NCBI GenBank assembly: GCA_018398995.1
Contig: CP073759.1
Span: forward strand, 186,001-250,000
DNA from: Methylophilaceae bacterium
GTDB taxonomy: Bacteria; Pseudomonadota; Gammaproteobacteria; Burkholderiales; Methylophilaceae
Length of the DNA stretch: 64,000 nt
Direction of reading: 5' to 3'
The translations under genes were made by a program, and so were the position numbers. The notes under the pieces are model-generated. The model was not told where the DNA came from. It made no database searches and saw only the letters and a program-made list of their open reading frames with translations. This document shows, piece after piece, positions 1 to 64,000 of the stretch (position 1 is its first letter; each line of letters opens with the position of its first letter).

Positions 1-136
1 TATTTCGTCCAACACAATACTCCCTACAAAATTTGACGCATCTTAAAAACATCTAAGCCATGACTACTTACTCACACTAGCATCTGGTGTAGAATCTTGC
101 AATCACGCATCATCACCCATAAATACCTACATTTAA

Positions 137-718
137 ATGAAACTATTTTCCAATTTATATAACCGCGTCATGTTGTGGTCTAAACAAGCCAATGCACCTT
201 GGTATTTAGGGCTACTCAGTTTTGCTGAATCATCTTTTTTCCCTATTCCACCCGATGTTATGCTAGCACCCATGTGTTTAGCCAATCCATCAAAAGCCTG
301 GCATCTTGCATTATTAACCACCATTACTTCATTATTGGGCGGCTTACTTGGCTATTTAATCGGCGCAAGCGCATTTGACTTCATTTCACCTTACCTACAA
401 GCTAATGAACATTATTGGCAAGCCTTTCAACAAGCAGAAGCTTGGTTTAAAGAATGGGGCGTGTGGGCTATTTTTATTGCTGGCTTTTCTCCCATACCTT
501 ATAAAGTATTCACCATTGCCGCAGGTGCATTAAGCATGCCTTTGCTGCCATTTATTATCGCTTCTTTTATTGGTCGTGGCGCTCGATTTTTTATGGTCGC
601 TGGTTTAATGAAATGGGGCGGTCCAAGCATGGAAAAAAGTTTGAAACAACATATTGACCGTATCGGCTGGGCAACAGTAGCCATGATTGTCGCCATCATT
701 GTCATGATCAAGCTTTAA
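137..718 (+). CDS. YqaA/DedA-family inner-membrane protein
   Basis: A 193-residue polytopic membrane protein of the YqaA branch of the DedA/SNARE-associated (VTT) family. Family signatures are visible: an acidic and proline-rich segment SSFFPIPPDV near residue 33, a G-F-S-P-I-P-Y-K segment near residue 120 and a basic GRGARFF segment near residue 152. About four to five hydrophobic segments are present. DedA proteins are linked to lipid or osmolyte handling and membrane homeostasis, but the substrate of this branch is not established. The length is normal for YqaA. A second, shorter YqaA-type protein lies at 36370-36810. The gene stands alone here; what lies upstream is outside the window. 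Family call is firm, function is not. Confidence 0.85.
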   Translation: MKLFSNLYNRVMLWSKQANAPWYLGLLSFAESSFFPIPPDVMLAPMCLANPSKAWHLALLTTITSLLGGLLGYLIGASAFDFISPYLQANEHYWQAFQQAEAWFKEWGVWAIFIAGFSPIPYKVFTIAAGALSMPLLPFIIASFIGRGARFFMVAGLMKWGGPSMEKSLKQHIDRIGWATVAMIVAIIVMIKL

Positions 719-751
719 ACACTCGCTTCAGTCCATTATTGAAAGCAAGCA

Positions 752-1108
752 TTACCCGTGCAAATGAAAAACCTTATTCATTATTTTCCATTCACCTGCA
801 ACTTTTAACAGTGTAAAAAAATCAGTAAAGCGATGACCAGTCCAGTTATCTGATTCTAATCTCACTGTTGCAATTGTTCCTTCAACATCAATATTCGCAA
901 TCTTTGTGACGATACCTGCTGCAGGGCCATTTTCATCATTCCAATCAAAAAGCTTTTGAATAGGACCAGCAAATAAATCAGGTCCAATATAGCCAAAAAT
1001 GGTTGCATCCTCATGAAATGCTGGCTTCATGTCATCACCTTTACCAGACTTTGCACCTTTAATATAGTGTCCAATCGTCAATTCAATCAGTCGAATATCT
1101 TCATTCAT
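752..1108 (-). CDS. NTF2-like / putative lumazine-binding family protein
   Basis: A 118-residue soluble protein with the SnoaL/NTF2-like cone fold pattern. An N-terminal helix (IELTIGHYIKGAKSGKGDD) is followed by FHEDATIFGYIG and a C-terminal strand pair ending FTLLKVAGEWKIMNKVFH. This pattern resembles the putative lumazine-binding 2 group of that superfamily. No catalytic residue set can be assigned, so the substrate is unknown. The start is supported by an AAGGAG ribosome site at about 1117-1122 on the minus strand, 8 bases before the ATG. It lies between the YqaA gene and mfd and shares no obvious pathway with either. Confidence 0.75.
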   Translation of the reverse strand: MNEDIRLIELTIGHYIKGAKSGKGDDMKPAFHEDATIFGYIGPDLFAGPIQKLFDWNDENGPAAGIVTKIANIDVEGTIATVRLESDNWTGHRFTDFFTLLKVAGEWKIMNKVFHLHG

Positions 1109-1201
1109 GATGCATTACTCCTTGGGTTGGTTTAAAAATCGATCTCTTAAAAGTCTAGCATTAAGCGCTGGCTAGCGATAGCAAGAGAAGCAAACAGTCT
1201 A

Positions 1202-4200
1202 TTAGCGCTCGAACGCCTTTAAGATCTCTTTTATCAATTCAACGCGATGGTTGATATTGCCAAGCTGGACAGATATTCTTAATTTTTCGGGCCCGTTCAT
1301 GCGGCAGCGTTTATCGCGCTGTAACAAATGAATCAATTTCATAGGATCAATATCGGCTTTGGGATTAAATTGCAATTGAATGGCCGCATCCGAGGCATCA
1401 ATTTTGACAATACCCAACGGTTTTGCCGCAATACGTAAGCGATGGCAAGCCATGAGGGCTTCTCCAGGCTCGGGCAATAAACCGAAGCGGTCTATTAACT
1501 CTTCTTGCATTTCATCTAAGGCTTCATCATCGTCGCAATTGGCTAGGCGCTTATAAATGACTAAGCGTTCATGAATATCTGGGCAATAATTGGACGGCAA
1601 TAATGCTGGTGTATGTAAATTAATTTCGGTTGTGACACCCAATGGCGCATCTAAATCAGGCTCATTACCTGCTTTTAATTGTTTCACCGCGTGGTTGAGC
1701 ATATCCGAATAAAGGCTAAATCCAATCTCCTGCATTTCGCCACTTTGGCTATCACCTAGCAGCTCGCCAGCGCCACGAATTTCTAAATCATGCATGGCAA
1801 GATGAAAGCCAGCGCCCAAGTCTTCTAGTAATTGAATCGCATCTAAGCGTTTTTGTGCTTGTGGCGTGATTTTACGGTGCGGATCGGTTAATAAATAAGC
1901 ATACGCTTGGTGGTGACTGCGCCCTACACGTCCTCTTAATTGATGCAATTGCGCCAAACCAAACATATCGGCTTTATTCATGATAATCGTGTTGGCGGAT
2001 GGTACATCAATACCCGTTTCGATAATTGTGGTACACAGCAACAAATTAGACCGTTGCTGATAAAAATCGCGCATCACATATTCTAGCTCGCGCTCACGCA
2101 GCTGTCCGTGAGCAATCGCAATACGCGCTTCTGGCAAGATTTTTTCTAGTTTTTCTTTTTGCACAAAAATGGTGTCAACTTCATTATGTAAAAAATACAC
2201 CTGCCCGCCACGTTTAAACTCTCGCATGACTGCCTCGCGAATAATGCCGTCAGAATAATCAGTATGGAAGGTTTTAATGGATAAGCGCTTTTGCGGTGGC
2301 GTCGAAATTACCGAGAATTCGCGCAAGCCCTCCATCGCCATGCTAAGCGTGCGTGGAATCGGCGTTGCAGTCAGGGTTAATACATCCACTTCAGCGCGCA
2401 AGGCTTTCATTTGCTCTTTTTGGCGTACGCCAAAGCGATGTTCTTCATCCAAAATCGCCAAACCAAGGTTTTTAAATTTCACATCTTTTTGAATTAATCG
2501 ATGGGTACCAATCACAATATCTATCGTGCCATCGGCCAAACCTTTTAAAGCTTCCGCTTGTTCTTTTTTTGTTCTAAAACGTGAAATCTCGGCAATTTTA
2601 ATGGGCCAATCGGCAAAACGATCACAGAAGTTCTGATAATGTTGCTCTACCAATAATGTGGTTGGCACTAATACTGAAACTTGTCGTCCGCCCATCACCG
2701 CGACAAAAGCTGCGCGTAAGGCCACTTCGGTTTTGCCAAAGCCAACATCGCCACACACCAATCGATCCATTGGTCTGCCTGATTGCATATCGCCAATGAC
2801 CGCTTCAATAGCCGATAATTGGTCTGGTGTTTCTTCAAAAGGGAAGCCTTCACAAAACGCATCGTAATCTTTAAGGCTCAGTTTAAAAACATGTCCTTTA
2901 CGCGCGGCACGTTGTGCATATAAATTAAGTAACTCGGCCGCAGTGTCGCGGATTTGTTTTAATGCTTTTTTCTTGGCCTTTTCCCACTGACCACTACCCA
3001 AACGGTGCAAAGGCGCACTTTCTGGCGGCCCTCCGGAATAGCGCGAGATCAGAAATAACTGCGACACTGGCACATAGAGTTTATCATCGCCGTAATATTC
3101 TAAAAGCAAGAACTCAGTCTCACCTTCACCAAAATCAAGATTTTGTAAGCCTTTATAACGCCCAACACCATGCTGTTCATGCACCACAGGATCATTCATG
3201 CGCAGCTCAGATAGATCTTTGAGCATACCTTCGGTATTACGCGCCTTTTCTTTACTGCGGCGGCGTTGCTGACGCACAGTTGAGGCATACAATTCCGCCT
3301 CTGTAATCACAGCAACGTCACTCACAAAACCCGTGTGCAAACTTGAAACGCCCAACATAACTTCAGCATCACTGGCTTCAAATTCAGCCCATGTTTCACA
3401 GACCGGAATGACCAAACCATGTTCAGTGAATAGCTGCGAGATGGTTTCGCGACGACCCAAACTTTCCGCAACAATCAAAATACGGCTTTTTGCTTTTTTG
3501 ATAAATGCTTGTAATTTATGCAATGGCTGATCAGCACGCCTATCCACATCAACAGCAGGTAACGATTTTTTTGCATCAAGTTTGACATTAATCAGAGGGA
3601 ATTGATGGGCTTGTTTGAAGAAATTATCTACTTGCATTAATAAAACCGCAGGCGACAAGACTGGTCGTTCAACGTCATAAGCCAATAGTTTATGACGTGA
3701 ATTAGCTTCATACCAAAACGTTTGTGCGGCTTTATCTAAATCGCCGTGCGCGCAAAGCACTGACTGCTTGGGTAAGTAATCAAATATTGTTGCTGTTTCG
3801 GTAAAAAACAAAGGTAAATACCACTCAATGCCTCCCGTGGCATTACCTTTACTAACGTCTTTGTATATTTTTGCGCGTTGCGGATCGCCTTCAAACTGCT
3901 CTCGAAATTGACTTCTAAATAGCTCTATTCCCGCTTTATCTAAAGGAAACTCACGTGCTGGTAGCAATCTGATTTCTGGTACTGGATATAAACTACGCTG
4001 AGTATCAACATCAAACGTACGAATGGTCTCAATTTCATCATCAAATAAATCAATCCGATACGGCAACACACTACCCATTGGAAATAAATCTACCAAGCCA
4101 CCACGCACACTAAACTCACCAGGGCTAATCACTTGAGACACATGGTGATAGCCTGCTTGTGCACACTGCTCTCGCAACGCATCAATATCGAGCATCTGGC

Positions 4201-4594
4201 CTTTTTTTAACATAAACGTATGTCGAGCCAAATACGCAACTGGTGGCATGCGCAGCAACGCCGTTGCAATTGGTACAATGACCACATCACAGCTATTTTG
4301 ACTAATTTGATACAGGGTAGCCAAACGTTCAGAAATCAAATCTGGATGCGGCGAAAAGACATCATAGGGCAGCGTTTCCCAATCTGGCAATAAATGCAAA
4401 CCGAGATCAGGCGCAAAGTAAGGCATTTCCTCCATTAGTCGTTGCGCTTCAAATGCACTTGAAGTGATAATCACCAGCGGCTGTTTTGTTGTTTTTAAAC
4501 GACAAGCAAGTGATGCGAGCGATAAGCTATCTAAGCCATTGGCTATATAAGAAAAACGGCTTGATTGACCGACAGATGGAAGGATTAACTGCAT
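1202..4594 (-). CDS. mfd: Transcription-repair coupling factor Mfd
   Basis: A 1130-residue DNA translocase that removes RNA polymerase stalled at lesions and recruits UvrA for nucleotide excision repair. The length is typical. The N-terminal UvrB-like modules span roughly residues 1-340. The RNA-polymerase interaction module sits near 465-530 with HEQHGVGRYKGL. The Walker A motif GDVGFGKTEVA is near residue 614 and the DEEH box DEEHRFGV near 715. The translocation region with TIIETGIDVPSAN lies near 865 and the C-terminal regulatory domain near 980-1130. It is transcribed divergently from rpiA. No truncation or frameshift is seen. Identification is very secure. Confidence 0.98.
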   Translation of the reverse strand: MQLILPSVGQSSRFSYIANGLDSLSLASLACRLKTTKQPLVIITSSAFEAQRLMEEMPYFAPDLGLHLLPDWETLPYDVFSPHPDLISERLATLYQISQNSCDVVIVPIATALLRMPPVAYLARHTFMLKKGQMLDIDALREQCAQAGYHHVSQVISPGEFSVRGGLVDLFPMGSVLPYRIDLFDDEIETIRTFDVDTQRSLYPVPEIRLLPAREFPLDKAGIELFRSQFREQFEGDPQRAKIYKDVSKGNATGGIEWYLPLFFTETATIFDYLPKQSVLCAHGDLDKAAQTFWYEANSRHKLLAYDVERPVLSPAVLLMQVDNFFKQAHQFPLINVKLDAKKSLPAVDVDRRADQPLHKLQAFIKKAKSRILIVAESLGRRETISQLFTEHGLVIPVCETWAEFEASDAEVMLGVSSLHTGFVSDVAVITEAELYASTVRQQRRRSKEKARNTEGMLKDLSELRMNDPVVHEQHGVGRYKGLQNLDFGEGETEFLLLEYYGDDKLYVPVSQLFLISRYSGGPPESAPLHRLGSGQWEKAKKKALKQIRDTAAELLNLYAQRAARKGHVFKLSLKDYDAFCEGFPFEETPDQLSAIEAVIGDMQSGRPMDRLVCGDVGFGKTEVALRAAFVAVMGGRQVSVLVPTTLLVEQHYQNFCDRFADWPIKIAEISRFRTKKEQAEALKGLADGTIDIVIGTHRLIQKDVKFKNLGLAILDEEHRFGVRQKEQMKALRAEVDVLTLTATPIPRTLSMAMEGLREFSVISTPPQKRLSIKTFHTDYSDGIIREAVMREFKRGGQVYFLHNEVDTIFVQKEKLEKILPEARIAIAHGQLRERELEYVMRDFYQQRSNLLLCTTIIETGIDVPSANTIIMNKADMFGLAQLHQLRGRVGRSHHQAYAYLLTDPHRKITPQAQKRLDAIQLLEDLGAGFHLAMHDLEIRGAGELLGDSQSGEMQEIGFSLYSDMLNHAVKQLKAGNEPDLDAPLGVTTEINLHTPALLPSNYCPDIHERLVIYKRLANCDDDEALDEMQEELIDRFGLLPEPGEALMACHRLRIAAKPLGIVKIDASDAAIQLQFNPKADIDPMKLIHLLQRDKRCRMNGPEKLRISVQLGNINHRVELIKEILKAFER

Positions 4595-4637
4595 AAATGA
4601 GATTGAAAATGACTTGGTTTAGCGTTGAATTTTGCCT

Positions 4638-4643
4638 ATTATA
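4638..4643 (-). promoter_or_regulatory. Probable -10 element of the mfd promoter
   Basis: On the minus strand the perfect hexamer TATAAT lies 44 bases upstream of the mfd ATG. No strong -35 hexamer sits at 16-18 bases; TTAAAA at 18 bases is the best match. It is the only clear minus-strand -10 in the mfd-rpiA divergent gap. Confidence 0.4.
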
Positions 4644-4761
4644 CCTCTAACACCACGTGTATTTTAAGGTCAATTTCAATTTGAACCTTAATTGAATAAT
4701 AAAACCTAAAGTCACGTCATCTATTTATTGATAGTCACAACATCATGGAAAGCTTTATGCA

Positions 4762-5439
4762 ATGAACGATAAACAACGCGTTGCTATTCATGCAGCAAAC
4801 TATGTGCAGGATGATATGCTGGTCGGTTTGGGTACTGGCTCTACTGCCAATTTTTTTATTGAAGAGCTGGCTAGACGGCAACAAGAAGAGCACCTAAAGC
4901 TCACCACTGTGTCTAGCTCAACCATCAGTATGATTAAAGCACAAAGTTTAGGACTTACTGTTCTTGGTTTACAACAGGTAAGTGAAATAGACTTGTATGT
5001 TGATGGCGCAGATGAAATCACTCCCAACTTAACGCTGCTAAAAGGCCGTGGCTATGATTTGGTCATGGAAAAGCTATTGGCTAAGGCGGCAAAACAATTT
5101 TTTGTGGTTGCCGATAAAAGTAAATTGGTGACGCGTATTGGAACCAATTTTGCCATCCCAATTGAAGTCATGCCATTTGCTTGGCAAGCAGTTAAAAAAA
5201 GTCTTGAACACCTTGGTGGCGTTGGTGATTTGCGACCTAATGTGGCAAAAGATGGCTTATCTATTAGCTCATATGGCAGCTTAATTCTTGACATGGCATT
5301 TGATCAGAAACTGGCTGAAGGAGACTTAAATCAATTGCTAAACAACATTCCCGGTGTGATTGAACACGGAATATTTTATCAACTGGCATCAGCTGTTTTT
5401 ATTGCACAAGATGGCAATATTGAAGAAAAGTGGCAGTAA
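4762..5439 (+). CDS. rpiA: Ribose-5-phosphate isomerase A
   Basis: A 225-residue cytosolic enzyme that interconverts ribose 5-phosphate and ribulose 5-phosphate in the pentose phosphate pathway (and in the ribulose monophosphate cycle if the host is a methylotroph). The phosphate loop GLGTGSTANFF is near residue 21 and the acidic DGADEI motif near residue 82. The catalytic segment reads KGRGYDLVMEK: the lysine and the glutamate nine residues later match the E. coli catalytic pair, although the residues between differ from E. coli. GGVGDLRP is near residue 153. A GGAAAG ribosome site precedes the ATG. The mltF gene follows 20 bases later. Confidence 0.96.
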   Translation: MNDKQRVAIHAANYVQDDMLVGLGTGSTANFFIEELARRQQEEHLKLTTVSSSTISMIKAQSLGLTVLGLQQVSEIDLYVDGADEITPNLTLLKGRGYDLVMEKLLAKAAKQFFVVADKSKLVTRIGTNFAIPIEVMPFAWQAVKKSLEHLGGVGDLRPNVAKDGLSISSYGSLILDMAFDQKLAEGDLNQLLNNIPGVIEHGIFYQLASAVFIAQDGNIEEKWQ

Positions 5440-5459
5440 TTCTGTTCAGTTAATATTTG

Positions 5460-8185
<2,726 letters not shown>

Positions 8186-8206
8186 TTAAATCCTTTTAAT
8201 TTCTAA

Positions 8207-8254
8207 TGTCATACCGACGAAAGTCGGTATCCAGCGTCGTTAAAGCCGCTGGAT
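8207..8254. repeat. REP-like double hairpin between rarA and serS
   Basis: Two adjacent inverted repeats: ATACCGAC with loop GAAA and arm GTCGGTAT (8211-8230), then ATCCAGCG with a 10-base loop and arm CGCTGGAT (8229-8254). The two perfect 8-bp stems share two bases. This layout is typical of dispersed intergenic palindromic elements in proteobacteria. It sits inside an otherwise continuous operon and could act as a transcript-stabilising or partial termination element. Confidence 0.7.
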
Positions 8255-8278
8255 TCCGTGTCGTTGCAGAATGATGAG

Positions 8279-9598
8279 CTATTTCGTCTTTTTACCTAAA
8301 GCTTTACTGTCTAATTCTCTTAAGTGCTTTAATTTTTCGCTTATTTTACCTTCCAAACCTCGTGGCGTGGGTTGATAAAACGCAATAGCATCTAAATCTT
8401 CTGGGAAATAATGCTCACCTGCCGCATAAGCTTCAGGCTCATTGTGGGCGTAGCGGTATTCTTTGCCGTAATCTAATGCCTTCATGAGTTTGGTAGGTGC
8501 ATTGCGTAAATGCAAAGGCACTGGCCGCGATTTATCTTGTCCCACAAAAGCTTTGGCTTGATTATAAGCGTTGTATGCTGCGTTACTTTTTGCCGCAACT
8601 GCCAAATATATCACTGCATTGGATAAGGCTAATTCGCCTTCTGGCGAGCCTAAACGCTCATAAATTTGACATGCTTCTAACGCCATTGTCTGCGCACGTG
8701 GGTCGGCAATGCCAATATCTTCGATTGCCATGCGTACAATACGTCGTCCCAAATAAAGTGGATCAGCACCGCCATCGATCATGCGTAAAAACCAATATAA
8801 CGCAGCGTCTGGATTTGAGCCTCTAACTGATTTGTGCAATGCAGAAATTTGGTCGTAAAATGCCTCGCCACCTTTATCAAACCGTCGTAACTTACTCGAC
8901 ATTGTCGTCTGTAAAAACGCCTCATCTATCTCAGTTATATTTGCACCAATTGCTGCATTAAATAAACTTTCTGCAAAGTTAAGCAAACGCCTGGCGTCGC
9001 CATCTGCATAAGCCAATACTTGCTCTTGCACCGCTTTATCAATACTCACATCTTTGGCGACTAACCCTCTCGCCCGTTCTAGCAACTCTGCAAGCTCTGG
9101 TTCCGACAACGCATTGAGCACGAATACTTGTGCACGGCTTAATAACGCGCTGTTCACTTCAAAAGATGGGTTTTCGGTTGTAGCGCCGATAAAGGTAATT
9201 AAGCCACTTTCAACAAAAGGTAAAAAAGCATCTTGTTGGCCTTTATTAAAACGATGCACTTCATCAACAAATAAAATCGTTTTGCGGCTAGATTGTTGTA
9301 AGGTATGTTCCGCGCGCTCAACGGCTTCGCGAATGTCTTTGATACCAGAAAGCACAGCCGATATCGGAATAAACTCGGCGTCAGCGGTATTGGCGATTAA
9401 TCTTGCCAATGTGGTTTTACCTACGCCTGGCGGCCCCCACAAGATCATGGAAGGCAACCTGCCAGATTCAAAAGCCAGACGCAGTGGCTTGCTTGGCCCT
9501 AGTAGATGCGACTGGCCAACAACTTCTGCTAGCGTTTTTGGACGCAGCAACTCAGCGAGTGGCGCATCTGGTGCAGTTGCTTCAAATAAGCTATCCAC
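8279..9598 (-). CDS. rarA: Replication-associated recombination protein A (RarA/MgsA)
   Basis: A 439-residue AAA+ ATPase related to clamp-loader subunits and to eukaryotic WRNIP1; it acts at stalled replication forks. Walker A GPPGVGKTTLARL is near residue 54 and Walker B with the DEVH-type box FVDEVHRFNK near residue 110. The sensor GATTENPSFEVN is near residue 142, and a C-terminal tetramerisation domain follows. The start is GTG at 9598; no in-frame ATG exists before the conserved N-terminal LLRPKTLAEVVGQ segment, so GTG is needed. It follows lolA by 67 bases in the ftsK-lolA-rarA-serS order known from many proteobacteria. Confidence 0.97.
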   Translation of the reverse strand: MDSLFEATAPDAPLAELLRPKTLAEVVGQSHLLGPSKPLRLAFESGRLPSMILWGPPGVGKTTLARLIANTADAEFIPISAVLSGIKDIREAVERAEHTLQQSSRKTILFVDEVHRFNKGQQDAFLPFVESGLITFIGATTENPSFEVNSALLSRAQVFVLNALSEPELAELLERARGLVAKDVSIDKAVQEQVLAYADGDARRLLNFAESLFNAAIGANITEIDEAFLQTTMSSKLRRFDKGGEAFYDQISALHKSVRGSNPDAALYWFLRMIDGGADPLYLGRRIVRMAIEDIGIADPRAQTMALEACQIYERLGSPEGELALSNAVIYLAVAAKSNAAYNAYNQAKAFVGQDKSRPVPLHLRNAPTKLMKALDYGKEYRYAHNEPEAYAAGEHYFPEDLDAIAFYQPTPRGLEGKISEKLKHLRELDSKALGKKTK

Positions 9599-9665
9599 TG
9601 GTTAACCTATAGATATAAAAAGAATATTGTAACAGCTAGCACCGACTGCTCATGCAAAATACGGT

Positions 9666-10286
9666 TTACTCGCCAACCACATCAACACCTTTGGGTATTT
9701 TAAATAAAAAGGTTTCCGTTGCTAGCTTGGGGTTGCGTTCAATATTATCAAAGGCAATAAAAGTCAGATGATTAAAGCTATCGACCATTTCCATATAACG
9801 TAATTCATTGCCTTTAAAACCGATGTAGATGCGCTCAAAACCGCCGTCCTCAACTTTAGGCATGGCTCGTACCCAGTCAATACCAGCCTCGCGTTCTGGT
9901 CTTGTAACATTTTTTAATACAAAGCTTTTCTCGACACCGTCACCACCAGCTAGCAATGCCGCTGGACTCATGCCAAGTGCTTGGTTTAGTGTGCGAATGG
10001 TGACCTGCTCGAGTTCTGTGTCTAACAAAAAAACCTCTTTACCATCACTGATAATTTGTTGCTCATACGGCTTATCGTAATCCCAACGAAACTTATTTGG
10101 TCTATCCAGTTGCATCTTGCCTTCAACCACTTGCACCAGTGTACCTTGCCCATCTTTTACTTCTTGATGAAAGCTTGCACGCATCGCGTTTGTTGTACGA
10201 TAAAAATCTTTCAGTGCAGAAACACCATCGGCCAATACGCCGTTTGAAAATAGCAGGCCCAACCAAATTACCACAAATTTACGCAT
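9666..10286 (-). CDS. lolA: Outer-membrane lipoprotein carrier protein LolA
   Basis: A 206-residue periplasmic chaperone that takes lipoproteins from the LolCDE complex and passes them across the periplasm to the outer membrane. A signal peptide of about 19 residues ends at VLA/DG. The mature part begins with a helix and MRASFHQEVKD, then the strand pattern RPNKFRWDYDKPYEQ and ISDGKEVFLLD characteristic of LolA. The length is normal. It sits between ftsK (55-base gap) and rarA on the minus strand and is probably co-transcribed with them. No lolB is present in the window. Confidence 0.95.
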   Translation of the reverse strand: MRKFVVIWLGLLFSNGVLADGVSALKDFYRTTNAMRASFHQEVKDGQGTLVQVVEGKMQLDRPNKFRWDYDKPYEQQIISDGKEVFLLDTELEQVTIRTLNQALGMSPAALLAGGDGVEKSFVLKNVTRPEREAGIDWVRAMPKVEDGGFERIYIGFKGNELRYMEMVDSFNHLTFIAFDNIERNPKLATETFLFKIPKGVDVVGE

Positions 10287-10341
10287 TATTTACTTTCTTG
10301 TCTTTTATTGCTTGCTGGTATATTAAACGTCAAAATTGTCG

Positions 10342-12633
10342 CTATTCACCGGTTTTAACAAGCACTTCACGACTACCGTTGGTTTGCATTTCTGAAACCA
10401 AGCCAGCGCGTTCCATGTCTTCAATTAATCTTGCAGCACGGTTGTAACCAATCCGCAATTGTCGCTGAACGGAAGAGATGGATGCGCGACGGCTTTTGAG
10501 TACAATCGACACAGCTTCGTCATAAAGTTCATCTTTTTCGCCAGCACCATCGCTGTATTCGCCAGCCTCGCCACCGCCCTCAGTCTCGTTGGTTAGGATA
10601 CCTTCAATATAGTTTGGCTCACCCAAGGTTTTCAGATGATTCACCACAGCATGTACCTCTTTATCACTCACAAACGCGCCATGAATACGTTGGGGATAAC
10701 CCGAGCCTGGTGGCATATACAACATATCACCTTGACCCAATAACGCCTCAGCGCCCATTTGGTCTAAGATAGTGCGAGAATCAATTTTGCTAGATACTTG
10801 AAAAGAAATACGGGTTGGCACATTGGCTTTAATCAAGCCGGTTATAACATCAACCGATGGACGCTGCGTAGCGAGTACCAAATGAATACCACAAGCACGG
10901 GCTTTTTGTGCCAAACGGGCAATCAACTCCTCTACTTTTTTGCCAACCACCATCATCAAATCGGCTAATTCGTCAATCACCACTACTATCGTTGGCAACT
11001 CTTCTAATGGCTCAGGATCATCTGGCGTTAAGCTAAAGGGATGCGGAATTTTTGCTCCAGCCTTGGTAGCCTCTTTAATCTTTTGATTAAAGCCAGCCAG
11101 ATTACGCACACCAACCATCGACATTAATTTATAACGACGTTCCATTTCGGCGACACACCAATTCAATGCATTAGCCGCTTGGCGCATATCGGTTACGACC
11201 GGTGCCAATAAATGTGGAATACCCTCATAAACGGAAAGCTCCAGCATTTTTGGGTCGATTAAAATCATGCGTACCTGTGCGGGTTCTGCTTTATATACCA
11301 GACTTAAAATTAACGCATTAATCGCTACCGATTTACCAGAGCCCGTTGTACCTGCCACCAAGACATGCGGCATTTTGGCTAAGTCCGCCACCACAGGCAA
11401 TCCAGCAATATCTTTTCCCAGCGCAATTGCCAATGGAGAGTGCATATCGGCATACACTTTGCTACCTAATATTTCAGTTAAAAAGACAATTTGTCGCTTA
11501 GGATTAGGAATTTCTAAACCCATATAACTTTTACCCGGAATGGTCTCAACCACGCGCACACTGAGTACCGATAATGCGCGTGCCAAATCTTTTGCTAAAT
11601 TAGTGATTTGGCTACCTTTGACGCCTGGTGCTGGGTCGAGCTCATAACGCGTAATCACCGGTCCAGGTTGTGCAGACAGCACATTGACTTCGATACCAAA
11701 ATCGGCAAGCTTGCGCTCAATCAATCGTGAAGTAAACGCTAAGGTTTCATCAGATGGCAGCTCCACTATGTTGTTTGCTTTATCTAACAAGTGTAAAGGT
11801 GGCAACGCTTCGGAATCAAATAAAGACACTTGCTTTTCTTTGAACATGCGTTCACTTTTTACAACTTCCGTTTTGGCTGATTTAATTTCAATAGGTGGTT
11901 TGTCTTCTGCGCGCTTTCGTTCATTATTAACAAATTCAGCGCGCTTTTGCTCAACCACTTTTCCTACTCTACGATCTTGCCAATCATGATATTGAGCACG
12001 CGCCCAGTCATAAGAAAAAATAAGCCCAGCGCCTAATCTCTCTGTCATCATAATCCAAGACCACCCTGTAAATAGGCTAAATCCAATGGCAAACAATAAC
12101 AGCAATACCATTGTAGAGCCTGCATAGCCAAACATCGAACGCAAAACGCTATCTACCGATTGCCCAATAATACCGCCTGCTGCATCTGGCAAATCTGCGG
12201 GTAAGCTAATAATATGACCTGCCTCCAATGTGCTAGAGGCAATCAACAACAATCCAAAGCCAACCATATTCAGCAATAAAAATGGCCGCTCTCTGTCTTT
12301 TTCTTCAATCTGTTGGTACATCAATAAAATGGTAAAAAAGGCTAGCACAACGAACCACCAAGCCGAAAGTCCGAATAGATTTAATAAAATATCAGATAGA
12401 ACAGCACCAACCTTACCGCCGGCATTTTGAATAGTGTCATGGGTACTAGACATATAAAACCACGATGGATCTTGGACATGATATGACCCAAGAATAACAG
12501 CCAAATAGAGTCCAATTAACACCAAAACCCACCACCATGCCTCACGCACTAGTCGAATATGGTGAAGTTGCTTATCACTTTTCAGCACTTCTGCTTTATG
12601 TTGTGTAGCGGAAATATTCTTTTTGAAAAACAA
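10342..12633 (-). CDS. ftsK: DNA translocase FtsK
   Basis: A 763-residue septal DNA pump that clears chromosome termini and activates XerCD recombination during division. Four or so membrane segments occupy about residues 28-190. A short charged linker (about 190-270) is followed by the RecA-like motor with Walker [14 protein letters not shown] near residue 420 and Walker [14 protein letters not shown] near 545. A C-terminal winged-helix gamma domain (near 700-760) has [20 protein letters not shown]. The short linker gives a length close to compact FtsK/SpoIIIE forms rather than E. coli FtsK. The best start is TTG at 12633 with an AGGG about 10 bases upstream; no early ATG exists. Confidence 0.96.
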
Positions 12634-12674
12634 TCTGTTAATACCCTATATAAATAATGACTATTGATTTCCAC

Positions 12675-12683
12675 ATTATAGCA
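12675..12683 (-). promoter_or_regulatory. Extended -10 promoter element for ftsK
   Basis: On the minus strand the nine bases TGCTATAAT form a perfect extended -10 (TGn plus TATAAT), about 42 bases before the ftsK TTG start. No good -35 is visible, as is usual for extended -10 promoters. It would start the ftsK-lolA-rarA-serS transcript. Confidence 0.55.
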
Positions 12684-12702
12684 AAACGAATCTATTATTC
12701 CT

Positions 12703-12731
12703 TTGTCATATTAGTTAGAGTACACTAAATA
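12703..12731 (+). promoter_or_regulatory. Possible dps promoter
   Basis: TTGTCA, 17 bases, then TAAATA, ending about 46 bases before the dps ATG. The -35 is good, the -10 matches only about half of the consensus. No OxyR-type or stationary-phase element could be defined with confidence. Confidence 0.35.
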
Positions 12732-12777
12732 GTGAACGACTAATAGAGACAAAGTAAACATCAATAAGGAGCACGCA

Positions 12778-13242
12778 ATGGATATTGGCATCAACCCAAG
12801 TGATAGAAAGAAAATAGCAGAAGGCCTTTCAAAATTATTGGCCGACACCTACACGCTTTATCTAAAAACGCATTACTTTCACTGGAATGTCACAGGGCCA
12901 ATGTTTAACACATTACATTTAATGTTTGAAACACAATATACAGAACTTTCTGTGGCGGTTGATGACATCGCAGAGCGTATCCGCGCCCTCGATGAATATG
13001 CCCCAGGCACGTATAGTCAATTTGCAAAACTAAGCTCTATTGCAGAATCTGAAGGCATACCAAAAGCATCTGACATGATTAAAGAGCTGGTTGAAGCACA
13101 TGAAGCCGTGTGTCGCACCGCAAGAAGTGTCTTTCCTGCCGCCAATCAAGCAGATGATGAAGCAACTGCCGATTTAGTGACGCAACGCCTGCAAATACAT
13201 GAAAAAACGGCATGGATGCTACGAAGCATGTTAGAGAAGTAA
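12778..13242 (+). CDS. dps: Dps ferritin-like DNA-protection protein
   Basis: A 154-residue mini-ferritin that oxidises and stores iron with hydrogen peroxide and shields DNA in stress. The intersubunit ferroxidase residues are visible: His35 in [10 protein letters not shown], His47 in FNTLHLMF, and the [10 protein letters not shown] segment near residues 62-70. The basic N-terminal tail seen in E. coli Dps is short here. A strong AAGGAG (12766-12771) lies 6 bases before the ATG. The last 41 bases of the gene are found again 121 bases downstream (13323-13363), a partial duplication described as a separate feature. Confidence 0.95.
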
Positions 13243-13363
13243 CATAGCAATCACATTAACCTAGCAGTCTTTCAGTGTAGGCTAACCTTTAGGTTAAATG
13301 AGCAACGCGAATGGCCGAAACTAAAAAACCGCATGGATGCTACGAAGCATGTTAGAGAAGTAA
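13202..13363 (+). repeat. Direct duplication of the dps 3' end
   Basis: Bases 13202-13242, the last codons and stop of dps, recur at 13323-13363 with a single mismatch (40 of 41 identical). The second copy keeps the same reading frame for [12 protein letters not shown] and its stop but has a stop codon just before it, so it is not expressed as a protein. The 80 bases between show no clear homology to dps. Confidence 0.9.
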
Positions 13364-13448
13364 TCGTCTTATCAACCGTTTTTTAGTGCCAGTCATCAAT
13401 GTAGCGAATATTGAAACGGTCAATTGCCACAATAGTTGCCATTCGCTC

Positions 13449-14470
<1,022 letters not shown>

Positions 14471-14486
14471 GTAATCCTCACTACTC

Positions 14487-14518
14487 AGCCTCCAGCCAGT
14501 GTAGTTAGAGGCTTTTTT
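14487..14518 (+). terminator. Rho-independent terminator of trxB
   Basis: AGCCTC, a 15-base loop, GAGGCT, then a run of T to 14518, 16 bases after the trxB stop. Confidence 0.75.
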
Positions 14519-14531
14519 GTGCCTGCTGATT

Positions 14532-14559
14532 TTGCGTAAAAAACCGAATATGCGATAAT
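14532..14559 (+). promoter_or_regulatory. Probable promoter of the SulP gene
   Basis: TTGCGT, 16 bases, then GATAAT (14554-14559), preceded by TGC as an extended -10. It leaves an untranslated leader of about 90 bases before the ATG at 14657. Confidence 0.45.
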
Positions 14560-14656
14560 GCGCAACTTCACATCTAAGCACGACTTGTTCGCTGTTACAA
14601 AAAACATCTTGTCGACAAATCCAATCAATTAATCAGACAACATCATTAGGGATAGT

Positions 14657-16177
14657 ATGTTTAACTATAGCAATCATGAGATTAAAACCAATTTACTCAG
14701 TGGGTTAACAGTTGCTTTGGCCATGGTGCCAGAAGCCATTGCCTTTGCGCTCATTGCGCACGTTTCGCCATTAACAGGGCTGTATGCTGCTTTTATCATT
14801 TGTTTAATTACCGCTGTAATGGGTGGGCGTCCTGGTATGATTTCTGGCGCAACAGGTGCACTAGCCGTTGTCATGGTGGCATTGGTTGTGCAACATGGCG
14901 TGGAATATTTGTTTGCTACCATTGTATTAATGGGCTTATTTCAAATGCTGTTTGGTATAGCAAAGCTCGGTAAATTTATCCGCATGGTGCCACACCCGGT
15001 GATGCTCGGCTTTGTAAACGGTTTGGCCATGGTGATCTTTATTGCACAGTTTGGTCATTTTAAAACCACCTTACCTGATGGCACGACAGAATGGATGGAC
15101 AATGACGCGCTTGGTGTGATGGCTGTTCTAATCGCAATTACGATGGCCATTATCTACTTACTGCCCAAATTAACTAAAGCGATTCCTTCAACGCTGGCTG
15201 CGATTTTGGTTGTTTCAATGAGTGTCATTGCGCTGGGTGTCGACACTAAAACTGTTGGGGATTTGGGCTCAATTGCTGGTGGCTTGCCTAGTTTTCACCT
15301 GCCTGAAGTACCTTGGCATTTAGATACGCTGTATATTATTTTGCCTTATTCGCTTATTTTGGCAGCTGTTGGTTTAATTGAAACTTTATTAACGCTCAAT
15401 TTGATAGACGACATGACCGAAACACGCGGCAAACCAAATCGCGAATCGCTCGCGCAAGGCTTTGCCAATATTGTGACTGGTTTATTTGGCGGTATGGGTG
15501 GTTGCGCCATGATTGGTCAAAGTATGATTAACATCAACAACGGTGCACTTAAGCGCTTATCTGGCATCGCCACAGCACTATTTTTGCTGTCTTTTATTCT
15601 ATTTGCTTCTGAATGGATAGAAATGATTCCGCTAGCTGCGCTCATCGGTGTGATGTTTGTGGTGTCAGAAAAAACGTTTGAATGGGGTAGCTTTCGCTTA
15701 TTTGGCAAAGTGCCTAAACCCGATATTTTTGTAGGTCTTTTAGTGGCTGTTATTACTGTTTTTGCTGATCTAGCCATTGCCGTTATTGTGGGGGTTATTT
15801 TCTCAGCACTCGCCTTTGCATGGGAGCATGCCAAGGAGATTCGTGTCACTGCAACTATTGATGAGACTGGCACTAAAACTTATGTTTTAAATGGCACCTT
15901 ATTCTTTGCTTCTATATCTGCTTTTCAGGGCTTATTTACCCCAAAAGAAGACCCAAAAAATGTGGTGATAGATTTTAAGAATGCAAAAGTGGTTGACCAC
16001 TCGGCATTAGAAGCCATTGATGCATTAGCCGCGAAATATGTCGCTGCAGGCAAAATATTACACCTCAAACATCTCAGCCCCGACTGTTTAGAGATTTTAG
16101 AAAATGCCAAAGGCATGGTAGAAGTCAATGTATTAGAAGATCCGACTTATCATATCGCAGACAATAAACTAGGTTAA
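14657..16177 (+). CDS. SulP/SLC26-family anion transporter
   Basis: A 506-residue inner-membrane secondary transporter. The membrane part (about residues 10-390) starts with TNLLSGLTVALAMVPEAIAFA, the usual SulP opening segment, and contains the ISGATGALAVVM repeat motif. A C-terminal cytoplasmic STAS domain occupies about residues 400-495, with VVIDFKNAKVVDHSALEAI. Members move sulfate, bicarbonate, C4-dicarboxylates or molybdate; the substrate cannot be read from this sequence. No carbonic anhydrase or sulfate-reduction gene is adjacent to help. AGGGAT at 14648-14653 is the ribosome site. It has its own promoter and follows the trxB terminator. Confidence 0.9.
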   Translation: MFNYSNHEIKTNLLSGLTVALAMVPEAIAFALIAHVSPLTGLYAAFIICLITAVMGGRPGMISGATGALAVVMVALVVQHGVEYLFATIVLMGLFQMLFGIAKLGKFIRMVPHPVMLGFVNGLAMVIFIAQFGHFKTTLPDGTTEWMDNDALGVMAVLIAITMAIIYLLPKLTKAIPSTLAAILVVSMSVIALGVDTKTVGDLGSIAGGLPSFHLPEVPWHLDTLYIILPYSLILAAVGLIETLLTLNLIDDMTETRGKPNRESLAQGFANIVTGLFGGMGGCAMIGQSMININNGALKRLSGIATALFLLSFILFASEWIEMIPLAALIGVMFVVSEKTFEWGSFRLFGKVPKPDIFVGLLVAVITVFADLAIAVIVGVIFSALAFAWEHAKEIRVTATIDETGTKTYVLNGTLFFASISAFQGLFTPKEDPKNVVIDFKNAKVVDHSALEAIDALAAKYVAAGKILHLKHLSPDCLEILENAKGMVEVNVLEDPTYHIADNKLG

Positions 16178-16214
16178 TTTTGAACTAGACAGGTTTTGTC
16201 CTATCATAAAGCTT

Positions 16215-16754
16215 ATGAGTTTGGAAGATAACACAGATGATGAACTAAGCCTGTTTAAACAAGCAGTTGCCGATGCGCGTCCGATTAAAGTCAATCGCGT
16301 CATTCACCCTGTTAAAAAACCAAAACCAATTCCAAGGCAATTTCAACGTGACGAACGCCAAGCGCTTGTCGATTCACTGAGCGATCATTACATTCCGTCG
16401 CATGAATTAGAAACAGGCGAAGAATTACTGTATATTCGTGACGGCCACTCCCCCATTATTTTAAGTAAGCTTAGGCGAGGACATTGGGTGATTCAAAAGC
16501 ATATTGATTTACATGGGCTTATTAGTGATGAAGCGCGCGCTTATGTATCCGAGTTTATCTCCGACTGTAAAAAACGTGGTATCCGTTGCGTGCGCATAGT
16601 GCACGGCAAAGGATTGGGCTCTCGTAATAAAGAACCAGTATTAAAAAATAAACTGCGTGGCTGGCTGATGCAAAAAGATGAAGTCATCGCTTACGCGCAA
16701 GCAAGACAACAAGATGGTGGAAGTGGCGCGGTGATTGTACTTTTGAAGGCTTAG
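16215..16754 (+). CDS. Smr-domain protein, SmrA-like
   Basis: A 179-residue protein with a C-terminal Smr domain, the small MutS2-related nuclease domain. The signature IDLHGLISDEARAYV starts near residue 97 and RCVRIVHGKGLGS near residue 127; the DLHG and HGKG motifs are the proposed active-site elements. The N-terminal 90 residues are basic and lack a MutS part, as in the free-standing SmrA/SmrB proteins. E. coli SmrB cleaves mRNA at collided ribosomes, while SmrA has DNA-nicking activity; which applies here is not clear. It follows the SulP gene by 37 bases. Confidence 0.85.
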   Translation: MSLEDNTDDELSLFKQAVADARPIKVNRVIHPVKKPKPIPRQFQRDERQALVDSLSDHYIPSHELETGEELLYIRDGHSPIILSKLRRGHWVIQKHIDLHGLISDEARAYVSEFISDCKKRGIRCVRIVHGKGLGSRNKEPVLKNKLRGWLMQKDEVIAYAQARQQDGGSGAVIVLLKA

Positions 16755-16874
16755 CATAGAAGTGCTACAAACCTAATAAGCCCAATCCTGCGCGAACATC
16801 AATCCGACTGTGATCAACAGCCCAAACTTGGTTAATGAAGCGTGGAATAGGCAGATGGGTGTTAAGCAAATGCA

Positions 16875-17468
16875 TCATCTCGTTTTCTCAGAGGCTGATG
16901 CGGCTAATCGTTGATTAAATTGTTGTTGTTCAAATTGCATTTGTTGGATAAACATTGTCTTGTTTTTTGTTAATCGTTGTATCACCAATGCGCCTTCTAG
17001 CAAGATTAAAAACCGCTCTGACCACAACTTGGCTTCTGTGCTATCCATACCTACTTCCTGCGCCAACTTTTCCAACGCATATAAAAAAGCATCATAAATC
17101 ACATTCAGCTGCTGTTGTATCTCTGGCTTGTCCTCACCAATACTTAACACACCGAGCAAGCAATTTTTAGCGCCATCAGCAAAATACTGTTGCAAGTTTT
17201 CTATCAATGTCGCGAATCGTGTTTCTGGTAAAACGTTTTTACTGAGTAGTGGCACTATCATTTTTTGCTGAATTTGCGTTTGCATATAACGCACAGCCGT
17301 TTTTGCCATCTCTTCTTTTCCTGCAGGAAATCGATGATAAAGACTTGATTTTTTCAGTCCCGTCTGTGCCGACAATAAGACAATTGAAGTACCTTCATAG
17401 CCGTACTTTCTAAAGGTTTCAAATATAGCCTGCGTTAATGCATCGTCATTAATAATTGTTTGTACCAT
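16875..17468 (-). CDS. TetR-family transcriptional regulator
   Basis: A 197-residue dimeric repressor. The N-terminal helix-turn-helix is clear: AIFETFRKYGYEGTSIVLLS then TGLKKSSLYHRFPAGKEE near residues 14-50. It resembles the YxaF/LmrA-like subgroup. The C-terminal ligand domain is all-helical and Gln-rich at the end. Two identical GAACGTTC palindromes lie just upstream (17521-17556), next to a TATAAT, so it is likely autoregulated. The nearest candidate target is the ABC exporter gene on the same strand upstream; its link to this regulator is only by proximity. The ligand is unknown. Confidence 0.88.
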   Translation of the reverse strand: MVQTIINDDALTQAIFETFRKYGYEGTSIVLLSAQTGLKKSSLYHRFPAGKEEMAKTAVRYMQTQIQQKMIVPLLSKNVLPETRFATLIENLQQYFADGAKNCLLGVLSIGEDKPEIQQQLNVIYDAFLYALEKLAQEVGMDSTEAKLWSERFLILLEGALVIQRLTKNKTMFIQQMQFEQQQFNQRLAASASEKTR

Positions 17469-17512
17469 TCATTTCTCTCGTTTCACCACTCATTGATAAA
17501 AGCCAGCTACCG

Positions 17513-17518
17513 ATTATA
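17513..17518 (-). promoter_or_regulatory. -10 element of the tetR-type gene
   Basis: A perfect TATAAT on the minus strand, 45 bases before the regulator ATG and 2 bases from the first GAACGTTC palindrome. Confidence 0.45.
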
Positions 17519-17558
17519 CCGAACGTTCATTCTAAAGCAGATTGTAACGAACGTTCTG
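17519..17558. promoter_or_regulatory. Paired palindromic operators for the TetR-type regulator
   Basis: Two perfect 8-bp palindromes GAACGTTC at 17521-17528 and 17549-17556, centre to centre 28 bases. Flanking bases agree too (CCGAACGTTCAT and AACGAACGTTCTGT). Two sites near the promoter fit autorepression by the TetR-family protein. Confidence 0.65.
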
Positions 17559-17655
17559 TATAGTCTATTAAAGCAGTTGGATTATATCAATAAGTTGAAT
17601 TGGTCGCGGTAATGCATAGCACAACAAGAGATCCAGTCTAGAGATGCAACCAGCT

Positions 17656-17685
17656 AAAAATGCACTTGCTAGCAGCCAAGCAAGT
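17656..17685 (-). terminator. Probable terminator of the ispD-ispF-ABC operon
   Basis: On the minus strand ACTTGCT, an 8-base loop, AGCAAGT, then GCATTTTT. It lies directly after the ABC exporter stop codon. The stem is only 7 bp, so strength is uncertain. Confidence 0.5.
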
Positions 17686-17691
17686 CGCAAG

Positions 17692-19515
17692 CTACTCCCC
17701 TAAAAACCCGCCACTTTGGTGCGCCCAAAAACTAGCATATAAGCCTTTTTTAGCGAGTAATGCTTGATGTGTTCCCTCTTCTACAATTCTGCCTTCATCC
17801 AACACAATCAGCCTATCCATTGCGGCAATGGTAGATAAACGATGGGCAATTGCAACCACCGTTTTACCTTGCATTAAATCATACAAGCTCTCTTGAATCA
17901 CTGCTTCCACTTCGCTATCCAAAGCACTGGTCGCCTCGTCTAATAACAAAATCGGCGCATCTTTCAGCATCACGCGCGCGATGGCAATCCGTTGACGCTG
18001 ACCACCTGATAGTTTGACGCCACGTTCACCCACATGCGCGTCATAGCCTTGACGGCCTTTGGCGTCACGCAGTTGTAAAATAAAATCGTGCGCTTCGGCA
18101 CGTTTTGCGGCGGCAATCATTGCCGCCTCAGTAGCATCGGGGCGCCCATATAAAATATTATCGCGCACGCTACGGTGCAATAAAGCCGTATCTTGCGTCA
18201 CCATACCAATTTTTTCACGAAGACTGTTTTGCGTCACCGCTTGCACGTTTTGACCATCAATCAAAATTTCACCTTGCTGCACTTCGTAAAATCTAAGCAA
18301 CAAATTAACTGCTGTCGATTTTCCCGCACCAGAACGACCTACCAAACCCACTTTTTCACCTGGCTTGATGTCTAACTGAAAGCGCTCTAACACCTGCTTT
18401 TGTTCAGGATAAGCAAAATGAACGTGATGAAACTGCACATGTCCTTGCGTCACTCGTAATGGCTCAGCATCGGCTCTATCCACAATACTATGGCGCATGG
18501 CCAGTGTATTGATGCCATCTTGCACAGTGCCGATTTGTTCATACAACGAAGTTAACTCCCACATCACCCAATGGGATATCCCATTTAAGCGCAAACACAT
18601 CGCCGCTATGGCCGCAATACCACCCACACTCATTTGGCCTTTTGTCCATAGCCATAAACCAAAGCCGCCACTGCTAATAATCAGTAACATGTTTAGTAAA
18701 TGATTAATGGTTTCGATGCTACTAACCAACCGCATTTGTTGATGCACCGTGCCCAAAAACTCAGTCATGGCACTCTGGGCATAATCGGCTTCTCGGCCTG
18801 CATGCGAAAATAATTTAACCGTGCTGATATTGGTATAGGCATCGGTAATGCGCCCTGTCATCAAAGAGCGCGCATCGGCTTGTTGCTGAGAGACTTTGCT
18901 TAACTTAGGCACAAAGTAATATAGAGCACTTGCATATAGCATTAGCCAGCTTAAAAAAGGAATCATAATCAGTGGATTAAAGTTGCCAACAATAGCAACC
19001 ATGGTGGCAAAGTAGATACTCACAAACACCATAATTTCAGAAACGATAAACCAAACATCACGCACCGCCAGCGCGGTTTGCATCACTTTTGCTGATACAC
19101 GCCCAGCAAACTCATCTTGATAAAAACTCATGCTTTGATGCAGCATTAAACGATGAAAATTCCAGCGCATACGCATCGGAAAATTACCAGCTAGTGATTG
19201 ATGTTTAAGCAAGGTTTGCAAACCAAGCAAAAGGGTACTGGCAAGCAAAATGATCGCTAAAATGAAGAGCGTCTGCTTTTCGAGCTGCCAAAATAAAGCG
19301 GGTGGCGTATCGCCTAGCCAATCAACCACTTTACCCATCATTGCAAACAGCAATGCTTCAAATACGCCAAGCAGAGCGGTCAATATTGTCATTACAATCA
19401 GATAAGGACGCATGCCTGCTGTGCAGCTCCAAACAAACGTCCAAAAACGCCTAGGTGGCGGCTGAATAGCATCTTTGGGAAAAGGATTAACGCGTTGTTC
19501 GAACCAAGAGAACAT
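17692..19515 (-). CDS. ABC-type exporter, fused permease and ATPase
   Basis: A 607-residue half-transporter of the MsbA/multidrug type that would work as a homodimer. About six membrane segments lie in residues 35-330. The nucleotide-binding domain has Walker A GRSGAGKSTAVNLL near residue 393, the signature VKLSGGQRQRIAIAR near 500, and Walker B ILLLDEATSALDSE just after, ending with the switch histidine in AIAHRLSTI. All catalytic motifs are intact. The ATG lies 6 bases after the ispF stop, so it is very likely co-transcribed with ispD and ispF. The substrate is not known; lipid or drug export are both possible. Confidence 0.9.
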   Translation of the reverse strand: MFSWFEQRVNPFPKDAIQPPPRRFWTFVWSCTAGMRPYLIVMTILTALLGVFEALLFAMMGKVVDWLGDTPPALFWQLEKQTLFILAIILLASTLLLGLQTLLKHQSLAGNFPMRMRWNFHRLMLHQSMSFYQDEFAGRVSAKVMQTALAVRDVWFIVSEIMVFVSIYFATMVAIVGNFNPLIMIPFLSWLMLYASALYYFVPKLSKVSQQQADARSLMTGRITDAYTNISTVKLFSHAGREADYAQSAMTEFLGTVHQQMRLVSSIETINHLLNMLLIISSGGFGLWLWTKGQMSVGGIAAIAAMCLRLNGISHWVMWELTSLYEQIGTVQDGINTLAMRHSIVDRADAEPLRVTQGHVQFHHVHFAYPEQKQVLERFQLDIKPGEKVGLVGRSGAGKSTAVNLLLRFYEVQQGEILIDGQNVQAVTQNSLREKIGMVTQDTALLHRSVRDNILYGRPDATEAAMIAAAKRAEAHDFILQLRDAKGRQGYDAHVGERGVKLSGGQRQRIAIARVMLKDAPILLLDEATSALDSEVEAVIQESLYDLMQGKTVVAIAHRLSTIAAMDRLIVLDEGRIVEEGTHQALLAKKGLYASFWAHQSGGFLGE

Positions 19516-19521
19516 AAAAAT

Positions 19522-19995
19522 CTAACGCTTTACAATCAGACAAACCGCTTCTGCAGCAATACCTTCGCCGCGACCCGTAAAGCCAAGCTTTTCAGTCGTT
19601 GTGGCTTTAATATTCACTTGATCGATCGCAATGCCGCAATCTTTCGCAATATTCGCGCACATTTGCGCTGTATATGGGCTAAGCTTTGGTGCTTCGCAAA
19701 TCACAGTCGCATCAATATTACTCACCACATATGATTGCGCTGCAAGCAAACCAATCACCTCTTGTAGCAATGTACGTGAATCTATCCCTTTATATCGACT
19801 ATCGGTTGGTGGAAAGTGTTTACCAATGTCGCCCAGTGCTGCCGCACCCAACAACGCATCACAAATCGCATGCAACAACACATCTGCATCAGAATGCCCA
19901 TCCAAGCCCTTATCATGCGCGATGGTAACACCGCCAATAATACAAGCACGCCCTTCTACTAGCCTGTGCACATCAAAACCATGTCCAACTCGCAT
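19522..19995 (-). CDS. ispF: 2-C-methyl-D-erythritol 2,4-cyclodiphosphate synthase
   Basis: A 157-residue enzyme of the non-mevalonate (MEP) isoprenoid pathway. It cyclises the CDP-methylerythritol phosphate product to the 2,4-cyclodiphosphate with loss of CMP. The metal-binding Asp and His are in the N-terminal [12 protein letters not shown], and the family signature [19 protein letters not shown] is near residue 33, followed by [10 protein letters not shown]. The C-terminal [16 protein letters not shown] is the usual CMP/trimer segment. The ATG is immediately next to the ispD stop codon, giving tight coupling between the two pathway steps. Confidence 0.97.
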
Positions 19996-20685
19996 TTAAA
20001 CCTTTCTCTCAGATTGCTCTACAATCATCTCTAATAGCGCCAAATCTTCAGGATACGTCACTTTCAGATTTCGCCATTCGCCGTGTATCAATTGAGGGCT
20101 TAATCCCAATGCCTCTATCGCCTCTGCTTCGTCTGTTGGCAAACCATCATATTCACTCAATGCTTGTTTAAGCCTTGCATATCGAAACATTTGTGGCGTT
20201 TGCGCCTGCCATAAATTTTGTCTAGAAATGGTTTGATTCACCATATTCATTTCGTTCGATTTTTTAATCGTATCCGCAACAGGCAATGCCAATAAACCAC
20301 CCACTTGATCTGTTGCTAGCGTGCTTAACAAACGATTCAGCGCATCATGACTCAATCCGGGTCGTGCAGCATCATGCACCAACACCCAATCATCAGCATC
20401 AATCTGTATCGCATTTAAGGTATTTAACACCGTCTCTGCCCGACTCTCTCCACCTGTGTAATGGATATGCAGCCGTGGCGCTGGCTCGATCGATAAGCTT
20501 TGCCAAATTTTATCTTCAGGACTCAGTGCAAGGTGAATTGCCGCAATGCTTGGATGATTAAGAAAAGTTTGAATAATGTGAGCAATAATCGGCTTACCCG
20601 CAAGCGGCAAATATTGCTTAGGCAATACGTTCAGCATACGCGTACCAACACCAGCCGCCGGAATAATGACATGAAATAAATGCAT
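19996..20685 (-). CDS. ispD: 2-C-methyl-D-erythritol 4-phosphate cytidylyltransferase
   Basis: A 229-residue nucleotidyltransferase that joins CTP and methylerythritol 4-phosphate in the MEP pathway. The N-terminal CTP-binding loop reads IIPAAGVGTRM and is followed by PKQYLPLAGKPI. VLVHDAARPGLS is near residue 100 and TDEAEAIEALG near residue 185, both family signatures. The length is typical. It opens the ispD-ispF-ABC exporter operon on the minus strand; IspE, which acts between these two enzymes, is not in the window. Confidence 0.97.
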   Translation of the reverse strand: MHLFHVIIPAAGVGTRMLNVLPKQYLPLAGKPIIAHIIQTFLNHPSIAAIHLALSPEDKIWQSLSIEPAPRLHIHYTGGESRAETVLNTLNAIQIDADDWVLVHDAARPGLSHDALNRLLSTLATDQVGGLLALPVADTIKKSNEMNMVNQTISRQNLWQAQTPQMFRYARLKQALSEYDGLPTDEAEAIEALGLSPQLIHGEWRNLKVTYPEDLALLEMIVEQSERKV

Positions 20686-20831
20686 ACAATCAGTTTAACA
20701 TGTTGCGCTAAAGTAAATTTGTAATTGTAAACTGAATAGGATAACGCCTGCTAATCTTCCATTTATTGCAATACAAAAGCCATGATAATGATGATCTGAG
20801 AAAACTAAATAAGTAGTCAAAAACAGAAAAA

Positions 20832-21824
20832 ATGCCGCAAGCGCAACTACCAATCATTCTAGACAAACTCATTTCACTTACCAGTGAAAGGGAATCTTAC
20901 GCGCTAGAATCAGCATTGGAGAAAACATTACGCGCAATTGCTAACATCAGCAACACAGTCGTATACAGCGCTGGCGATATCATCAGAGCAAAACACAATC
21001 ATATAAACAGCAAGCAACATTTCAGCGATTGTGGAGCAACGCCAATCGACATTGTAGATAGATTGTTTCATTGCCTAGAAACAGCCAAAGTGGCTAGTAT
21101 TCTGTTGGACGAGAATAAAAAGCTGACGCTGTTTCCCTTATTGTGCTCAAAACAGAACCCCATCGCAGTCATTAAAGTAGAAGAAACGATAGAGCCGCCA
21201 CACGATGACTTAACCGTAAAAATACTATCCATCTATCATAATTTTCTATCATTGATGCATGATAATGAGCGCGATACATTAACTGGCCTACTCAACAGAA
21301 AAACCTTTGATTCTAAAATTAATATCATCACCTCAGATATACAAAGCACTAGCCCCAATCAAGATAACAGCAACTTTACCTATTTAGCTATTTTTGATCT
21401 AGACCACTTCAAACGCATCAATGATATGTACGGACACCTCATTGGAGATGAAGTCTTATTACTGTTTTCACAACAAATGGAAAAAAACTTTAGAGATAAA
21501 GACCTATTATTTAGATTTGGTGGCGAAGAGTTTGTTGGCATATTTCAATGCCCGCATGATGACACCATGCTGCATATAATAGATCGATTCAGAACAAGCA
21601 TTGCTGATTTTCAGTTTCCGCAAGTAGGTAAAGTCACGATTAGTTGTGGCTTTACAAAAATCCACCCCTTTGACCTCTCCTCCCAAATGATCGATCGCGC
21701 AGATACTGCCCTATATCATGCAAAAAAACATGGCAGAAACGCTGTTTATCAACATGAGCAACTCGTTGCACTAGGGCTACTAGCAGCACCCCACACCAAC
21801 AGCGGTGATATCGAGCTATTTTAA
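20832..21824 (+). CDS. Diguanylate cyclase (GGDEF) with N-terminal GAF-like region
   Basis: A 330-residue protein predicted to make the second messenger cyclic di-GMP. The C-terminal GGDEF domain spans about residues 150-315, with FDLDHFKRINDMYGHLIGDE and the active-site GGEEF at residues 230-234. An inhibitory-site RxxD (RDKD, residues 221-224) lies five residues before it, so product feedback is likely. The N-terminal 140 residues look like a GAF-type sensor without membrane segments, so the protein is probably soluble. No good ribosome site precedes the ATG. The sigma-54 promoter region of the next gene lies downstream. Confidence 0.9.
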   Translation: MPQAQLPIILDKLISLTSERESYALESALEKTLRAIANISNTVVYSAGDIIRAKHNHINSKQHFSDCGATPIDIVDRLFHCLETAKVASILLDENKKLTLFPLLCSKQNPIAVIKVEETIEPPHDDLTVKILSIYHNFLSLMHDNERDTLTGLLNRKTFDSKINIITSDIQSTSPNQDNSNFTYLAIFDLDHFKRINDMYGHLIGDEVLLLFSQQMEKNFRDKDLLFRFGGEEFVGIFQCPHDDTMLHIIDRFRTSIADFQFPQVGKVTISCGFTKIHPFDLSSQMIDRADTALYHAKKHGRNAVYQHEQLVALGLLAAPHTNSGDIELF

Positions 21825-21892
21825 TCAATACCCACTCAAGCGCCACCAAAATATCAACATAATGTATTAACTTGTTACAAATTGGTTACAAA

Positions 21893-21940
21893 TTGGTTGT
21901 AATAAACCATTATTTCATAAAAATGGTTTATTTTAACCAA
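21893..21940. repeat. Long inverted repeat upstream of the sigma-54 promoter
   Basis: Arms TTGGTT plus AATAAACCAT on the left and ATGGTTTATT plus AACCAA on the right pair over 16 bases, with a 2-base near-match between the segments and a 12-base loop. It is centred about 125 bases upstream of the predicted start of the TonB-receptor transcript, where enhancer-binding activator sites usually lie. A second, overlapping repeat TTACAA-N5-TTGTAA occupies 21886-21902. It could instead terminate the diguanylate cyclase transcript, but no T run follows. Confidence 0.65.
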
Positions 21941-22014
21941 ACATGTATCATTAGCTGATCCAGCTATTTTTAGTTTTATCAAATAAAACAGTAGCTTATT
22001 AAACAATACATTAA

Positions 22015-22031
22015 CTGGCACAAAGCTTGCA
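22015..22031 (+). promoter_or_regulatory. Sigma-54 (RpoN) -24/-12 promoter
   Basis: CTGGCAC, then AAAGC, then TTGCA. GG and GC are exactly 10 bases apart, and the -24 TGGCAC and -12 TTGCA elements match the RpoN consensus at essentially every key position. Transcription would begin near 22042, 36 bases before the TonB-receptor ATG. Confidence 0.8.
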
Positions 22032-22077
22032 TTAAAGAGGGTTCCATAATTATTAAAGTAATAAAGGGAAATGAAAC

Positions 22078-24243
22078 ATGGGGAAACCATCAAAAAAAGT
22101 AATAGCTAGCGCCATTGCGCTTGCATTAAGCAGCAATGCTTATCATGCCATTGCTGAGGAAGCACAAGGCGAAACAATTGAAGCCGTCGTCGTTCAAGGC
22201 ATTTTGCCTGATCGTTTAGAATCAGTACCAGGTTCGTTTAGTGTGATTGACGAAAAAGAATTAGATGAGCGTCGTCCATTTTCAATTCAGGAGGCATTAA
22301 ATGCAACACCTGGCATTCATTTTGTGGGTGAAAACTCATTTGGTTTGGGTGTAAATATTGGTATACGCGGCTTAAATCCTCGTAGAACCTCTCGAACATT
22401 ATTATTAGAAGATGGTATGCCGTTGCAATTAGGTCCCTATGGTGATCCTTCAGCGCATTTTACAACTCCACTTGAAAGAGTGCAGCGTATTGAGGTGGTA
22501 AAAGGTTCAGGTCAAATTTTATACGGACCTCAAACCGTGGGTGGTATGATCAACTTCGTCACCAAGCCAGTACCTACTGATGGTATTGCCGGCAGTGTAT
22601 CGGCTATGGCAGGCAATAACGACTTCACTGGCTTACATGCCAATATCGGCATGGGTGGGGAACGTGGTGGCGTAATGATTGACGCAACTCAGAAAAAAGG
22701 TGATGGCATTCGTGATAACCATGACTTTGATATGCAAGATGTAATGATTAAAGGACAGCTCAACATTTCTGAACGTCAAACTTTAATGGCTAAAATTGGA
22801 TATTATGAAGAAGACTCTAATGTCTCTGAAACAGGCTTAGGCGCAGTAGAGTATGCTGAAGATAAATTTCAGGCACCCACAGGGAACAACGATAACTTTA
22901 AATACAGACGAACATCTTTGCAGCTTCAACATGTATTTGATTTCAGTGATACTACCAAGCTAACAACAAATGCTTATTATGTAGATGCATTACGATCATC
23001 ATTTAGACAAATAAATGATCCGGGTGGTTTAGGCGGTCGTTCAGTAATGGATCGCTGTACTGGCTTAGGTGTCGCTACCGAAGCAAATGCAGATCAGTGT
23101 GGTGGTCGTCACCGTCCGCGTAGTTATGATTACTTTGGCATCGAACCACGTCTAGACTTTAGTCACAATTTGTTTGGTATTCAAAGTGACGCTGTTGTAG
23201 GGTTTAGATATCATGAAGAAGGTAATAAACGCAGACAATTTCGTGACGGAGATCCACGCGCAAAAAGTCTAAACTGGGCAAAAGCAAATGGTTCTTTTAG
23301 AGAAGATATTCGTATTGATATTGAAGCAAAGTCATACTATGCGCAAAATACTTTTTATTTAAATGACTGGACTGTTACACCAGGTCTACGTGTTGAGGAT
23401 GTTAAAAGAACAATTAATGTCTTACAGGCTGAAGGTGACCCACAAGGATTTAGAAAAACAAATAACCAAACCATATGGTTGCCAGGATTAGGTGCCACAT
23501 GGAACGGCATTGCAAATACTACCGTATTTGCTGGTATTCATCGTGGATTTGCACCTCCACGCCCTTCTAGAGATATCGATTTTGACACTTTAACAGGACC
23601 TGATGCAATTGGCGAAGTAGATGCTGAGGAAAGTACCAATATGGAATTAGGTATACGCTCAAACTACTTTAATGGCGTAGCTTTTGAAGCAACTTTGTTT
23701 AATATTGACTTTGACGAGCTTGTTATTCAAGAGACAGCTGGCCGATTTGTAAACGCTGGCGAATCAAAACATACAGGTATTGAGCTGGCAGCTCGAATTG
23801 ATTTCGGTAAAATTTACAATACTGTACATAATTTTTACCTTCAAGGATCATATACAAACTTGTTTACAGCCAAATTCAATAAAAACACAGATCAAACAAC
23901 TAGTGGCAATCGTTTACCTTATGCCCCGCGTGATCTAGCCTCATTAAGTTTTGGTTATCAACATCCAGTTGGCTTAGACGCTCGTATTGGTGTGGATTAT
24001 GTAAGTCAACAGTTCGTGGATGCTGCCAATACGCGCGTTGAAACTTTAGATGGGCAACAAGGTACTATACCTTCTTATACTTTGCTAAACGCTACTGTGA
24101 ACTATAAACCAGTGGGATCTTCTACAAGCTACTTCTTAAGTGCATACAACTTAGCTGACAAAGAGTTCTTAATTAGTCGTGTTGATGGTAAAGTCGCTGG
24201 CCGTCCAAGACAGGTATTTGGTGGTGTAAGATACGATTTCTAA
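22078..24243 (+). CDS. TonB-dependent outer-membrane receptor, FecA-like
   Basis: A 721-residue outer-membrane active transporter. A signal peptide of about 26 residues ends near YHAIA. The plug domain covers roughly residues 45-165 with the SIQEALNATPGIHF segment and IEVVKGSGQILYGPQTVGG; a 22-strand barrel follows and ends in the aromatic residue of VRYDF. The closest recognisable group is the FecA/ferric-citrate-type receptors, but there is no N-terminal signalling domain and no FecIR pair nearby. The promoter is sigma-54 type and no Fur box is visible, unlike the second receptor at 27051-29114. The substrate is therefore uncertain; nitrogen-linked or other conditional uptake is possible. 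Confidence 0.88.
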   Translation: MGKPSKKVIASAIALALSSNAYHAIAEEAQGETIEAVVVQGILPDRLESVPGSFSVIDEKELDERRPFSIQEALNATPGIHFVGENSFGLGVNIGIRGLNPRRTSRTLLLEDGMPLQLGPYGDPSAHFTTPLERVQRIEVVKGSGQILYGPQTVGGMINFVTKPVPTDGIAGSVSAMAGNNDFTGLHANIGMGGERGGVMIDATQKKGDGIRDNHDFDMQDVMIKGQLNISERQTLMAKIGYYEEDSNVSETGLGAVEYAEDKFQAPTGNNDNFKYRRTSLQLQHVFDFSDTTKLTTNAYYVDALRSSFRQINDPGGLGGRSVMDRCTGLGVATEANADQCGGRHRPRSYDYFGIEPRLDFSHNLFGIQSDAVVGFRYHEEGNKRRQFRDGDPRAKSLNWAKANGSFREDIRIDIEAKSYYAQNTFYLNDWTVTPGLRVEDVKRTINVLQAEGDPQGFRKTNNQTIWLPGLGATWNGIANTTVFAGIHRGFAPPRPSRDIDFDTLTGPDAIGEVDAEESTNMELGIRSNYFNGVAFEATLFNIDFDELVIQETAGRFVNAGESKHTGIELAARIDFGKIYNTVHNFYLQGSYTNLFTAKFNKNTDQTTSGNRLPYAPRDLASLSFGYQHPVGLDARIGVDYVSQQFVDAANTRVETLDGQQGTIPSYTLLNATVNYKPVGSSTSYFLSAYNLADKEFLISRVDGKVAGRPRQVFGGVRYDF

Positions 24244-24275
24244 TCGTCACTTTACTTACAAAGATACTAAGTAAT

Positions 24276-24310
24276 AAACAATTAAGGGGCTTTTAGCCCC
24301 TTAATTGTTT
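24276..24310. terminator. Strong terminator after the sigma-54-driven TonB receptor
   Basis: A perfect 15-bp stem, AAACAATTAAGGGGC and its complement, with a 5-base loop TTTTA. The A and T ends make it usable in both directions, for this receptor and possibly for amt on the other strand. Confidence 0.85.
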
Positions 24311-24342
24311 TATAGCTTATCAAGTGATCGTTGACTCATTTC

Positions 24343-24373
24343 ATGAATGCAACAATATAAAGATTGCATTCAT
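24343..24373. repeat. Perfect inverted repeat between two convergent genes
   Basis: ATGAATGCAA, an 11-base loop, TTGCATTCAT: a perfect 10-bp stem just before the amt stop. No T run follows on either strand, so it does not look like a simple terminator. Function unknown. Confidence 0.6.
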
Positions 24374-24406
24374 CTTGCATTAAAAAAATGATTAATCAAT
24401 CTACCA

Positions 24407-25597
24407 TCAATCTACCGTAGTCGAGCTAATTTTATGAATACTCAAATCAGCGCCATCAAATTCTTCTTCTGCATTTAAACGGATGCCCACCCACTTTTTC
24501 AGCACACGATAAATAATAAAGCTGCCTGTGATGGCAATTAAAATGGCGAGACTGGTGCCGATCAATTGCGATATAAAGCTGACGCCACCCATACCGCCTA
24601 ATGCTTGACTACCAAAGATACCTGCTGCCAAGCCACCCCAAGCACCGCATAAGCCATGCAACGGCCATACACCCAACACATCGTCAATTTTTAAGCGGTT
24701 TTGTGTCAGGGTAAACGCCCATACAAATATGGCACCTGCAACAATGCCTGTTGCTAACGCGCCTAATGGATGCATCACGTCAGAGCCAGCACAGACGGCC
24801 ACCAAGCCTGCTAGCGGGCCATTATGTACAAAACCTGGGTCATTTTTACCTAGCACTACCGCAGCTAATGTGCCGCCAACCAGCGCCATTAAGGAGTTAA
24901 CGGCCACCAAGCCAGAAATGCCTTGGATTGATTGCGCCGACATGACATTAAAACCAAACCAACCCACCGTGAGTATCCATGCGCCTAAAGCCAAAAATGG
25001 GATGCTGGATGGCGGATGCGCATAGAGTTGACCATCTTTACCATAACGCCCGGCACGCGCGCCTAATAAGATCACTGCTATTAAGCCTATCCATCCACCC
25101 ATGGCATGTACAACCACTGAACCTGCAAAATCATGAAAGGCAAAGCCAAATTGTTGTGTTAAAAAGTCTTGGATACCGTAATGCCCATTCCAAGCAATGC
25201 CTTCAAAAAAGGGGTAAACAAAACCCACCAATAGAAAAGTTGCCGCAATTTGTGGGTTAAATTTTGCACGCTCGGCAATACCGCCAGAAACAATGGCAGG
25301 AATAGCCGCCGCAAAGGTTAATAGAAAAAAGAATTTGACTAGGGCATAACCACTTTTGGCGGCCAAGTCTTCTGCACCACTCAAAAAATTGACCCCATAA
25401 GCAATGCTGTAACCAATAAAAAAATAAGCAATGGTCGATATAGAAAAATCGACCATGATTTTAACTAAAGCATTCACTTGGTTTTTATGACGGACTGTGC
25501 CCAGCTCTAAAAAGGCAAAACCTGAATGCATAGCCAACACCATAATGGCGCCCAATAACACAAACAAGGTGTCGTTTGCAGCTATTAATTGTTCCAT
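24407..25597 (-). CDS. amt: Ammonium transporter
   Basis: A 396-residue Amt/Mep/Rh-family channel that carries ammonium across the inner membrane. The N-terminal LGAIMVLAMHSGFAFLELG is the typical first helix. The recruitment-site segment and first pore histidine are seen in HDFAGSVVVHAMGGW near residue 158, and the second pore histidine in WPLHGLCGAWG near residue 310. The length is slightly shorter than E. coli AmtB and no signal peptide is evident. A GGGGAG ribosome site precedes the ATG. No glnK gene is adjacent, which is unusual for a nitrogen-scavenging amt; the PII partner must lie elsewhere. Confidence 0.95.
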   Translation of the reverse strand: MEQLIAANDTLFVLLGAIMVLAMHSGFAFLELGTVRHKNQVNALVKIMVDFSISTIAYFFIGYSIAYGVNFLSGAEDLAAKSGYALVKFFFLLTFAAAIPAIVSGGIAERAKFNPQIAATFLLVGFVYPFFEGIAWNGHYGIQDFLTQQFGFAFHDFAGSVVVHAMGGWIGLIAVILLGARAGRYGKDGQLYAHPPSSIPFLALGAWILTVGWFGFNVMSAQSIQGISGLVAVNSLMALVGGTLAAVVLGKNDPGFVHNGPLAGLVAVCAGSDVMHPLGALATGIVAGAIFVWAFTLTQNRLKIDDVLGVWPLHGLCGAWGGLAAGIFGSQALGGMGGVSFISQLIGTSLAILIAITGSFIIYRVLKKWVGIRLNAEEEFDGADLSIHKISSTTVD

Positions 25598-25837
25598 TTA
25601 CTCCCCCTGTAGGATTATTCTGATTGTTTAGTGCCATCAATTCGATAAGAGAAGTAAGAGTAGCTACTAAAAAATCCACTGTTTTAAAGATTTTATGTTT
25701 TTTTATTATACTAAAACTGCCCATCATGCAGTAATAGATTGATCACCCAATCAAACCGAATAACTTTCTTATGCAAACGCTTTGTTTTTAAGCAATTTCA
25801 TATACACTTTCAATGATGATTGATAGAAAAATACATT

Positions 25838-26152
25838 ATGTTTGAAATTGCATTATTAATGATTCTTTTGCTGATTGGTTGGTTTTGGTCTGACACGATT
25901 GCCAAGCGAGAAATCGCCATTTATGTTGGAAGAGAGCTAGCCAGCCGCTGGCATTTACAGCTTCTAGATGAGACGGTTTCTTGCAAAAAAATCAGCTTTG
26001 CTCGCAATAGTCGCGGTCATGTACAACTGGTGCGATTGTATGAGTTTGAAGTGAGCGCGGATGGCTTAACTCGCCTGTCTTGCAATTTACAGCTGCTTGG
26101 TAAGCAACTACAACATTGGGATATTCCGCCTTATTTACAGCCCATTCACTAA
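25838..26152 (+). CDS. DUF3301-family membrane-anchored protein
   Basis: A 104-residue protein with one N-terminal membrane segment (FEIALLMILLLIGWFWSD) and a cytoplasmic tail of about 80 residues. The tail ends in the conserved pattern YEFEVSADGLTRLSC then WDIPPY typical of DUF3301. No function is known for this family. The ATG at 25838 is chosen because it begins the membrane helix; an in-frame TTG six codons upstream is less likely. It ends 10 bases before the gluQ start, so the two genes are probably co-transcribed. Confidence 0.8.
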   Translation: MFEIALLMILLLIGWFWSDTIAKREIAIYVGRELASRWHLQLLDETVSCKKISFARNSRGHVQLVRLYEFEVSADGLTRLSCNLQLLGKQLQHWDIPPYLQPIH

Positions 26153-26162
26153 TAAATTAGCA

Positions 26163-27038
26163 ATGCTATATATTGGTCGTTTCGCTCCCTCCCCCACAGG
26201 TCCTTTGCATTTTGGATCGCTGGTTGCTGCAGTGGCCAGCTATTGCGATGCGAAAGCGCATAAAGGTAAATGGCTATTAAGAATAGAAGACATTGATACA
26301 CCGCGTGTGCAGCCTGGCGCAACCGACAGCATTATCAATACCTTAGCAGCGTTTGGCTTGAAGTGGGATGGCGACATCATGTATCAAAGTCAGCGCAATA
26401 AAGCATATTTAGAAGCTTTTAATCGCCTCAACCATCAGCAATTGCTTTATCCATGCACCTGCACACGTAAAGAAATTGCAGATTCATCCACAGTAATGGG
26501 TATTGAAGGCATTGTTTACCCAGGCACATGTTTGCATCACGCAATCAAGCAAAACCACCCTATTGCATGGCGGGTTAAAACCGAAGATAAACCGATGTGT
26601 TTTTATGATGCTATTCAGGGCAATATTACACAAAACTTACAATCCGATATTGGTGATTTTGTATTAAAACGGGCAGATGGCATATTCACCTATCAACTAG
26701 CCGTTGTGGTGGATGATGCAGAGCAAGGCATCACCCATGTTGTGCGCGGCAGCGATTTGCTCAACTCAACAACGCGACAAATTTTTTTACAGCAATTGCT
26801 TGGGTTTGACACGCCGCATTATGTCCATATTCCAGTGGTAACAAATGCACAAGGTGAAAAACTCAGCAAACAAACACTGGCTACTGCACTGTCATTAACC
26901 AACATACAACAGCAACTCTATGATGCGTTTTGTTTTATTGGGCTAGCGCCCCCAACAACCATAAAAAACGCCACACCTAAAGAGATGTGGCGTTGGGCAA
27001 TTGCACATTGGACAGCTTCTAATCTAAACAATGATTAA
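26163..27038 (+). CDS. gluQ: Glutamyl-Q tRNA(Asp) synthetase
   Basis: A 291-residue paralogue of glutamyl-tRNA synthetase that lacks the anticodon-binding domain and attaches glutamate to queuosine in tRNA-Asp. The class I ATP site is PSPTGPLHFGS near residue 8 (HIGH equivalent) and EKLSKQT near residue 235 (KMSKS equivalent). A zinc site is visible as CTC near residue 99 with a later Tyr and Cys (YPGTC). The ATG at 26163 fits the conserved MLYIGRFAPSPTG start; a longer in-frame reading would overlap DUF3301. This gene implies the host makes queuosine tRNA. Confidence 0.95.
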   Translation: MLYIGRFAPSPTGPLHFGSLVAAVASYCDAKAHKGKWLLRIEDIDTPRVQPGATDSIINTLAAFGLKWDGDIMYQSQRNKAYLEAFNRLNHQQLLYPCTCTRKEIADSSTVMGIEGIVYPGTCLHHAIKQNHPIAWRVKTEDKPMCFYDAIQGNITQNLQSDIGDFVLKRADGIFTYQLAVVVDDAEQGITHVVRGSDLLNSTTRQIFLQQLLGFDTPHYVHIPVVTNAQGEKLSKQTLATALSLTNIQQQLYDAFCFIGLAPPTTIKNATPKEMWRWAIAHWTASNLNND

Positions 27039-27050
27039 TGCTTTCATTAG

Positions 27051-29114
27051 CTAGAATTTATAAGAGGCACCAACTTCCACATTACGCTCTATCCCAGGGA
27101 AAATACCGTCTGGGTTACGACTTGCAATATACTTTCTATCAGTAAGATTACGCACAGCGCCAAACAAAGACCAGTGTGTATCTACATCATAAAAAGCATT
27201 CAAATTAAAGGTTGTATAACTTGGAATTTCACCTAAACGACCATCCACACTTTGCAATCGCGTATTAGCGGCATCAACAAATTGTTCTGACACGTGATAC
27301 GCACCGATACTTGCTCTCAATTTACCAAGCTTGTAATTCAAATTAATATTACTGGTAAATTTTGGTGAGTATGGTATGCGATTACCATCTGGACCAAGGT
27401 TATTATTGGTAAACTCTGCAACTGGAATATAAGTAGCATTACCATCAATGCTCCAGCCACTATCAAACGCATAGCCTAGACCTAATTCCAATCCTTGATT
27501 AAGGGTTTTACCTCCATTGGCTAATGTCACACCTGCAGACAATGCCTGATTAACTATCTGGTTATCAAAATCCATATGAAAAACAGTTGCTTCATAAGTT
27601 AAACCACCAGTGTTACCACGAATACCAAGCTCATAATTAGTAGAACGTTCTGCATCTAATTGTTGATCAACACCTGCCCCAGAGATGGCACTTGCTACCA
27701 TTGCAGGTGAGAAACCTTTGAAAGCGCCTGCAAAGACTTGTGCTTCAGGAATGACCTGCCATGTGGCGCCGACGCCCGGTAAAAGCTCTGTATTTTTAGC
27801 AGTTCCAGATACGTTGGTTAGCTCATTTTTACGTTTTTGATCATAAGATTCAACACGTAGACCTGGTGTAATTGCTACTTTATCAGTTAATACAAATCTG
27901 TTTTGAGCATACAAAGCAACACCCTCAGCTGTCTGCGTTTCGTCACCAGTTAATTCACCTGACCTTGCTTCTGGATTGGTTCTCGACCGAACGGTTTTAT
28001 TGCTTAGCGTATCACGATGCACACGTATGCCAATCTCGGATTCATTTTCGATACCAAATGTGTCATGATTGATGAATAAACGGGAATCTAAACCAAACAT
28101 TTCAAATTCACGGTTACGGCCAGACATGCAGAAGCTACCTACTCCACAAGCAACAAAAGTGGTGCCATCTGCTGTTCTAGTTGCAACGTCACGACGCCAA
28201 AAGTCGCGCGTTAAATTACTCCAATAAACTAAGGTATTTAATTTTACATTATCATTAAATTCTAATTCGTGATTGATATCAAATGATTTGCGATCGGTAA
28301 TAAAGTAATCATTTGGTGCAGGATTTTTTGTTGGATTATTCTTAAACTCATTTGGTCTTAAACCAACATATGAAGTATTAATTTCATTGTCATAATAGGT
28401 AAACTTAGCACTTAGCCACTGGTTTTCACCAATTTGCAAGCCACCTTTTGCAACAATATCGGTTAAATCAAAACCATTATTTCTAAAGCCATCACCACGA
28501 GAAGTAATGGCACTAATACCACCAACAGCTTCTCCTGATGGCGAAGCACCACCAGCGTCAACACCAAATAATCTAAAGTTGTTGCTACCAATACGACTAG
28601 TCAATTTAACGCCATCTTCTGGCGCTTTAGTTTTGTAATTAATGACCCCGCCGATCGTGGTTGGACCATAACGCAAGCCTGCTGCTCCTTTAAGTACTTC
28701 GATACTTTGCATCCGTTCAATACGTGGGTTGTAGTAAGACTCATTCGCTAAAAATAAGCCTGGAGCAATTGGTACGCCATCTTCTAAGACCAATAGTTTT
28801 TGACTTCGATTTGGATTTAGTCCGCGTAACCCTATATTAGGGATAAACCCATATCCCTCCTCCTCTCGCACTACTACGCCAGGAACAGATTTTAGTGCAT
28901 CCTGCGTTGATAGCGGCTGCATAACTTCTAATTTTTCTTTTTTAATGACAGTAACAGAGCCTGGCACTTTAGCAAGCGCATCCACTGCCTCCCCGATAAT
29001 GTCGATTGTTGGCAAAACAATTTTTTTTGCGTCATCAGCAACTGCCATTTGATGCGTAGCTAACATCACAAATAACACTAAAGGTTTTACATACATTTTA
29101 TTATTCATATCCAT
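27051..29114 (-). CDS. TonB-dependent outer-membrane receptor, Fur-regulated
   Basis: A 687-residue outer-membrane transporter, presumably for a ferric siderophore or other iron chelate. A signal peptide of about 26 residues ends at MAVA/DD. The plug runs roughly from 35 to 155 with STQDALKSVPGVVV and IEVLKGAAGLRYGPTTIGG; a barrel follows and ends in the aromatic residue of VGASYKF. It resembles FecA-type receptors without the signalling extension. A promoter upstream has a perfect Fur box in its spacer, which strongly suggests iron repression. The other receptor in the window shares the fold but has a different type of promoter. Confidence 0.9.
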   Translation of the reverse strand: MDMNNKMYVKPLVLFVMLATHQMAVADDAKKIVLPTIDIIGEAVDALAKVPGSVTVIKKEKLEVMQPLSTQDALKSVPGVVVREEEGYGFIPNIGLRGLNPNRSQKLLVLEDGVPIAPGLFLANESYYNPRIERMQSIEVLKGAAGLRYGPTTIGGVINYKTKAPEDGVKLTSRIGSNNFRLFGVDAGGASPSGEAVGGISAITSRGDGFRNNGFDLTDIVAKGGLQIGENQWLSAKFTYYDNEINTSYVGLRPNEFKNNPTKNPAPNDYFITDRKSFDINHELEFNDNVKLNTLVYWSNLTRDFWRRDVATRTADGTTFVACGVGSFCMSGRNREFEMFGLDSRLFINHDTFGIENESEIGIRVHRDTLSNKTVRSRTNPEARSGELTGDETQTAEGVALYAQNRFVLTDKVAITPGLRVESYDQKRKNELTNVSGTAKNTELLPGVGATWQVIPEAQVFAGAFKGFSPAMVASAISGAGVDQQLDAERSTNYELGIRGNTGGLTYEATVFHMDFDNQIVNQALSAGVTLANGGKTLNQGLELGLGYAFDSGWSIDGNATYIPVAEFTNNNLGPDGNRIPYSPKFTSNINLNYKLGKLRASIGAYHVSEQFVDAANTRLQSVDGRLGEIPSYTTFNLNAFYDVDTHWSLFGAVRNLTDRKYIASRNPDGIFPGIERNVEVGASYKF

Positions 29115-29168
29115 CCCAGATAGTCTAATTAAAAGAAATTCTATTATTGCATTAATTTTGTAAATGCT

Positions 29169-29197
29169 ATTCTAGATGATAATCATTATCATTACAA
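29169..29197 (-). promoter_or_regulatory. Fur-regulated promoter of the second TonB receptor
   Basis: On the minus strand TTGTAA, exactly 17 bases, then TAGAAT. The spacer contains TGATAATGATTATCA (29177-29191), a perfect 7-1-7 Fur box. Fur binding here would block RNA polymerase directly. The predicted start is about 47 bases before the ATG. The box also lies upstream of the divergent hslO. Confidence 0.85.
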
Positions 29198-29247
29198 CAA
29201 TTAATTACATCAAACTTAAATGTAATTGATGGTGTTAAAATACGCAC

Positions 29248-30126
29248 ATGCAAACACCAAAAGACCAACTCCATCACTTTCTTTTTGACAACACGCCTAT
29301 TCGTGGCAATCTTGTTCATTTAGACGCTACTTATACAGCTGCGCTGGCGCATCAGCACCTACCACTGGTAATTAAAAAAGCATTGGGTGAATTAATGGCC
29401 GCAAGCGCACTACTGACGGCTACATTAAAAATGGATGGCGCTATGATTTTGCAAATTCAGACCAAAGGAAAGTTGAAACTATTGGTGGTTGAATGTAGCT
29501 CAGATTTGACCATGCGGGCCACGGCAAAGTGGTCAGGTGATATTGCAGATGATGCAGATTTTTTAGATCTGATAAAACAAGGTCACTGCATCATTACACT
29601 AGACACAAAACATAGCGAGCCTTATCAAGGCATTGTGCCAATCGAGGGCAACACGATTGCCGAAATGCTAGAAGGCTATATGCGTCGTTCACAACAGATA
29701 GATACTAGATTATGGTTAAGCTGTAATGGTGATATTGCCACTGGCTTGTTAGTGCAAAAATTACCAGAGCAAGAAGGAATTGATCCCGATGCATGGCAGC
29801 GTATAACGATGCTAGCCGATACAGTTACACCGCAAGAGCTAGAAACCGAATCCGCCGAGCGCATTCTAACAAACTTATTTTATGAGGAAGATGTGCGTTT
29901 ATTTGAAGCAAAACCAACGCGATTTTTTTGCCATTGCACCCGCGAAAACGTTGGCAAAATGCTACAAATGTTAGGTAGAGAAGAAATAGAATCTATTCTA
30001 TCTGAACAAGAGAAAATTGAGATCCATTGCGATTTTTGCAATAAACAATATTTGTTTGATGCAGTAGATGCCGCAACCTTATTTACCGAAGGCGATGTGA
30101 TTAAAGCCAGTAAAGCAATCCATTAA
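29248..30126 (+). CDS. hslO: Hsp33 redox-regulated chaperone
   Basis: A 292-residue cytosolic holdase that is activated when its zinc-binding cysteines are oxidised. The C-terminal redox switch is intact: CHC near residue 228 (FFCHCTREN) and CDFC near residue 263 (IHCDFCNKQY). The N-terminal substrate-binding domain has the usual GELMAASALLTATLKMDG. The ATG has no clear ribosome site. It is transcribed divergently from the Fur-controlled TonB receptor, whose Fur box lies in the shared 133-base gap; whether iron also affects hslO is not known. Confidence 0.96.
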   Translation: MQTPKDQLHHFLFDNTPIRGNLVHLDATYTAALAHQHLPLVIKKALGELMAASALLTATLKMDGAMILQIQTKGKLKLLVVECSSDLTMRATAKWSGDIADDADFLDLIKQGHCIITLDTKHSEPYQGIVPIEGNTIAEMLEGYMRRSQQIDTRLWLSCNGDIATGLLVQKLPEQEGIDPDAWQRITMLADTVTPQELETESAERILTNLFYEEDVRLFEAKPTRFFCHCTRENVGKMLQMLGREEIESILSEQEKIEIHCDFCNKQYLFDAVDAATLFTEGDVIKASKAIH

Positions 30127-30220
30127 TCATCACTTAATGTTTTATTGCTGATATCAACTGACATCTGACTACCGCAAACCGCCCTTCCATAGCGTCACAC
30201 GCATTATCGCGAAGCTTTTA

Positions 30221-30276
30221 TTACGAACCAGTCATTGCGAACTCGTGATTGCGAACCTGTCATTACGAACTCGTCA
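30221..30276 (+). repeat. 14-bp tandem repeat, four units
   Basis: Four consecutive units at 30221, 30235, 30249 and 30263, each of the form TTRCGAACYNGTSA (for example TTACGAACCAGTCA and TTGCGAACTCGTGA). They run without a break into a hairpin element beginning TTGC. Confidence 0.8.
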
Positions 30277-30297
30277 TTGCTCACGCAGTGAAGCAAT
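30276..30297. repeat. Dispersed hairpin element, copy 1
   Basis: ATTGC, a 12-base loop, GCAAT. It is the inverted orientation of the family seen at 30329, 33435 and 33498. Same stem and loop length, different paired bases. Confidence 0.7.
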
Positions 30298-30328
30298 CCA
30301 GTATGCGTAAAATAGAACGATTGTTTGG

Positions 30329-30350
30329 ACTGCCGCGCTACGCTCGCAGT
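30329..30350. repeat. Dispersed hairpin element, copy 2
   Basis: ACTGC, loop CGCGCTACGCTC, GCAGT. Loop sequence is close to copies 3 and 4. Confidence 0.7.
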
Positions 30351-30476
30351 GACGAATAAGGGGATAAGTTGGTAGGCTAGGCTGGCAGTGACGAATAAGA
30401 GAATGGACTAGCAGACTAGGTTTGCGGTGATGGTGAAGTTGAGTGGGCAGCTAGACCTCTTTTCTAGCGTGGGTGA

Positions 30477-31259
30477 TTACGTGTGCTGATCGATCTGTCG
30501 CTTGCGCTCAAATAAGCAAATTGCAGCCGCTGCAGCCGCATTTAATGATTCAAGTTTTGCGTGCATAGGGATGCTTATCTGATGTGTTGCGGTATTGAGT
30601 ACATCGCGGCTTAACCCGGCGCCTTCATTCCCAATCACAAAAGCCGTTGGCAGCGTTAAATCTTGCTGATAAATGCTGTCGCCAGCTAAAGTTGTTGCAT
30701 AGGTGTTTCCACTAAAATCTATTAGAGCTTGTTTCATGTCTACACCTTCAACAATCGGCAAATAAAACTGCGCGCTTTGACCGCCGCGCAGGCATTTTGG
30801 TGACCAAGCGTCGGTACAGCCTTTTGATAAGTACACAGCATGCACCCCCGCGCCCAAGGCACTTCTTAACATGCTGCCCAAATTGCCAGGGTCTTGAATA
30901 TCTTCTAGCATTAAGGCAAAACTTACTGTTTCTGGCAGTGGCACTTTTGGCGTTGTAACCAGTGCCAAAATACCTGTACTATTGACCACTGGCGTGAGCG
31001 CTGCAAACAACAAGGTTGGCAACATGATGGTGTTCACATCGGCCAATTGTTGTATTAAATTGGTTGCTTCTTGCGCACTTTGACCTTCTGGAATAATCAA
31101 CATCTCAGGCTCGCCAAACGCTTGCAAATAGCCTGCAATCAAATGCACACCATCGAGCAGCGTTTTACCTTCTTTAATGCGCTCACGCTTATTATCTGCC
31201 AACTTTTTTAGCTGCTTAAAAATAACATTATCGTGAGAAGTGATGTGTTTAAAAGACAT
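30477..31259 (-). CDS. TrmH/SpoU-family RNA 2'-O-methyltransferase
   Basis: A 260-residue SPOUT methyltransferase that methylates a ribose 2'-OH in rRNA or tRNA using S-adenosylmethionine. The three knot motifs are present: EDIQDPGNLGSMLRSALGAG near residue 119, FVIGNEGAGLS near 207 and IPMHAKLESLNAAAAAAICL near 230. The N-terminal 90 residues form the substrate-binding domain of the RlmB/TsnR-like type (KRERIKEGKTLLDGVHLIAG). The exact target nucleotide cannot be assigned. Its stop lies next to the repeat-rich gap, and lrgAB starts on the other strand about 155 bases beyond its start codon. Confidence 0.92.
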   Translation of the reverse strand: MSFKHITSHDNVIFKQLKKLADNKRERIKEGKTLLDGVHLIAGYLQAFGEPEMLIIPEGQSAQEATNLIQQLADVNTIMLPTLLFAALTPVVNSTGILALVTTPKVPLPETVSFALMLEDIQDPGNLGSMLRSALGAGVHAVYLSKGCTDAWSPKCLRGGQSAQFYLPIVEGVDMKQALIDFSGNTYATTLAGDSIYQQDLTLPTAFVIGNEGAGLSRDVLNTATHQISIPMHAKLESLNAAAAAAICLFERKRQIDQHT

Positions 31260-31354
31260 AAGATAAAATTATTGTAATCATCAATCTGCAACATTCTAAC
31301 TGATGGATGCACTGAAATTGATTATTTAGCACATTTCTTGCGTTTATGCAGCCG

Positions 31355-31384
31355 CAATAGCTTTACAATATCGCTATTGTTTTT
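31355..31384 (+). terminator. Hairpin plus T run upstream of lrgA
   Basis: CAATAGC, an 11-base loop, GCTATTG, then TTTTT. It has terminator form but lies 31 bases before the lrgA ATG with no plus-strand gene just upstream. It may be an attenuator in the lrgAB leader. Confidence 0.4.
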
Positions 31385-31414
31385 GAAAAAGTTGCCGTGT
31401 TATTAAGATAATGG

Positions 31415-31909
31415 ATGAATATGATTGAAGGTCTAGTACAAATTTTTTTATGGCAGGGAATAGGCGAACTGGTTTCAAAATTTTTACTGCCCAATATGCC
31501 TGGCCCCGTCATTGGGCTAATATTATTAGTTGCGTTTTTATCCATTAAAGGTGAAGTAAACCCATCCCTGAGCATGGTTGCTGATGGGTTTCGGCAACAT
31601 CTTGCTTTATTGTTTGTGCCCGCTTCTGTCGGCGTTATTCTTTTTATTCCCGCATTAAAAACACATGCGTTTGCTGTGAGCGTTGCATTAATTGTGAGTG
31701 TTATTTTAGCCATCGCAGTAACCGCGCTTGTGCTTAAATTATTTAGCATCAAAGAACCAGCTTATGCCAACACCAAAGCCTATAAACAAGAAATGAAAGA
31801 GCTTGATGAGGATAGACGGCAACAAATTGCCAACCGTAAACGACAAAGACAAGACAAAGCCACAAAACAGACAAACAGCACAGCAACGGGGGTGAACAAT
31901 GACCGATAG
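31415..31909 (+). CDS. lrgA: LrgA/CidA holin-like membrane protein
   Basis: A 164-residue inner-membrane protein of the CidA/LrgA family, holin-like or, in newer work, pyruvate or small-molecule transport. Four hydrophobic segments lie in residues 1-115, with the family motif LPNMPGPVIGLILL near residue 24 and FVPASVGVI near 70. The C-terminal tail (about 120-164) is unusually long and highly charged (Lys, Arg, Gln, Asp). It overlaps lrgB by 11 bases, so the pair is translationally coupled. A LytTR-type regulator, common next to lrgAB elsewhere, is absent here. Confidence 0.88.
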   Translation: MNMIEGLVQIFLWQGIGELVSKFLLPNMPGPVIGLILLVAFLSIKGEVNPSLSMVADGFRQHLALLFVPASVGVILFIPALKTHAFAVSVALIVSVILAIAVTALVLKLFSIKEPAYANTKAYKQEMKELDEDRRQQIANRKRQRQDKATKQTNSTATGVNNDR

Positions 31910-32645
31910 GCTGCCTATTTCAGAAATTTGGGTGTATCTTTCTGGCGATCCCTTATTTGCACTGGTATTAACATTAGCAACCTATCAACTGGGTTATACG
32001 CTCTACGTAAAATCTAATCGTAATCCAATACTAAACCCAGCCGCCATCTCCATCATCCTCATCTCTGTCATTATCTCTCAGTTTGGCTTCGGCAACTCTT
32101 ATCAAGATGCCTATCAGCAATATTTTGAAGGCGCACAATTTGTACACTTTTTACTTGGCACGGCAACAGTAGCGCTTGCTGTTCCCATTTATCGCGGCTT
32201 TGCACAGATGAAAGGCAAAATGATACCCATCTTAGTCGCTTTAATTGCTGGTAGCATGGCGTCCATTGCCAGCGCAGTGTTAATTGCCAAATATATGCAA
32301 GCCGATGAAAGCATTATTGGTAGCATGTATACCAAATCCGTTACTGCACCTATCGCCATGGGTATTGCAGAACGCATTCAAGTCTCCCCAACACTCACCG
32401 CCGTATTCACGGTGATTACTGGCATTTTGGGGGCTATTTTAGCGCCGTACATTTTAGATATTTTTAAGATTAGGCCTTGGTGGATAAGAGGCACTGCTAT
32501 TGGCGTTGGTGCGCATGGTTTAGGCATTACCCGCGCCTTTAGTGTTAATGAACAAGCAGGCATTTTTGCCAGTATGGCAATGGGTTTAAATGGCGTGCTG
32601 AGCGCCATAATTTTGCCCTATGTTTATACACTATTACATGGATAA
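31899..32645 (+). CDS. lrgB: LrgB/CidB antiholin-like membrane protein
   Basis: A 248-residue polytopic membrane protein, partner of LrgA. Signatures include LATYQLGYTLYVKSNRNPILNP near residue 26 and FLLGTATVALAVPIY near 85. SVTAPIAMGIAE lies near residue 148, and GVGAHGLGITRAFSVNEQAG is near 205. LrgB/CidB proteins influence cell lysis and small-molecule transport with LrgA; the molecular activity is not settled. The ATG overlaps the end of lrgA. It is followed 15 bases later by the rsuA-like gene, which may ride on the same transcript. Confidence 0.92.
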   Translation: MTDRLPISEIWVYLSGDPLFALVLTLATYQLGYTLYVKSNRNPILNPAAISIILISVIISQFGFGNSYQDAYQQYFEGAQFVHFLLGTATVALAVPIYRGFAQMKGKMIPILVALIAGSMASIASAVLIAKYMQADESIIGSMYTKSVTAPIAMGIAERIQVSPTLTAVFTVITGILGAILAPYILDIFKIRPWWIRGTAIGVGAHGLGITRAFSVNEQAGIFASMAMGLNGVLSAIILPYVYTLLHG

Positions 32646-32660
32646 ATATGAGAATACAAC

Positions 32661-33398
32661 GTGGCTAAAGCAGCAAAAACAAATAACATAGAACGCATTT
32701 TGCATAACCAAGGTTTTGGTTCACGCAAGCTTTGTCGCATCATGATTATTAATGAAGAAGTAACCGTTAATGGTGAGCTCTGTGACGACCCTAATGCTGT
32801 GTTTGCATTAGATCATTTGCAGTTTACCGTGCAGGGTGAAGCATGGGATTACAAACAACAATCTTACTTAATGATGCACAAGCCAAGCAATTACGAATGC
32901 TCGCACAAAACCCAACACCACCCGACCATTTATAGCTTATTACCACACCCATTAGTCGAACGCGGTGTGCAATGTATCGGGCGATTAGATGAAGATACAA
33001 CTGGCTTAATCCTCATTTCAGACGATGGACAGTTTATCCACAAAATGAGCTCGCCAAAACATAAAGTCCCTAAAGTGTATGAAGTGACGTGCAAACACCC
33101 TATCAGCGATGAACAAATCACCCATATTTTAAATGGCGTACAACTGGTAGACGAAGATAACCCTATCGCTGCGCTAGAATGCACGCGCCTTTCAGACAAT
33201 GTCATTCATATGACCTTAGCAGAAGGTAAATACCACCAAGTTAAACGCATGGTGGCCGCCATTAGCAACCGTGTAGAAGGCTTAAAGCGCATTCAAATTG
33301 GCAAACTTCAATTACCTGACGACTTAAAAGTGGGTGAATGGCGATGGTTAAGTGAACAAGACATGCTTGCCCTTAACAGCAACGCCCACTTCACTTAA
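32661..33398 (+). CDS. rsuA: RsuA-type 16S rRNA pseudouridine synthase
   Basis: A 245-residue pseudouridine synthase of the RsuA/RluB/E/F family. An N-terminal S4 RNA-binding domain (about 8-60) has ILHNQGFGSRKLCRIMII. The catalytic aspartate lies in GRLDEDTTGLILISDDG near residue 107, and the KVYEVTCKHP and KYHQVKRMVAAISN motifs follow. The C-terminal LQLPDDLKVGEWRWL segment and overall order fit RsuA better than RluE or RluF, but the target uridine is inferred. The only in-frame start is GTG at 32661, without a strong ribosome site. It directly follows lrgB. Confidence 0.85.
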   Translation: MAKAAKTNNIERILHNQGFGSRKLCRIMIINEEVTVNGELCDDPNAVFALDHLQFTVQGEAWDYKQQSYLMMHKPSNYECSHKTQHHPTIYSLLPHPLVERGVQCIGRLDEDTTGLILISDDGQFIHKMSSPKHKVPKVYEVTCKHPISDEQITHILNGVQLVDEDNPIAALECTRLSDNVIHMTLAEGKYHQVKRMVAAISNRVEGLKRIQIGKLQLPDDLKVGEWRWLSEQDMLALNSNAHFT

Positions 33399-33434
33399 CC
33401 TATCGAATAAGCTCAGTTTTACTCAAACTACTGG

Positions 33435-33456
33435 ATCGCCACGCTATGCTCGCGAT
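33435..33456. repeat. Dispersed hairpin element, copy 3
   Basis: ATCGC, loop CACGCTATGCTC, GCGAT. The stem differs from copy 2 at both sides in a compensating way. Confidence 0.7.
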
Positions 33457-33497
33457 GACAGGCTGGCTAGCAATCCATGACCATACTTAAATGCCAG

Positions 33498-33519
33498 ACT
33501 GCCACGCCGCGCTCGCAGT
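33498..33519. repeat. Dispersed hairpin element, copy 4
   Basis: ACTGC, loop CACGCCGCGCTC, GCAGT. Same stem as copy 2 and a loop of the same length. Confidence 0.7.
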
Positions 33520-33723
33520 GACAGAAAAGGGGTGTGAAGTAGGCTTTGTAGGGTGAGCAGATGCTGTCCACGCGTTAGTTTCCATGTCAAAAATTGTAAC
33601 GCCTGACTACGCTAGTTAACCGCCCTACCTGACTGATCAATGGCAGTTGTCAGCTGTCATACCTGGTTTAGTCTCTTGTTTCATGCTCTATTTGGTTTTC
33701 AGTGTTTTGCTCTTGACTATCCA

Positions 33724-34407
33724 TTAGTGAAATAGCCTTTTATTAAACAAAATAGCATCTAGCGATATATCAAATACGCGCTCGATATTGTTGGATGTCA
33801 GCACTTCTTGTGTCTTACCTGCAGCTGCTAGTTTGCCTGCTTTCATGAGTAATACTTGGTCGGCGTAGCGCAAGGCTAAATTAAGGTCATGGATTACCAT
33901 ACACACACCAATATTGTTGCAAATAGCTAATTTACACATCAAGCTTAATACTTGGTGCTGATGTTTTAAGTCTAAGGCAGATGTGGGCTCATCTAAAAAG
34001 AGGTAGGTATTCTTGGTATCCCATAATTGCGCAATGACTCTTGCCAGTTGGACGCGCTGTTGCTCTCCGCCAGATAGTGTTGGAAACACCCTATGTGTTA
34101 GTGCCAAACAATCCAGTGATTGTAATGCGCGCATGGCTATTTCATCATCTAGACCACTAGATGTGTTGTTACTATAAGGATGACGCCCCATTTTGACGAT
34201 ATCAAAAGCCGTAAAAGGGAAATCGATGGCAGTAGATTGAGATAATACTGCTCTTGTTTTGGATAATGCCGCTAACGAGTAAGCGTGTATGGATTGATTG
34301 TTAATACTGATACTGCCTACCTGAAACTGCATGGCGCCTGTTAAACATTTAAGTAAGGTGGATTTGCCTGCCCCGTTTTGTCCTAAAATGGCAGTGACAT
34401 TTGCCAC
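33724..34407 (-). CDS. Orphan ABC ATPase, HmuV/FecE-like, 5' end disrupted (possible pseudogene)
   Basis: A nucleotide-binding subunit of an iron-chelate, heme or cobalamin importer. Walker A ILGQNGAGKSTLLK starts only eight residues after the GTG, the signature TLSGGEQQRVQLARV is near residue 118, and Walker B YLFLDEPTSALDLK near 145. Family members are about 255-270 residues; this frame gives 227. The missing N-terminus (LTFSLGDRLLLDNVS) is encoded in frame just upstream but ends at a TGA with no start codon. An ATG-led frame from 34537 reading toward KDLTYIF is offset by one base. This suggests a frameshift. No permease or binding-protein gene is adjacent, so it is probably a relic. Confidence 0.75.
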   Translation of the reverse strand: MANVTAILGQNGAGKSTLLKCLTGAMQFQVGSISINNQSIHAYSLAALSKTRAVLSQSTAIDFPFTAFDIVKMGRHPYSNNTSSGLDDEIAMRALQSLDCLALTHRVFPTLSGGEQQRVQLARVIAQLWDTKNTYLFLDEPTSALDLKHQHQVLSLMCKLAICNNIGVCMVIHDLNLALRYADQVLLMKAGKLAAAGKTQEVLTSNNIERVFDISLDAILFNKRLFH

Positions 34408-34659
34408 GGGAATTTGTGCAGAGACATTATCTAGCAGTAAGCGGTCTCCTAAAGAAAATGTAAGTCAAGTCTTTTTGAGAATAAGTCTTAATTAGATTTA
34501 GAAGATGATTATTTACAGTGTTGTCTATTGTTGACATAAATAAAAGTAAAATAGTCATCTGTTCACTTAAAAAGCGATTCAGTCAGGCATCGTAGCGCGT
34601 ATAACAAGCATGCGCATTATGGTTCGCTTGATTGGCGCCAAATTGATTAGGTATATTGA

Positions 34660-35199
34660 ATGATAGCCGTCTTTTTTTTAGCGCTGGCATTAAGCATGGA
34701 TGCATTTGCGGTTTCGATTGGCTTAGGAGCCAAACATGCCGTTAATCGTAAACAATTAGCTTTAATGGCAGCCCTCTATTTTGGTCTATTCCAAGGCATA
34801 ATGCCTTTGATTGGCTACTTGGCTGGCAAGCGTATTCTGGGCTGGGCCGAAGCCTATACCGATGGAATTGCCTTTTTTATATTGCTCATGATTGGTGGAA
34901 AAATGGTGCATGAATCATTTTTTGCTGGTAAAGCAGATGACATAAAAAATATCACGCATCAAGTCATGCTTATGCTTGCTATCGCAACCAGTATCGATGC
35001 CTTAGCAGCAGGCGTTGCCCTTAATGTATTAGCACTACATCCATTACTCTCTTGCTTTATCATCGCCATCACAACCACACTCTTTAGCTACGCAGGTGTG
35101 TTGGTTGGCGCAAAAAGTGGCACCAAACTTGAAAGCAGAGCAGAACTATTAGGCGGTGTTGTGCTGATTTTAATTGGCTTGAAAATATTATTATTGTAA
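34660..35199 (+). CDS. mntP: Manganese efflux pump MntP
   Basis: A 179-residue inner-membrane exporter of manganese with six membrane segments in two homologous halves. Each half has its conserved acidic motif: ALSMDAFAVSIGLGAK near residue 10 and ATSIDALAAGVALN near residue 108. A GAKSGTKLESRAELLGG segment leads into the last helix. The length is typical. In E. coli this gene is controlled by MntR and a manganese riboswitch of the yybP-ykoY class. I could not recognise the conserved riboswitch core in the roughly 120-base leader here, so regulation is not clear. Confidence 0.95.
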   Translation: MIAVFFLALALSMDAFAVSIGLGAKHAVNRKQLALMAALYFGLFQGIMPLIGYLAGKRILGWAEAYTDGIAFFILLMIGGKMVHESFFAGKADDIKNITHQVMLMLAIATSIDALAAGVALNVLALHPLLSCFIIAITTTLFSYAGVLVGAKSGTKLESRAELLGGVVLILIGLKILLL

Positions 35200-35257
35200 A
35201 AACCAAGTTATTTAATGGTTTAATATTGTTTAAGTATGTCCCCTTGAGGATTGCGTC

Positions 35258-35710
35258 ATGTCTCGTTTTTCAACGCTATTATTGATTACGCTTGCTTCTA
35301 TTTCACTGTCGAGTTGCGCTTTGCGCTCGATGCAGTTGGTTGCTAATAATCATTTACAGCGCTTATCTTTCACGACCCTAGCCAACACAAATCAAGGCGC
35401 CGCCACTGCGATTGATGTTGTATTGATTAACGATACCAAAGTGATTGGAGAAATGCCAAAGTCGAGCGCTGCTTGGTTTAGCCAAAAAGACGCCCTATTA
35501 AGGCAATACAGTTTTGGTATGGTATCGATTGAGATGGCGCCACTCACCACATTGAAGGCGGTTAAACTACCACACGATAGTGCTGATGCTATCGCAATTG
35601 TGGTGTATGTTAATATGCTGACTGATCAGCCAATCATTCGTATTCCAGCAAGTCAAGAATGTGTGAATATCCGTTTAACTGAGCATCGCATTCAATACGA
35701 GACCTGCTAA
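35258..35710 (+). CDS. Hypothetical lipoprotein, 150 residues
   Basis: A small secreted lipoprotein with signal peptide and lipobox LSSC (Cys20) followed by ALRSMQL. The mature part of about 130 residues has a strand-rich pattern with AAWFSQKDALLRQYSFGMVSIEM and ends in two cysteine-bearing segments. Its shape loosely recalls TssJ, the type VI secretion lipoprotein, but no other secretion gene is present and the match is weak. I do not recognise the family. It stands alone between mntP and the DUF502 gene, 50 bases before the latter. Confidence 0.6.
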   Translation: MSRFSTLLLITLASISLSSCALRSMQLVANNHLQRLSFTTLANTNQGAATAIDVVLINDTKVIGEMPKSSAAWFSQKDALLRQYSFGMVSIEMAPLTTLKAVKLPHDSADAIAIVVYVNMLTDQPIIRIPASQECVNIRLTEHRIQYETC

Positions 35711-35760
35711 TAAGCTGAACGCACACCAATCTGACCATTAATTAAAATGAATTAAACAAA

Positions 35761-36357
35761 ATGAAACGACTATACCAATACTTTTTCCGTGGGTTAATTA
35801 CTGTTTTGCCTATTGGCTTAACTATTTATTTTGTCTATGTATTTTGGACATGGTCTGAGCAATTTTTTAAATCATGGATAACGCCTATTGTTGGAGATGC
35901 TTATATTCCTGGCATGGGGCTAACCATTGGCATTGGCAGCATTGTGATACTGGGATACTTAATTTCACACAGTATTATTATCAAGCTGTTATCAATGGTT
36001 GAGTTTCCTTTTGCCAATATTCCCGTAGTAAAAAGCATTTATCTCTCGCTAAAAAACTTTGCAGACTACTTTAATCCAGTACAACAAGCGCCATCGCAAC
36101 AAGCGGTGATTTTAAAATCACCCCATTCTGATTTGGAAATGATTGGCTTAATCACCATGCAAGATGCCGAAGCTTTTCCAGTGGGATTTAGCCCGAAAGA
36201 CCGCGTCGCGGTGTTTTTGCCCATGGGTTATAACATTGGTGGTTATACTGTGTTTGTGCCTAGAGAATGGATAACGCCTGTGGAAATGTCGGCAGAAGAA
36301 GTCATGCGCAACTCATTATTTGCATGGATGATGAATAGCAAAGAGCAAAACAAGTAA
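35761..36357 (+). CDS. DUF502-family membrane protein
   Basis: A 198-residue protein with two N-terminal membrane segments (residues 8-35 and 50-78), the first containing FRGLITVLPIGLTIYFVY, the hallmark of DUF502. A soluble C-terminal domain has FPFANIPVVKSIYLSLKNF near residue 82, FPVGFSPKDRVAVFLP near 140 and YTVFVPREWITPVEMSAEE near 160. The family is widespread and conserved, but its function is unknown. The YqaA-type gene follows 12 bases later, so the two are likely co-transcribed. Confidence 0.9.
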   Translation: MKRLYQYFFRGLITVLPIGLTIYFVYVFWTWSEQFFKSWITPIVGDAYIPGMGLTIGIGSIVILGYLISHSIIIKLLSMVEFPFANIPVVKSIYLSLKNFADYFNPVQQAPSQQAVILKSPHSDLEMIGLITMQDAEAFPVGFSPKDRVAVFLPMGYNIGGYTVFVPREWITPVEMSAEEVMRNSLFAWMMNSKEQNK

Positions 36358-36369
36358 TGGATTATCAGC

Positions 36370-36810
36370 ATGGAATACTTTGTTGAGTTTGGTTATATTG
36401 GTCTTTTTATCGCGGCATTTCTTGCCGCTACTATCTTACCGTTAAGTTCCGAGCTAGTATTTAGTGCACTATTACTCAATGGCGCATCAGCTAACACATT
36501 GATTCTTGTGGCAACGATTGGCAATGTATTGGGTTCTCTAGTTAATTATGCGCTCGGTTATTGGGCAAGTTTAGGGGCAATTAAACGATGGCTTAATCGA
36601 TCAGACCATGCATATAGCATTGCAGAACAGCGTATTAAAAAATATGGCCTATGGTCACTATTATTTGCATGGGTGCCAATGATTGGCGACCCATTGACTG
36701 TGGTCGCAGGTGTATTACGCATTCGTTTATTGTGGTTTTTAATCTTAGTCAGCACTGGGAAATTGCTACGCTATGTGGTGGTTGCTTATTTTGTTTTGCA
36801 AGCAAGATAA
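36370..36810 (+). CDS. YqaA-type DedA-family membrane protein
   Basis: A 146-residue membrane protein of the YqaA group. LSSELVFSALLLNGAS near residue 25 carries the acidic residue of the family and IKKYGLWSLLFAWVPMIGDPLTVVAGVLR near residues 76-104 the core re-entrant segment. About four hydrophobic stretches are present. It is shorter than the YqaA-like protein at 137-718 and much closer in length to E. coli YqaA. It probably forms an operon with the DUF502 gene. The transported molecule, if any, is unknown. Confidence 0.88.
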   Translation: MEYFVEFGYIGLFIAAFLAATILPLSSELVFSALLLNGASANTLILVATIGNVLGSLVNYALGYWASLGAIKRWLNRSDHAYSIAEQRIKKYGLWSLLFAWVPMIGDPLTVVAGVLRIRLLWFLILVSTGKLLRYVVVAYFVLQAR

Positions 36811-36851
36811 TCATTTTATTCAGATAGTTAAAGCGAAACTTAAAAAGCTTG

Positions 36852-36857
36852 TATAAT
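36852..36857 (+). promoter_or_regulatory. -10 element of the rhlE promoter
   Basis: A perfect TATAAT preceded by TTG. A weak TTAAAG lies 18 bases upstream. It would give a leader of about 140 bases, containing the hairpin CTACGC-N11-GCGTAG near 36868-36890. Confidence 0.5.
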
Positions 36858-37003
36858 AGCCCCAACCCTACGCATTACCAATCAGCGTAGCGGCATAATA
36901 AAGATGGCTGATTATTCTCAATCGCCATACTAGACAATCCTTATATTCGTCTGCCTCGATTGGTATTGCTATCGTGCAATTGGCCGCCGTAGGAAAACAA
37001 ACA

Positions 37004-38590
37004 ATGAACAATGAAGTGATAAACACTGACACAAATCAACCTATTATTGCAGGTGATTTTAATAATTTAGGCTTAGCACAACCGCTATTAAAAGCCATTG
37101 AAGATGCTGGTTACACCATACCAACACCGATTCAAATTAAAGCAATTCCTCTCGTTTTACAAGGTGGCGATTTACTCGCTGGCGCACAAACTGGCACGGG
37201 CAAAACGGCAGGGTTTACCTTACCTATTTTGCATTTACTTTCGCAAAAACCCGCTCCAAAACCAGCAAAAGGCAAGCCTCGCTGCTTAATTCTAACGCCC
37301 ACGCGTGAATTGGCCGCCCAAATTGGTGAGTCAGTCGCTACTTATGGCAAATATTTGACTTTAAAGTCGATGGTAGTGTTTGGCGGGGTGAGTATTAATC
37401 CACAAATTAATCGTCTGGAACGATTGATTGATATTTTAGTCGCTACGCCAGGCCGTTTGTTGGATTTAGCTAACCAAGGAAAGGTGGATTTATCTGGTAT
37501 CGAAATTCTTGTGCTAGATGAAGCTGACCGTATGTTAGATATGGGGTTTATCCATGACATTAAAAAGATTTTGGCAAGATTACCCAAACAGCGTCAAAAC
37601 TTATTGTTTTCTGCCACTTTTGCTGATGAAATTAAACGGCTAGCCGATAGCCTATTGAATAATCCTGGTTTTGTTGAAGTAGCAAAACGCAACACCGCCT
37701 CAGAGATGGTAGCGCAAACAGTACATATGGTGCCACAAGCGCACAAACGTGATTTAGTTGCGCATTTGATTAAACAAAACAACTGGCAACAAGTGTTAAT
37801 TTTCACGCGCACCAAGCACGGCGCCAATCGATTGGCTGAAAAATTAGTCAAAAGTGATATTAGTGCACTTGCTATTCATGGCAATAAAAGCCAAGGCGCT
37901 CGTACCAGAGCGTTAGCCGAATTTAAGGCAGGCAACACACGCGTATTAGTGGCAACCGATATTGCTGCTCGTGGCTTGGATATTGATCAGTTGCCACAAG
38001 TCGTGAATTTTGAATTACCGAACGTGGCTGAAGATTATGTGCATCGAATCGGTCGTACTGGCCGTGCAGGTGCTTCTGGCGCTGCGATTTCTTTGGTTGA
38101 TCGCGAAGAATTAAAATATCTAAAAGATATTGAAAAACTCATTAATCGTGAGATTCCTCGTGTTCAAGTTGAAGGCTTTGAAGCACCAACAGTGATTGAA
38201 CCGGAACCACCAAGATTATTCCGCGGACAACAACCCAATGGCGGCCAAAACCAGAAGAAAAAACAAAGTCAAGCCAAGCGCCCACAAGGTCAAGTCAATG
38301 CAAGAGGTCAAAGTAATGGTCAAGGACAACAACGTGCATTTGGACAAGAGGCAAAACCACCAAGAGGTGAGCAAGCTAACAGAAAGCCTAATCATCCATC
38401 TAATGAAAATTTATCTGAAGCCGCAAGACACCAAGCACAGCCGCAACCCCCTATTTATGCGGCGGATTTAAAAACCAACTATCGTCCTGGTGGCAGAAAT
38501 AATAGCGGTACCGGCGCTGGTAATCGCGCCAGAAACAATCATGGTAGGAACAGCAATACAAGCCATGGCGGCGGTAACCGAGGCAGATAA
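37004..38590 (+). CDS. rhlE: DEAD-box RNA helicase, RhlE type
   Basis: A 528-residue ATP-dependent RNA helicase of the ribosome-assembly and RNA-decay group. Motifs are complete: the Q motif near residue 37, Walker A AQTGTGKT near 62, PTRELAAQ near 101, DEAD in [13 protein letters not shown] near 167, SAT near 203, and [10 protein letters not shown] near 346. The last roughly 130 residues form a low-complexity tail rich in Gln, Asn, Gly and Arg with RG repeats, likely disordered and RNA-binding. ATG at 37004 is preferred because AGGA lies 9 bases before it; a TTG-led extension of ten codons is less likely. The long leader suggests cold or autogenous control. Confidence 0.95.
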
Positions 38591-39043
38591 ATGTTAAGGA
38601 TGTGGGTGGACGCCGATGCTTGCCCAGTGGTAATTAAAGAAATGCTTTATCGTGCGGCTGACCGAGCGAAGGTGGAAACCCGCTTTGTGGCCAATAAGCT
38701 ATTACGTTTACCACCCTCCCCTTATCTACAAGCTATCCAAGTTGCACAAGGATTTGATGTTGCGGATAATAAAATCGTGCAAGAACTAAATACCGGCGAT
38801 TTGGTCATTACTGCTGATATTCCATTGGCGGCACAAGTGATTGCAAAAGGCGGGCATGCGTTGAATCCACGCGGCGAGTTTTACTCATCAGAGAATATTC
38901 AAGAACGATTAGGGATGCGTAATTTTATGGAAGAGTTACGTGCAAGCGGTGTTCAAACTAACGGACCCAATGCATTTAATGCTGCTGATAAAAAAGCGTT
39001 TGCTGCCCAATTAGATCAATTTTTATCAAAGAACTGTAAATGA
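38591..39043 (+). CDS. YaiI/YqxD family protein (UPF0178, DUF188)
   Basis: A 150-residue protein of the PIN-like YaiI family. The N-terminal [16 protein letters not shown] carries the conserved DADACP motif, and [14 protein letters not shown] near residue 78 plus [13 protein letters not shown] near 97 are further family hallmarks. Conserved aspartates suggest a metal-dependent nuclease fold, but no activity is proven. The ATG follows the rhlE stop codon directly (no gap), with GAGG about 8 bases before it, so it is probably translated from the rhlE transcript. Confidence 0.9.
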
Positions 39044-39065
39044 TGTTTTGTTTAGGATATAAACC

Positions 39066-39647
39066 ATGAAAAAAATAGCCTTGCTAGCCTTTCTCTTACT
39101 TGCTAGTTGCATGGGTGTACCAGAAAACGTTGAGATTGTTGATGGTGTCAATGCAGAACAGTATTTAGGCACATGGTATGAAATTGCGCGCTTAGATCAT
39201 AGCTTTGAACGGGGTTTGGATAATGTCACTGCACAGTATGAGCAAAATGCTGATGGTAGTATTAAAGTGATTAATAAAGGCTATAACCGCGAAGAAAAAG
39301 AGTGGAATAAGGCCATCGGTAAAGCGTATTTTATTGAAAAGGCAAATGCAGAAAACACCTATTTAGGGAAATTAAAAGTTTCTTTTTTTGGTCCCTTTTA
39401 TGGCGCATATAACATCATCGCGCTTGATAAAGTGTATTACAACTATGTGATGATTTGCGGCCCAAATAAAGATTACCTTTGGATATTGTCACGCACACCA
39501 GAGCTAAGCTACCCCATCAAGCAAGAATTGGTTAGTCAGGCAAAAGCCTTAGGTTTTGCCACGGATAAACTGATTTATGTAAATCAAAATCCCGATATCC
39601 CAAACTATGACGCAGGGCAACATGTGATTAAGAAAAAAGCAGAGTGA
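39066..39647 (+). CDS. blc: Bacterial lipocalin (Blc-like lipoprotein)
   Basis: A 193-residue outer-membrane lipoprotein with lipobox LLASC near residue 15. The lipocalin signature YLGTWYEIARLDHSFERGL begins near residue 33. Further family blocks are YNREEKEWNKAIGKAYF near 78, YNIIALDKVYYNYVMICGPN near 117 and YLWILSRTPEL near 139. Blc-type lipocalins bind fatty acids or lysophospholipids and help envelope maintenance. An AGGAT ribosome site precedes the ATG. The gene converges on the TraB/GumN gene; the hairpin GCATTAAT-N5-ATTAATGC lies between the two stops. Confidence 0.93.
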   Translation: MKKIALLAFLLLASCMGVPENVEIVDGVNAEQYLGTWYEIARLDHSFERGLDNVTAQYEQNADGSIKVINKGYNREEKEWNKAIGKAYFIEKANAENTYLGKLKVSFFGPFYGAYNIIALDKVYYNYVMICGPNKDYLWILSRTPELSYPIKQELVSQAKALGFATDKLIYVNQNPDIPNYDAGQHVIKKKAE

Positions 39648-39651
39648 TTTT

Positions 39652-39672
39652 GCATTAATGCTATATTAATGC
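39652..39672. repeat. Hairpin between convergent lipocalin and TraB/GumN genes
   Basis: GCATTAAT, 5-base loop, ATTAATGC: an 8-bp AT-rich stem without a T run on either side. It may end both transcripts weakly. Confidence 0.4.
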
Positions 39673-39677
39673 GACGG

Positions 39678-40544
39678 TTAATTGAGTGGCTTGAGTATAA
39701 AGCCAGATTGTTTAAACGCCTGAATCAAGCCATTATCACCCGCTAAATGTGCGGCACCAACAGCAACAAAAATCGACTGTTGTTGTGCTAAATCAATTGC
39801 TCGCTTTGCCATTAAGACATTGCGTTCATCGAGCAATTTGAATCGCAGTCGTTGCCATAATGCCTCAGGCAAACTTGAACCAGTTATCTCTGCATCCAAA
39901 TTAAGCAGTTCATCACTGTCACCTTGTAAATAAACGGCAATTAATCGCTCAAAGTCTTTTTCTTTTTGTGCTTCTGACATTGCCAATGCGGCACGCAACA
40001 TCACCATCTGATCCGCGAAATTAAAACTATCAACAACACCAAAATGCTCTTCACTCGTTTCTAAGCCTTGGACTGGCTTACCAAAATCTTCAGCATTACG
40101 CATTAATAAATTATCCTGTGCATAAGGTGTTTGTGGTTTTGATTGACTAAACACCACCGCCAACAACCAAGGTTTCATGCGTAATGCTTGATCCAGATGC
40201 ATGACATGAAATTCTGCTAAAGTTTTCACTTTATCCAGCTCAGCTTCTGTTATCGCATCCTTTAGCGAACCATCTTTCATCATAAAATTGCTAGGATTAC
40301 TATTAGGTTGCGTTTCCATCACAAATACATCCACTTGTTTCAGTGCCTTCATAATAGAGGCCGAGAAATCTGTCACCCGATTATCATCGGTATGAATGGT
40401 GCCAAACAAATAACTCACTTGCCCACTTGGCGATGTCATCTGCCAAAACAAACCCTTTTCTGTGGCTGTCACCAGCATAGATGTGCTGACTAGCAGTAAA
40501 CCGTTCATGACAAGCAGCAGTCGTTTAAAGTAAGTCACATGCAT
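39678..40544 (-). CDS. TraB/GumN-family protein
   Basis: A secreted or membrane-anchored protein of about 288 residues with an N-terminal hydrophobic segment (FKRLLLVMNGLLLVSTSML). The family signature GLFWQMTSPSGQVSYLFGTIH follows, with its GTIH metal-type motif. A later VAVGAAHLAGDNGLIQAF is the second conserved block. TraB/GumN proteins are putative metalloproteases or have unknown roles. The start is uncertain: ATG at 40544 is given, but a GTG at 40538 has AAAAGG at better spacing. Longer readings would overlap the upstream ygiQ gene. Confidence 0.85.
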   Translation of the reverse strand: MHVTYFKRLLLVMNGLLLVSTSMLVTATEKGLFWQMTSPSGQVSYLFGTIHTDDNRVTDFSASIMKALKQVDVFVMETQPNSNPSNFMMKDGSLKDAITEAELDKVKTLAEFHVMHLDQALRMKPWLLAVVFSQSKPQTPYAQDNLLMRNAEDFGKPVQGLETSEEHFGVVDSFNFADQMVMLRAALAMSEAQKEKDFERLIAVYLQGDSDELLNLDAEITGSSLPEALWQRLRFKLLDERNVLMAKRAIDLAQQQSIFVAVGAAHLAGDNGLIQAFKQSGFILKPLN

Positions 40545-40560
40545 CCTTTTGTACGCTATA

Positions 40561-42789
40561 TTAATGGTGTGTTTTCTTTTTAGTTGCTGGCCTTGCCGCA
40601 TTTTTCATCTCATGAAAAGCTGCGGGCATGCTACCTGGTTTGCGTCTTGCATTCACTGTTGCTTTTGGCTGAAAACGACTGCCATCAGATTGCCTAATAG
40701 TACCGATTACCGCAGGCTGAAAAGCGGGTACTAATTGTTTTTTACCAGGCCCAATTAAATCTGCACGTCCCATTTTCTTTAGTGCCTCGCGCAATATTGG
40801 CCAGTTTGCGGGATCATGATAACGAATAAACGCTTTATGTAACTTGCGTACACCGCCAGCTTTAGGAATAGGCACACCTTCAGAATCTGCAGTCACTTTA
40901 CGTAATGGATTTTTGCCGCTGTGATACATGGCGGTTGCCATTGCCATTGGTGTTGGCGTGAAGTTTTGCACTTGATCTAACCTGAAGTCATTGCGCTTTA
41001 GCCATAGCGCTAAATTCAACATGTCTTCATCTGTCGTTCCAGGATGTGCCGCGATAAAATAAGGAATTAAGTACTGTTTTTTACCTGCTTCAGCACTAAA
41101 CTTTTCGAACATGGCTTTAAACTCATCGTATGCGCCCATGCCTGGCTTCATCATTTTACTCAGTACGTTTTCTTCGGAATGCTCAGGTGCTATTTTTAAA
41201 TAGCCGCCAACATGGTGCTGCACTAATTCCTTCACATATTCTGGTGATTTCACTGCAAGGTCGTAGCGCAAACCAGAGCCAATTAATATTTTCTTAACAC
41301 CTTTAATATTGCGCGCTTTACGATATAGCTGAATCAAGGCGCTATGATCGGTATTTAGGTTTTCGCAAACGTCGGGATATACGCAAGATAATTTACGACA
41401 TGCGCTTTCTATCGTTTCTGATTTACAAGCAATGCGATACATATTGGCCGTTGGTCCGCCAAGGTCGGAAATAACGCCAGTAAAGCCTTCGACTTTATCA
41501 CGAATTTCTTCCACCTCTTTCAAGATAGATGCTTCACTACGGCTTTGAATAATGCGGCCTTCATGCTCGGTAATACTACAAAAGGTACAGCCGCCAAAAC
41601 AACCGCGCATAATATTGACGCTGAAACGAATCATTTCCCATGCAGGAATTTTTGCACCTTTGTAGATAGGATGCGGTTTACGTGCATACGGCAAATCGTA
41701 AACAAAGTCCATTTCTTTGGTAGTTAGCGGAATGGGTGGTGGATTCAACCATACTTCTCTATCGCCATGTTTTTGCACCAGCGCCCGCGCGTTACCTGGA
41801 TTAGCTTCTAGATGTAGCACCCGTGATGCGTGCGCATACAACACAGGGTCTTGCGAAACGGCCTCGTAAGAAGGCAAGCGTACCACTTGTTTAGTTCTAT
41901 CTGCTTTGGGCTTTCTGGTGCGCAAACTAGGTACAATTGCAATCGGCTTAGTGCCTTCTGGCAGCACCGCATCTGATTGAGCATCACCGGTGGCACAACT
42001 CGCATCGGCTTTGCCCATTTTCATTTCATATGGGTCAACTGGGTTATCAATCTTGCCGGGTCTATCTAACTGGGTCGATTCAATTTCATCCCAACCTTCT
42101 GGCAAATGTTTGCGGATAAAAGCAGTACCACGAATATCTTGTATTTCACTCACCGGCTCACCTTTGGCAATTCGGTGCGAGAGCTCAACCAAAGCACGTT
42201 CTGCATTGCCATACAGTAAGATATCGGCTTTAGAATCGACTAAAATTGAACGGCGCACTTTATCCGACCAATAATCATAATGCGCAATGCGACGCAAACT
42301 GGCTTCAATGCTGCCAATAACCAACGGTATTTTAGGATACGCCTCTCTGCAACGCTGACTATAAACTAGTACCGCTCTGTCTGGACGTTTATTGGGTGCC
42401 GCATCTGGTGTATAAGCATCATCTGAGCGAATTTTACGGTCTGCGGTATAACGATTGACCATGCTATCCATATTGCCTGCGGTAATGCCAAAATATAGAT
42501 TTGGTGCGCCCAACGCTTTAAAAGCGCTGGCATCTTGCCATTCTGGTTGCGCGATAATACCAACTCGAAACCCCTGTGCTTCTAACAAACGGCCAACCAA
42601 TGCCATACCAAAACTGGGGTGATCAATATAGGCGTCACCAGTCACCAAAATAATATCGCAACTATCCCAGCCAAGGTCATCCATTTCCTGTCGCGAGGTT
42701 GGTAATATCGTTGCCACACCAAAACGTTTCGCCCAGTAAGGGCGATAACTTTGGATGGGTTTGGCGAGCATGCTAGTGTAATGTTCCAT
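40561..42789 (-). CDS. YgiQ-family radical SAM protein
   Basis: A 742-residue radical S-adenosylmethionine protein. The iron-sulfur motif CxxxCxxC is in [18 protein letters not shown], preceded by an N-terminal B12-like flavodoxin domain (about residues 1-190) with [22 protein letters not shown] radical SAM barrel with [11 protein letters not shown] and [15 protein letters not shown] follows, and the tail is basic. The length is normal for YgiQ. The reaction is not known. It overlaps the start region of the TraB/GumN gene downstream. The start could be residue 1 or the Met six codons later. Confidence 0.93.
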
Positions 42790-43021
42790 AGCTCGGCATT
42801 TTACGCGGTAATTGTTTGATTTAACATCCTTTTATCTGAAGATTTTGATGACTATATGCGATTATCTAAACGGCAACGATGTTAGACGCAAGCCTATTTT
42901 TGCGTAATATCTCATTTATTATCAACAATAAGCGCAAATGCGTTGCTTTATACGCATATGGCTATCATAAGCAAAAAAGTTTTGGTAGTGTACGTTATTA
43001 GCAGTGAATAATAATGAAGTT

Positions 43022-45802
43022 ATGAAAAAAATAGCCCTGTTCAAGCACTTACTGCAACCTCTACTCGTGATCGGTACGATTGCAGTTTTCACTTCTGCCT
43101 TTTACTTATTCTCACTGCATTTTGAAGCAACAGAAAAAGATGCTATTTATGAAACACAGAAGCTAGAGCATGTATTAATGATGGCTAAAAGCTTGGTGAG
43201 TGAGCGTGTTTACTCCTCGATGGCCTTGCTGAAACAAAAAAGCAATCGATTAGGTTTGCCCAGCATTCATGGTGTTACTATTTTACAGAAAGAGCTGATT
43301 CCAAAACTACAATTAGGCAGCCAATCACAAACAAACCAAACTGACCTTGTAGATAGTGTGACAAATGTTGTCAATGGCACTGCTACTCTATTTGTCAAAA
43401 AAGACAATGCCTTTATTCGCATTGCAACAAACATCAAACAAAATAATAGGCGCGTTGTTGGGACGCGATTAGATCCAAATGGCATAGCAATCAAGCACTT
43501 AATAAAGGGACAAGCCTTTTATGGCGTTGTTGATATTCTAGGCGAGCCTTATATTTCTGGCTATGAGCCTATCATGGATATTAACAACCAAGTTATAGGG
43601 GCATGGTACGTTGGGTATAAGGTAAATGTTGGCGCACTTGATCAAGCCATCAAAGAGTGGGGGTTTTTAAAAAATGGTTTTGCAGCAGTAACAGACTATA
43701 ACGATAACATCCGATTTTTATCTAAGCATACTGATATAAAACAAGCAGCATCTGTACTCAAAGAGACCGATCAAAAATGGTTTGTTGCACATCGCGATAT
43801 TCCTGAATGGAATTTTCATGCTTATATTGCGTTCCCAATAAAAGATGCTTATATCAATAGCATTGCATCGCTGTATCCATTGCTAGTATTAAGTGGCATT
43901 TTTGGGGTGGCACTCATCGTTGTTGCGCAGCGCGGCATTCATCGCTTTGTATTGGCGCCACTTGGTGGCGAGCCAGAAACGGCGAGCAGGCTTTTGAATA
44001 GCATTCGGCAAGGCAATTTTGATGAAGATAACACCATGGCTGAACCACATACACTCATCGCTAACATTCTTGAAATGCGAAGCCGTTTACGTCATATGGT
44101 GAGTGAAATTAAAGAAAATGCCGATCGGCTTAATATTTCATCCAGCGTTTTTCAACATGCGCATGATGGTATTTTTATTACTGATGTACAAGGGAATATT
44201 ATTGAGACCAATCCAGCATTTACTGAAATTTCGGGCTACTCTCGTGAGGAGGCCATGAACAAACAACCGCATCAACTTGGGTTTAGTTTTCAACTAGATG
44301 CCTTTTTTTCTGACTTATTCGATGCATTTAAGTTTAATGAAGGCAAACAAGGCGAAGTCTGGTGTCAACAAAAAAATGGCAAAGCGTACGCCGCTTGGTT
44401 AGACATGTTTCCCGTTAGAGATGCGCAAGGTACACTGATGCATTATATTGGATTATTTACTGATAATACACTTGCTAAAGAACAGCAAAACACCTTAAAA
44501 CGTCTTGCATATCATCATGCGCTCACACAATTACCCAACCGTGTTTTATTTTCGGACAAACTACAGCAATCATTAGCATTGGTTGAAACCGATAACGGTG
44601 CGATTGCTATCTGTTATATCGATTTAGATAATTTCAAACCTATTAACGATCAACATGGCCACGCGATTGGTGATCAGTTGCTGGTTTTACTAGCAGACCG
44701 CCTGCGTGATAATTGCCGAAATCACGACACTGTTGCTAGGCTAGGTGGCGATGAGTTTGCTATATTACTCAATGACTTACCTACAGCAGCTGAATATTCA
44801 AAAGCATTAGATCGTATCCTGCATGCCATCGAGTTACCATTTCATATAGACGACCATACCTTTTATATTTCAGCGAGTATTGGTTTTACTGTCTATCCTA
44901 ACGATAACAATCCGCCAGATATATTATTACGCCATGCTGATCATGCTATGTATCATGCCAAAACCAATGGTGGCAAACAGCATCATTTATTTGACTTGAA
45001 TCTTGTCGAAGCATCTCAACATCAGCAACGTTTAACACAAGATGTAACAAAGGGATTAAAAAATAACGAGTTTCTCATTTATTATCAACCGCAAGTTAAC
45101 TTAAAAACAGGTGCTGTTATGGGAGCGGAAGCCTTAATACGCTGGCAACATCCCAATCGTGGCTTTCTCAATCCAAACGATTTTTTACCTGCTATAGAAC
45201 ATACGCAACTGATTATTGATATTGGTGAGTGGGTGATATTGAACGCACTAGCCCAATTGGAACAATGGCGAAATGACGGCTTAACTATTAGTATCGCCAT
45301 TAATATTGCAGCGCATCATATTATCCAACAGAATTTCTACCCTTTTTTAGAAAAAGCATTACAGCAGTATCCTGATATGCTTGGCAACAAACTAAATATC
45401 GAGATTACAGAAAGTGCTGCTATCAACGATTTTGAAAATGTTGCACAAACAATTAAAGCTTGTAAAAATCTCGGCGTCACCTTTTCTATTGATGATTTTG
45501 GGGTGGGCTACTCATCGCTTATTTCATTACGAAAGCTCCCAATCGATATCATCAAAATTGACCGCTCATTCACAAGTGGCATGCTCAATGACACTGAAGA
45601 CTTAGCTGTTGTAACAAGCATTGTCACACTCAGCCGTCAATTCAATCGAAAAGTTGTCGCTGAAGGCGCGGAAAACCATGCACAATTACATCAATTACGT
45701 ACTTTAGAATGTGCATATGCCCAAGGTTATGGCATTGCAAAACCAATGCCTGCCCATCAAATGGCTGATTGGATAAAGGTCAATCATCCTTTTAAATACT
45801 AA
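43022..45802 (+). CDS. Membrane sensor with Cache, HAMP, PAS, GGDEF and EAL domains
   Basis: A protein of about 926 residues that can make and degrade cyclic di-GMP. A membrane helix (about 10-35) and a second one (about 275-300) enclose a periplasmic Cache-type sensor with LKNGFAAVTDYNDNI; a HAMP-like stretch follows, then PAS (about 375-490). GGDEF is at residues 575-579 in ARLGGDEFAIL with an RxxD (RNHD) inhibitory site before it. EAL is intact with Glu703 in MGAEALIRWQHP, and the DDFGVGYSSL motif is present. Both catalytic sites look active. A GTG six codons upstream is an alternative start. The 230-base upstream gap has no gene. Confidence 0.9.
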   Translation: MKKIALFKHLLQPLLVIGTIAVFTSAFYLFSLHFEATEKDAIYETQKLEHVLMMAKSLVSERVYSSMALLKQKSNRLGLPSIHGVTILQKELIPKLQLGSQSQTNQTDLVDSVTNVVNGTATLFVKKDNAFIRIATNIKQNNRRVVGTRLDPNGIAIKHLIKGQAFYGVVDILGEPYISGYEPIMDINNQVIGAWYVGYKVNVGALDQAIKEWGFLKNGFAAVTDYNDNIRFLSKHTDIKQAASVLKETDQKWFVAHRDIPEWNFHAYIAFPIKDAYINSIASLYPLLVLSGIFGVALIVVAQRGIHRFVLAPLGGEPETASRLLNSIRQGNFDEDNTMAEPHTLIANILEMRSRLRHMVSEIKENADRLNISSSVFQHAHDGIFITDVQGNIIETNPAFTEISGYSREEAMNKQPHQLGFSFQLDAFFSDLFDAFKFNEGKQGEVWCQQKNGKAYAAWLDMFPVRDAQGTLMHYIGLFTDNTLAKEQQNTLKRLAYHHALTQLPNRVLFSDKLQQSLALVETDNGAIAICYIDLDNFKPINDQHGHAIGDQLLVLLADRLRDNCRNHDTVARLGGDEFAILLNDLPTAAEYSKALDRILHAIELPFHIDDHTFYISASIGFTVYPNDNNPPDILLRHADHAMYHAKTNGGKQHHLFDLNLVEASQHQQRLTQDVTKGLKNNEFLIYYQPQVNLKTGAVMGAEALIRWQHPNRGFLNPNDFLPAIEHTQLIIDIGEWVILNALAQLEQWRNDGLTISIAINIAAHHIIQQNFYPFLEKALQQYPDMLGNKLNIEITESAAINDFENVAQTIKACKNLGVTFSIDDFGVGYSSLISLRKLPIDIIKIDRSFTSGMLNDTEDLAVVTSIVTLSRQFNRKVVAEGAENHAQLHQLRTLECAYAQGYGIAKPMPAHQMADWIKVNHPFKY

Positions 45803-45838
45803 TTATTAAGTTAATACAATATAAACGATCATTAATCT

Positions 45839-46534
45839 ATGACAGATGAATTTTATCAACTAGATACTGGCTACGTACTTGCCCTAAAGCAAAATACGCC
45901 TTTCCCTCCTTTGGAACAAGCACTTAGTGAACCCAATGGCCTTATTGCCATTGGCGGCGATTTAACTAGCAAGCGTCTTTTACAAGCTTATTCACTTGGT
46001 ATCTTTCCTTGGTTTAATGGTAATGAGCCAATCATGTGGTGGAGTCCTAATCCGCGTATGGTGTTATTTCCAGCAGAGCTTAAAGTGGCAAACTCCCTTA
46101 AAAAAACCATCAAAAAGCAACCTTATCATCTCACTATCAATACAGCTTTTCGTGAAGTAATCACTGCTTGCAGTGTGGTGAAGCGCCCTGATCAAGCGGG
46201 CACTTGGATCAATCAAGACATGGTTGATTCTTATTGTGCGTTACATCATTTAGGGCATGCCATTTCTAGCGAAAGTTGGCTAAACAATCAATTAGTTGGT
46301 GGTTGTTATGGCGTCATCATTGGTAGCATGTTTTATGGTGAAAGTATGTTTCATACGCAAACAGATGCGTCAAAAATTGCTTTTGTTAATCTTGTGAATT
46401 ACCTCAAAACCAAACAAGTTGGTATGATTGATTGCCAAATGAAAACACCTTTATTGACCAGTTTTGGCGGGCGTGAAATTCCACGTGAAGTATTTAGTCA
46501 AACCTTATCAAAGTTGGTACACTTATCAACATGA
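45839..46534 (+). CDS. aat: Leucyl/phenylalanyl-tRNA-protein transferase
   Basis: A 231-residue enzyme that adds Leu or Phe from its tRNA to the N-terminus of proteins with basic N-terminal residues, marking them for ClpAP. The conserved LIAIGGDLTSKRLLQAYSLG, FPWFNGNEPIMWWSPNPRMV, and GSMFYGESMFHTQTDASK blocks are present at about residues 31, 50 and 160. The length is normal. Its last codons overlap the ATG of the next gene by 4 bases (ATGA type), so aat, bpt and the following membrane protein form a translationally coupled row. Confidence 0.97.
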   Translation: MTDEFYQLDTGYVLALKQNTPFPPLEQALSEPNGLIAIGGDLTSKRLLQAYSLGIFPWFNGNEPIMWWSPNPRMVLFPAELKVANSLKKTIKKQPYHLTINTAFREVITACSVVKRPDQAGTWINQDMVDSYCALHHLGHAISSESWLNNQLVGGCYGVIIGSMFYGESMFHTQTDASKIAFVNLVNYLKTKQVGMIDCQMKTPLLTSFGGREIPREVFSQTLSKLVHLST

Positions 46535-47301
46535 GCTCACCTAAAGAACTACCAGCACAAAAATTGCAGTTTTATGTCACAACGCCCTATGCTTGTGGTT
46601 ACATCGCAAAAAATCTTGCCCAAAGTTTAATTGCCGCACCGCACCACTTAGTGAACGCGGATATTTATAGCGAACTGATTACCCAAGGCTTTAGACGTAG
46701 CGGCAAATTTGCTTATCGCCCACATTGCGAACATTGTAATAAGTGCGTACCAGTGCGTATTGTGCTTGATGCGTTTGCTCCAACGCGAAGCCAAAAGCGC
46801 GCCTATAAACAACATCACGAATTAACTGCAAACATCATCCCATTGGGCTTTCATCAAGCGCATTTTGCGTTATATACCGCATACCAGGCCTTAAGACATA
46901 CCAATGAGGATGATATCAACCAAAGCACGACAACCAGCGAAGCAGATCAATATAAACAGTTTCTCTGCCAAAGCAATGTTGATAGCTTCATGGTTGAGTT
47001 TAGAGACGCGTCCAACCAAGTCAAAATTGTCAGCGTGATAGACACCCTTAACGATGGACATTCTGCCGTCTATACTTTTTATGATGCTGCTGAGCCAAAA
47101 GCCAGTTATGGCACTTATGCCATTATGTGGCTAATTGAATGGACTAAAAGTCTCAATTTACCTTATCTATACTTGGGTTATTGGATTGCCGAAAGCCAAA
47201 AAATGGCCTACAAAGAAAAGTTTAACCCACAAGAAAAATATATCAACGGCGAATGGCTAACCGATGCAATTGTCACCAACACTTACAAGGATGATGCATG
47301 A
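46531..47301 (+). CDS. bpt: Aspartate/glutamate leucyltransferase (Bpt/ATE family)
   Basis: A 256-residue N-degron transferase that attaches Leu to N-terminal Asp or Glu. The N-terminal block YVTTPYACGYIAK, ITQGFRRSGKFAYRPHCEH and CVPVRIVLDAF fits the bacterial Bpt branch of the ATE family, as does the C-terminal GTYAIMWLIEWTKSLNLPYLYL followed by YKEKFNPQEKYING. The conserved cysteines near residues 23 and 66-72 are in place. It overlaps aat by 4 bases and its stop overlaps the next gene by 4 bases. Together with aat it suggests an active N-degron pathway, although clpS is not in the window. Confidence 0.95.
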   Translation: MSSPKELPAQKLQFYVTTPYACGYIAKNLAQSLIAAPHHLVNADIYSELITQGFRRSGKFAYRPHCEHCNKCVPVRIVLDAFAPTRSQKRAYKQHHELTANIIPLGFHQAHFALYTAYQALRHTNEDDINQSTTTSEADQYKQFLCQSNVDSFMVEFRDASNQVKIVSVIDTLNDGHSAVYTFYDAAEPKASYGTYAIMWLIEWTKSLNLPYLYLGYWIAESQKMAYKEKFNPQEKYINGEWLTDAIVTNTYKDDA

Positions 47302-48278
47302 TTTCAGAAGATCATATTCAATCTGCTATTGCAGCTGGCATTTTAGACGAAGCCACCGCCAACGCATTAAAAGCGCATGTAATGGCCGCTAGCGATGTTG
47401 CGGATGAAGAGCATTTTCGCTTAATTTCAGGCTTTAACGATATTTTTGTCGTCATCGCTAGCCTGCTATTGCTTACCTCCCTTAGTTGGATAGGTGACGC
47501 ACTTTATGGCAGCTTACTAGCAGCAATTGCCGCTTGGGGATTGGCTGAATTTTTTGTATTGAAACGTCGTATGGCATTACCCGCCATTGTGTTATTACTG
47601 GCTTTTGTTGGGTATTTATTTGCGGCATCAACTAACATAATGATGCCTGTTGGTGCTGAAGGCGCAGCCACCTTTATCACTCCCTCAATTGTTGCAACCC
47701 TAGCCGCATGGTTACATTGGATACGTTTTAAAGTACCGATTACTATCGCCGCAGGCACCGCAGCATTAGTTGCAACCCTACTAGCATCCTTAGCAAGCAT
47801 TCATCTTTCTGCCAATTTATTCACGCCAATTGCGATCATGCTGGGTCTAGGTGTATTCGCCTTTGCCATGTATTGGGATAAACAAGATACCAAACGTCAA
47901 ACACGAAAATCAGATATCGCATTTTGGTTACACTTACTGGCGGCACCCATCATTGTTCATCCTGTTTTCGATCTTATCGGCGTGCTGGATGGCAATATCA
48001 ATATAATGCAAGCCAGCATAGTACTCATTCTTTACATTGGTATTGCCGTTATCTCTTTATTCATCGACCGACGCGCACTGATGGTCTCTGCACTTGGTTA
48101 TGTGGTTTATGTTTTTAGCACGCTACTCAACGATATGGGTCATGTCGGCATAGGCTTTGCCGTCACCGCATTCAGCATCGGCTCGGCGCTGCTTCTGCTT
48201 TCCGCCTTTTGGCACAAATGCCGTGCCTATTTATTGGTATTAGTACCGAGTCAATTGAAATTATATTTACCTGCTTGA
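47298..48278 (+). CDS. Polytopic membrane protein, DUF2157-like N-terminus
   Basis: A 326-residue protein with a short acidic cytoplasmic N-terminus (EDHIQSAIAAGILDEATANAL), recalling DUF2157, then about ten hydrophobic segments between residues 48 and 315. No catalytic motif is visible. Its function is unknown. The start overlaps the bpt stop by 4 bases, so it is translated together with the N-degron transferases. Whether it shares their pathway or only their transcript is not clear. No terminator was identified after it. Confidence 0.75.
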   Translation: MISEDHIQSAIAAGILDEATANALKAHVMAASDVADEEHFRLISGFNDIFVVIASLLLLTSLSWIGDALYGSLLAAIAAWGLAEFFVLKRRMALPAIVLLLAFVGYLFAASTNIMMPVGAEGAATFITPSIVATLAAWLHWIRFKVPITIAAGTAALVATLLASLASIHLSANLFTPIAIMLGLGVFAFAMYWDKQDTKRQTRKSDIAFWLHLLAAPIIVHPVFDLIGVLDGNINIMQASIVLILYIGIAVISLFIDRRALMVSALGYVVYVFSTLLNDMGHVGIGFAVTAFSIGSALLLLSAFWHKCRAYLLVLVPSQLKLYLPA

Positions 48279-48463
48279 GCATACTGCTAGTAGTGTGTTT
48301 TCATACAAAGAACTGTGCGCGAATCCGTCTTAGACTTACTAAAACTACAAATAAGTGATGCACTTTTGATGGCTTTACGCAAAACGACAACACGCCTGCC
48401 GACACAAGCAATACGGTGATGATACAATTCAGCCTTTATTTACTTCTCTATAAACACTACTAC

Positions 48464-49333
48464 ATGTTGAAAAAACTCGTTATTTTTGGTGTTGGGCTAA
48501 TCGGCGGCTCGGTTGCGTTGGCTTTAAAAAAGCAAGCGCATGCACCGCTATGCGTGGGTGTTGGACGTAATCAAGCGAGTTTAGATCAAGCGTTAGCGCT
48601 ACAAATTATTGATGCAGCAACAACAGATATTGCAATGGCTTTAATGAATGCAGATATGGTGTTAATTGCTGCACCTGTTGCACAAACCAAAAGCATTTTG
48701 CAAAGTATTCAGCCGCACCTCAGTAAACAAACGATTATTACCGATGCTGGCAGTACCAAAACCGATATATTGGCCATTGCAAAAGAAGTGTTAGGCGAAC
48801 AAGCTAGTCAATTTGTTGGTGGGCACCCTATTGCTGGCGCTGAAAAATCAGGCCCTACTGCGGCGATGGCTGATTTGTATATTGGTAAACACGTCGTGTT
48901 AACGCCTACGGCAGAAAACAGTACTGAGCAAATCAACCAAGTACGACAATTGTGGCAAACTTGCGGCGCTAATGTGATAGAGATGCCAGCAGAAAAACAT
49001 GACGGTATTTTTGCAACGGTGAGTCACTTGCCACATTTATTGGCGTTTGCTTTGGTAGAAGATATTGCTTCACGCGATAATGCCGATGAGCTATTTCAGT
49101 TTGCCGCAAGTGGATTTAGGGATTTCACGCGCATCGCAGGTAGCAATCCGGAAATGTGGCGTGATATTAGCTTTGCCAATAAAGCCGCATTATTAAGTGA
49201 AATTACGCGTTATGAACAAGCCCTTTCAACCTTAAAACAAAACCTAGCAAATGACGATGCTAAGGCGTTACAAGCCGCATTTCAACGCGCAAGTGATGCG
49301 CGCAAGCAATGGGCAAAAGATAAACAATCATAG
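48464..49333 (+). CDS. tyrA: Prephenate/arogenate dehydrogenase
   Basis: A 289-residue NAD(P)-dependent dehydrogenase of tyrosine synthesis, without the fused chorismate mutase of E. coli TyrA. The dinucleotide fold starts with IFGVGLIGGSVALAL near residue 6, and VGGHPIAGAEKSGPTAA (near 121) and HLPHLLAFALVED (near 195) are family blocks with the active-site histidines. The ATG at 48464 is chosen because it begins this fold; a longer frame from 48416 adds an AT-rich stretch. It precedes aroA by 31 bases, so both are likely in one aromatic amino acid operon. Confidence 0.94.
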   Translation: MLKKLVIFGVGLIGGSVALALKKQAHAPLCVGVGRNQASLDQALALQIIDAATTDIAMALMNADMVLIAAPVAQTKSILQSIQPHLSKQTIITDAGSTKTDILAIAKEVLGEQASQFVGGHPIAGAEKSGPTAAMADLYIGKHVVLTPTAENSTEQINQVRQLWQTCGANVIEMPAEKHDGIFATVSHLPHLLAFALVEDIASRDNADELFQFAASGFRDFTRIAGSNPEMWRDISFANKAALLSEITRYEQALSTLKQNLANDDAKALQAAFQRASDARKQWAKDKQS

Positions 49334-49364
49334 ATTTCAATGGATAGATTAGAATTGTAAATTG

Positions 49365-50648
49365 ATGGAACAACTACATTTAAAAGCCGCTTCTAAAGTA
49401 CATGGCGAGATGCAATTGCCGGGCTCAAAAAGCATTTCTAATCGTACATTATTGCTGGCGGCCCTGGCGAGAGGCAACACAGAAATTAAGGGCTTGCTAG
49501 CTTCTGATGATACCGATCGCATGTTAGAAGCACTGCAAATATTGGGTATTCACCTGAGTCAAACAGGCGACAGTCTTTTTGTGCAAGGTTGTAATGGACA
49601 TTTCCCTAATAAACAAGCTGATTTATTTTTAGGCAATGCGGGAACAGCATTTAGACCGCTGACCGCTGCCTTGGCTTTTTCAAATGGTCAATATCATTTG
49701 CATGGTGTGCCACGTATGCACGAGCGTCCAATTGGCGATTTAGTCAATGCGCTACAATCTGCAGGGGCACAAGTGCAATGCTTAGCAAATGCAGGATTTC
49801 CGCCACTGCAAATTTCACCTGCAAGCTTAGATGTCAGTAAGCCGATTCAAATCCGTGGTGATGTTTCTAGTCAGTTTTTAACGGCCTTGCTGATGGCTTT
49901 GCCACTGACTGGTCAGCAAGCAACGATTGCAGTAGTGGGCGAACTCATTTCCAAACCATACATTGAAATTACACTCAACTTAATGGCTAAGTTTGGCGTG
50001 CAAGTGCAACGCGATGGCTGGCAAAGCTTTACCATTCCAGCCAATAGCCAATACACCAGCCCTGATATTATTTATGTCGAAGGTGATGCTTCCAGTGCAT
50101 CTTACTTTTTAGCTGCTGGCGCGATTGCTGGCAGTGTGCAGGTAAAAGGCATTGATGCAAACAGTATTCAAGGTGATGTGAAATTTGCTGAAGCATTAGC
50201 GCTGATGGGCGGCACCATTCACTATGGTGAAAACCAGATTACCACCAGCAAGCCAAACACATTAAAACTAAAAGCGATTGATTTAGACTGCAACCACATG
50301 CCAGATGCGGCGATGACATTAGCAATATTGGCACTGTTTGCTGACGGCACAACGACATTACGCAACATTGCTAGTTGGCGTGTAAAAGAAACCGATCGAT
50401 TAACGGCAATGGCAACAGAACTACGCAAAGTTGGTGCATCGGTTGTTGAAGGTGAAGACTACATTACCATCACACCTCCTAAACAATTAACGCCAAACGC
50501 TGAAATTGATACCTATGACGATCACCGTATGGCAATGTGTTTTTCATTAGTGAGTTTGGGCAATATACCAATTACCATTAACGATCCAACATGCGTTGCT
50601 AAAACATTCCCTCGCTATTTTGAAGTATTCCAGTCTATTGCGCTTTAG
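49365..50648 (+). CDS. aroA: 3-phosphoshikimate 1-carboxyvinyltransferase (EPSP synthase)
   Basis: A 427-residue shikimate-pathway enzyme that joins shikimate 3-phosphate and phosphoenolpyruvate. Signature blocks are [20 protein letters not shown] near residue 18 and [15 protein letters not shown] near 88. Further blocks are [16 protein letters not shown] near 238, [16 protein letters not shown] near 340 and [11 protein letters not shown] near 384. The [10 protein letters not shown] block is of the class I (glyphosate-sensitive) type. The ATG at 49365 is preferred over the TTG just before it. It follows tyrA, and cmk comes next on the same strand but after an opposing DUF2061 gene. Confidence 0.97.
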
Positions 50649-50650
50649 GT

Positions 50651-50860
50651 TTATGGATAAGCCCATTCGTGTTCATCCGCCTCATGTTTTTGTAGGTGAT
50701 GATGCATCCATGCTTTTTCATGAAAATAAAATACAATGGTGTTAATAGCAGGCTCGACAAGCGCAACAAGCCCGCCGATTAAAGCGCTGCCTGTGAGCAA
50801 ATAGGCAACCGTAAATGCAACACTAAAGTGTAAAATAGCAAACGTCATTGTTTTAATCAT
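50651..50860 (-). CDS. DUF2061-family small membrane protein
   Basis: A 69-residue protein with two membrane segments (about 5-25 and 28-48) and a His-rich acidic C-terminus (WMHHHLQKHEADEHEWAYP). The pattern AYLLTGSALIGGLVALVEPAINTIVFYFHEKAW is typical of DUF2061. Function is unknown. A good AGGAG lies before the ATG. It lies on the opposite strand in the aroA-cmk gap, two bases after the aroA stop, so an otherwise conserved operon is interrupted here. Confidence 0.85.
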   Translation of the reverse strand: MIKTMTFAILHFSVAFTVAYLLTGSALIGGLVALVEPAINTIVFYFHEKAWMHHHLQKHEADEHEWAYP

Positions 50861-50999
50861 ATTGCGCTCCTGAATAATGGGTTGTTATGCTTATTATGGT
50901 TGCTTTAAAAACAACAATCCAATTGATTGTTTTTACCTTTTTGATTAATTTTATTTATTGAATTTTCTTGATATACAACTTAACCATGGTTTTCAATTT

Positions 51000-51674
51000 A
51001 TGATTCCTGTTATTGCTATCGATGGCCCATCAGCATCTGGAAAAGGATCTGTCGCTGAACGTGTTGCCGCCAAACTTGGCTTTCATTATTTAGATTCAGG
51101 CGCGCTATACCGCATTGTTGCATTAGCCGCATACAACATACAGATTTCATGGAGCGATGGCGCTGCACTGGGCAACATGATCCCAAATCTACAAATCGCA
51201 TTTAAAAATGGTGCTGTATTACTTAATGACGAAAACGTTTTTGACGCTATACGTAGCCCTGCCATCAGTGACGGTGCGTCTCGCGTAGCCGTACATCCAG
51301 AAGTGCGACACGCATTGCTCGAACTACAGCAGGGTTTTAGACAGGCGCCTGGATTGGTAGCAGACGGCAGAGATATGGCAAGCGTTGTATTTAAAGATGC
51401 TCAACTCAAAATATTTTTAACAGCCCATGTGCAGGTGCGCGCAAATCGCCGCTACAAACAATGTTTACAACAAAATACTATTGCAGATTACGATACTATT
51501 TTACAAGACTTACAAGAAAGAGATGAACGCGACAGAACGCGCAGTTCCGCGCCTTTAATCCAAACCAAACAAGCTGTATTACTTGACACAGATAACCGTA
51601 ATATTGACGAAGCTGTCGACTTTGTACTACAAGAATATCAAACAAGCTTACAAAAATACCATTCTGAGCAATAA
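51000..51674 (+). CDS. cmk: Cytidylate kinase
   Basis: A 224-residue nucleotide kinase that phosphorylates CMP and dCMP. The P-loop is AIDGPSASGKGSVAERVA near residue 5. YLDSGALYRIVALAA near 31, VADGRDMASVVFKDA near 120 and RDERDRTRSSAPL near 175 are the family blocks of the CMP and lid regions. The ATG at 51000 begins this fold; a TTG 14 codons upstream is less likely. It precedes rpsA as in most proteobacteria. A strong promoter for rpsA follows it. Confidence 0.96.
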   Translation: MIPVIAIDGPSASGKGSVAERVAAKLGFHYLDSGALYRIVALAAYNIQISWSDGAALGNMIPNLQIAFKNGAVLLNDENVFDAIRSPAISDGASRVAVHPEVRHALLELQQGFRQAPGLVADGRDMASVVFKDAQLKIFLTAHVQVRANRRYKQCLQQNTIADYDTILQDLQERDERDRTRSSAPLIQTKQAVLLDTDNRNIDEAVDFVLQEYQTSLQKYHSEQ

Positions 51675-51689
51675 ATCTTGATTAAGTCA

Positions 51690-51718
51690 TTGAACACACG
51701 ATATTTTTTGTGTAAAAT
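51690..51718 (+). promoter_or_regulatory. rpsA promoter
   Basis: TTGAAC, exactly 17 bases, TAAAAT. The predicted start is near 51725, giving a leader of about 100 bases before the rpsA ATG. Confidence 0.65.
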
Positions 51719-51788
51719 ATGCGGTTCGTGTTACGTTTTTAACTCGATACTTACGATCACTAAAAACCTAACGTTAATTTTAAACTTC

Positions 51789-51804
51789 CCCACTGCTAGG
51801 TGGG
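51789..51804 (+). promoter_or_regulatory. Leader hairpin before rpsA
   Basis: CCCAC, loop TGCTAG, GTGGG in the rpsA leader, 23 bases before the ATG. There is no canonical ribosome site near the ATG; the nearest GGAT is about 15 bases away. In E. coli the rpsA leader also lacks a normal site and uses structure for autogenous control by S1. Confidence 0.5.
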
Positions 51805-51827
51805 ACTAAACTGGATACTCTTTTTTA

Positions 51828-53333
51828 ATGTCTACTACTGACTCAACAACCTCTTCAAACCCAGAATCATTCGCCGCCCTATTTGAAGAAAGTTTATCGC
51901 GCCAAGAAATGCGCTCAGGCGAAGTAATCACTGCTGAAGTTGTCTCGATTGACAACGACCACGTTATTGTTAACGCAGGTCTTAAATCTGAAAGCGTGAT
52001 TGATGCAAACGAATTTAAAAACCCACAAGGCGAATTAGAAGTCGAAGTTGGTGACTTTGTTAAAGTCGCTATTGAGAAGCTAGAAGATGGATTTGGTTCA
52101 ACTATTCTTTCTCGCGATAAAGCGAAAAAAATGGAAGCATGGCTAGATTTAGAAGATGCAATGAACGAAGGCCGCGTTGTTAAAGGCTATGTAAGCAGCC
52201 GTGTTAAAGGTGGTTTACGCGTTTCAGTTAATGGCATCATGGCATTCTTACCAGGCTCATTAGTAGATGTTCGTCCTGTAAAAGACACAACACCATTCGA
52301 AAACAAAGAGTGGGATTTCAAAGTCATTAAACTTGATCGCAAACGTAACAACATCGTTGTTTCACGTCGTGCGGTAATGGAAGTAACTGCAAGTGCTGAT
52401 CGCGAAGCATTAATGGAAACATTGGCTGAAGGCTCTACAGTTAAAGGCATTGTAAAAAATATTACTGATTATGGTGCGTTCGTTGATTTAGGTGGTATTG
52501 ATGGTTTACTACACATTACTGATTTAGCATGGCGTCGTGTTAAACACCCATCAGAAGTATTAACAGTTGGTGATGAAGTTGAAGCAAAAGTATTGAAATT
52601 TGATCAAGAGAAAAACCGTGTTTCATTAGGTATCAAACAACTTGGTGATGACCCATGGGTTTCATTAGGCCGTCGTTATCCAGTGGGCACTCGTCTATTC
52701 GGTAAGGTATCAAACTTAACAGATTACGGTGCGTTTGTTGAAGTAGAGCCAGGTATTGAAGGTCTTGTTCACGTGTCAGAAATGGATTGGACCAATAAAA
52801 ATATCCACCCAGGCAAAATTGCACAATTAGGTGATGAAGTTGAAGTGATGATTCTTGAGATTGATGAAGATCGTCGTCGTTTGTCATTGGGCATGAAACA
52901 ATGTAAGCCTAATCCTTGGGATGACTTTGCAGCAACACACGCTAAAGGTGACAACGTTGCAGGTCAAATCAAATCAATTACTGATTTTGGCGTGTTTATT
53001 GGCTTGCCAGGCAACATTGATGGTCTTGTTCACTTATCTGATTTGTCATGGACACAATCTGGTGAAGAGGCGATTCGTAACTTCAAAAAAGGCGATGAGC
53101 TACAAGCTGTTATCTTAGCGATTGATGTTGAAAAAGAGCGTATTTCTTTAGGCGTTAAACAGCTAACTGAAGATCCAAGTGGCGAAACAGCATCAGTAAG
53201 TTCTGATGACGCTGCTGCTAAGCCAAAAGCAAAAGCAAAGGCAGCGAAGCCAACAGCTGAAGAAGCGGCTGCGGCATCAGGCAACACCAATCTTGGCGCG
53301 CTATTAAAAGCGAAGATGGAAGATAAGAAGTAA
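51828..53333 (+). CDS. rpsA: Ribosomal protein S1, five-domain form
   Basis: A 501-residue RNA-binding ribosomal protein that helps unfold and recruit mRNA to the 30S subunit. Five S1 domains are seen at roughly residues 20-88, 105-172, 190-260, 277-347 and 364-436. Each repeat from the third on has a GxVxNxTDYGAFV-type start and the SLGxKQ end. The E. coli protein has six domains (557 residues). Here, after [10 protein letters not shown], an Ala/Lys-rich low-complexity linker of about 40 residues replaces domain six, then a short [14 protein letters not shown] tail. Domains one to five align well, so this looks like a real loss, not a truncation by frameshift. Confidence 0.95.
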
Positions 53334-53364
53334 TCATTAGTCAATTAGAAAAGACCATATAGCC

Positions 53365-53649
53365 ATGACAAAATCTGAACTAATTAACCTGCTAGCGGAA
53401 CGTTTTCCGCAGCTTGTTGTGAAAGATGCTGAGTTATCTGTTAAAGCCATTTTAGATGCAATGACTGATAATTTATCAACAGGCGAGCGCATTGAAATTA
53501 GAGGCTTCGGTAGTTTTAGTCTTAACTATCGTCCTCCTCGTTTAGGTCGCAATCCTAAAACTGGTAGCAAAGTGCAAGTGCCTGCCAAGCATGTACCGCA
53601 TTTTAAAGCTGGTAAAGAATTACGTGATCGCGTAGATTTGGCTAGCTAG
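53365..53649 (+). CDS. ihfB: Integration host factor subunit beta
   Basis: A 94-residue DNA-bending protein of the HU/IHF family. The signature block [20 protein letters not shown] near residue 50 contains the DNA-intercalating Pro and Arg arm; [20 protein letters not shown] precedes it. The length and the GRNPKTG arm fit IhfB rather than HU. It follows rpsA by 31 bases in the classical order and ends before a strong terminator. Confidence 0.95.
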
Positions 53650-53669
53650 TCTTGTTTATTGGCTTTGAT

Positions 53670-53703
53670 AAAAACGGCACATCGATGATGTGCCGTTTTT
53701 TTT
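53670..53703 (+). terminator. Strong terminator after ihfB
   Basis: A 14-bp stem AAAAACGGCACATC and its complement with loop GAT, followed by a run of T. It closes the rpsA-ihfB transcript and separates it from lapB. Confidence 0.9.
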
Positions 53704-53778
53704 ATTGTTTTTTTCTTTATCATTAGCCCCTAGCGTAACGCTTAGGTAAAATGATCATAATCTTATAACGAGCATGAT

Positions 53779-54981
53779 ATGACAATTGAATTTGAATATT
53801 GGTGGCTATTAATTCTTCCCCTATTTTTCATACTGGGCTGGATAGCAGCACGTGTTGATATTAAACAAATCGTTGCTGAATCGACCACGTTACCTGCGGC
53901 ATACTTTAAAGGACTTAATTTTTTAATTGGTGACCAACATAGCAAAGCTGTTGATGCCTTTTCTGAAGCCATTCATGCAAATAGTGATTCATTAGAGTTA
54001 CACTTTGCCCTTGGTAGCTTATTTAGACGCACAGGTGAAACTGATCGCGCTATTAATATGCATTTAAATTTATTAGATAAAAAAGAGCTAACAAAAAATC
54101 AAAGAGATGCGGTAAAAGCTGAATTAGCATTAGATTATTTAAAAGCAGGTTTATATGACCGAGCAGAAGAGCTATTTAAAAACTTAACCAATAAACGCTA
54201 TCGTCAATCTGCTTTGTACTCGCTTCTAGAGATCTATGTGCGCGAACGTGAGTGGCTACAAGCTGTTGAAACAGCAACAGAATTAGAACGGTTATCTGGC
54301 GTACCATTTCGAATAGAAATTGCCCAGTATCATTGTGAATTGGCGATGAATGCCATGATCGATCAACAACCAGAACAAATGCGTATACATCTGGCTAATG
54401 CATTAGATGCCAATAAAAAATGTATCCGTGCTAATGTGCTATTAGGTGAATTAGAAGTACAGTCTGGCAATCACGCTGCCGCTATCTCACATTGGAAACA
54501 CATTGAATTTCAAGATCCTGAATACTTAGGCTTAGTCGCCAATAAGCTACTGCAAAGCTTTGCTGCGCTTGGTAAGCTAAAAGAAGGCATTACCCTACTT
54601 AAAACATATTTAGAAAACTACAAGCTACCTTCAATCATGCATGCCTTATATGAGGCAACGGTAGCAGAAGAAGGCGCTGACAGCGCAGCAACATTAGCCA
54701 GAAATGAGCTCATTAGACAGCCTAGTTTGCAGACATTAGATCAGTTATTACAAGCGCGAGCGATGTCTGAACACGCTACTCAAACTAACAATTATCAAGA
54801 TATTCAACTGATGCAACAAACTGTCCGCAATGCTATCGGTCATCGCGCTGCTTATCACTGTAATCAATGTGGATTTAGAGCCAAGCAATATCATTGGCAG
54901 TGCCCTGCTTGTAACGCCTGGGAGTCTTTACCTTCCGAGCCGACCGAAGCGATTACTCGCGCCATGACGATTAAAAATTAG
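53779..54981 (+). CDS. lapB: Lipopolysaccharide assembly protein LapB (YciM)
   Basis: A 400-residue inner-membrane protein that controls LpxC turnover, and so the balance of lipopolysaccharide synthesis. One N-terminal membrane helix (FEYWWLLILPLFFILGWIAA) is followed by TPR repeats from about residue 45 to 330, including YLKAGLYDRAEELFKNL, and a rubredoxin-like zinc module with CNQCGFRAKQYHWQCPACNAW near residues 356-374. In E. coli, lapA lies directly before lapB; here the gap to ihfB holds only a terminator. It has a separate transcript and precedes pyrF. Confidence 0.93.
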   Translation: MTIEFEYWWLLILPLFFILGWIAARVDIKQIVAESTTLPAAYFKGLNFLIGDQHSKAVDAFSEAIHANSDSLELHFALGSLFRRTGETDRAINMHLNLLDKKELTKNQRDAVKAELALDYLKAGLYDRAEELFKNLTNKRYRQSALYSLLEIYVREREWLQAVETATELERLSGVPFRIEIAQYHCELAMNAMIDQQPEQMRIHLANALDANKKCIRANVLLGELEVQSGNHAAAISHWKHIEFQDPEYLGLVANKLLQSFAALGKLKEGITLLKTYLENYKLPSIMHALYEATVAEEGADSAATLARNELIRQPSLQTLDQLLQARAMSEHATQTNNYQDIQLMQQTVRNAIGHRAAYHCNQCGFRAKQYHWQCPACNAWESLPSEPTEAITRAMTIKN

Positions 54982-55004
54982 TTAATTAACCAGTAAAAGT
55001 AAAT

Positions 55005-55694
55005 ATGAACGATTCTAAAATAATAGTTGCTCTCGATTATGCCAATGAAAAAGACGCATTAGCGCTAGTCAATCAACTAGATGCTAAGCTTTGTAAATTA
55101 AAAGTAGGCAAAGAATTATTTACCGCAGCTGGACCTGCCTTTTTAGCGCAACTGGTTGCCAAAGATTTTAAAGTATTCTTAGATCTTAAATTCCACGACA
55201 TTCCCAATACGGTAGCAAAAGCATGCAAAGCCGCCAGTGACTTGGGCGTATGGATGCTGAACGTGCACGCCAGCGGTGGTAGCGCCATGATGAAAGCGGC
55301 ATTGGAAGGCGTTAATCAATCCAATCATCATCCCTATTTAATTGCCGTGACTGTTTTGACCAGCATGGATCAAACAACATTAACAGAAATCAATATCCAG
55401 CAACCAATTGCGCAGCAAGTGTTGGCTCTCGCTCAGCTGACACAAACCGCAGGGCTAGATGGCGTTGTTTGCTCTGCACAAGAAGCCAGCCTATTAAGGC
55501 AACATGTTCATCAAGACTTTTTATTGGTCACGCCAGGCATCCGTCCAGCAAACGCAAATAAAGATGACCAATCTCGCATTGTCACACCACAGGAGGCGCT
55601 TGCACAAGGTGCAAATTACTTGGTGATTGGTCGTCCAATTACACAAGCAGAACAGCCTGCAGCGGCATTGCAATCCATATTGCAATCCATCTAA
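55005..55694 (+). CDS. pyrF: Orotidine 5'-phosphate decarboxylase
   Basis: A 229-residue enzyme that converts OMP to UMP in pyrimidine synthesis. The N-terminal [19 protein letters not shown] gives the first active-site Asp. The catalytic Asp-Lys-x-x-Asp block is [13 protein letters not shown] near residue 60, and [12 protein letters not shown] (near 172) and [11 protein letters not shown] (near 203) form the phosphate site. The length is normal for the bacterial type I enzyme. It lies 23 bases after lapB in the conserved order lapB-pyrF. Confidence 0.97.
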
Positions 55695-55792
55695 ATCATT
55701 ATTTTGTATTGACCGCTCAATCAACTAAGCGTTAGACTTTTAGTGGCTTTGCATTTTGTAAGGCCAAAACAATAATAAAAGGAAATAATAAT

Positions 55793-56101
55793 ATGAAAAA
55801 ACCGTTAATTAGTTTATTAATCGCACTTAGCTTAAGTGTTAATGCCTTTGCTGCTGTCAATATCAACACTGCCTCTAAGGCAGAACTGGAAACCTTAAAT
55901 GGTATCGGCGCCAATAAGGCGGCTGCCATTATCAAATACCGAAAAGAAAATGGCAATTTTAAATCAGTGAATGATTTAACCAATATCAAAGGTATTGGTC
56001 CTAAAATGGTGAAAAAGATTGGCAAAGACGCTACCGTTACTGGAAAAACATCAGGTCTAGCAAAACAAGCGTCGAATACGAAAAAAGAAAAATCTGAATA
56101 G
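55793..56101 (+). CDS. ComEA-type helix-hairpin-helix DNA-binding protein
   Basis: A 102-residue secreted protein with a signal peptide ending near AFA/AV. The mature part is a tandem helix-hairpin-helix module: VNINTASKAELETLNGIGAN near residue 21 and NDLTNIKGIGPKMVKKI near residue 60. ComEA proteins bind incoming DNA in the periplasm during natural transformation; small forms like this one are common in proteobacteria and need not mean competence. AAGGA precedes the ATG. It ends just before a strong terminator shared with metG. Confidence 0.88.
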   Translation: MKKPLISLLIALSLSVNAFAAVNINTASKAELETLNGIGANKAAAIIKYRKENGNFKSVNDLTNIKGIGPKMVKKIGKDATVTGKTSGLAKQASNTKKEKSE

Positions 56102-56110
56102 TAAAATAAA

Positions 56111-56142
56111 TAACAAAACCCCGTCTTGGCGGGGTTTTGTTA
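56111..56142. terminator. Bidirectional terminator between comEA-type gene and metG
   Basis: TAACAAAACCCCG, a 6-base loop, CGGGGTTTTGTTA: a 13-bp perfect stem with A and T ends, between two convergent genes. Confidence 0.9.
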
Positions 56143-56156
56143 TTAGGGCAAGCAAC

Positions 56157-58199
56157 TTATTTTACCCGCATCCCAGCTTGTGCCCCACTATCTGGACTCA
56201 ATATATAAGGTCCGCCGCGTTCATCACTTGCCGCTAAGACCATGCCTTCACTCATACCAAATTTCATTTTACGTGGTGCTAAGTTTGCCACCATCACAGT
56301 CAAACGCCCTTTTAACGTTTCAGGGTCATAAGCTGCTTTGATTCCAGCAAATACTTGACGTGTATTTTCTTCGCCAATATCCAATGTCAGTTTTAATAGC
56401 TTTTCTGCGCCCTCTACATGTTCAGCATTAACAATGTTGGCAATGCGTAAATCAACCTTGGTAAAATCATCAATGCTAATATATTCACCAGCCAACTGTT
56501 CTTTGACCACTTCCGTTTGGTTGGCAACGGCTTTAACAGGCGCTTCATTACTTTGTAAGTTTTCTTTATTGCTATCCACCATTGCTGCTATCGCCTTAGG
56601 TTCTATTCGTGTAATTAAATGGTTGTAATCGTTAATGGTGTGCTCAACAGTTAAGCTCGATGCTACGCTGTGCCATTGCATTGGTTTTATATTTAAAAAT
56701 ACCTCAATTTCGGTTGCCAGCTTAGGCAAGACTGGTTTAAGGTAAAGCGTTAATAAACGGAACATTTCTAATGCATCAGAACAAACTTGTTGCAACTCCG
56801 CATCTTTATCTTCTTGCTTTGCCATGACCCAAGGAGCGCGCTCTGCCACAAAGCCATTGGCCAAATCACTTAAACGCATAACCTCTCGTAAGGCTTTACT
56901 ATAATCGCGCGCGGTGTAGGCTTTGGCAATATCATCAGCCGCTGATTTAAGCTCAATAACAACTGCATTATCCGTTGATGGATGCAACTTTCCGTTAAAT
57001 CGCTTATTAATAAATCCCGCCGTTCGGCTAGCAATATTAATATATTTACCGACTAAATCGCTATTGACTCGCGCAACAAAGTCTTCAAGATTCAAATCGA
57101 TATCTTCCATGGTTGAATTGAGTTTAGCTGCATAGTAATAACGCAAATATTCAGGATTTTTCACATGGTCTAAATAGCTACGTGCCGTAATAAACGTACC
57201 ACGTGATTTAGACATTTTTTCACCATTAACAGTTAAAAAACCATGTGCAAAAATCTGCGTTGGTGTGCGATAACCACTGTATTTAAGCGTAGCTGGCCAG
57301 AATAAGGCGTGAAAATACAGAATATCTTTGCCAATAAAATGATAAAGCTCAGTGTCACTATCTGCTTTCCAATATTCATCAAAATCCAAACCATTTTTGG
57401 CACATAGATTTTTAAAGCTGGCCATATAACCAATCGGCGCATCTAGCCAAACATAAAAATATTTACCTGGCGCATCCGGAATCTCAAAGCCAAAATACGG
57501 TGCATCACGCGAAATATCCCAATCGTTTAAACCATTTTGAAACCACTCACCCATTTTGTTAGCCGCTTCACCTTGCAATGTGCCAGAACGCGTCCATTCT
57601 TTTAAAAAAGCTTCACAATCTGATAATTTAAAAAAGTGATGCTCGGTTTCTTTGCGTACTGGCGCTGCACCAGATACCGCCGAGTAGGCGCCAATCAACT
57701 CAGTCGGGTTATAGGTTGCGCCACACACTTCGCAAGAATCACCATATTGATCTTTTGCATGGCACTTAGGGCACTCACCTTTAATAAAGCGGTCAGGTAA
57801 AAACATGTTTTTAACGGGATCGTAAAACTGCTCAATGGTTTTAGTTGCGATTTTTCCATTGGCTTTGAGTGCTTTATAAATAGCTTGAGAAAGTGTTTTA
57901 TTTTCGTCTGAGTTAGTCGAATAATAATTATCAAAACCAACTAAAAAGTCATCAAAATCTGCGCTATGCTCTTTATGTACACCTTCAATTAAGGCTTCAG
58001 GCGTGATGCCTTCTTTTTCCGCACGCAGCATAATCGGCGTGCCGTGCGTATCATCAGCACACACGTAATGCACTGTATGCCCCTGCATTTTTTGAAATCT
58101 CACCCAGATATCAGTCTGAATATATTCGACTAAATGTCCAAGATGAATACTGCCATTTGCATAAGGAAGTGCTGAAGTAACAAGAATTTTGCGTGACAT
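56157..58199 (-). CDS. metG: Methionyl-tRNA synthetase
   Basis: A 680-residue class I synthetase that charges both initiator and elongator tRNA-Met. The HIGH motif is in [11 protein letters not shown] near residue 18, the zinc knuckle is [20 protein letters not shown] near residues 141-160, and KMSKS is in [11 protein letters not shown] near 328. A C-terminal EMAP-like tRNA-binding domain covers about residues 575-680 ([14 protein letters not shown]). The length and presence of this domain match the long, dimeric type. It converges on the comEA-type gene and is monocistronic in view. Confidence 0.98.
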
Positions 58200-58376
58200 G
58201 GTAAATGAACCGATTTTGCTAAAAGTGCTATTTTAACAAAAGCTTGTCACTTAACCTACGTTTAATCTGTATATTAGCTTGTCATTAAAGCTTTATCCAT
58301 TTGTCATATTTCTTAAAAGAAATCACGACAAGATAGTCACATTAATTTTATATCGGGGTGTAATAAAAAATCAATT

Positions 58377-59357
58377 ATGATGATTGTCACTGACACGTTT
58401 GAACAAACCAATGGCGTTTCTACCACTTATAAAAACATCAAAAGCGTGGCTCGCTCACGCAACTTACGCTTCAAAGTGATTCATCCCAGTTTATTTAAAT
58501 GGATCCCCATGCCGTTTTATCCTGAAATTCAACTAGCGATACAGCCTTGTCGATTGTGGCGCCTACTTAATCGTATTAATCCGCCACAGATTCATATTGC
58601 AACGGAAGGCATTTTGGGAGCAGTGGCTAGAGTGTGGTGTATGCGCAATAAAAAACCATTCACTTCGTCCTATCACACGCAGTTTCCTGAGTATTTAAAT
58701 ATTTATCTGCGTATTCCACTCAGTTGGACTTACGCCTATTTACGACGTTTTCATGCGCCTGCGAAAACTACATTTGTCACTACAGAAACAATGCGTAACA
58801 ATTTAGCAGCGCGTGGATTTAAGCACTTAACTGTTTGGACACGCGGCGTTTCTGATCAATTAAAAAGTGAAAAGCCGCATCAACAGCACCATAGCAAACT
58901 ACGTGTTTTAAATGTAGGTCGTGTGAGTAAAGAAAAGAATTTGGATGCATTGTGTGCGCATGAAAATGAATTCGAGATTTCGATTGTGGGCGATGGCCCA
59001 CACGTTGAAACACTCAAAAGAAAATACCAAAAAGTGCATTATTTAGGCTATAAATTCGGTAAAGAGCTAGCGGATATTTATACTGAACACGACATTTTCG
59101 CCTTCCCTTCTCGCACAGACACCTTCGGTATTGTGATGATAGAAGCCATGTGCAATGGCTTGCCAGTGGCTGGCTATCCTGTTCCAGGACCCATTGATGT
59201 GATTGAACATGGCGTGACGGGTTATATTAATGACGATTTGCGTCAAGCAATTATCAATTGTGCACAATTAGACCATCAAATTATCAAACAGACCGCTAGA
59301 CAAAAATGGAGCTGGGCGCGTTGCTTTGATATTTTTTACAAGCATTTCCACGCTTAA
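58377..59357 (+). CDS. Family 4 (GT-B) glycosyltransferase
   Basis: A 326-residue glycosyltransferase with a Rossmann N-terminus MMIVTDTFEQTNGVSTTY and a C-terminal donor-binding half. LRVLNVGRVSKEKNLD near residue 176 and FAFPSRTDTFGIVMIEAMCNGLPV near 242 carry the EX7E-type glutamates of the GT4 fold. It resembles mannosyl- or glucuronosyl-transferases acting on lipid acceptors, but the donor and acceptor are unknown. No other polysaccharide gene is adjacent. Two ATG codons in a row open the frame; a GGGGTG lies about 17 bases upstream. Confidence 0.85.
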   Translation: MMIVTDTFEQTNGVSTTYKNIKSVARSRNLRFKVIHPSLFKWIPMPFYPEIQLAIQPCRLWRLLNRINPPQIHIATEGILGAVARVWCMRNKKPFTSSYHTQFPEYLNIYLRIPLSWTYAYLRRFHAPAKTTFVTTETMRNNLAARGFKHLTVWTRGVSDQLKSEKPHQQHHSKLRVLNVGRVSKEKNLDALCAHENEFEISIVGDGPHVETLKRKYQKVHYLGYKFGKELADIYTEHDIFAFPSRTDTFGIVMIEAMCNGLPVAGYPVPGPIDVIEHGVTGYINDDLRQAIINCAQLDHQIIKQTARQKWSWARCFDIFYKHFHA

Positions 59358-59390
59358 GATACCCGCACCATAATAGCCGCATCATATTAG

Positions 59391-59438
59391 AGCAGTTTTT
59401 TCGGTAGCTATCACCAAGCTAGGTTAATAAAAACTGCT
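59391..59438 (+). repeat. Nested hairpin after the glycosyltransferase gene
   Basis: Outer arms AGCAGTTTTT and AAAAACTGCT enclose an inner TAGCT-N7-AGCTA hairpin. It may act as a terminator in either direction. An 11-bp tandem repeat GCAGTTTACGG (59470-59490) follows. Confidence 0.5.
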
Positions 59439-59591
59439 TTAATCACTTTAATGGCTTACTTGACTATATGCAGTTTACGGGCAGTTTACGATCAATTTTC
59501 GTGATTGTTATTTTATTGCTTAGATAGTTTGTTTAACAAGCTCAGTCTTGGTATGATTAAATGAGTTGGTCGTTCGCTAAGAGAGTTTATA

Positions 59592-61247
59592 TTGCATCAA
59601 ATTTTCACAGAATTTTCACTCTTACTCATTATTTCTGCGTTTGCAGGCATGATAGCGCTGTGGCTAAAACAGCCAGTTTTAATCGCTTACATTGTGGTCG
59701 GCATTGTCGTTGGTCCTGCCGTTTTAGGGTTGGTTGGTGCACACGATCAAATCGATTTGCTAGCACAAGTAGGTGTGGCAGTTCTTTTATTTGTTGTCGG
59801 TCTCAAGCTAGATTTGCAACACATTCGTCACATTGGCCCTGTTGCCCTTGCTACAGGTTTAGGTCAACTGACTTTTACCATCATTTTTGGCTTTATTATC
59901 ACCTATGCTATGGGGAAAAGTCCTATGGATGCCATCTATGTGGCAGTGGCGCTTACTTTCTCTAGCACAATTATTATTGTTAAATTATTAACAGATAAGC
60001 GAGAAATTGATGCATTACATGGCCGAATAGCGATTGGCTTTCTGATTGTGCAAGATTTAGCTGTTGTGATTGCAATGATGTTGATGAGCACCTTAAAAAC
60101 AGGTGCTGACGCTGAATTAGCACAGGTGCTGATTTCACTTGCTTTCAGATTAGCAATTGTTGTGGTTGCCATGTTTGTCCTGATGCGCTATTTCCTACCC
60201 AAGATTGTCGCTAGAATGGCACGCTCACAAGAGCTTTTACTTATTTTTGCTATTGCATGGGGAACAAGCTTTGCCGCATTAGGTGAATGGTCTGGGTTTT
60301 CGAAAGAAGCTGGGGCTTTTTTGGCGGGCTTTTCCTTAGCATCCAGTATTTACCGAGATGCGATTAGTGCCCGCTTGACTGGCATCAGGGACTTTCTGCT
60401 GCTGTTCTTTTTTATTGATTTAGGCTCAAAACTCGATTTTTCTACGCTAGGAGCAGAAGTTGCACCTGCTATTGTACTTTCTCTATTTGTTCTTATCGGC
60501 AACCCATTAATCGTAATGGGGATTATGGGTTATATGGGCTATCGTAAACGAACAGGTTTTTTAGCGGGATTAACTGTCGCACAAATTAGTGAGTTTTCAA
60601 TTGTTTTTGTTGCGATGGGTATCTCTTTGGGACACGTAGGTGTTGATGTGCTTGGACTAACTACAATTGTGGGTCTCGTTACAATTGCATTGTCTAGCTA
60701 TATGATACTGTACTCCCATCCTCTATATGATCGCCTATCAAACTGGCTATCCATCTTTGAACGCAAGATTGCATATAATGAGCTCACGCACGAGAATAAC
60801 AACACAACAAATAGCGATCCTGATGTCATGGTGTTTGGCGCAGGTCGCTATGGAAGCGCGCTGGCTAGCGGCTTGCAGAAAGCTGGGCTTGATGTACTCA
60901 CCATCGATTTTGATCCAGAAAATTATAAAAAGCAGCAATGTAAAGGCTTGAACATCAGATATGGCGATGGCACAGAATCAGATTTTATTGATAGCTTACC
61001 CATCAAAAATACCCAATGGATTGTCAGCACCTTGCCAGACATGACCACCAATCAGTCACTGATACATGCACTCAAAGAAAACCACTACCACGGTAAAATC
61101 GCTATTGTAGCAAGAGAAGAAATTGATATGCCTATGCTGAATAAACTAGGGGCTACTATTGTGCTTTATCCAATTATGAATGCCGTTGAATTTGCGGTTA
61201 CAACACTTACAACAGAAATTGGCGCAGAAAAAAGGTTAAAAAAATGA
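59592..61247 (+). CDS. CPA2-family cation/proton antiporter with TrkA-N domain
   Basis: A 551-residue KefB/C-type transporter. Some twelve membrane segments span residues 5-385, including GIVVGPAVLGL near 37, VGLKLDLQHIRHIG near 69 and SKEAGAFLAGFSLASS near 235. A cytosolic TrkA-N nucleotide-binding domain occupies about 410-530, starting VMVFGAGRYGSALASG. Such proteins exchange K+ or Na+ for protons; which ion is uncertain. The start is TTG at 59592 with GAGAG before it; no ATG precedes the first helix. The last four bases overlap the start of a universal stress gene, which probably works with it. Confidence 0.88.
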   Translation: MHQIFTEFSLLLIISAFAGMIALWLKQPVLIAYIVVGIVVGPAVLGLVGAHDQIDLLAQVGVAVLLFVVGLKLDLQHIRHIGPVALATGLGQLTFTIIFGFIITYAMGKSPMDAIYVAVALTFSSTIIIVKLLTDKREIDALHGRIAIGFLIVQDLAVVIAMMLMSTLKTGADAELAQVLISLAFRLAIVVVAMFVLMRYFLPKIVARMARSQELLLIFAIAWGTSFAALGEWSGFSKEAGAFLAGFSLASSIYRDAISARLTGIRDFLLLFFFIDLGSKLDFSTLGAEVAPAIVLSLFVLIGNPLIVMGIMGYMGYRKRTGFLAGLTVAQISEFSIVFVAMGISLGHVGVDVLGLTTIVGLVTIALSSYMILYSHPLYDRLSNWLSIFERKIAYNELTHENNNTTNSDPDVMVFGAGRYGSALASGLQKAGLDVLTIDFDPENYKKQQCKGLNIRYGDGTESDFIDSLPIKNTQWIVSTLPDMTTNQSLIHALKENHYHGKIAIVAREEIDMPMLNKLGATIVLYPIMNAVEFAVTTLTTEIGAEKRLKK

Positions 61248-62164
61248 GTTCTTTTAAGCAAATCTTATGTGCAATAGATTTATCTCAACCTTCAGAAAAG
61301 TTGTTACAAAAAGCAAAATACTTCGCACAAGATGCAAACACAGCGCTTACTGTTTTGCATGTAGTAGAAGATAATCAACTGAGTTTTTTACAGTTTATGA
61401 TAAATACCGAGGCTGACAATACAGAACAAATTGCAATTGCTAAGCTTAACGCAGAATTGTTGGATATAACGAACACCTTACTCGACGAGGGCGTTAAGGC
61501 AAATGCAATCACGGTAACAGGTAAAGTAAGCGAGTCGATTGGTAATTTCGCCAATGAAATCGGTGCTGATTTACTGTTAATTGGTGCCTATAACCACAAC
61601 AAACTAGAGAAGATTTTTTTAGGATCAACGGCTCTAAAAATATTGCGTTATAGTGTCCGCCCTACCCTTGTCATTAAAAATACTAGTCCTACTACTTATC
61701 AACGTGTTTTTATTGCTGTGGATTTTTCTCAGGATATCAATACTATCATTTCAATAGTTAAAAACATCGCCCCTGATGCAGAACTTGTGTTGGCCCATTT
61801 TTATGATATTACCTTTGAAGGCATACTCAATCATTATGCGGAACTTGATGACAATCAACTCATGTCATACCGAACCGAGATTCGTGAAAACGCACTTAAA
61901 CAATTAGAATCTATCGCTGATGCCGCTCACTTAGACCCACTACAATCATCGATTGTGGTTGCACAAGGCAGTGCTGTTGAAAAGATACTATTTTTTGCAG
62001 ACGATTATGAATGTGATTTATTGGTACTTGGTAAGCATGGGAAAAGTTTAACTGAAGCGCTTGTGCTCGGCAGTGTTACTAACGAGATTATTAACACCTG
62101 TACACAAGATATATTGGTTATTACGCATCAAGAAAATCAATCACTTACCAGCTCACTACTCTAA
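61244..62164 (+). CDS. Tandem universal stress protein
   Basis: A 306-residue cytosolic protein made of two UspA domains (about residues 1-142 and 150-298). Each half has an ATP-site pattern: first half GADLLLIGAYNHNKLEKIFLGSTA near 109, second half CDLLVLGKHGKSLTEALVLGS near 253. The first half carries a less canonical nucleotide loop than the second, so perhaps only the second binds ATP. The ATG overlaps the antiporter gene by 4 bases. Its end overlaps the convergent Na/Pi cotransporter gene by 9 bases. It may adjust the antiporter in stress, an inference from coupling. Confidence 0.88.
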   Translation: MSSFKQILCAIDLSQPSEKLLQKAKYFAQDANTALTVLHVVEDNQLSFLQFMINTEADNTEQIAIAKLNAELLDITNTLLDEGVKANAITVTGKVSESIGNFANEIGADLLLIGAYNHNKLEKIFLGSTALKILRYSVRPTLVIKNTSPTTYQRVFIAVDFSQDINTIISIVKNIAPDAELVLAHFYDITFEGILNHYAELDDNQLMSYRTEIRENALKQLESIADAAHLDPLQSSIVVAQGSAVEKILFFADDYECDLLVLGKHGKSLTEALVLGSVTNEIINTCTQDILVITHQENQSLTSSLL

Positions 62165-63130
62165 TGAATCTGCTGCTGCATCTTCATTGATAACTACGCT
62201 ATTTTCTAACCAATATTGAATTTTTTGCCAGCAAAATGGTAATAAGATAAGCGCAATGATTGCAGCGGCCATATTAAAAACAGTATGCACTAATGCAACT
62301 TGCTGTACCGGCATAAGACTGTTAGAGCCCAAAATGTAACTCACGATGGGCTGAAGTAAGGTTGCAAATAACAGGACACCCAGCATATTTAATACCGTGT
62401 TCAACATTGCTAATTTTTTGGCAACGATATCTAATGCGCTACTTGCCATTAATGCTGTCGATGTTGTACCAACATTTGCCCCTGCTACCATCCATACAGC
62501 TATTTCAGGCAAGACGAGTCCTTGTGAGACTAGTAGGACTGCCAAACCACTCACCACAGATGACGACTGTACCAAAGCAGTCAATAATGCGCCAATTAAC
62601 AGCGCCACCACTGCGGAATTGAGCCAATAGTGTAAATCATTAATAATAGGCATCTGCGCAACTGGTGCTAGCGCTTGAGCAATAAGATCTAAAGCTAAAA
62701 AAATCAATCCAAAATAAAAAATCGCCTTACCATAAGGTCGCCAAGGCCGTAATCCAAAAAATGACCACAAACCGCCAACTGTCAAAAATAAAGGCCCCAA
62801 TCCCTCAATTTTCATGGCAACTAGCCATGAAGTTAAGGTTGTGCCAACATTAGCACCTATCATCACGGCAAATGCGCCGCGATGGGTTAATGCACTAGTG
62901 TGGGCCAACCCAACAGCCATGGAGGTCACAGCAGACGAGGATTGCACTATTGCCGTACTCATCGCACCCACAAGCGCACCACGCCAGTCAGTACGTGTGA
63001 TTCGCTTTAAAAAGGCACGAAGTCTTTCTCCGCCTAATCTTGTCACTTCTTCTGAAAATGCAGCAAGTCCATGTAGAAATAACATAATGGCCGCCATGAC
63101 CGAAAAAAACCAGATTAAATTTGTGTGCAT
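62156..63130 (-). CDS. Na+/phosphate cotransporter family protein
   Basis: A 324-residue membrane protein of the NptA/PNaS family, without the C-terminal PhoU-like domain often present. The two inverted repeats each show the QSSS motif: TAIVQSSSAVTSMAVGL near residue 59 and TALVQSSSVVSGLAVLL near 185, each followed by GANVGTT. About nine hydrophobic segments are seen. Substrate direction is not clear. It lies 13 bases after the P-type ATPase gene on the same strand, so it belongs to that transcript, and it overlaps the convergent usp gene by 9 bases. Confidence 0.88.
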   Translation of the reverse strand: MHTNLIWFFSVMAAIMLFLHGLAAFSEEVTRLGGERLRAFLKRITRTDWRGALVGAMSTAIVQSSSAVTSMAVGLAHTSALTHRGAFAVMIGANVGTTLTSWLVAMKIEGLGPLFLTVGGLWSFFGLRPWRPYGKAIFYFGLIFLALDLIAQALAPVAQMPIINDLHYWLNSAVVALLIGALLTALVQSSSVVSGLAVLLVSQGLVLPEIAVWMVAGANVGTTSTALMASSALDIVAKKLAMLNTVLNMLGVLLFATLLQPIVSYILGSNSLMPVQQVALVHTVFNMAAAIIALILLPFCWQKIQYWLENSVVINEDAAADSLE

Positions 63131-63143
63131 TTTTTCACCTAGT

Positions 63144-64000
63144 CTATATCACTGTCACTTTTAGTGCTCGCCATACCGCTTTTTCTACCTCTACTATTAG
63201 GAATTTTGCCAAGCCTAAGATGATAATAAATTGCCATGATGACCAATCTAGCGAGACGCTATTAAATAGTTGTTGTAAGGGGCTAGCATAAGTAAAAATC
63301 ATTTGAAAACTGATTAAAGCAATGCTCACCCAAAAAGCCACTCGGTTTGAAAAAAGCACATTCCAAGTAAGAGAAGATGCCGTAAAAAAGCGGACATTAA
63401 ATAAATAGACTAACTCACCAACGACTAACATATTAATTGCTGCTGTTCTTGCATAAGCAAGGGTTTGGCCACGGGCAAGTTCCCATTCAAATGTGGCAAA
63501 AGTCACCGCAACCATCAATAGACTCACAAATAAAATACGCGTACCTAATACTTTCGTTATCAGCGGTTCTGTGGGCGACCTTGGTTCGCGCTTCATAATA
63601 CCCTGTTCGGCTGATTCAAAAGCCAGCGCCAATGCCAAGGTAATTGCAGTGACCATATTGACCCAAAGAATTTGACTAGCAGTAATTGGCATAGCAATTC
63701 CAGCAAAAATAGCCAGTAATATAACCCCTGCTTGCCCGCCATTGGTAGGCAACATAAACAACAGTGATTTTTTGATATTGTCTAATACCACACGCCCTTC
63801 TCTGACGGCACGTGCAATGCTAGCAAAATTATCATCTGTCAATACTAAATCGGCTGCTTCACGCGCAGCATCGGTTCCTTTGTTTCCCATAGCGACGCCA
63901 ATATCAGCCGCCTTTATGGCTGGCGCATCATTGACACCGTCACCTGTCATTGCCACCAGCTCGCCTTGGGATCGCAATGCTGAGACTAATCTTAATTTAT
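63144..64000 (-). CDS. P-type cation-transporting ATPase, C-terminal part (runs off the window)
   Basis: The last 285 or so codons of a P-type ATPase of the calcium/PMA-like (P2/P3) group; the start lies beyond base 64000. The hinge motif [20 protein letters not shown] is visible, then the C-terminal membrane helices from about [18 protein letters not shown] onward with [19 protein letters not shown]. The reading frame continues open to the window edge, with upstream residues matching the usual segment before this motif. Ion specificity cannot be told from this part. It precedes the Na/Pi cotransporter by 13 bases on the same strand. Confidence 0.9.

Follow-up and report, generated by a model that had tools for sequence, protein, structure and literature searches.

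The window, by which we mean the whole 64-kb stretch of DNA analyzed here, belongs to a genome consisting of a single contig of 2.03 Mb. At 22078 to 24243, on the + strand, it encodes a TonB-dependent receptor of 721 amino acids in which both the plug and the beta-barrel domain were recognized above cut-off (Pfam PF07715 and PF00593). Its profile matches were FecA-like and below the NCBIfam cut-offs; identity as the ferric citrate receptor FecA was not supported (244 bits against the NF041676 cut-off of 1100 bits). The gene is separated by an intergenic region of 253 bp from its upstream neighbor, a GGDEF gene (20832-21824), is followed by a terminator-like stem-loop (24285-24302, + strand; pattern scan only), and has amtB as convergent neighbor. 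Within the intergenic region, a pattern scan alone located a short stem followed by TTTTTAGTTT (21952-21966, + strand), a terminator-like structure that probably ends the GGDEF transcript. A second FecA-like TonB receptor gene lies at 27051 to 29114 on the - strand, with the Fur-box-like sequence AATGATAATGATTATCATC just upstream (about 29130-29180) and with neither a sigma-54 site nor a dyad of the kind described below in its upstream region. No Fur-box-like site was noticed before the receptor gene at 22078.

An earlier note on this DNA had placed a -24/-12 element of the RpoN consensus type at 22015 to 22031, which our analysis confirmed. The sequence found there, CTGGCACAAAGCTTGCA (+ strand), lies 63 bp before the receptor ATG, has the GG-N10-GC spacing with consensus flanks, and matched YTGGCACGN4TTGCW at 12 of 13 positions, the best score in the window; it was also the single match without mismatch to YTGGCACN5TTGCW. 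When the window was scanned with a matrix built only from promoters of relatives, in which the element occupies a similar position, it again ranked first, with 0.1 matches of equal score expected in 64 kb. On the + strand, a pattern scan between the upstream dyads and the start codon revealed no sigma-70-like promoter. The genome encodes rpoN (PF04552, E = 1.6e-68) and three proteins scoring more than 200 bits against the enhancer-binding domain PF00158. Taken together, these features strongly suggest that the element is a genuine sigma-54 promoter.

Upstream of the promoter lie two putative activator sites, tandem 16-bp palindromes of the form TGGTT-N6-AACCA, 30 bp apart. The distal dyad, TGGTTGTAATAAACCA (21894-21909), was the best match in the window to a dyad matrix likewise derived from relatives only (0 expected by chance), and the proximal dyad, TGGTTTATTTTAACCA (21924-21939), was the third best (0.35 expected); exact matches to TGGTTN6AACCA occur in the window at these two places only. 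Their centers precede the -12 GC by 127.5 and 97.5 bp. The 18-bp inverted repeat reported earlier at 21893 to 21940 does exist, its arms (21893-21910 and 21923-21940) pairing at 16 of 18 positions, but it arises because two such palindromes stand side by side, and the unit had been read in the wrong register. We therefore rejected AAACCAT-N12-ATGGTTT as the binding unit: the genome (2.03 Mb) has a single copy of it, and it is the 16-bp dyad that is conserved. The TTACAA-N5-TTGTAA repeat noted earlier at 21886 to 21902 is present and belongs to a direct repeat, TTACAAATTGG-TTACAAATTGG (21875-21896, read from the sequence), an extra half-site-like sequence that overlaps the first dyad.

Same-family genomes, among them named Methylophilus, Methylobacillus, and Methylotenera records, carry receptor orthologues about 60 to 77% identical to that of the window. 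Of 54 receptor homologues, 19 (our own and those of 18 relatives) are preceded by dyads together with a -24/-12 element, all of these from Methylophilaceae or from MAGs without a family name; the cultured Methylophilus methylotrophus (L084) has the same promoter. Thus, the check proposed earlier, conservation of repeat and promoter at the same place in close relatives, was borne out in 18 other Methylophilaceae-type loci, and sigma-54 control of this receptor from an enhancer-type site gains support from this co-conservation and from the presence of rpoN. The distance from the proximal dyad to the -12 element was mostly 80 to 120 bp among receptor promoters, and the dyad pattern was found in 15 of 22 Methylophilus-type genomes versus 0 of 22 for a reversed control. 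Before 20 of the 54 homologues a different palindrome, GGGA-N5-TCCC, stands instead, which is also found in Methyloversatilis, Zoogloea, Azonexus, and others; sigma-54 sites were absent from this class of orthologues, and the palindrome is perhaps bound by a LuxR-type regulator. The same palindrome precedes receptor orthologues and a MoxY-type kinase gene at loci L076, L077, L079, L080, L100, L106, L107, L113, and others. The receptor tree, on which L123 and L126 are poorly placed rows with very long branches, requires the sigma-54 label to change 8 times, and well-supported branches force at least 5 of these changes; control of the receptor therefore seems to have been exchanged repeatedly. 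One contig labeled as a Desulfobaccales MAG (L072) carries a receptor 77% identical to that of the window and is probably a mis-binned Methylophilaceae contig.

A complete sigma-54 activation domain is found in only three proteins of this genome: NtrC, PilR, and an NtrC-type response regulator whose gene lies at 1809847 to 1811259 of the chromosome, 1.6 Mb from the receptor in contig coordinates. The activator gene thus lies outside the window, as had been stated before. The third protein has the NtrC-type order of receiver (PF00072), AAA+ sigma-54 (PF00158), and Fis-type helix-turn-helix (PF02954) domains and scored below the NCBIfam equivalog cut-offs for AtoC (379 versus 714), PrsR (372 versus 503), and NtrC (359 versus 559). 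Its gene is preceded by dyads at 1809608 and 1809631 and by a -24/-12 element, TTGGAATGTATTTTGCT, at 1809728. It was through the 16-bp dyad that the gene was located. In relatives, the activator gene directly follows the gene of a different TonB receptor, which is first in the operon and has siderophore-type profile matches below cut-off; this receptor is absent from our genome, where tilS is the upstream neighbor. Dyads (consensus TGGTTGTATACAACCA) precede the activator operon in all 18 relatives with a readable upstream region, usually as 2 or 3 in tandem, most of them set about 22, 32, or 43 bp apart, which corresponds to roughly 2, 3, or 4 turns of the helix. The recognition helix, TRM-x-M/I-RYRM, is conserved. 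At the position of the GAFTGA loop the protein reads GAFTNA, and 20 orthologues read GAFTSA (9), GAFTNA (8), or GAFTGA (3). Because dyads stand at its own gene and the other activators can be eliminated (see below), the response regulator at 1809847 is likely, on strong grounds, to be the activator of the receptor promoter. Several observations count against our explanation, namely, that no kinase gene adjoins the activator gene, that the loop departs from GAFTGA in most orthologues, that the receptor in the activator operon is a different one, and that the -12 element of this operon in Methylobacillus-like genera is TTGA rather than TTGC. At loci L236, L243, L244, L246, L248, L251, and L253 the receptor-activator operon has TTGA or TTGT at this position. 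A GlrR-like activator adjoining the receptor at L074, L075, L096, and L119 was rejected as a candidate, as orthologues of it are lacking in this genome and in G023 and G042.

Across the whole genome, exact dyads numbered 8 versus 6 in the reversed control (21 versus 11 for a degenerate form), so that most exact dyads are attributable to chance; those at 3901, 7258, 433808, 701584, and 1269230 fall in or at genes, have no -24/-12 element at a suitable position, and were set aside. Outside the window, dyads in a plausible promoter context precede the activator gene, a MoxY-type kinase/LuxR-type regulator operon, and a PepSY protein gene. A dyad accompanies a -24/-12 element at three places in all, the receptor, the activator gene, and the kinase-regulator operon; the last, which lies beside a LanPepSY homologue, is preceded by the dyad TGGTTTAAATTAACCA (909028) and the -24/-12 element TTGGCACATAGGTTGCT (908948-908964). 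This homologue, a PepSY protein 47% identical to a LanPepSY-like protein of L075 and so named for the two PepSY domains it contains, its size, and its neighborhood, has two dyads upstream; a canonical -24/-12 element is absent there, which counts against our explanation. Elsewhere, at G000:C1:892176-894842 (L194), an OmpR-type two-component pair is flanked by two short PepSY-like proteins, possibly further metal-binding proteins.

In Methylophilus-type genomes, dyads also precede glycosyltransferase genes, tonB, fecI-fecR, a beta-propeller lipoprotein gene, and RNA-like transcripts. This wider set counts against a regulon devoted to lanthanides, and because of it the regulon may be broader and its cue more general. 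At L177 and L186 (Methylophilus type) the dyads lie upstream of fecI-fecR-like ECF sigma/anti-sigma genes, where a cascade from sigma-54 to an ECF factor is possible. At L189 (- strand from about 1410) and L193 (+ strand from about 1589), also of Methylophilus type, a dyad and the strong -24/-12 element ATGGCATGCTARTTGCA precede a conserved stretch, about 150 nt long, that ends in a terminator-like sequence and contains no open reading frame, possibly a new sigma-54-dependent small RNA; L171:1500-1775 resembles this stretch. An Rfam search of the RNA-like Methylophilus transcripts returned nothing above the gathering score.

As to function, receptor orthologues in relatives adjoin a histidine kinase/response regulator pair, MxaF/XoxF-like dehydrogenases, and LanPepSY; at L113 the genes run kinase, regulator, receptor, LanPepSY. 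The kinases and regulators beside these receptors were at best 45 to 53% and 58 to 63% identical, respectively, to the kinase-regulator pair of our genome. The only dehydrogenase of this genome above the family cut-off, and its only clear methanol dehydrogenase, is a XoxF with a DYD motif, which is of the lanthanide type. Genome context and shared regulatory sites thus tie the receptor of this XoxF-encoding genome to the genes of methanol dehydrogenase and LanPepSY. Published work describes LanPepSY as a lanthanide-binding protein and gives MxaY/MxaB-type systems a part in the lanthanide switch (PMC11845868; PMC12482762). From these links to the kinase-regulator pair, LanPepSY, and methanol dehydrogenases, we infer that the receptor would most plausibly serve lanthanide uptake and the regulon lanthanide acquisition, with less assurance than we attach to the promoter and its activator.

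The most serious rival keeps the sigma-54 promoter and the activator and lets the regulon serve a different metal or chelate (iron, copper, PQQ, or a siderophore-like compound); the methanol dehydrogenase genes would then be linked to it by neighborhood only. The FecA-like profile of the receptor, the dyads before fecI-fecR and tonB in Methylophilus, and the siderophore-type matches of the activator-operon receptor all speak for it, and we regard it as unlikely without dismissing it. Against it, many loci have MoxY/X, MxaF/XoxF, or LanPepSY next to the receptor, dyads stand at LanPepSY and the kinase operon in our own genome, and the Fur-box-like site of the window belongs to the second FecA-like receptor rather than to the one under sigma-54 control.

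The remaining alternatives concern the proteins that act at the promoter. The earlier note had suggested a nitrogen cue, and NtrC and NtrB are indeed encoded in the genome, with amtB as convergent neighbor of the receptor gene; yet TGCACC-N3/5-GGTGCA was not found in the window, the receptor dyad being TGGTT...AACCA, and the region before amtB has neither GCAC...GTGC nor a -24/-12 element. As the dyads moreover stand before the gene of another activator, control by NtrC under nitrogen limitation is highly improbable, and the suggested cue finds no support, the evidence pointing instead to a metal/methanol dehydrogenase regulon. In G116 (83% complete), NtrC is missing although the dyad is present. 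PilR, of which every dyad-bearing genome checked has an orthologue, is just as poor a candidate, given that no exact or degenerate dyad of this genome lies at pilSR and that the operon preceded by dyads in 18 of 18 relatives is that of another activator. Hardly more probable is a coincidental -24/-12 match at dyads that bind a LuxR/NarL-type or other regulator working with sigma-70. It would accord with the second orthologue class, whose GGGA-N5-TCCC dyads lack sigma-54 sites, and with the LuxR-type response regulator gene in the regulon; it is opposed by the finding that dyad and -24/-12 element occur together, similarly spaced, in 18 relatives and are also combined three times in our genome, by the low chance expectation for such an element in 64 kb, and by the lack of a sigma-70-like promoter on the + strand from the dyads to the start codon.

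We thus favor, as probable when taken as a whole, a sigma-54 regulon with the response regulator at 1809847 as activator and lanthanide acquisition as its most likely task. The regulator (1809847-1811259) would be phosphorylated by some kinase, bind the tandem TGGTT-N6-AACCA dyads, and loop to the -24/-12 element at 22015 to 22031, opening the promoter so that sigma-54 RNA polymerase could transcribe the receptor gene. It would also switch on its own gene and the MoxY/MoxX-type operon beside LanPepSY, and this small regulon would most likely supply XoxF with lanthanide taken up in free or chelated form, probably by induction at metal scarcity. The promoter, the dyads, their conservation, and regulon membership are strongly indicated by the sequences compared; the ligand and the cue are suggested more weakly. 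Slightly under an even chance is what we would give to the fuller claim, i.e., that this is a previously undescribed sigma-54 regulon under a Methylophilaceae response regulator usually encoded in a TonB receptor operon, that it controls lanthanide acquisition and feeds a MoxY/MoxX-type lanthanide switch, and that it and GGGA-N5-TCCC (perhaps LuxR-type) control have replaced each other at this receptor more than once. Among the open-access papers searched, we found none describing the dyad/sigma-54 regulon and none combining sigma-54 with lanthanides or with a methylotroph TonB receptor. A candidate activator gene, a DNA site, and a short target list make the sensing and import of lanthanides by methylotrophs directly testable in cultured Methylophilus or Methylobacillus. 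Control by Fur or ECF factors is the rule for metal-uptake receptors; if the proposal is true, a regulon of this kind is added to those of sigma-54.

Compared with known systems, the activator resembles NtrC, AtoC, and the PEP-CTERM regulator PrsR in its domains, and the arrangement of tandem dyads about 85 to 150 bp upstream of the -24/-12 element, with a site before the activator's own gene, is that of NtrC-type systems; it differs from these regulators in its scores below the equivalog cut-offs, the lack of an adjacent kinase, the GAFTNA/GAFTSA loop, and, in relatives, its operon with a TonB receptor. The receptor shares plug and barrel domains and profile matches with FecA-type siderophore receptors under Fur or ECF control; unlike them, it falls far below the FecA cut-off, has no noticed Fur-type box and no adjacent FecI partner, and has a sigma-54 promoter. 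LanA and LutH are the lanthanide TonB receptors of methanotrophs and Methylorubrum (PMC12482762). Our receptor is like them in being a TonB receptor of a methylotroph whose orthologues are associated with genes for methanol dehydrogenase and LanPepSY, and unlike them in its sigma-54 promoter. The MxaY/MxaB two-component system of methanol dehydrogenase control has been reviewed together with MxbDM, MxcQE, and PedS2/PedR2, none of which is described there as a sigma-54 activator (PMC11845868). Like MxaY/MxaB and MoxY/MoxX, our genome has a LapD_MoxY_N sensor kinase and a LuxR-type regulator, encoded here beside LanPepSY and, as orthologues, beside the receptor in relatives; unlike in those systems, the kinase-regulator operon of this genome is itself preceded by a dyad and a -24/-12 element.
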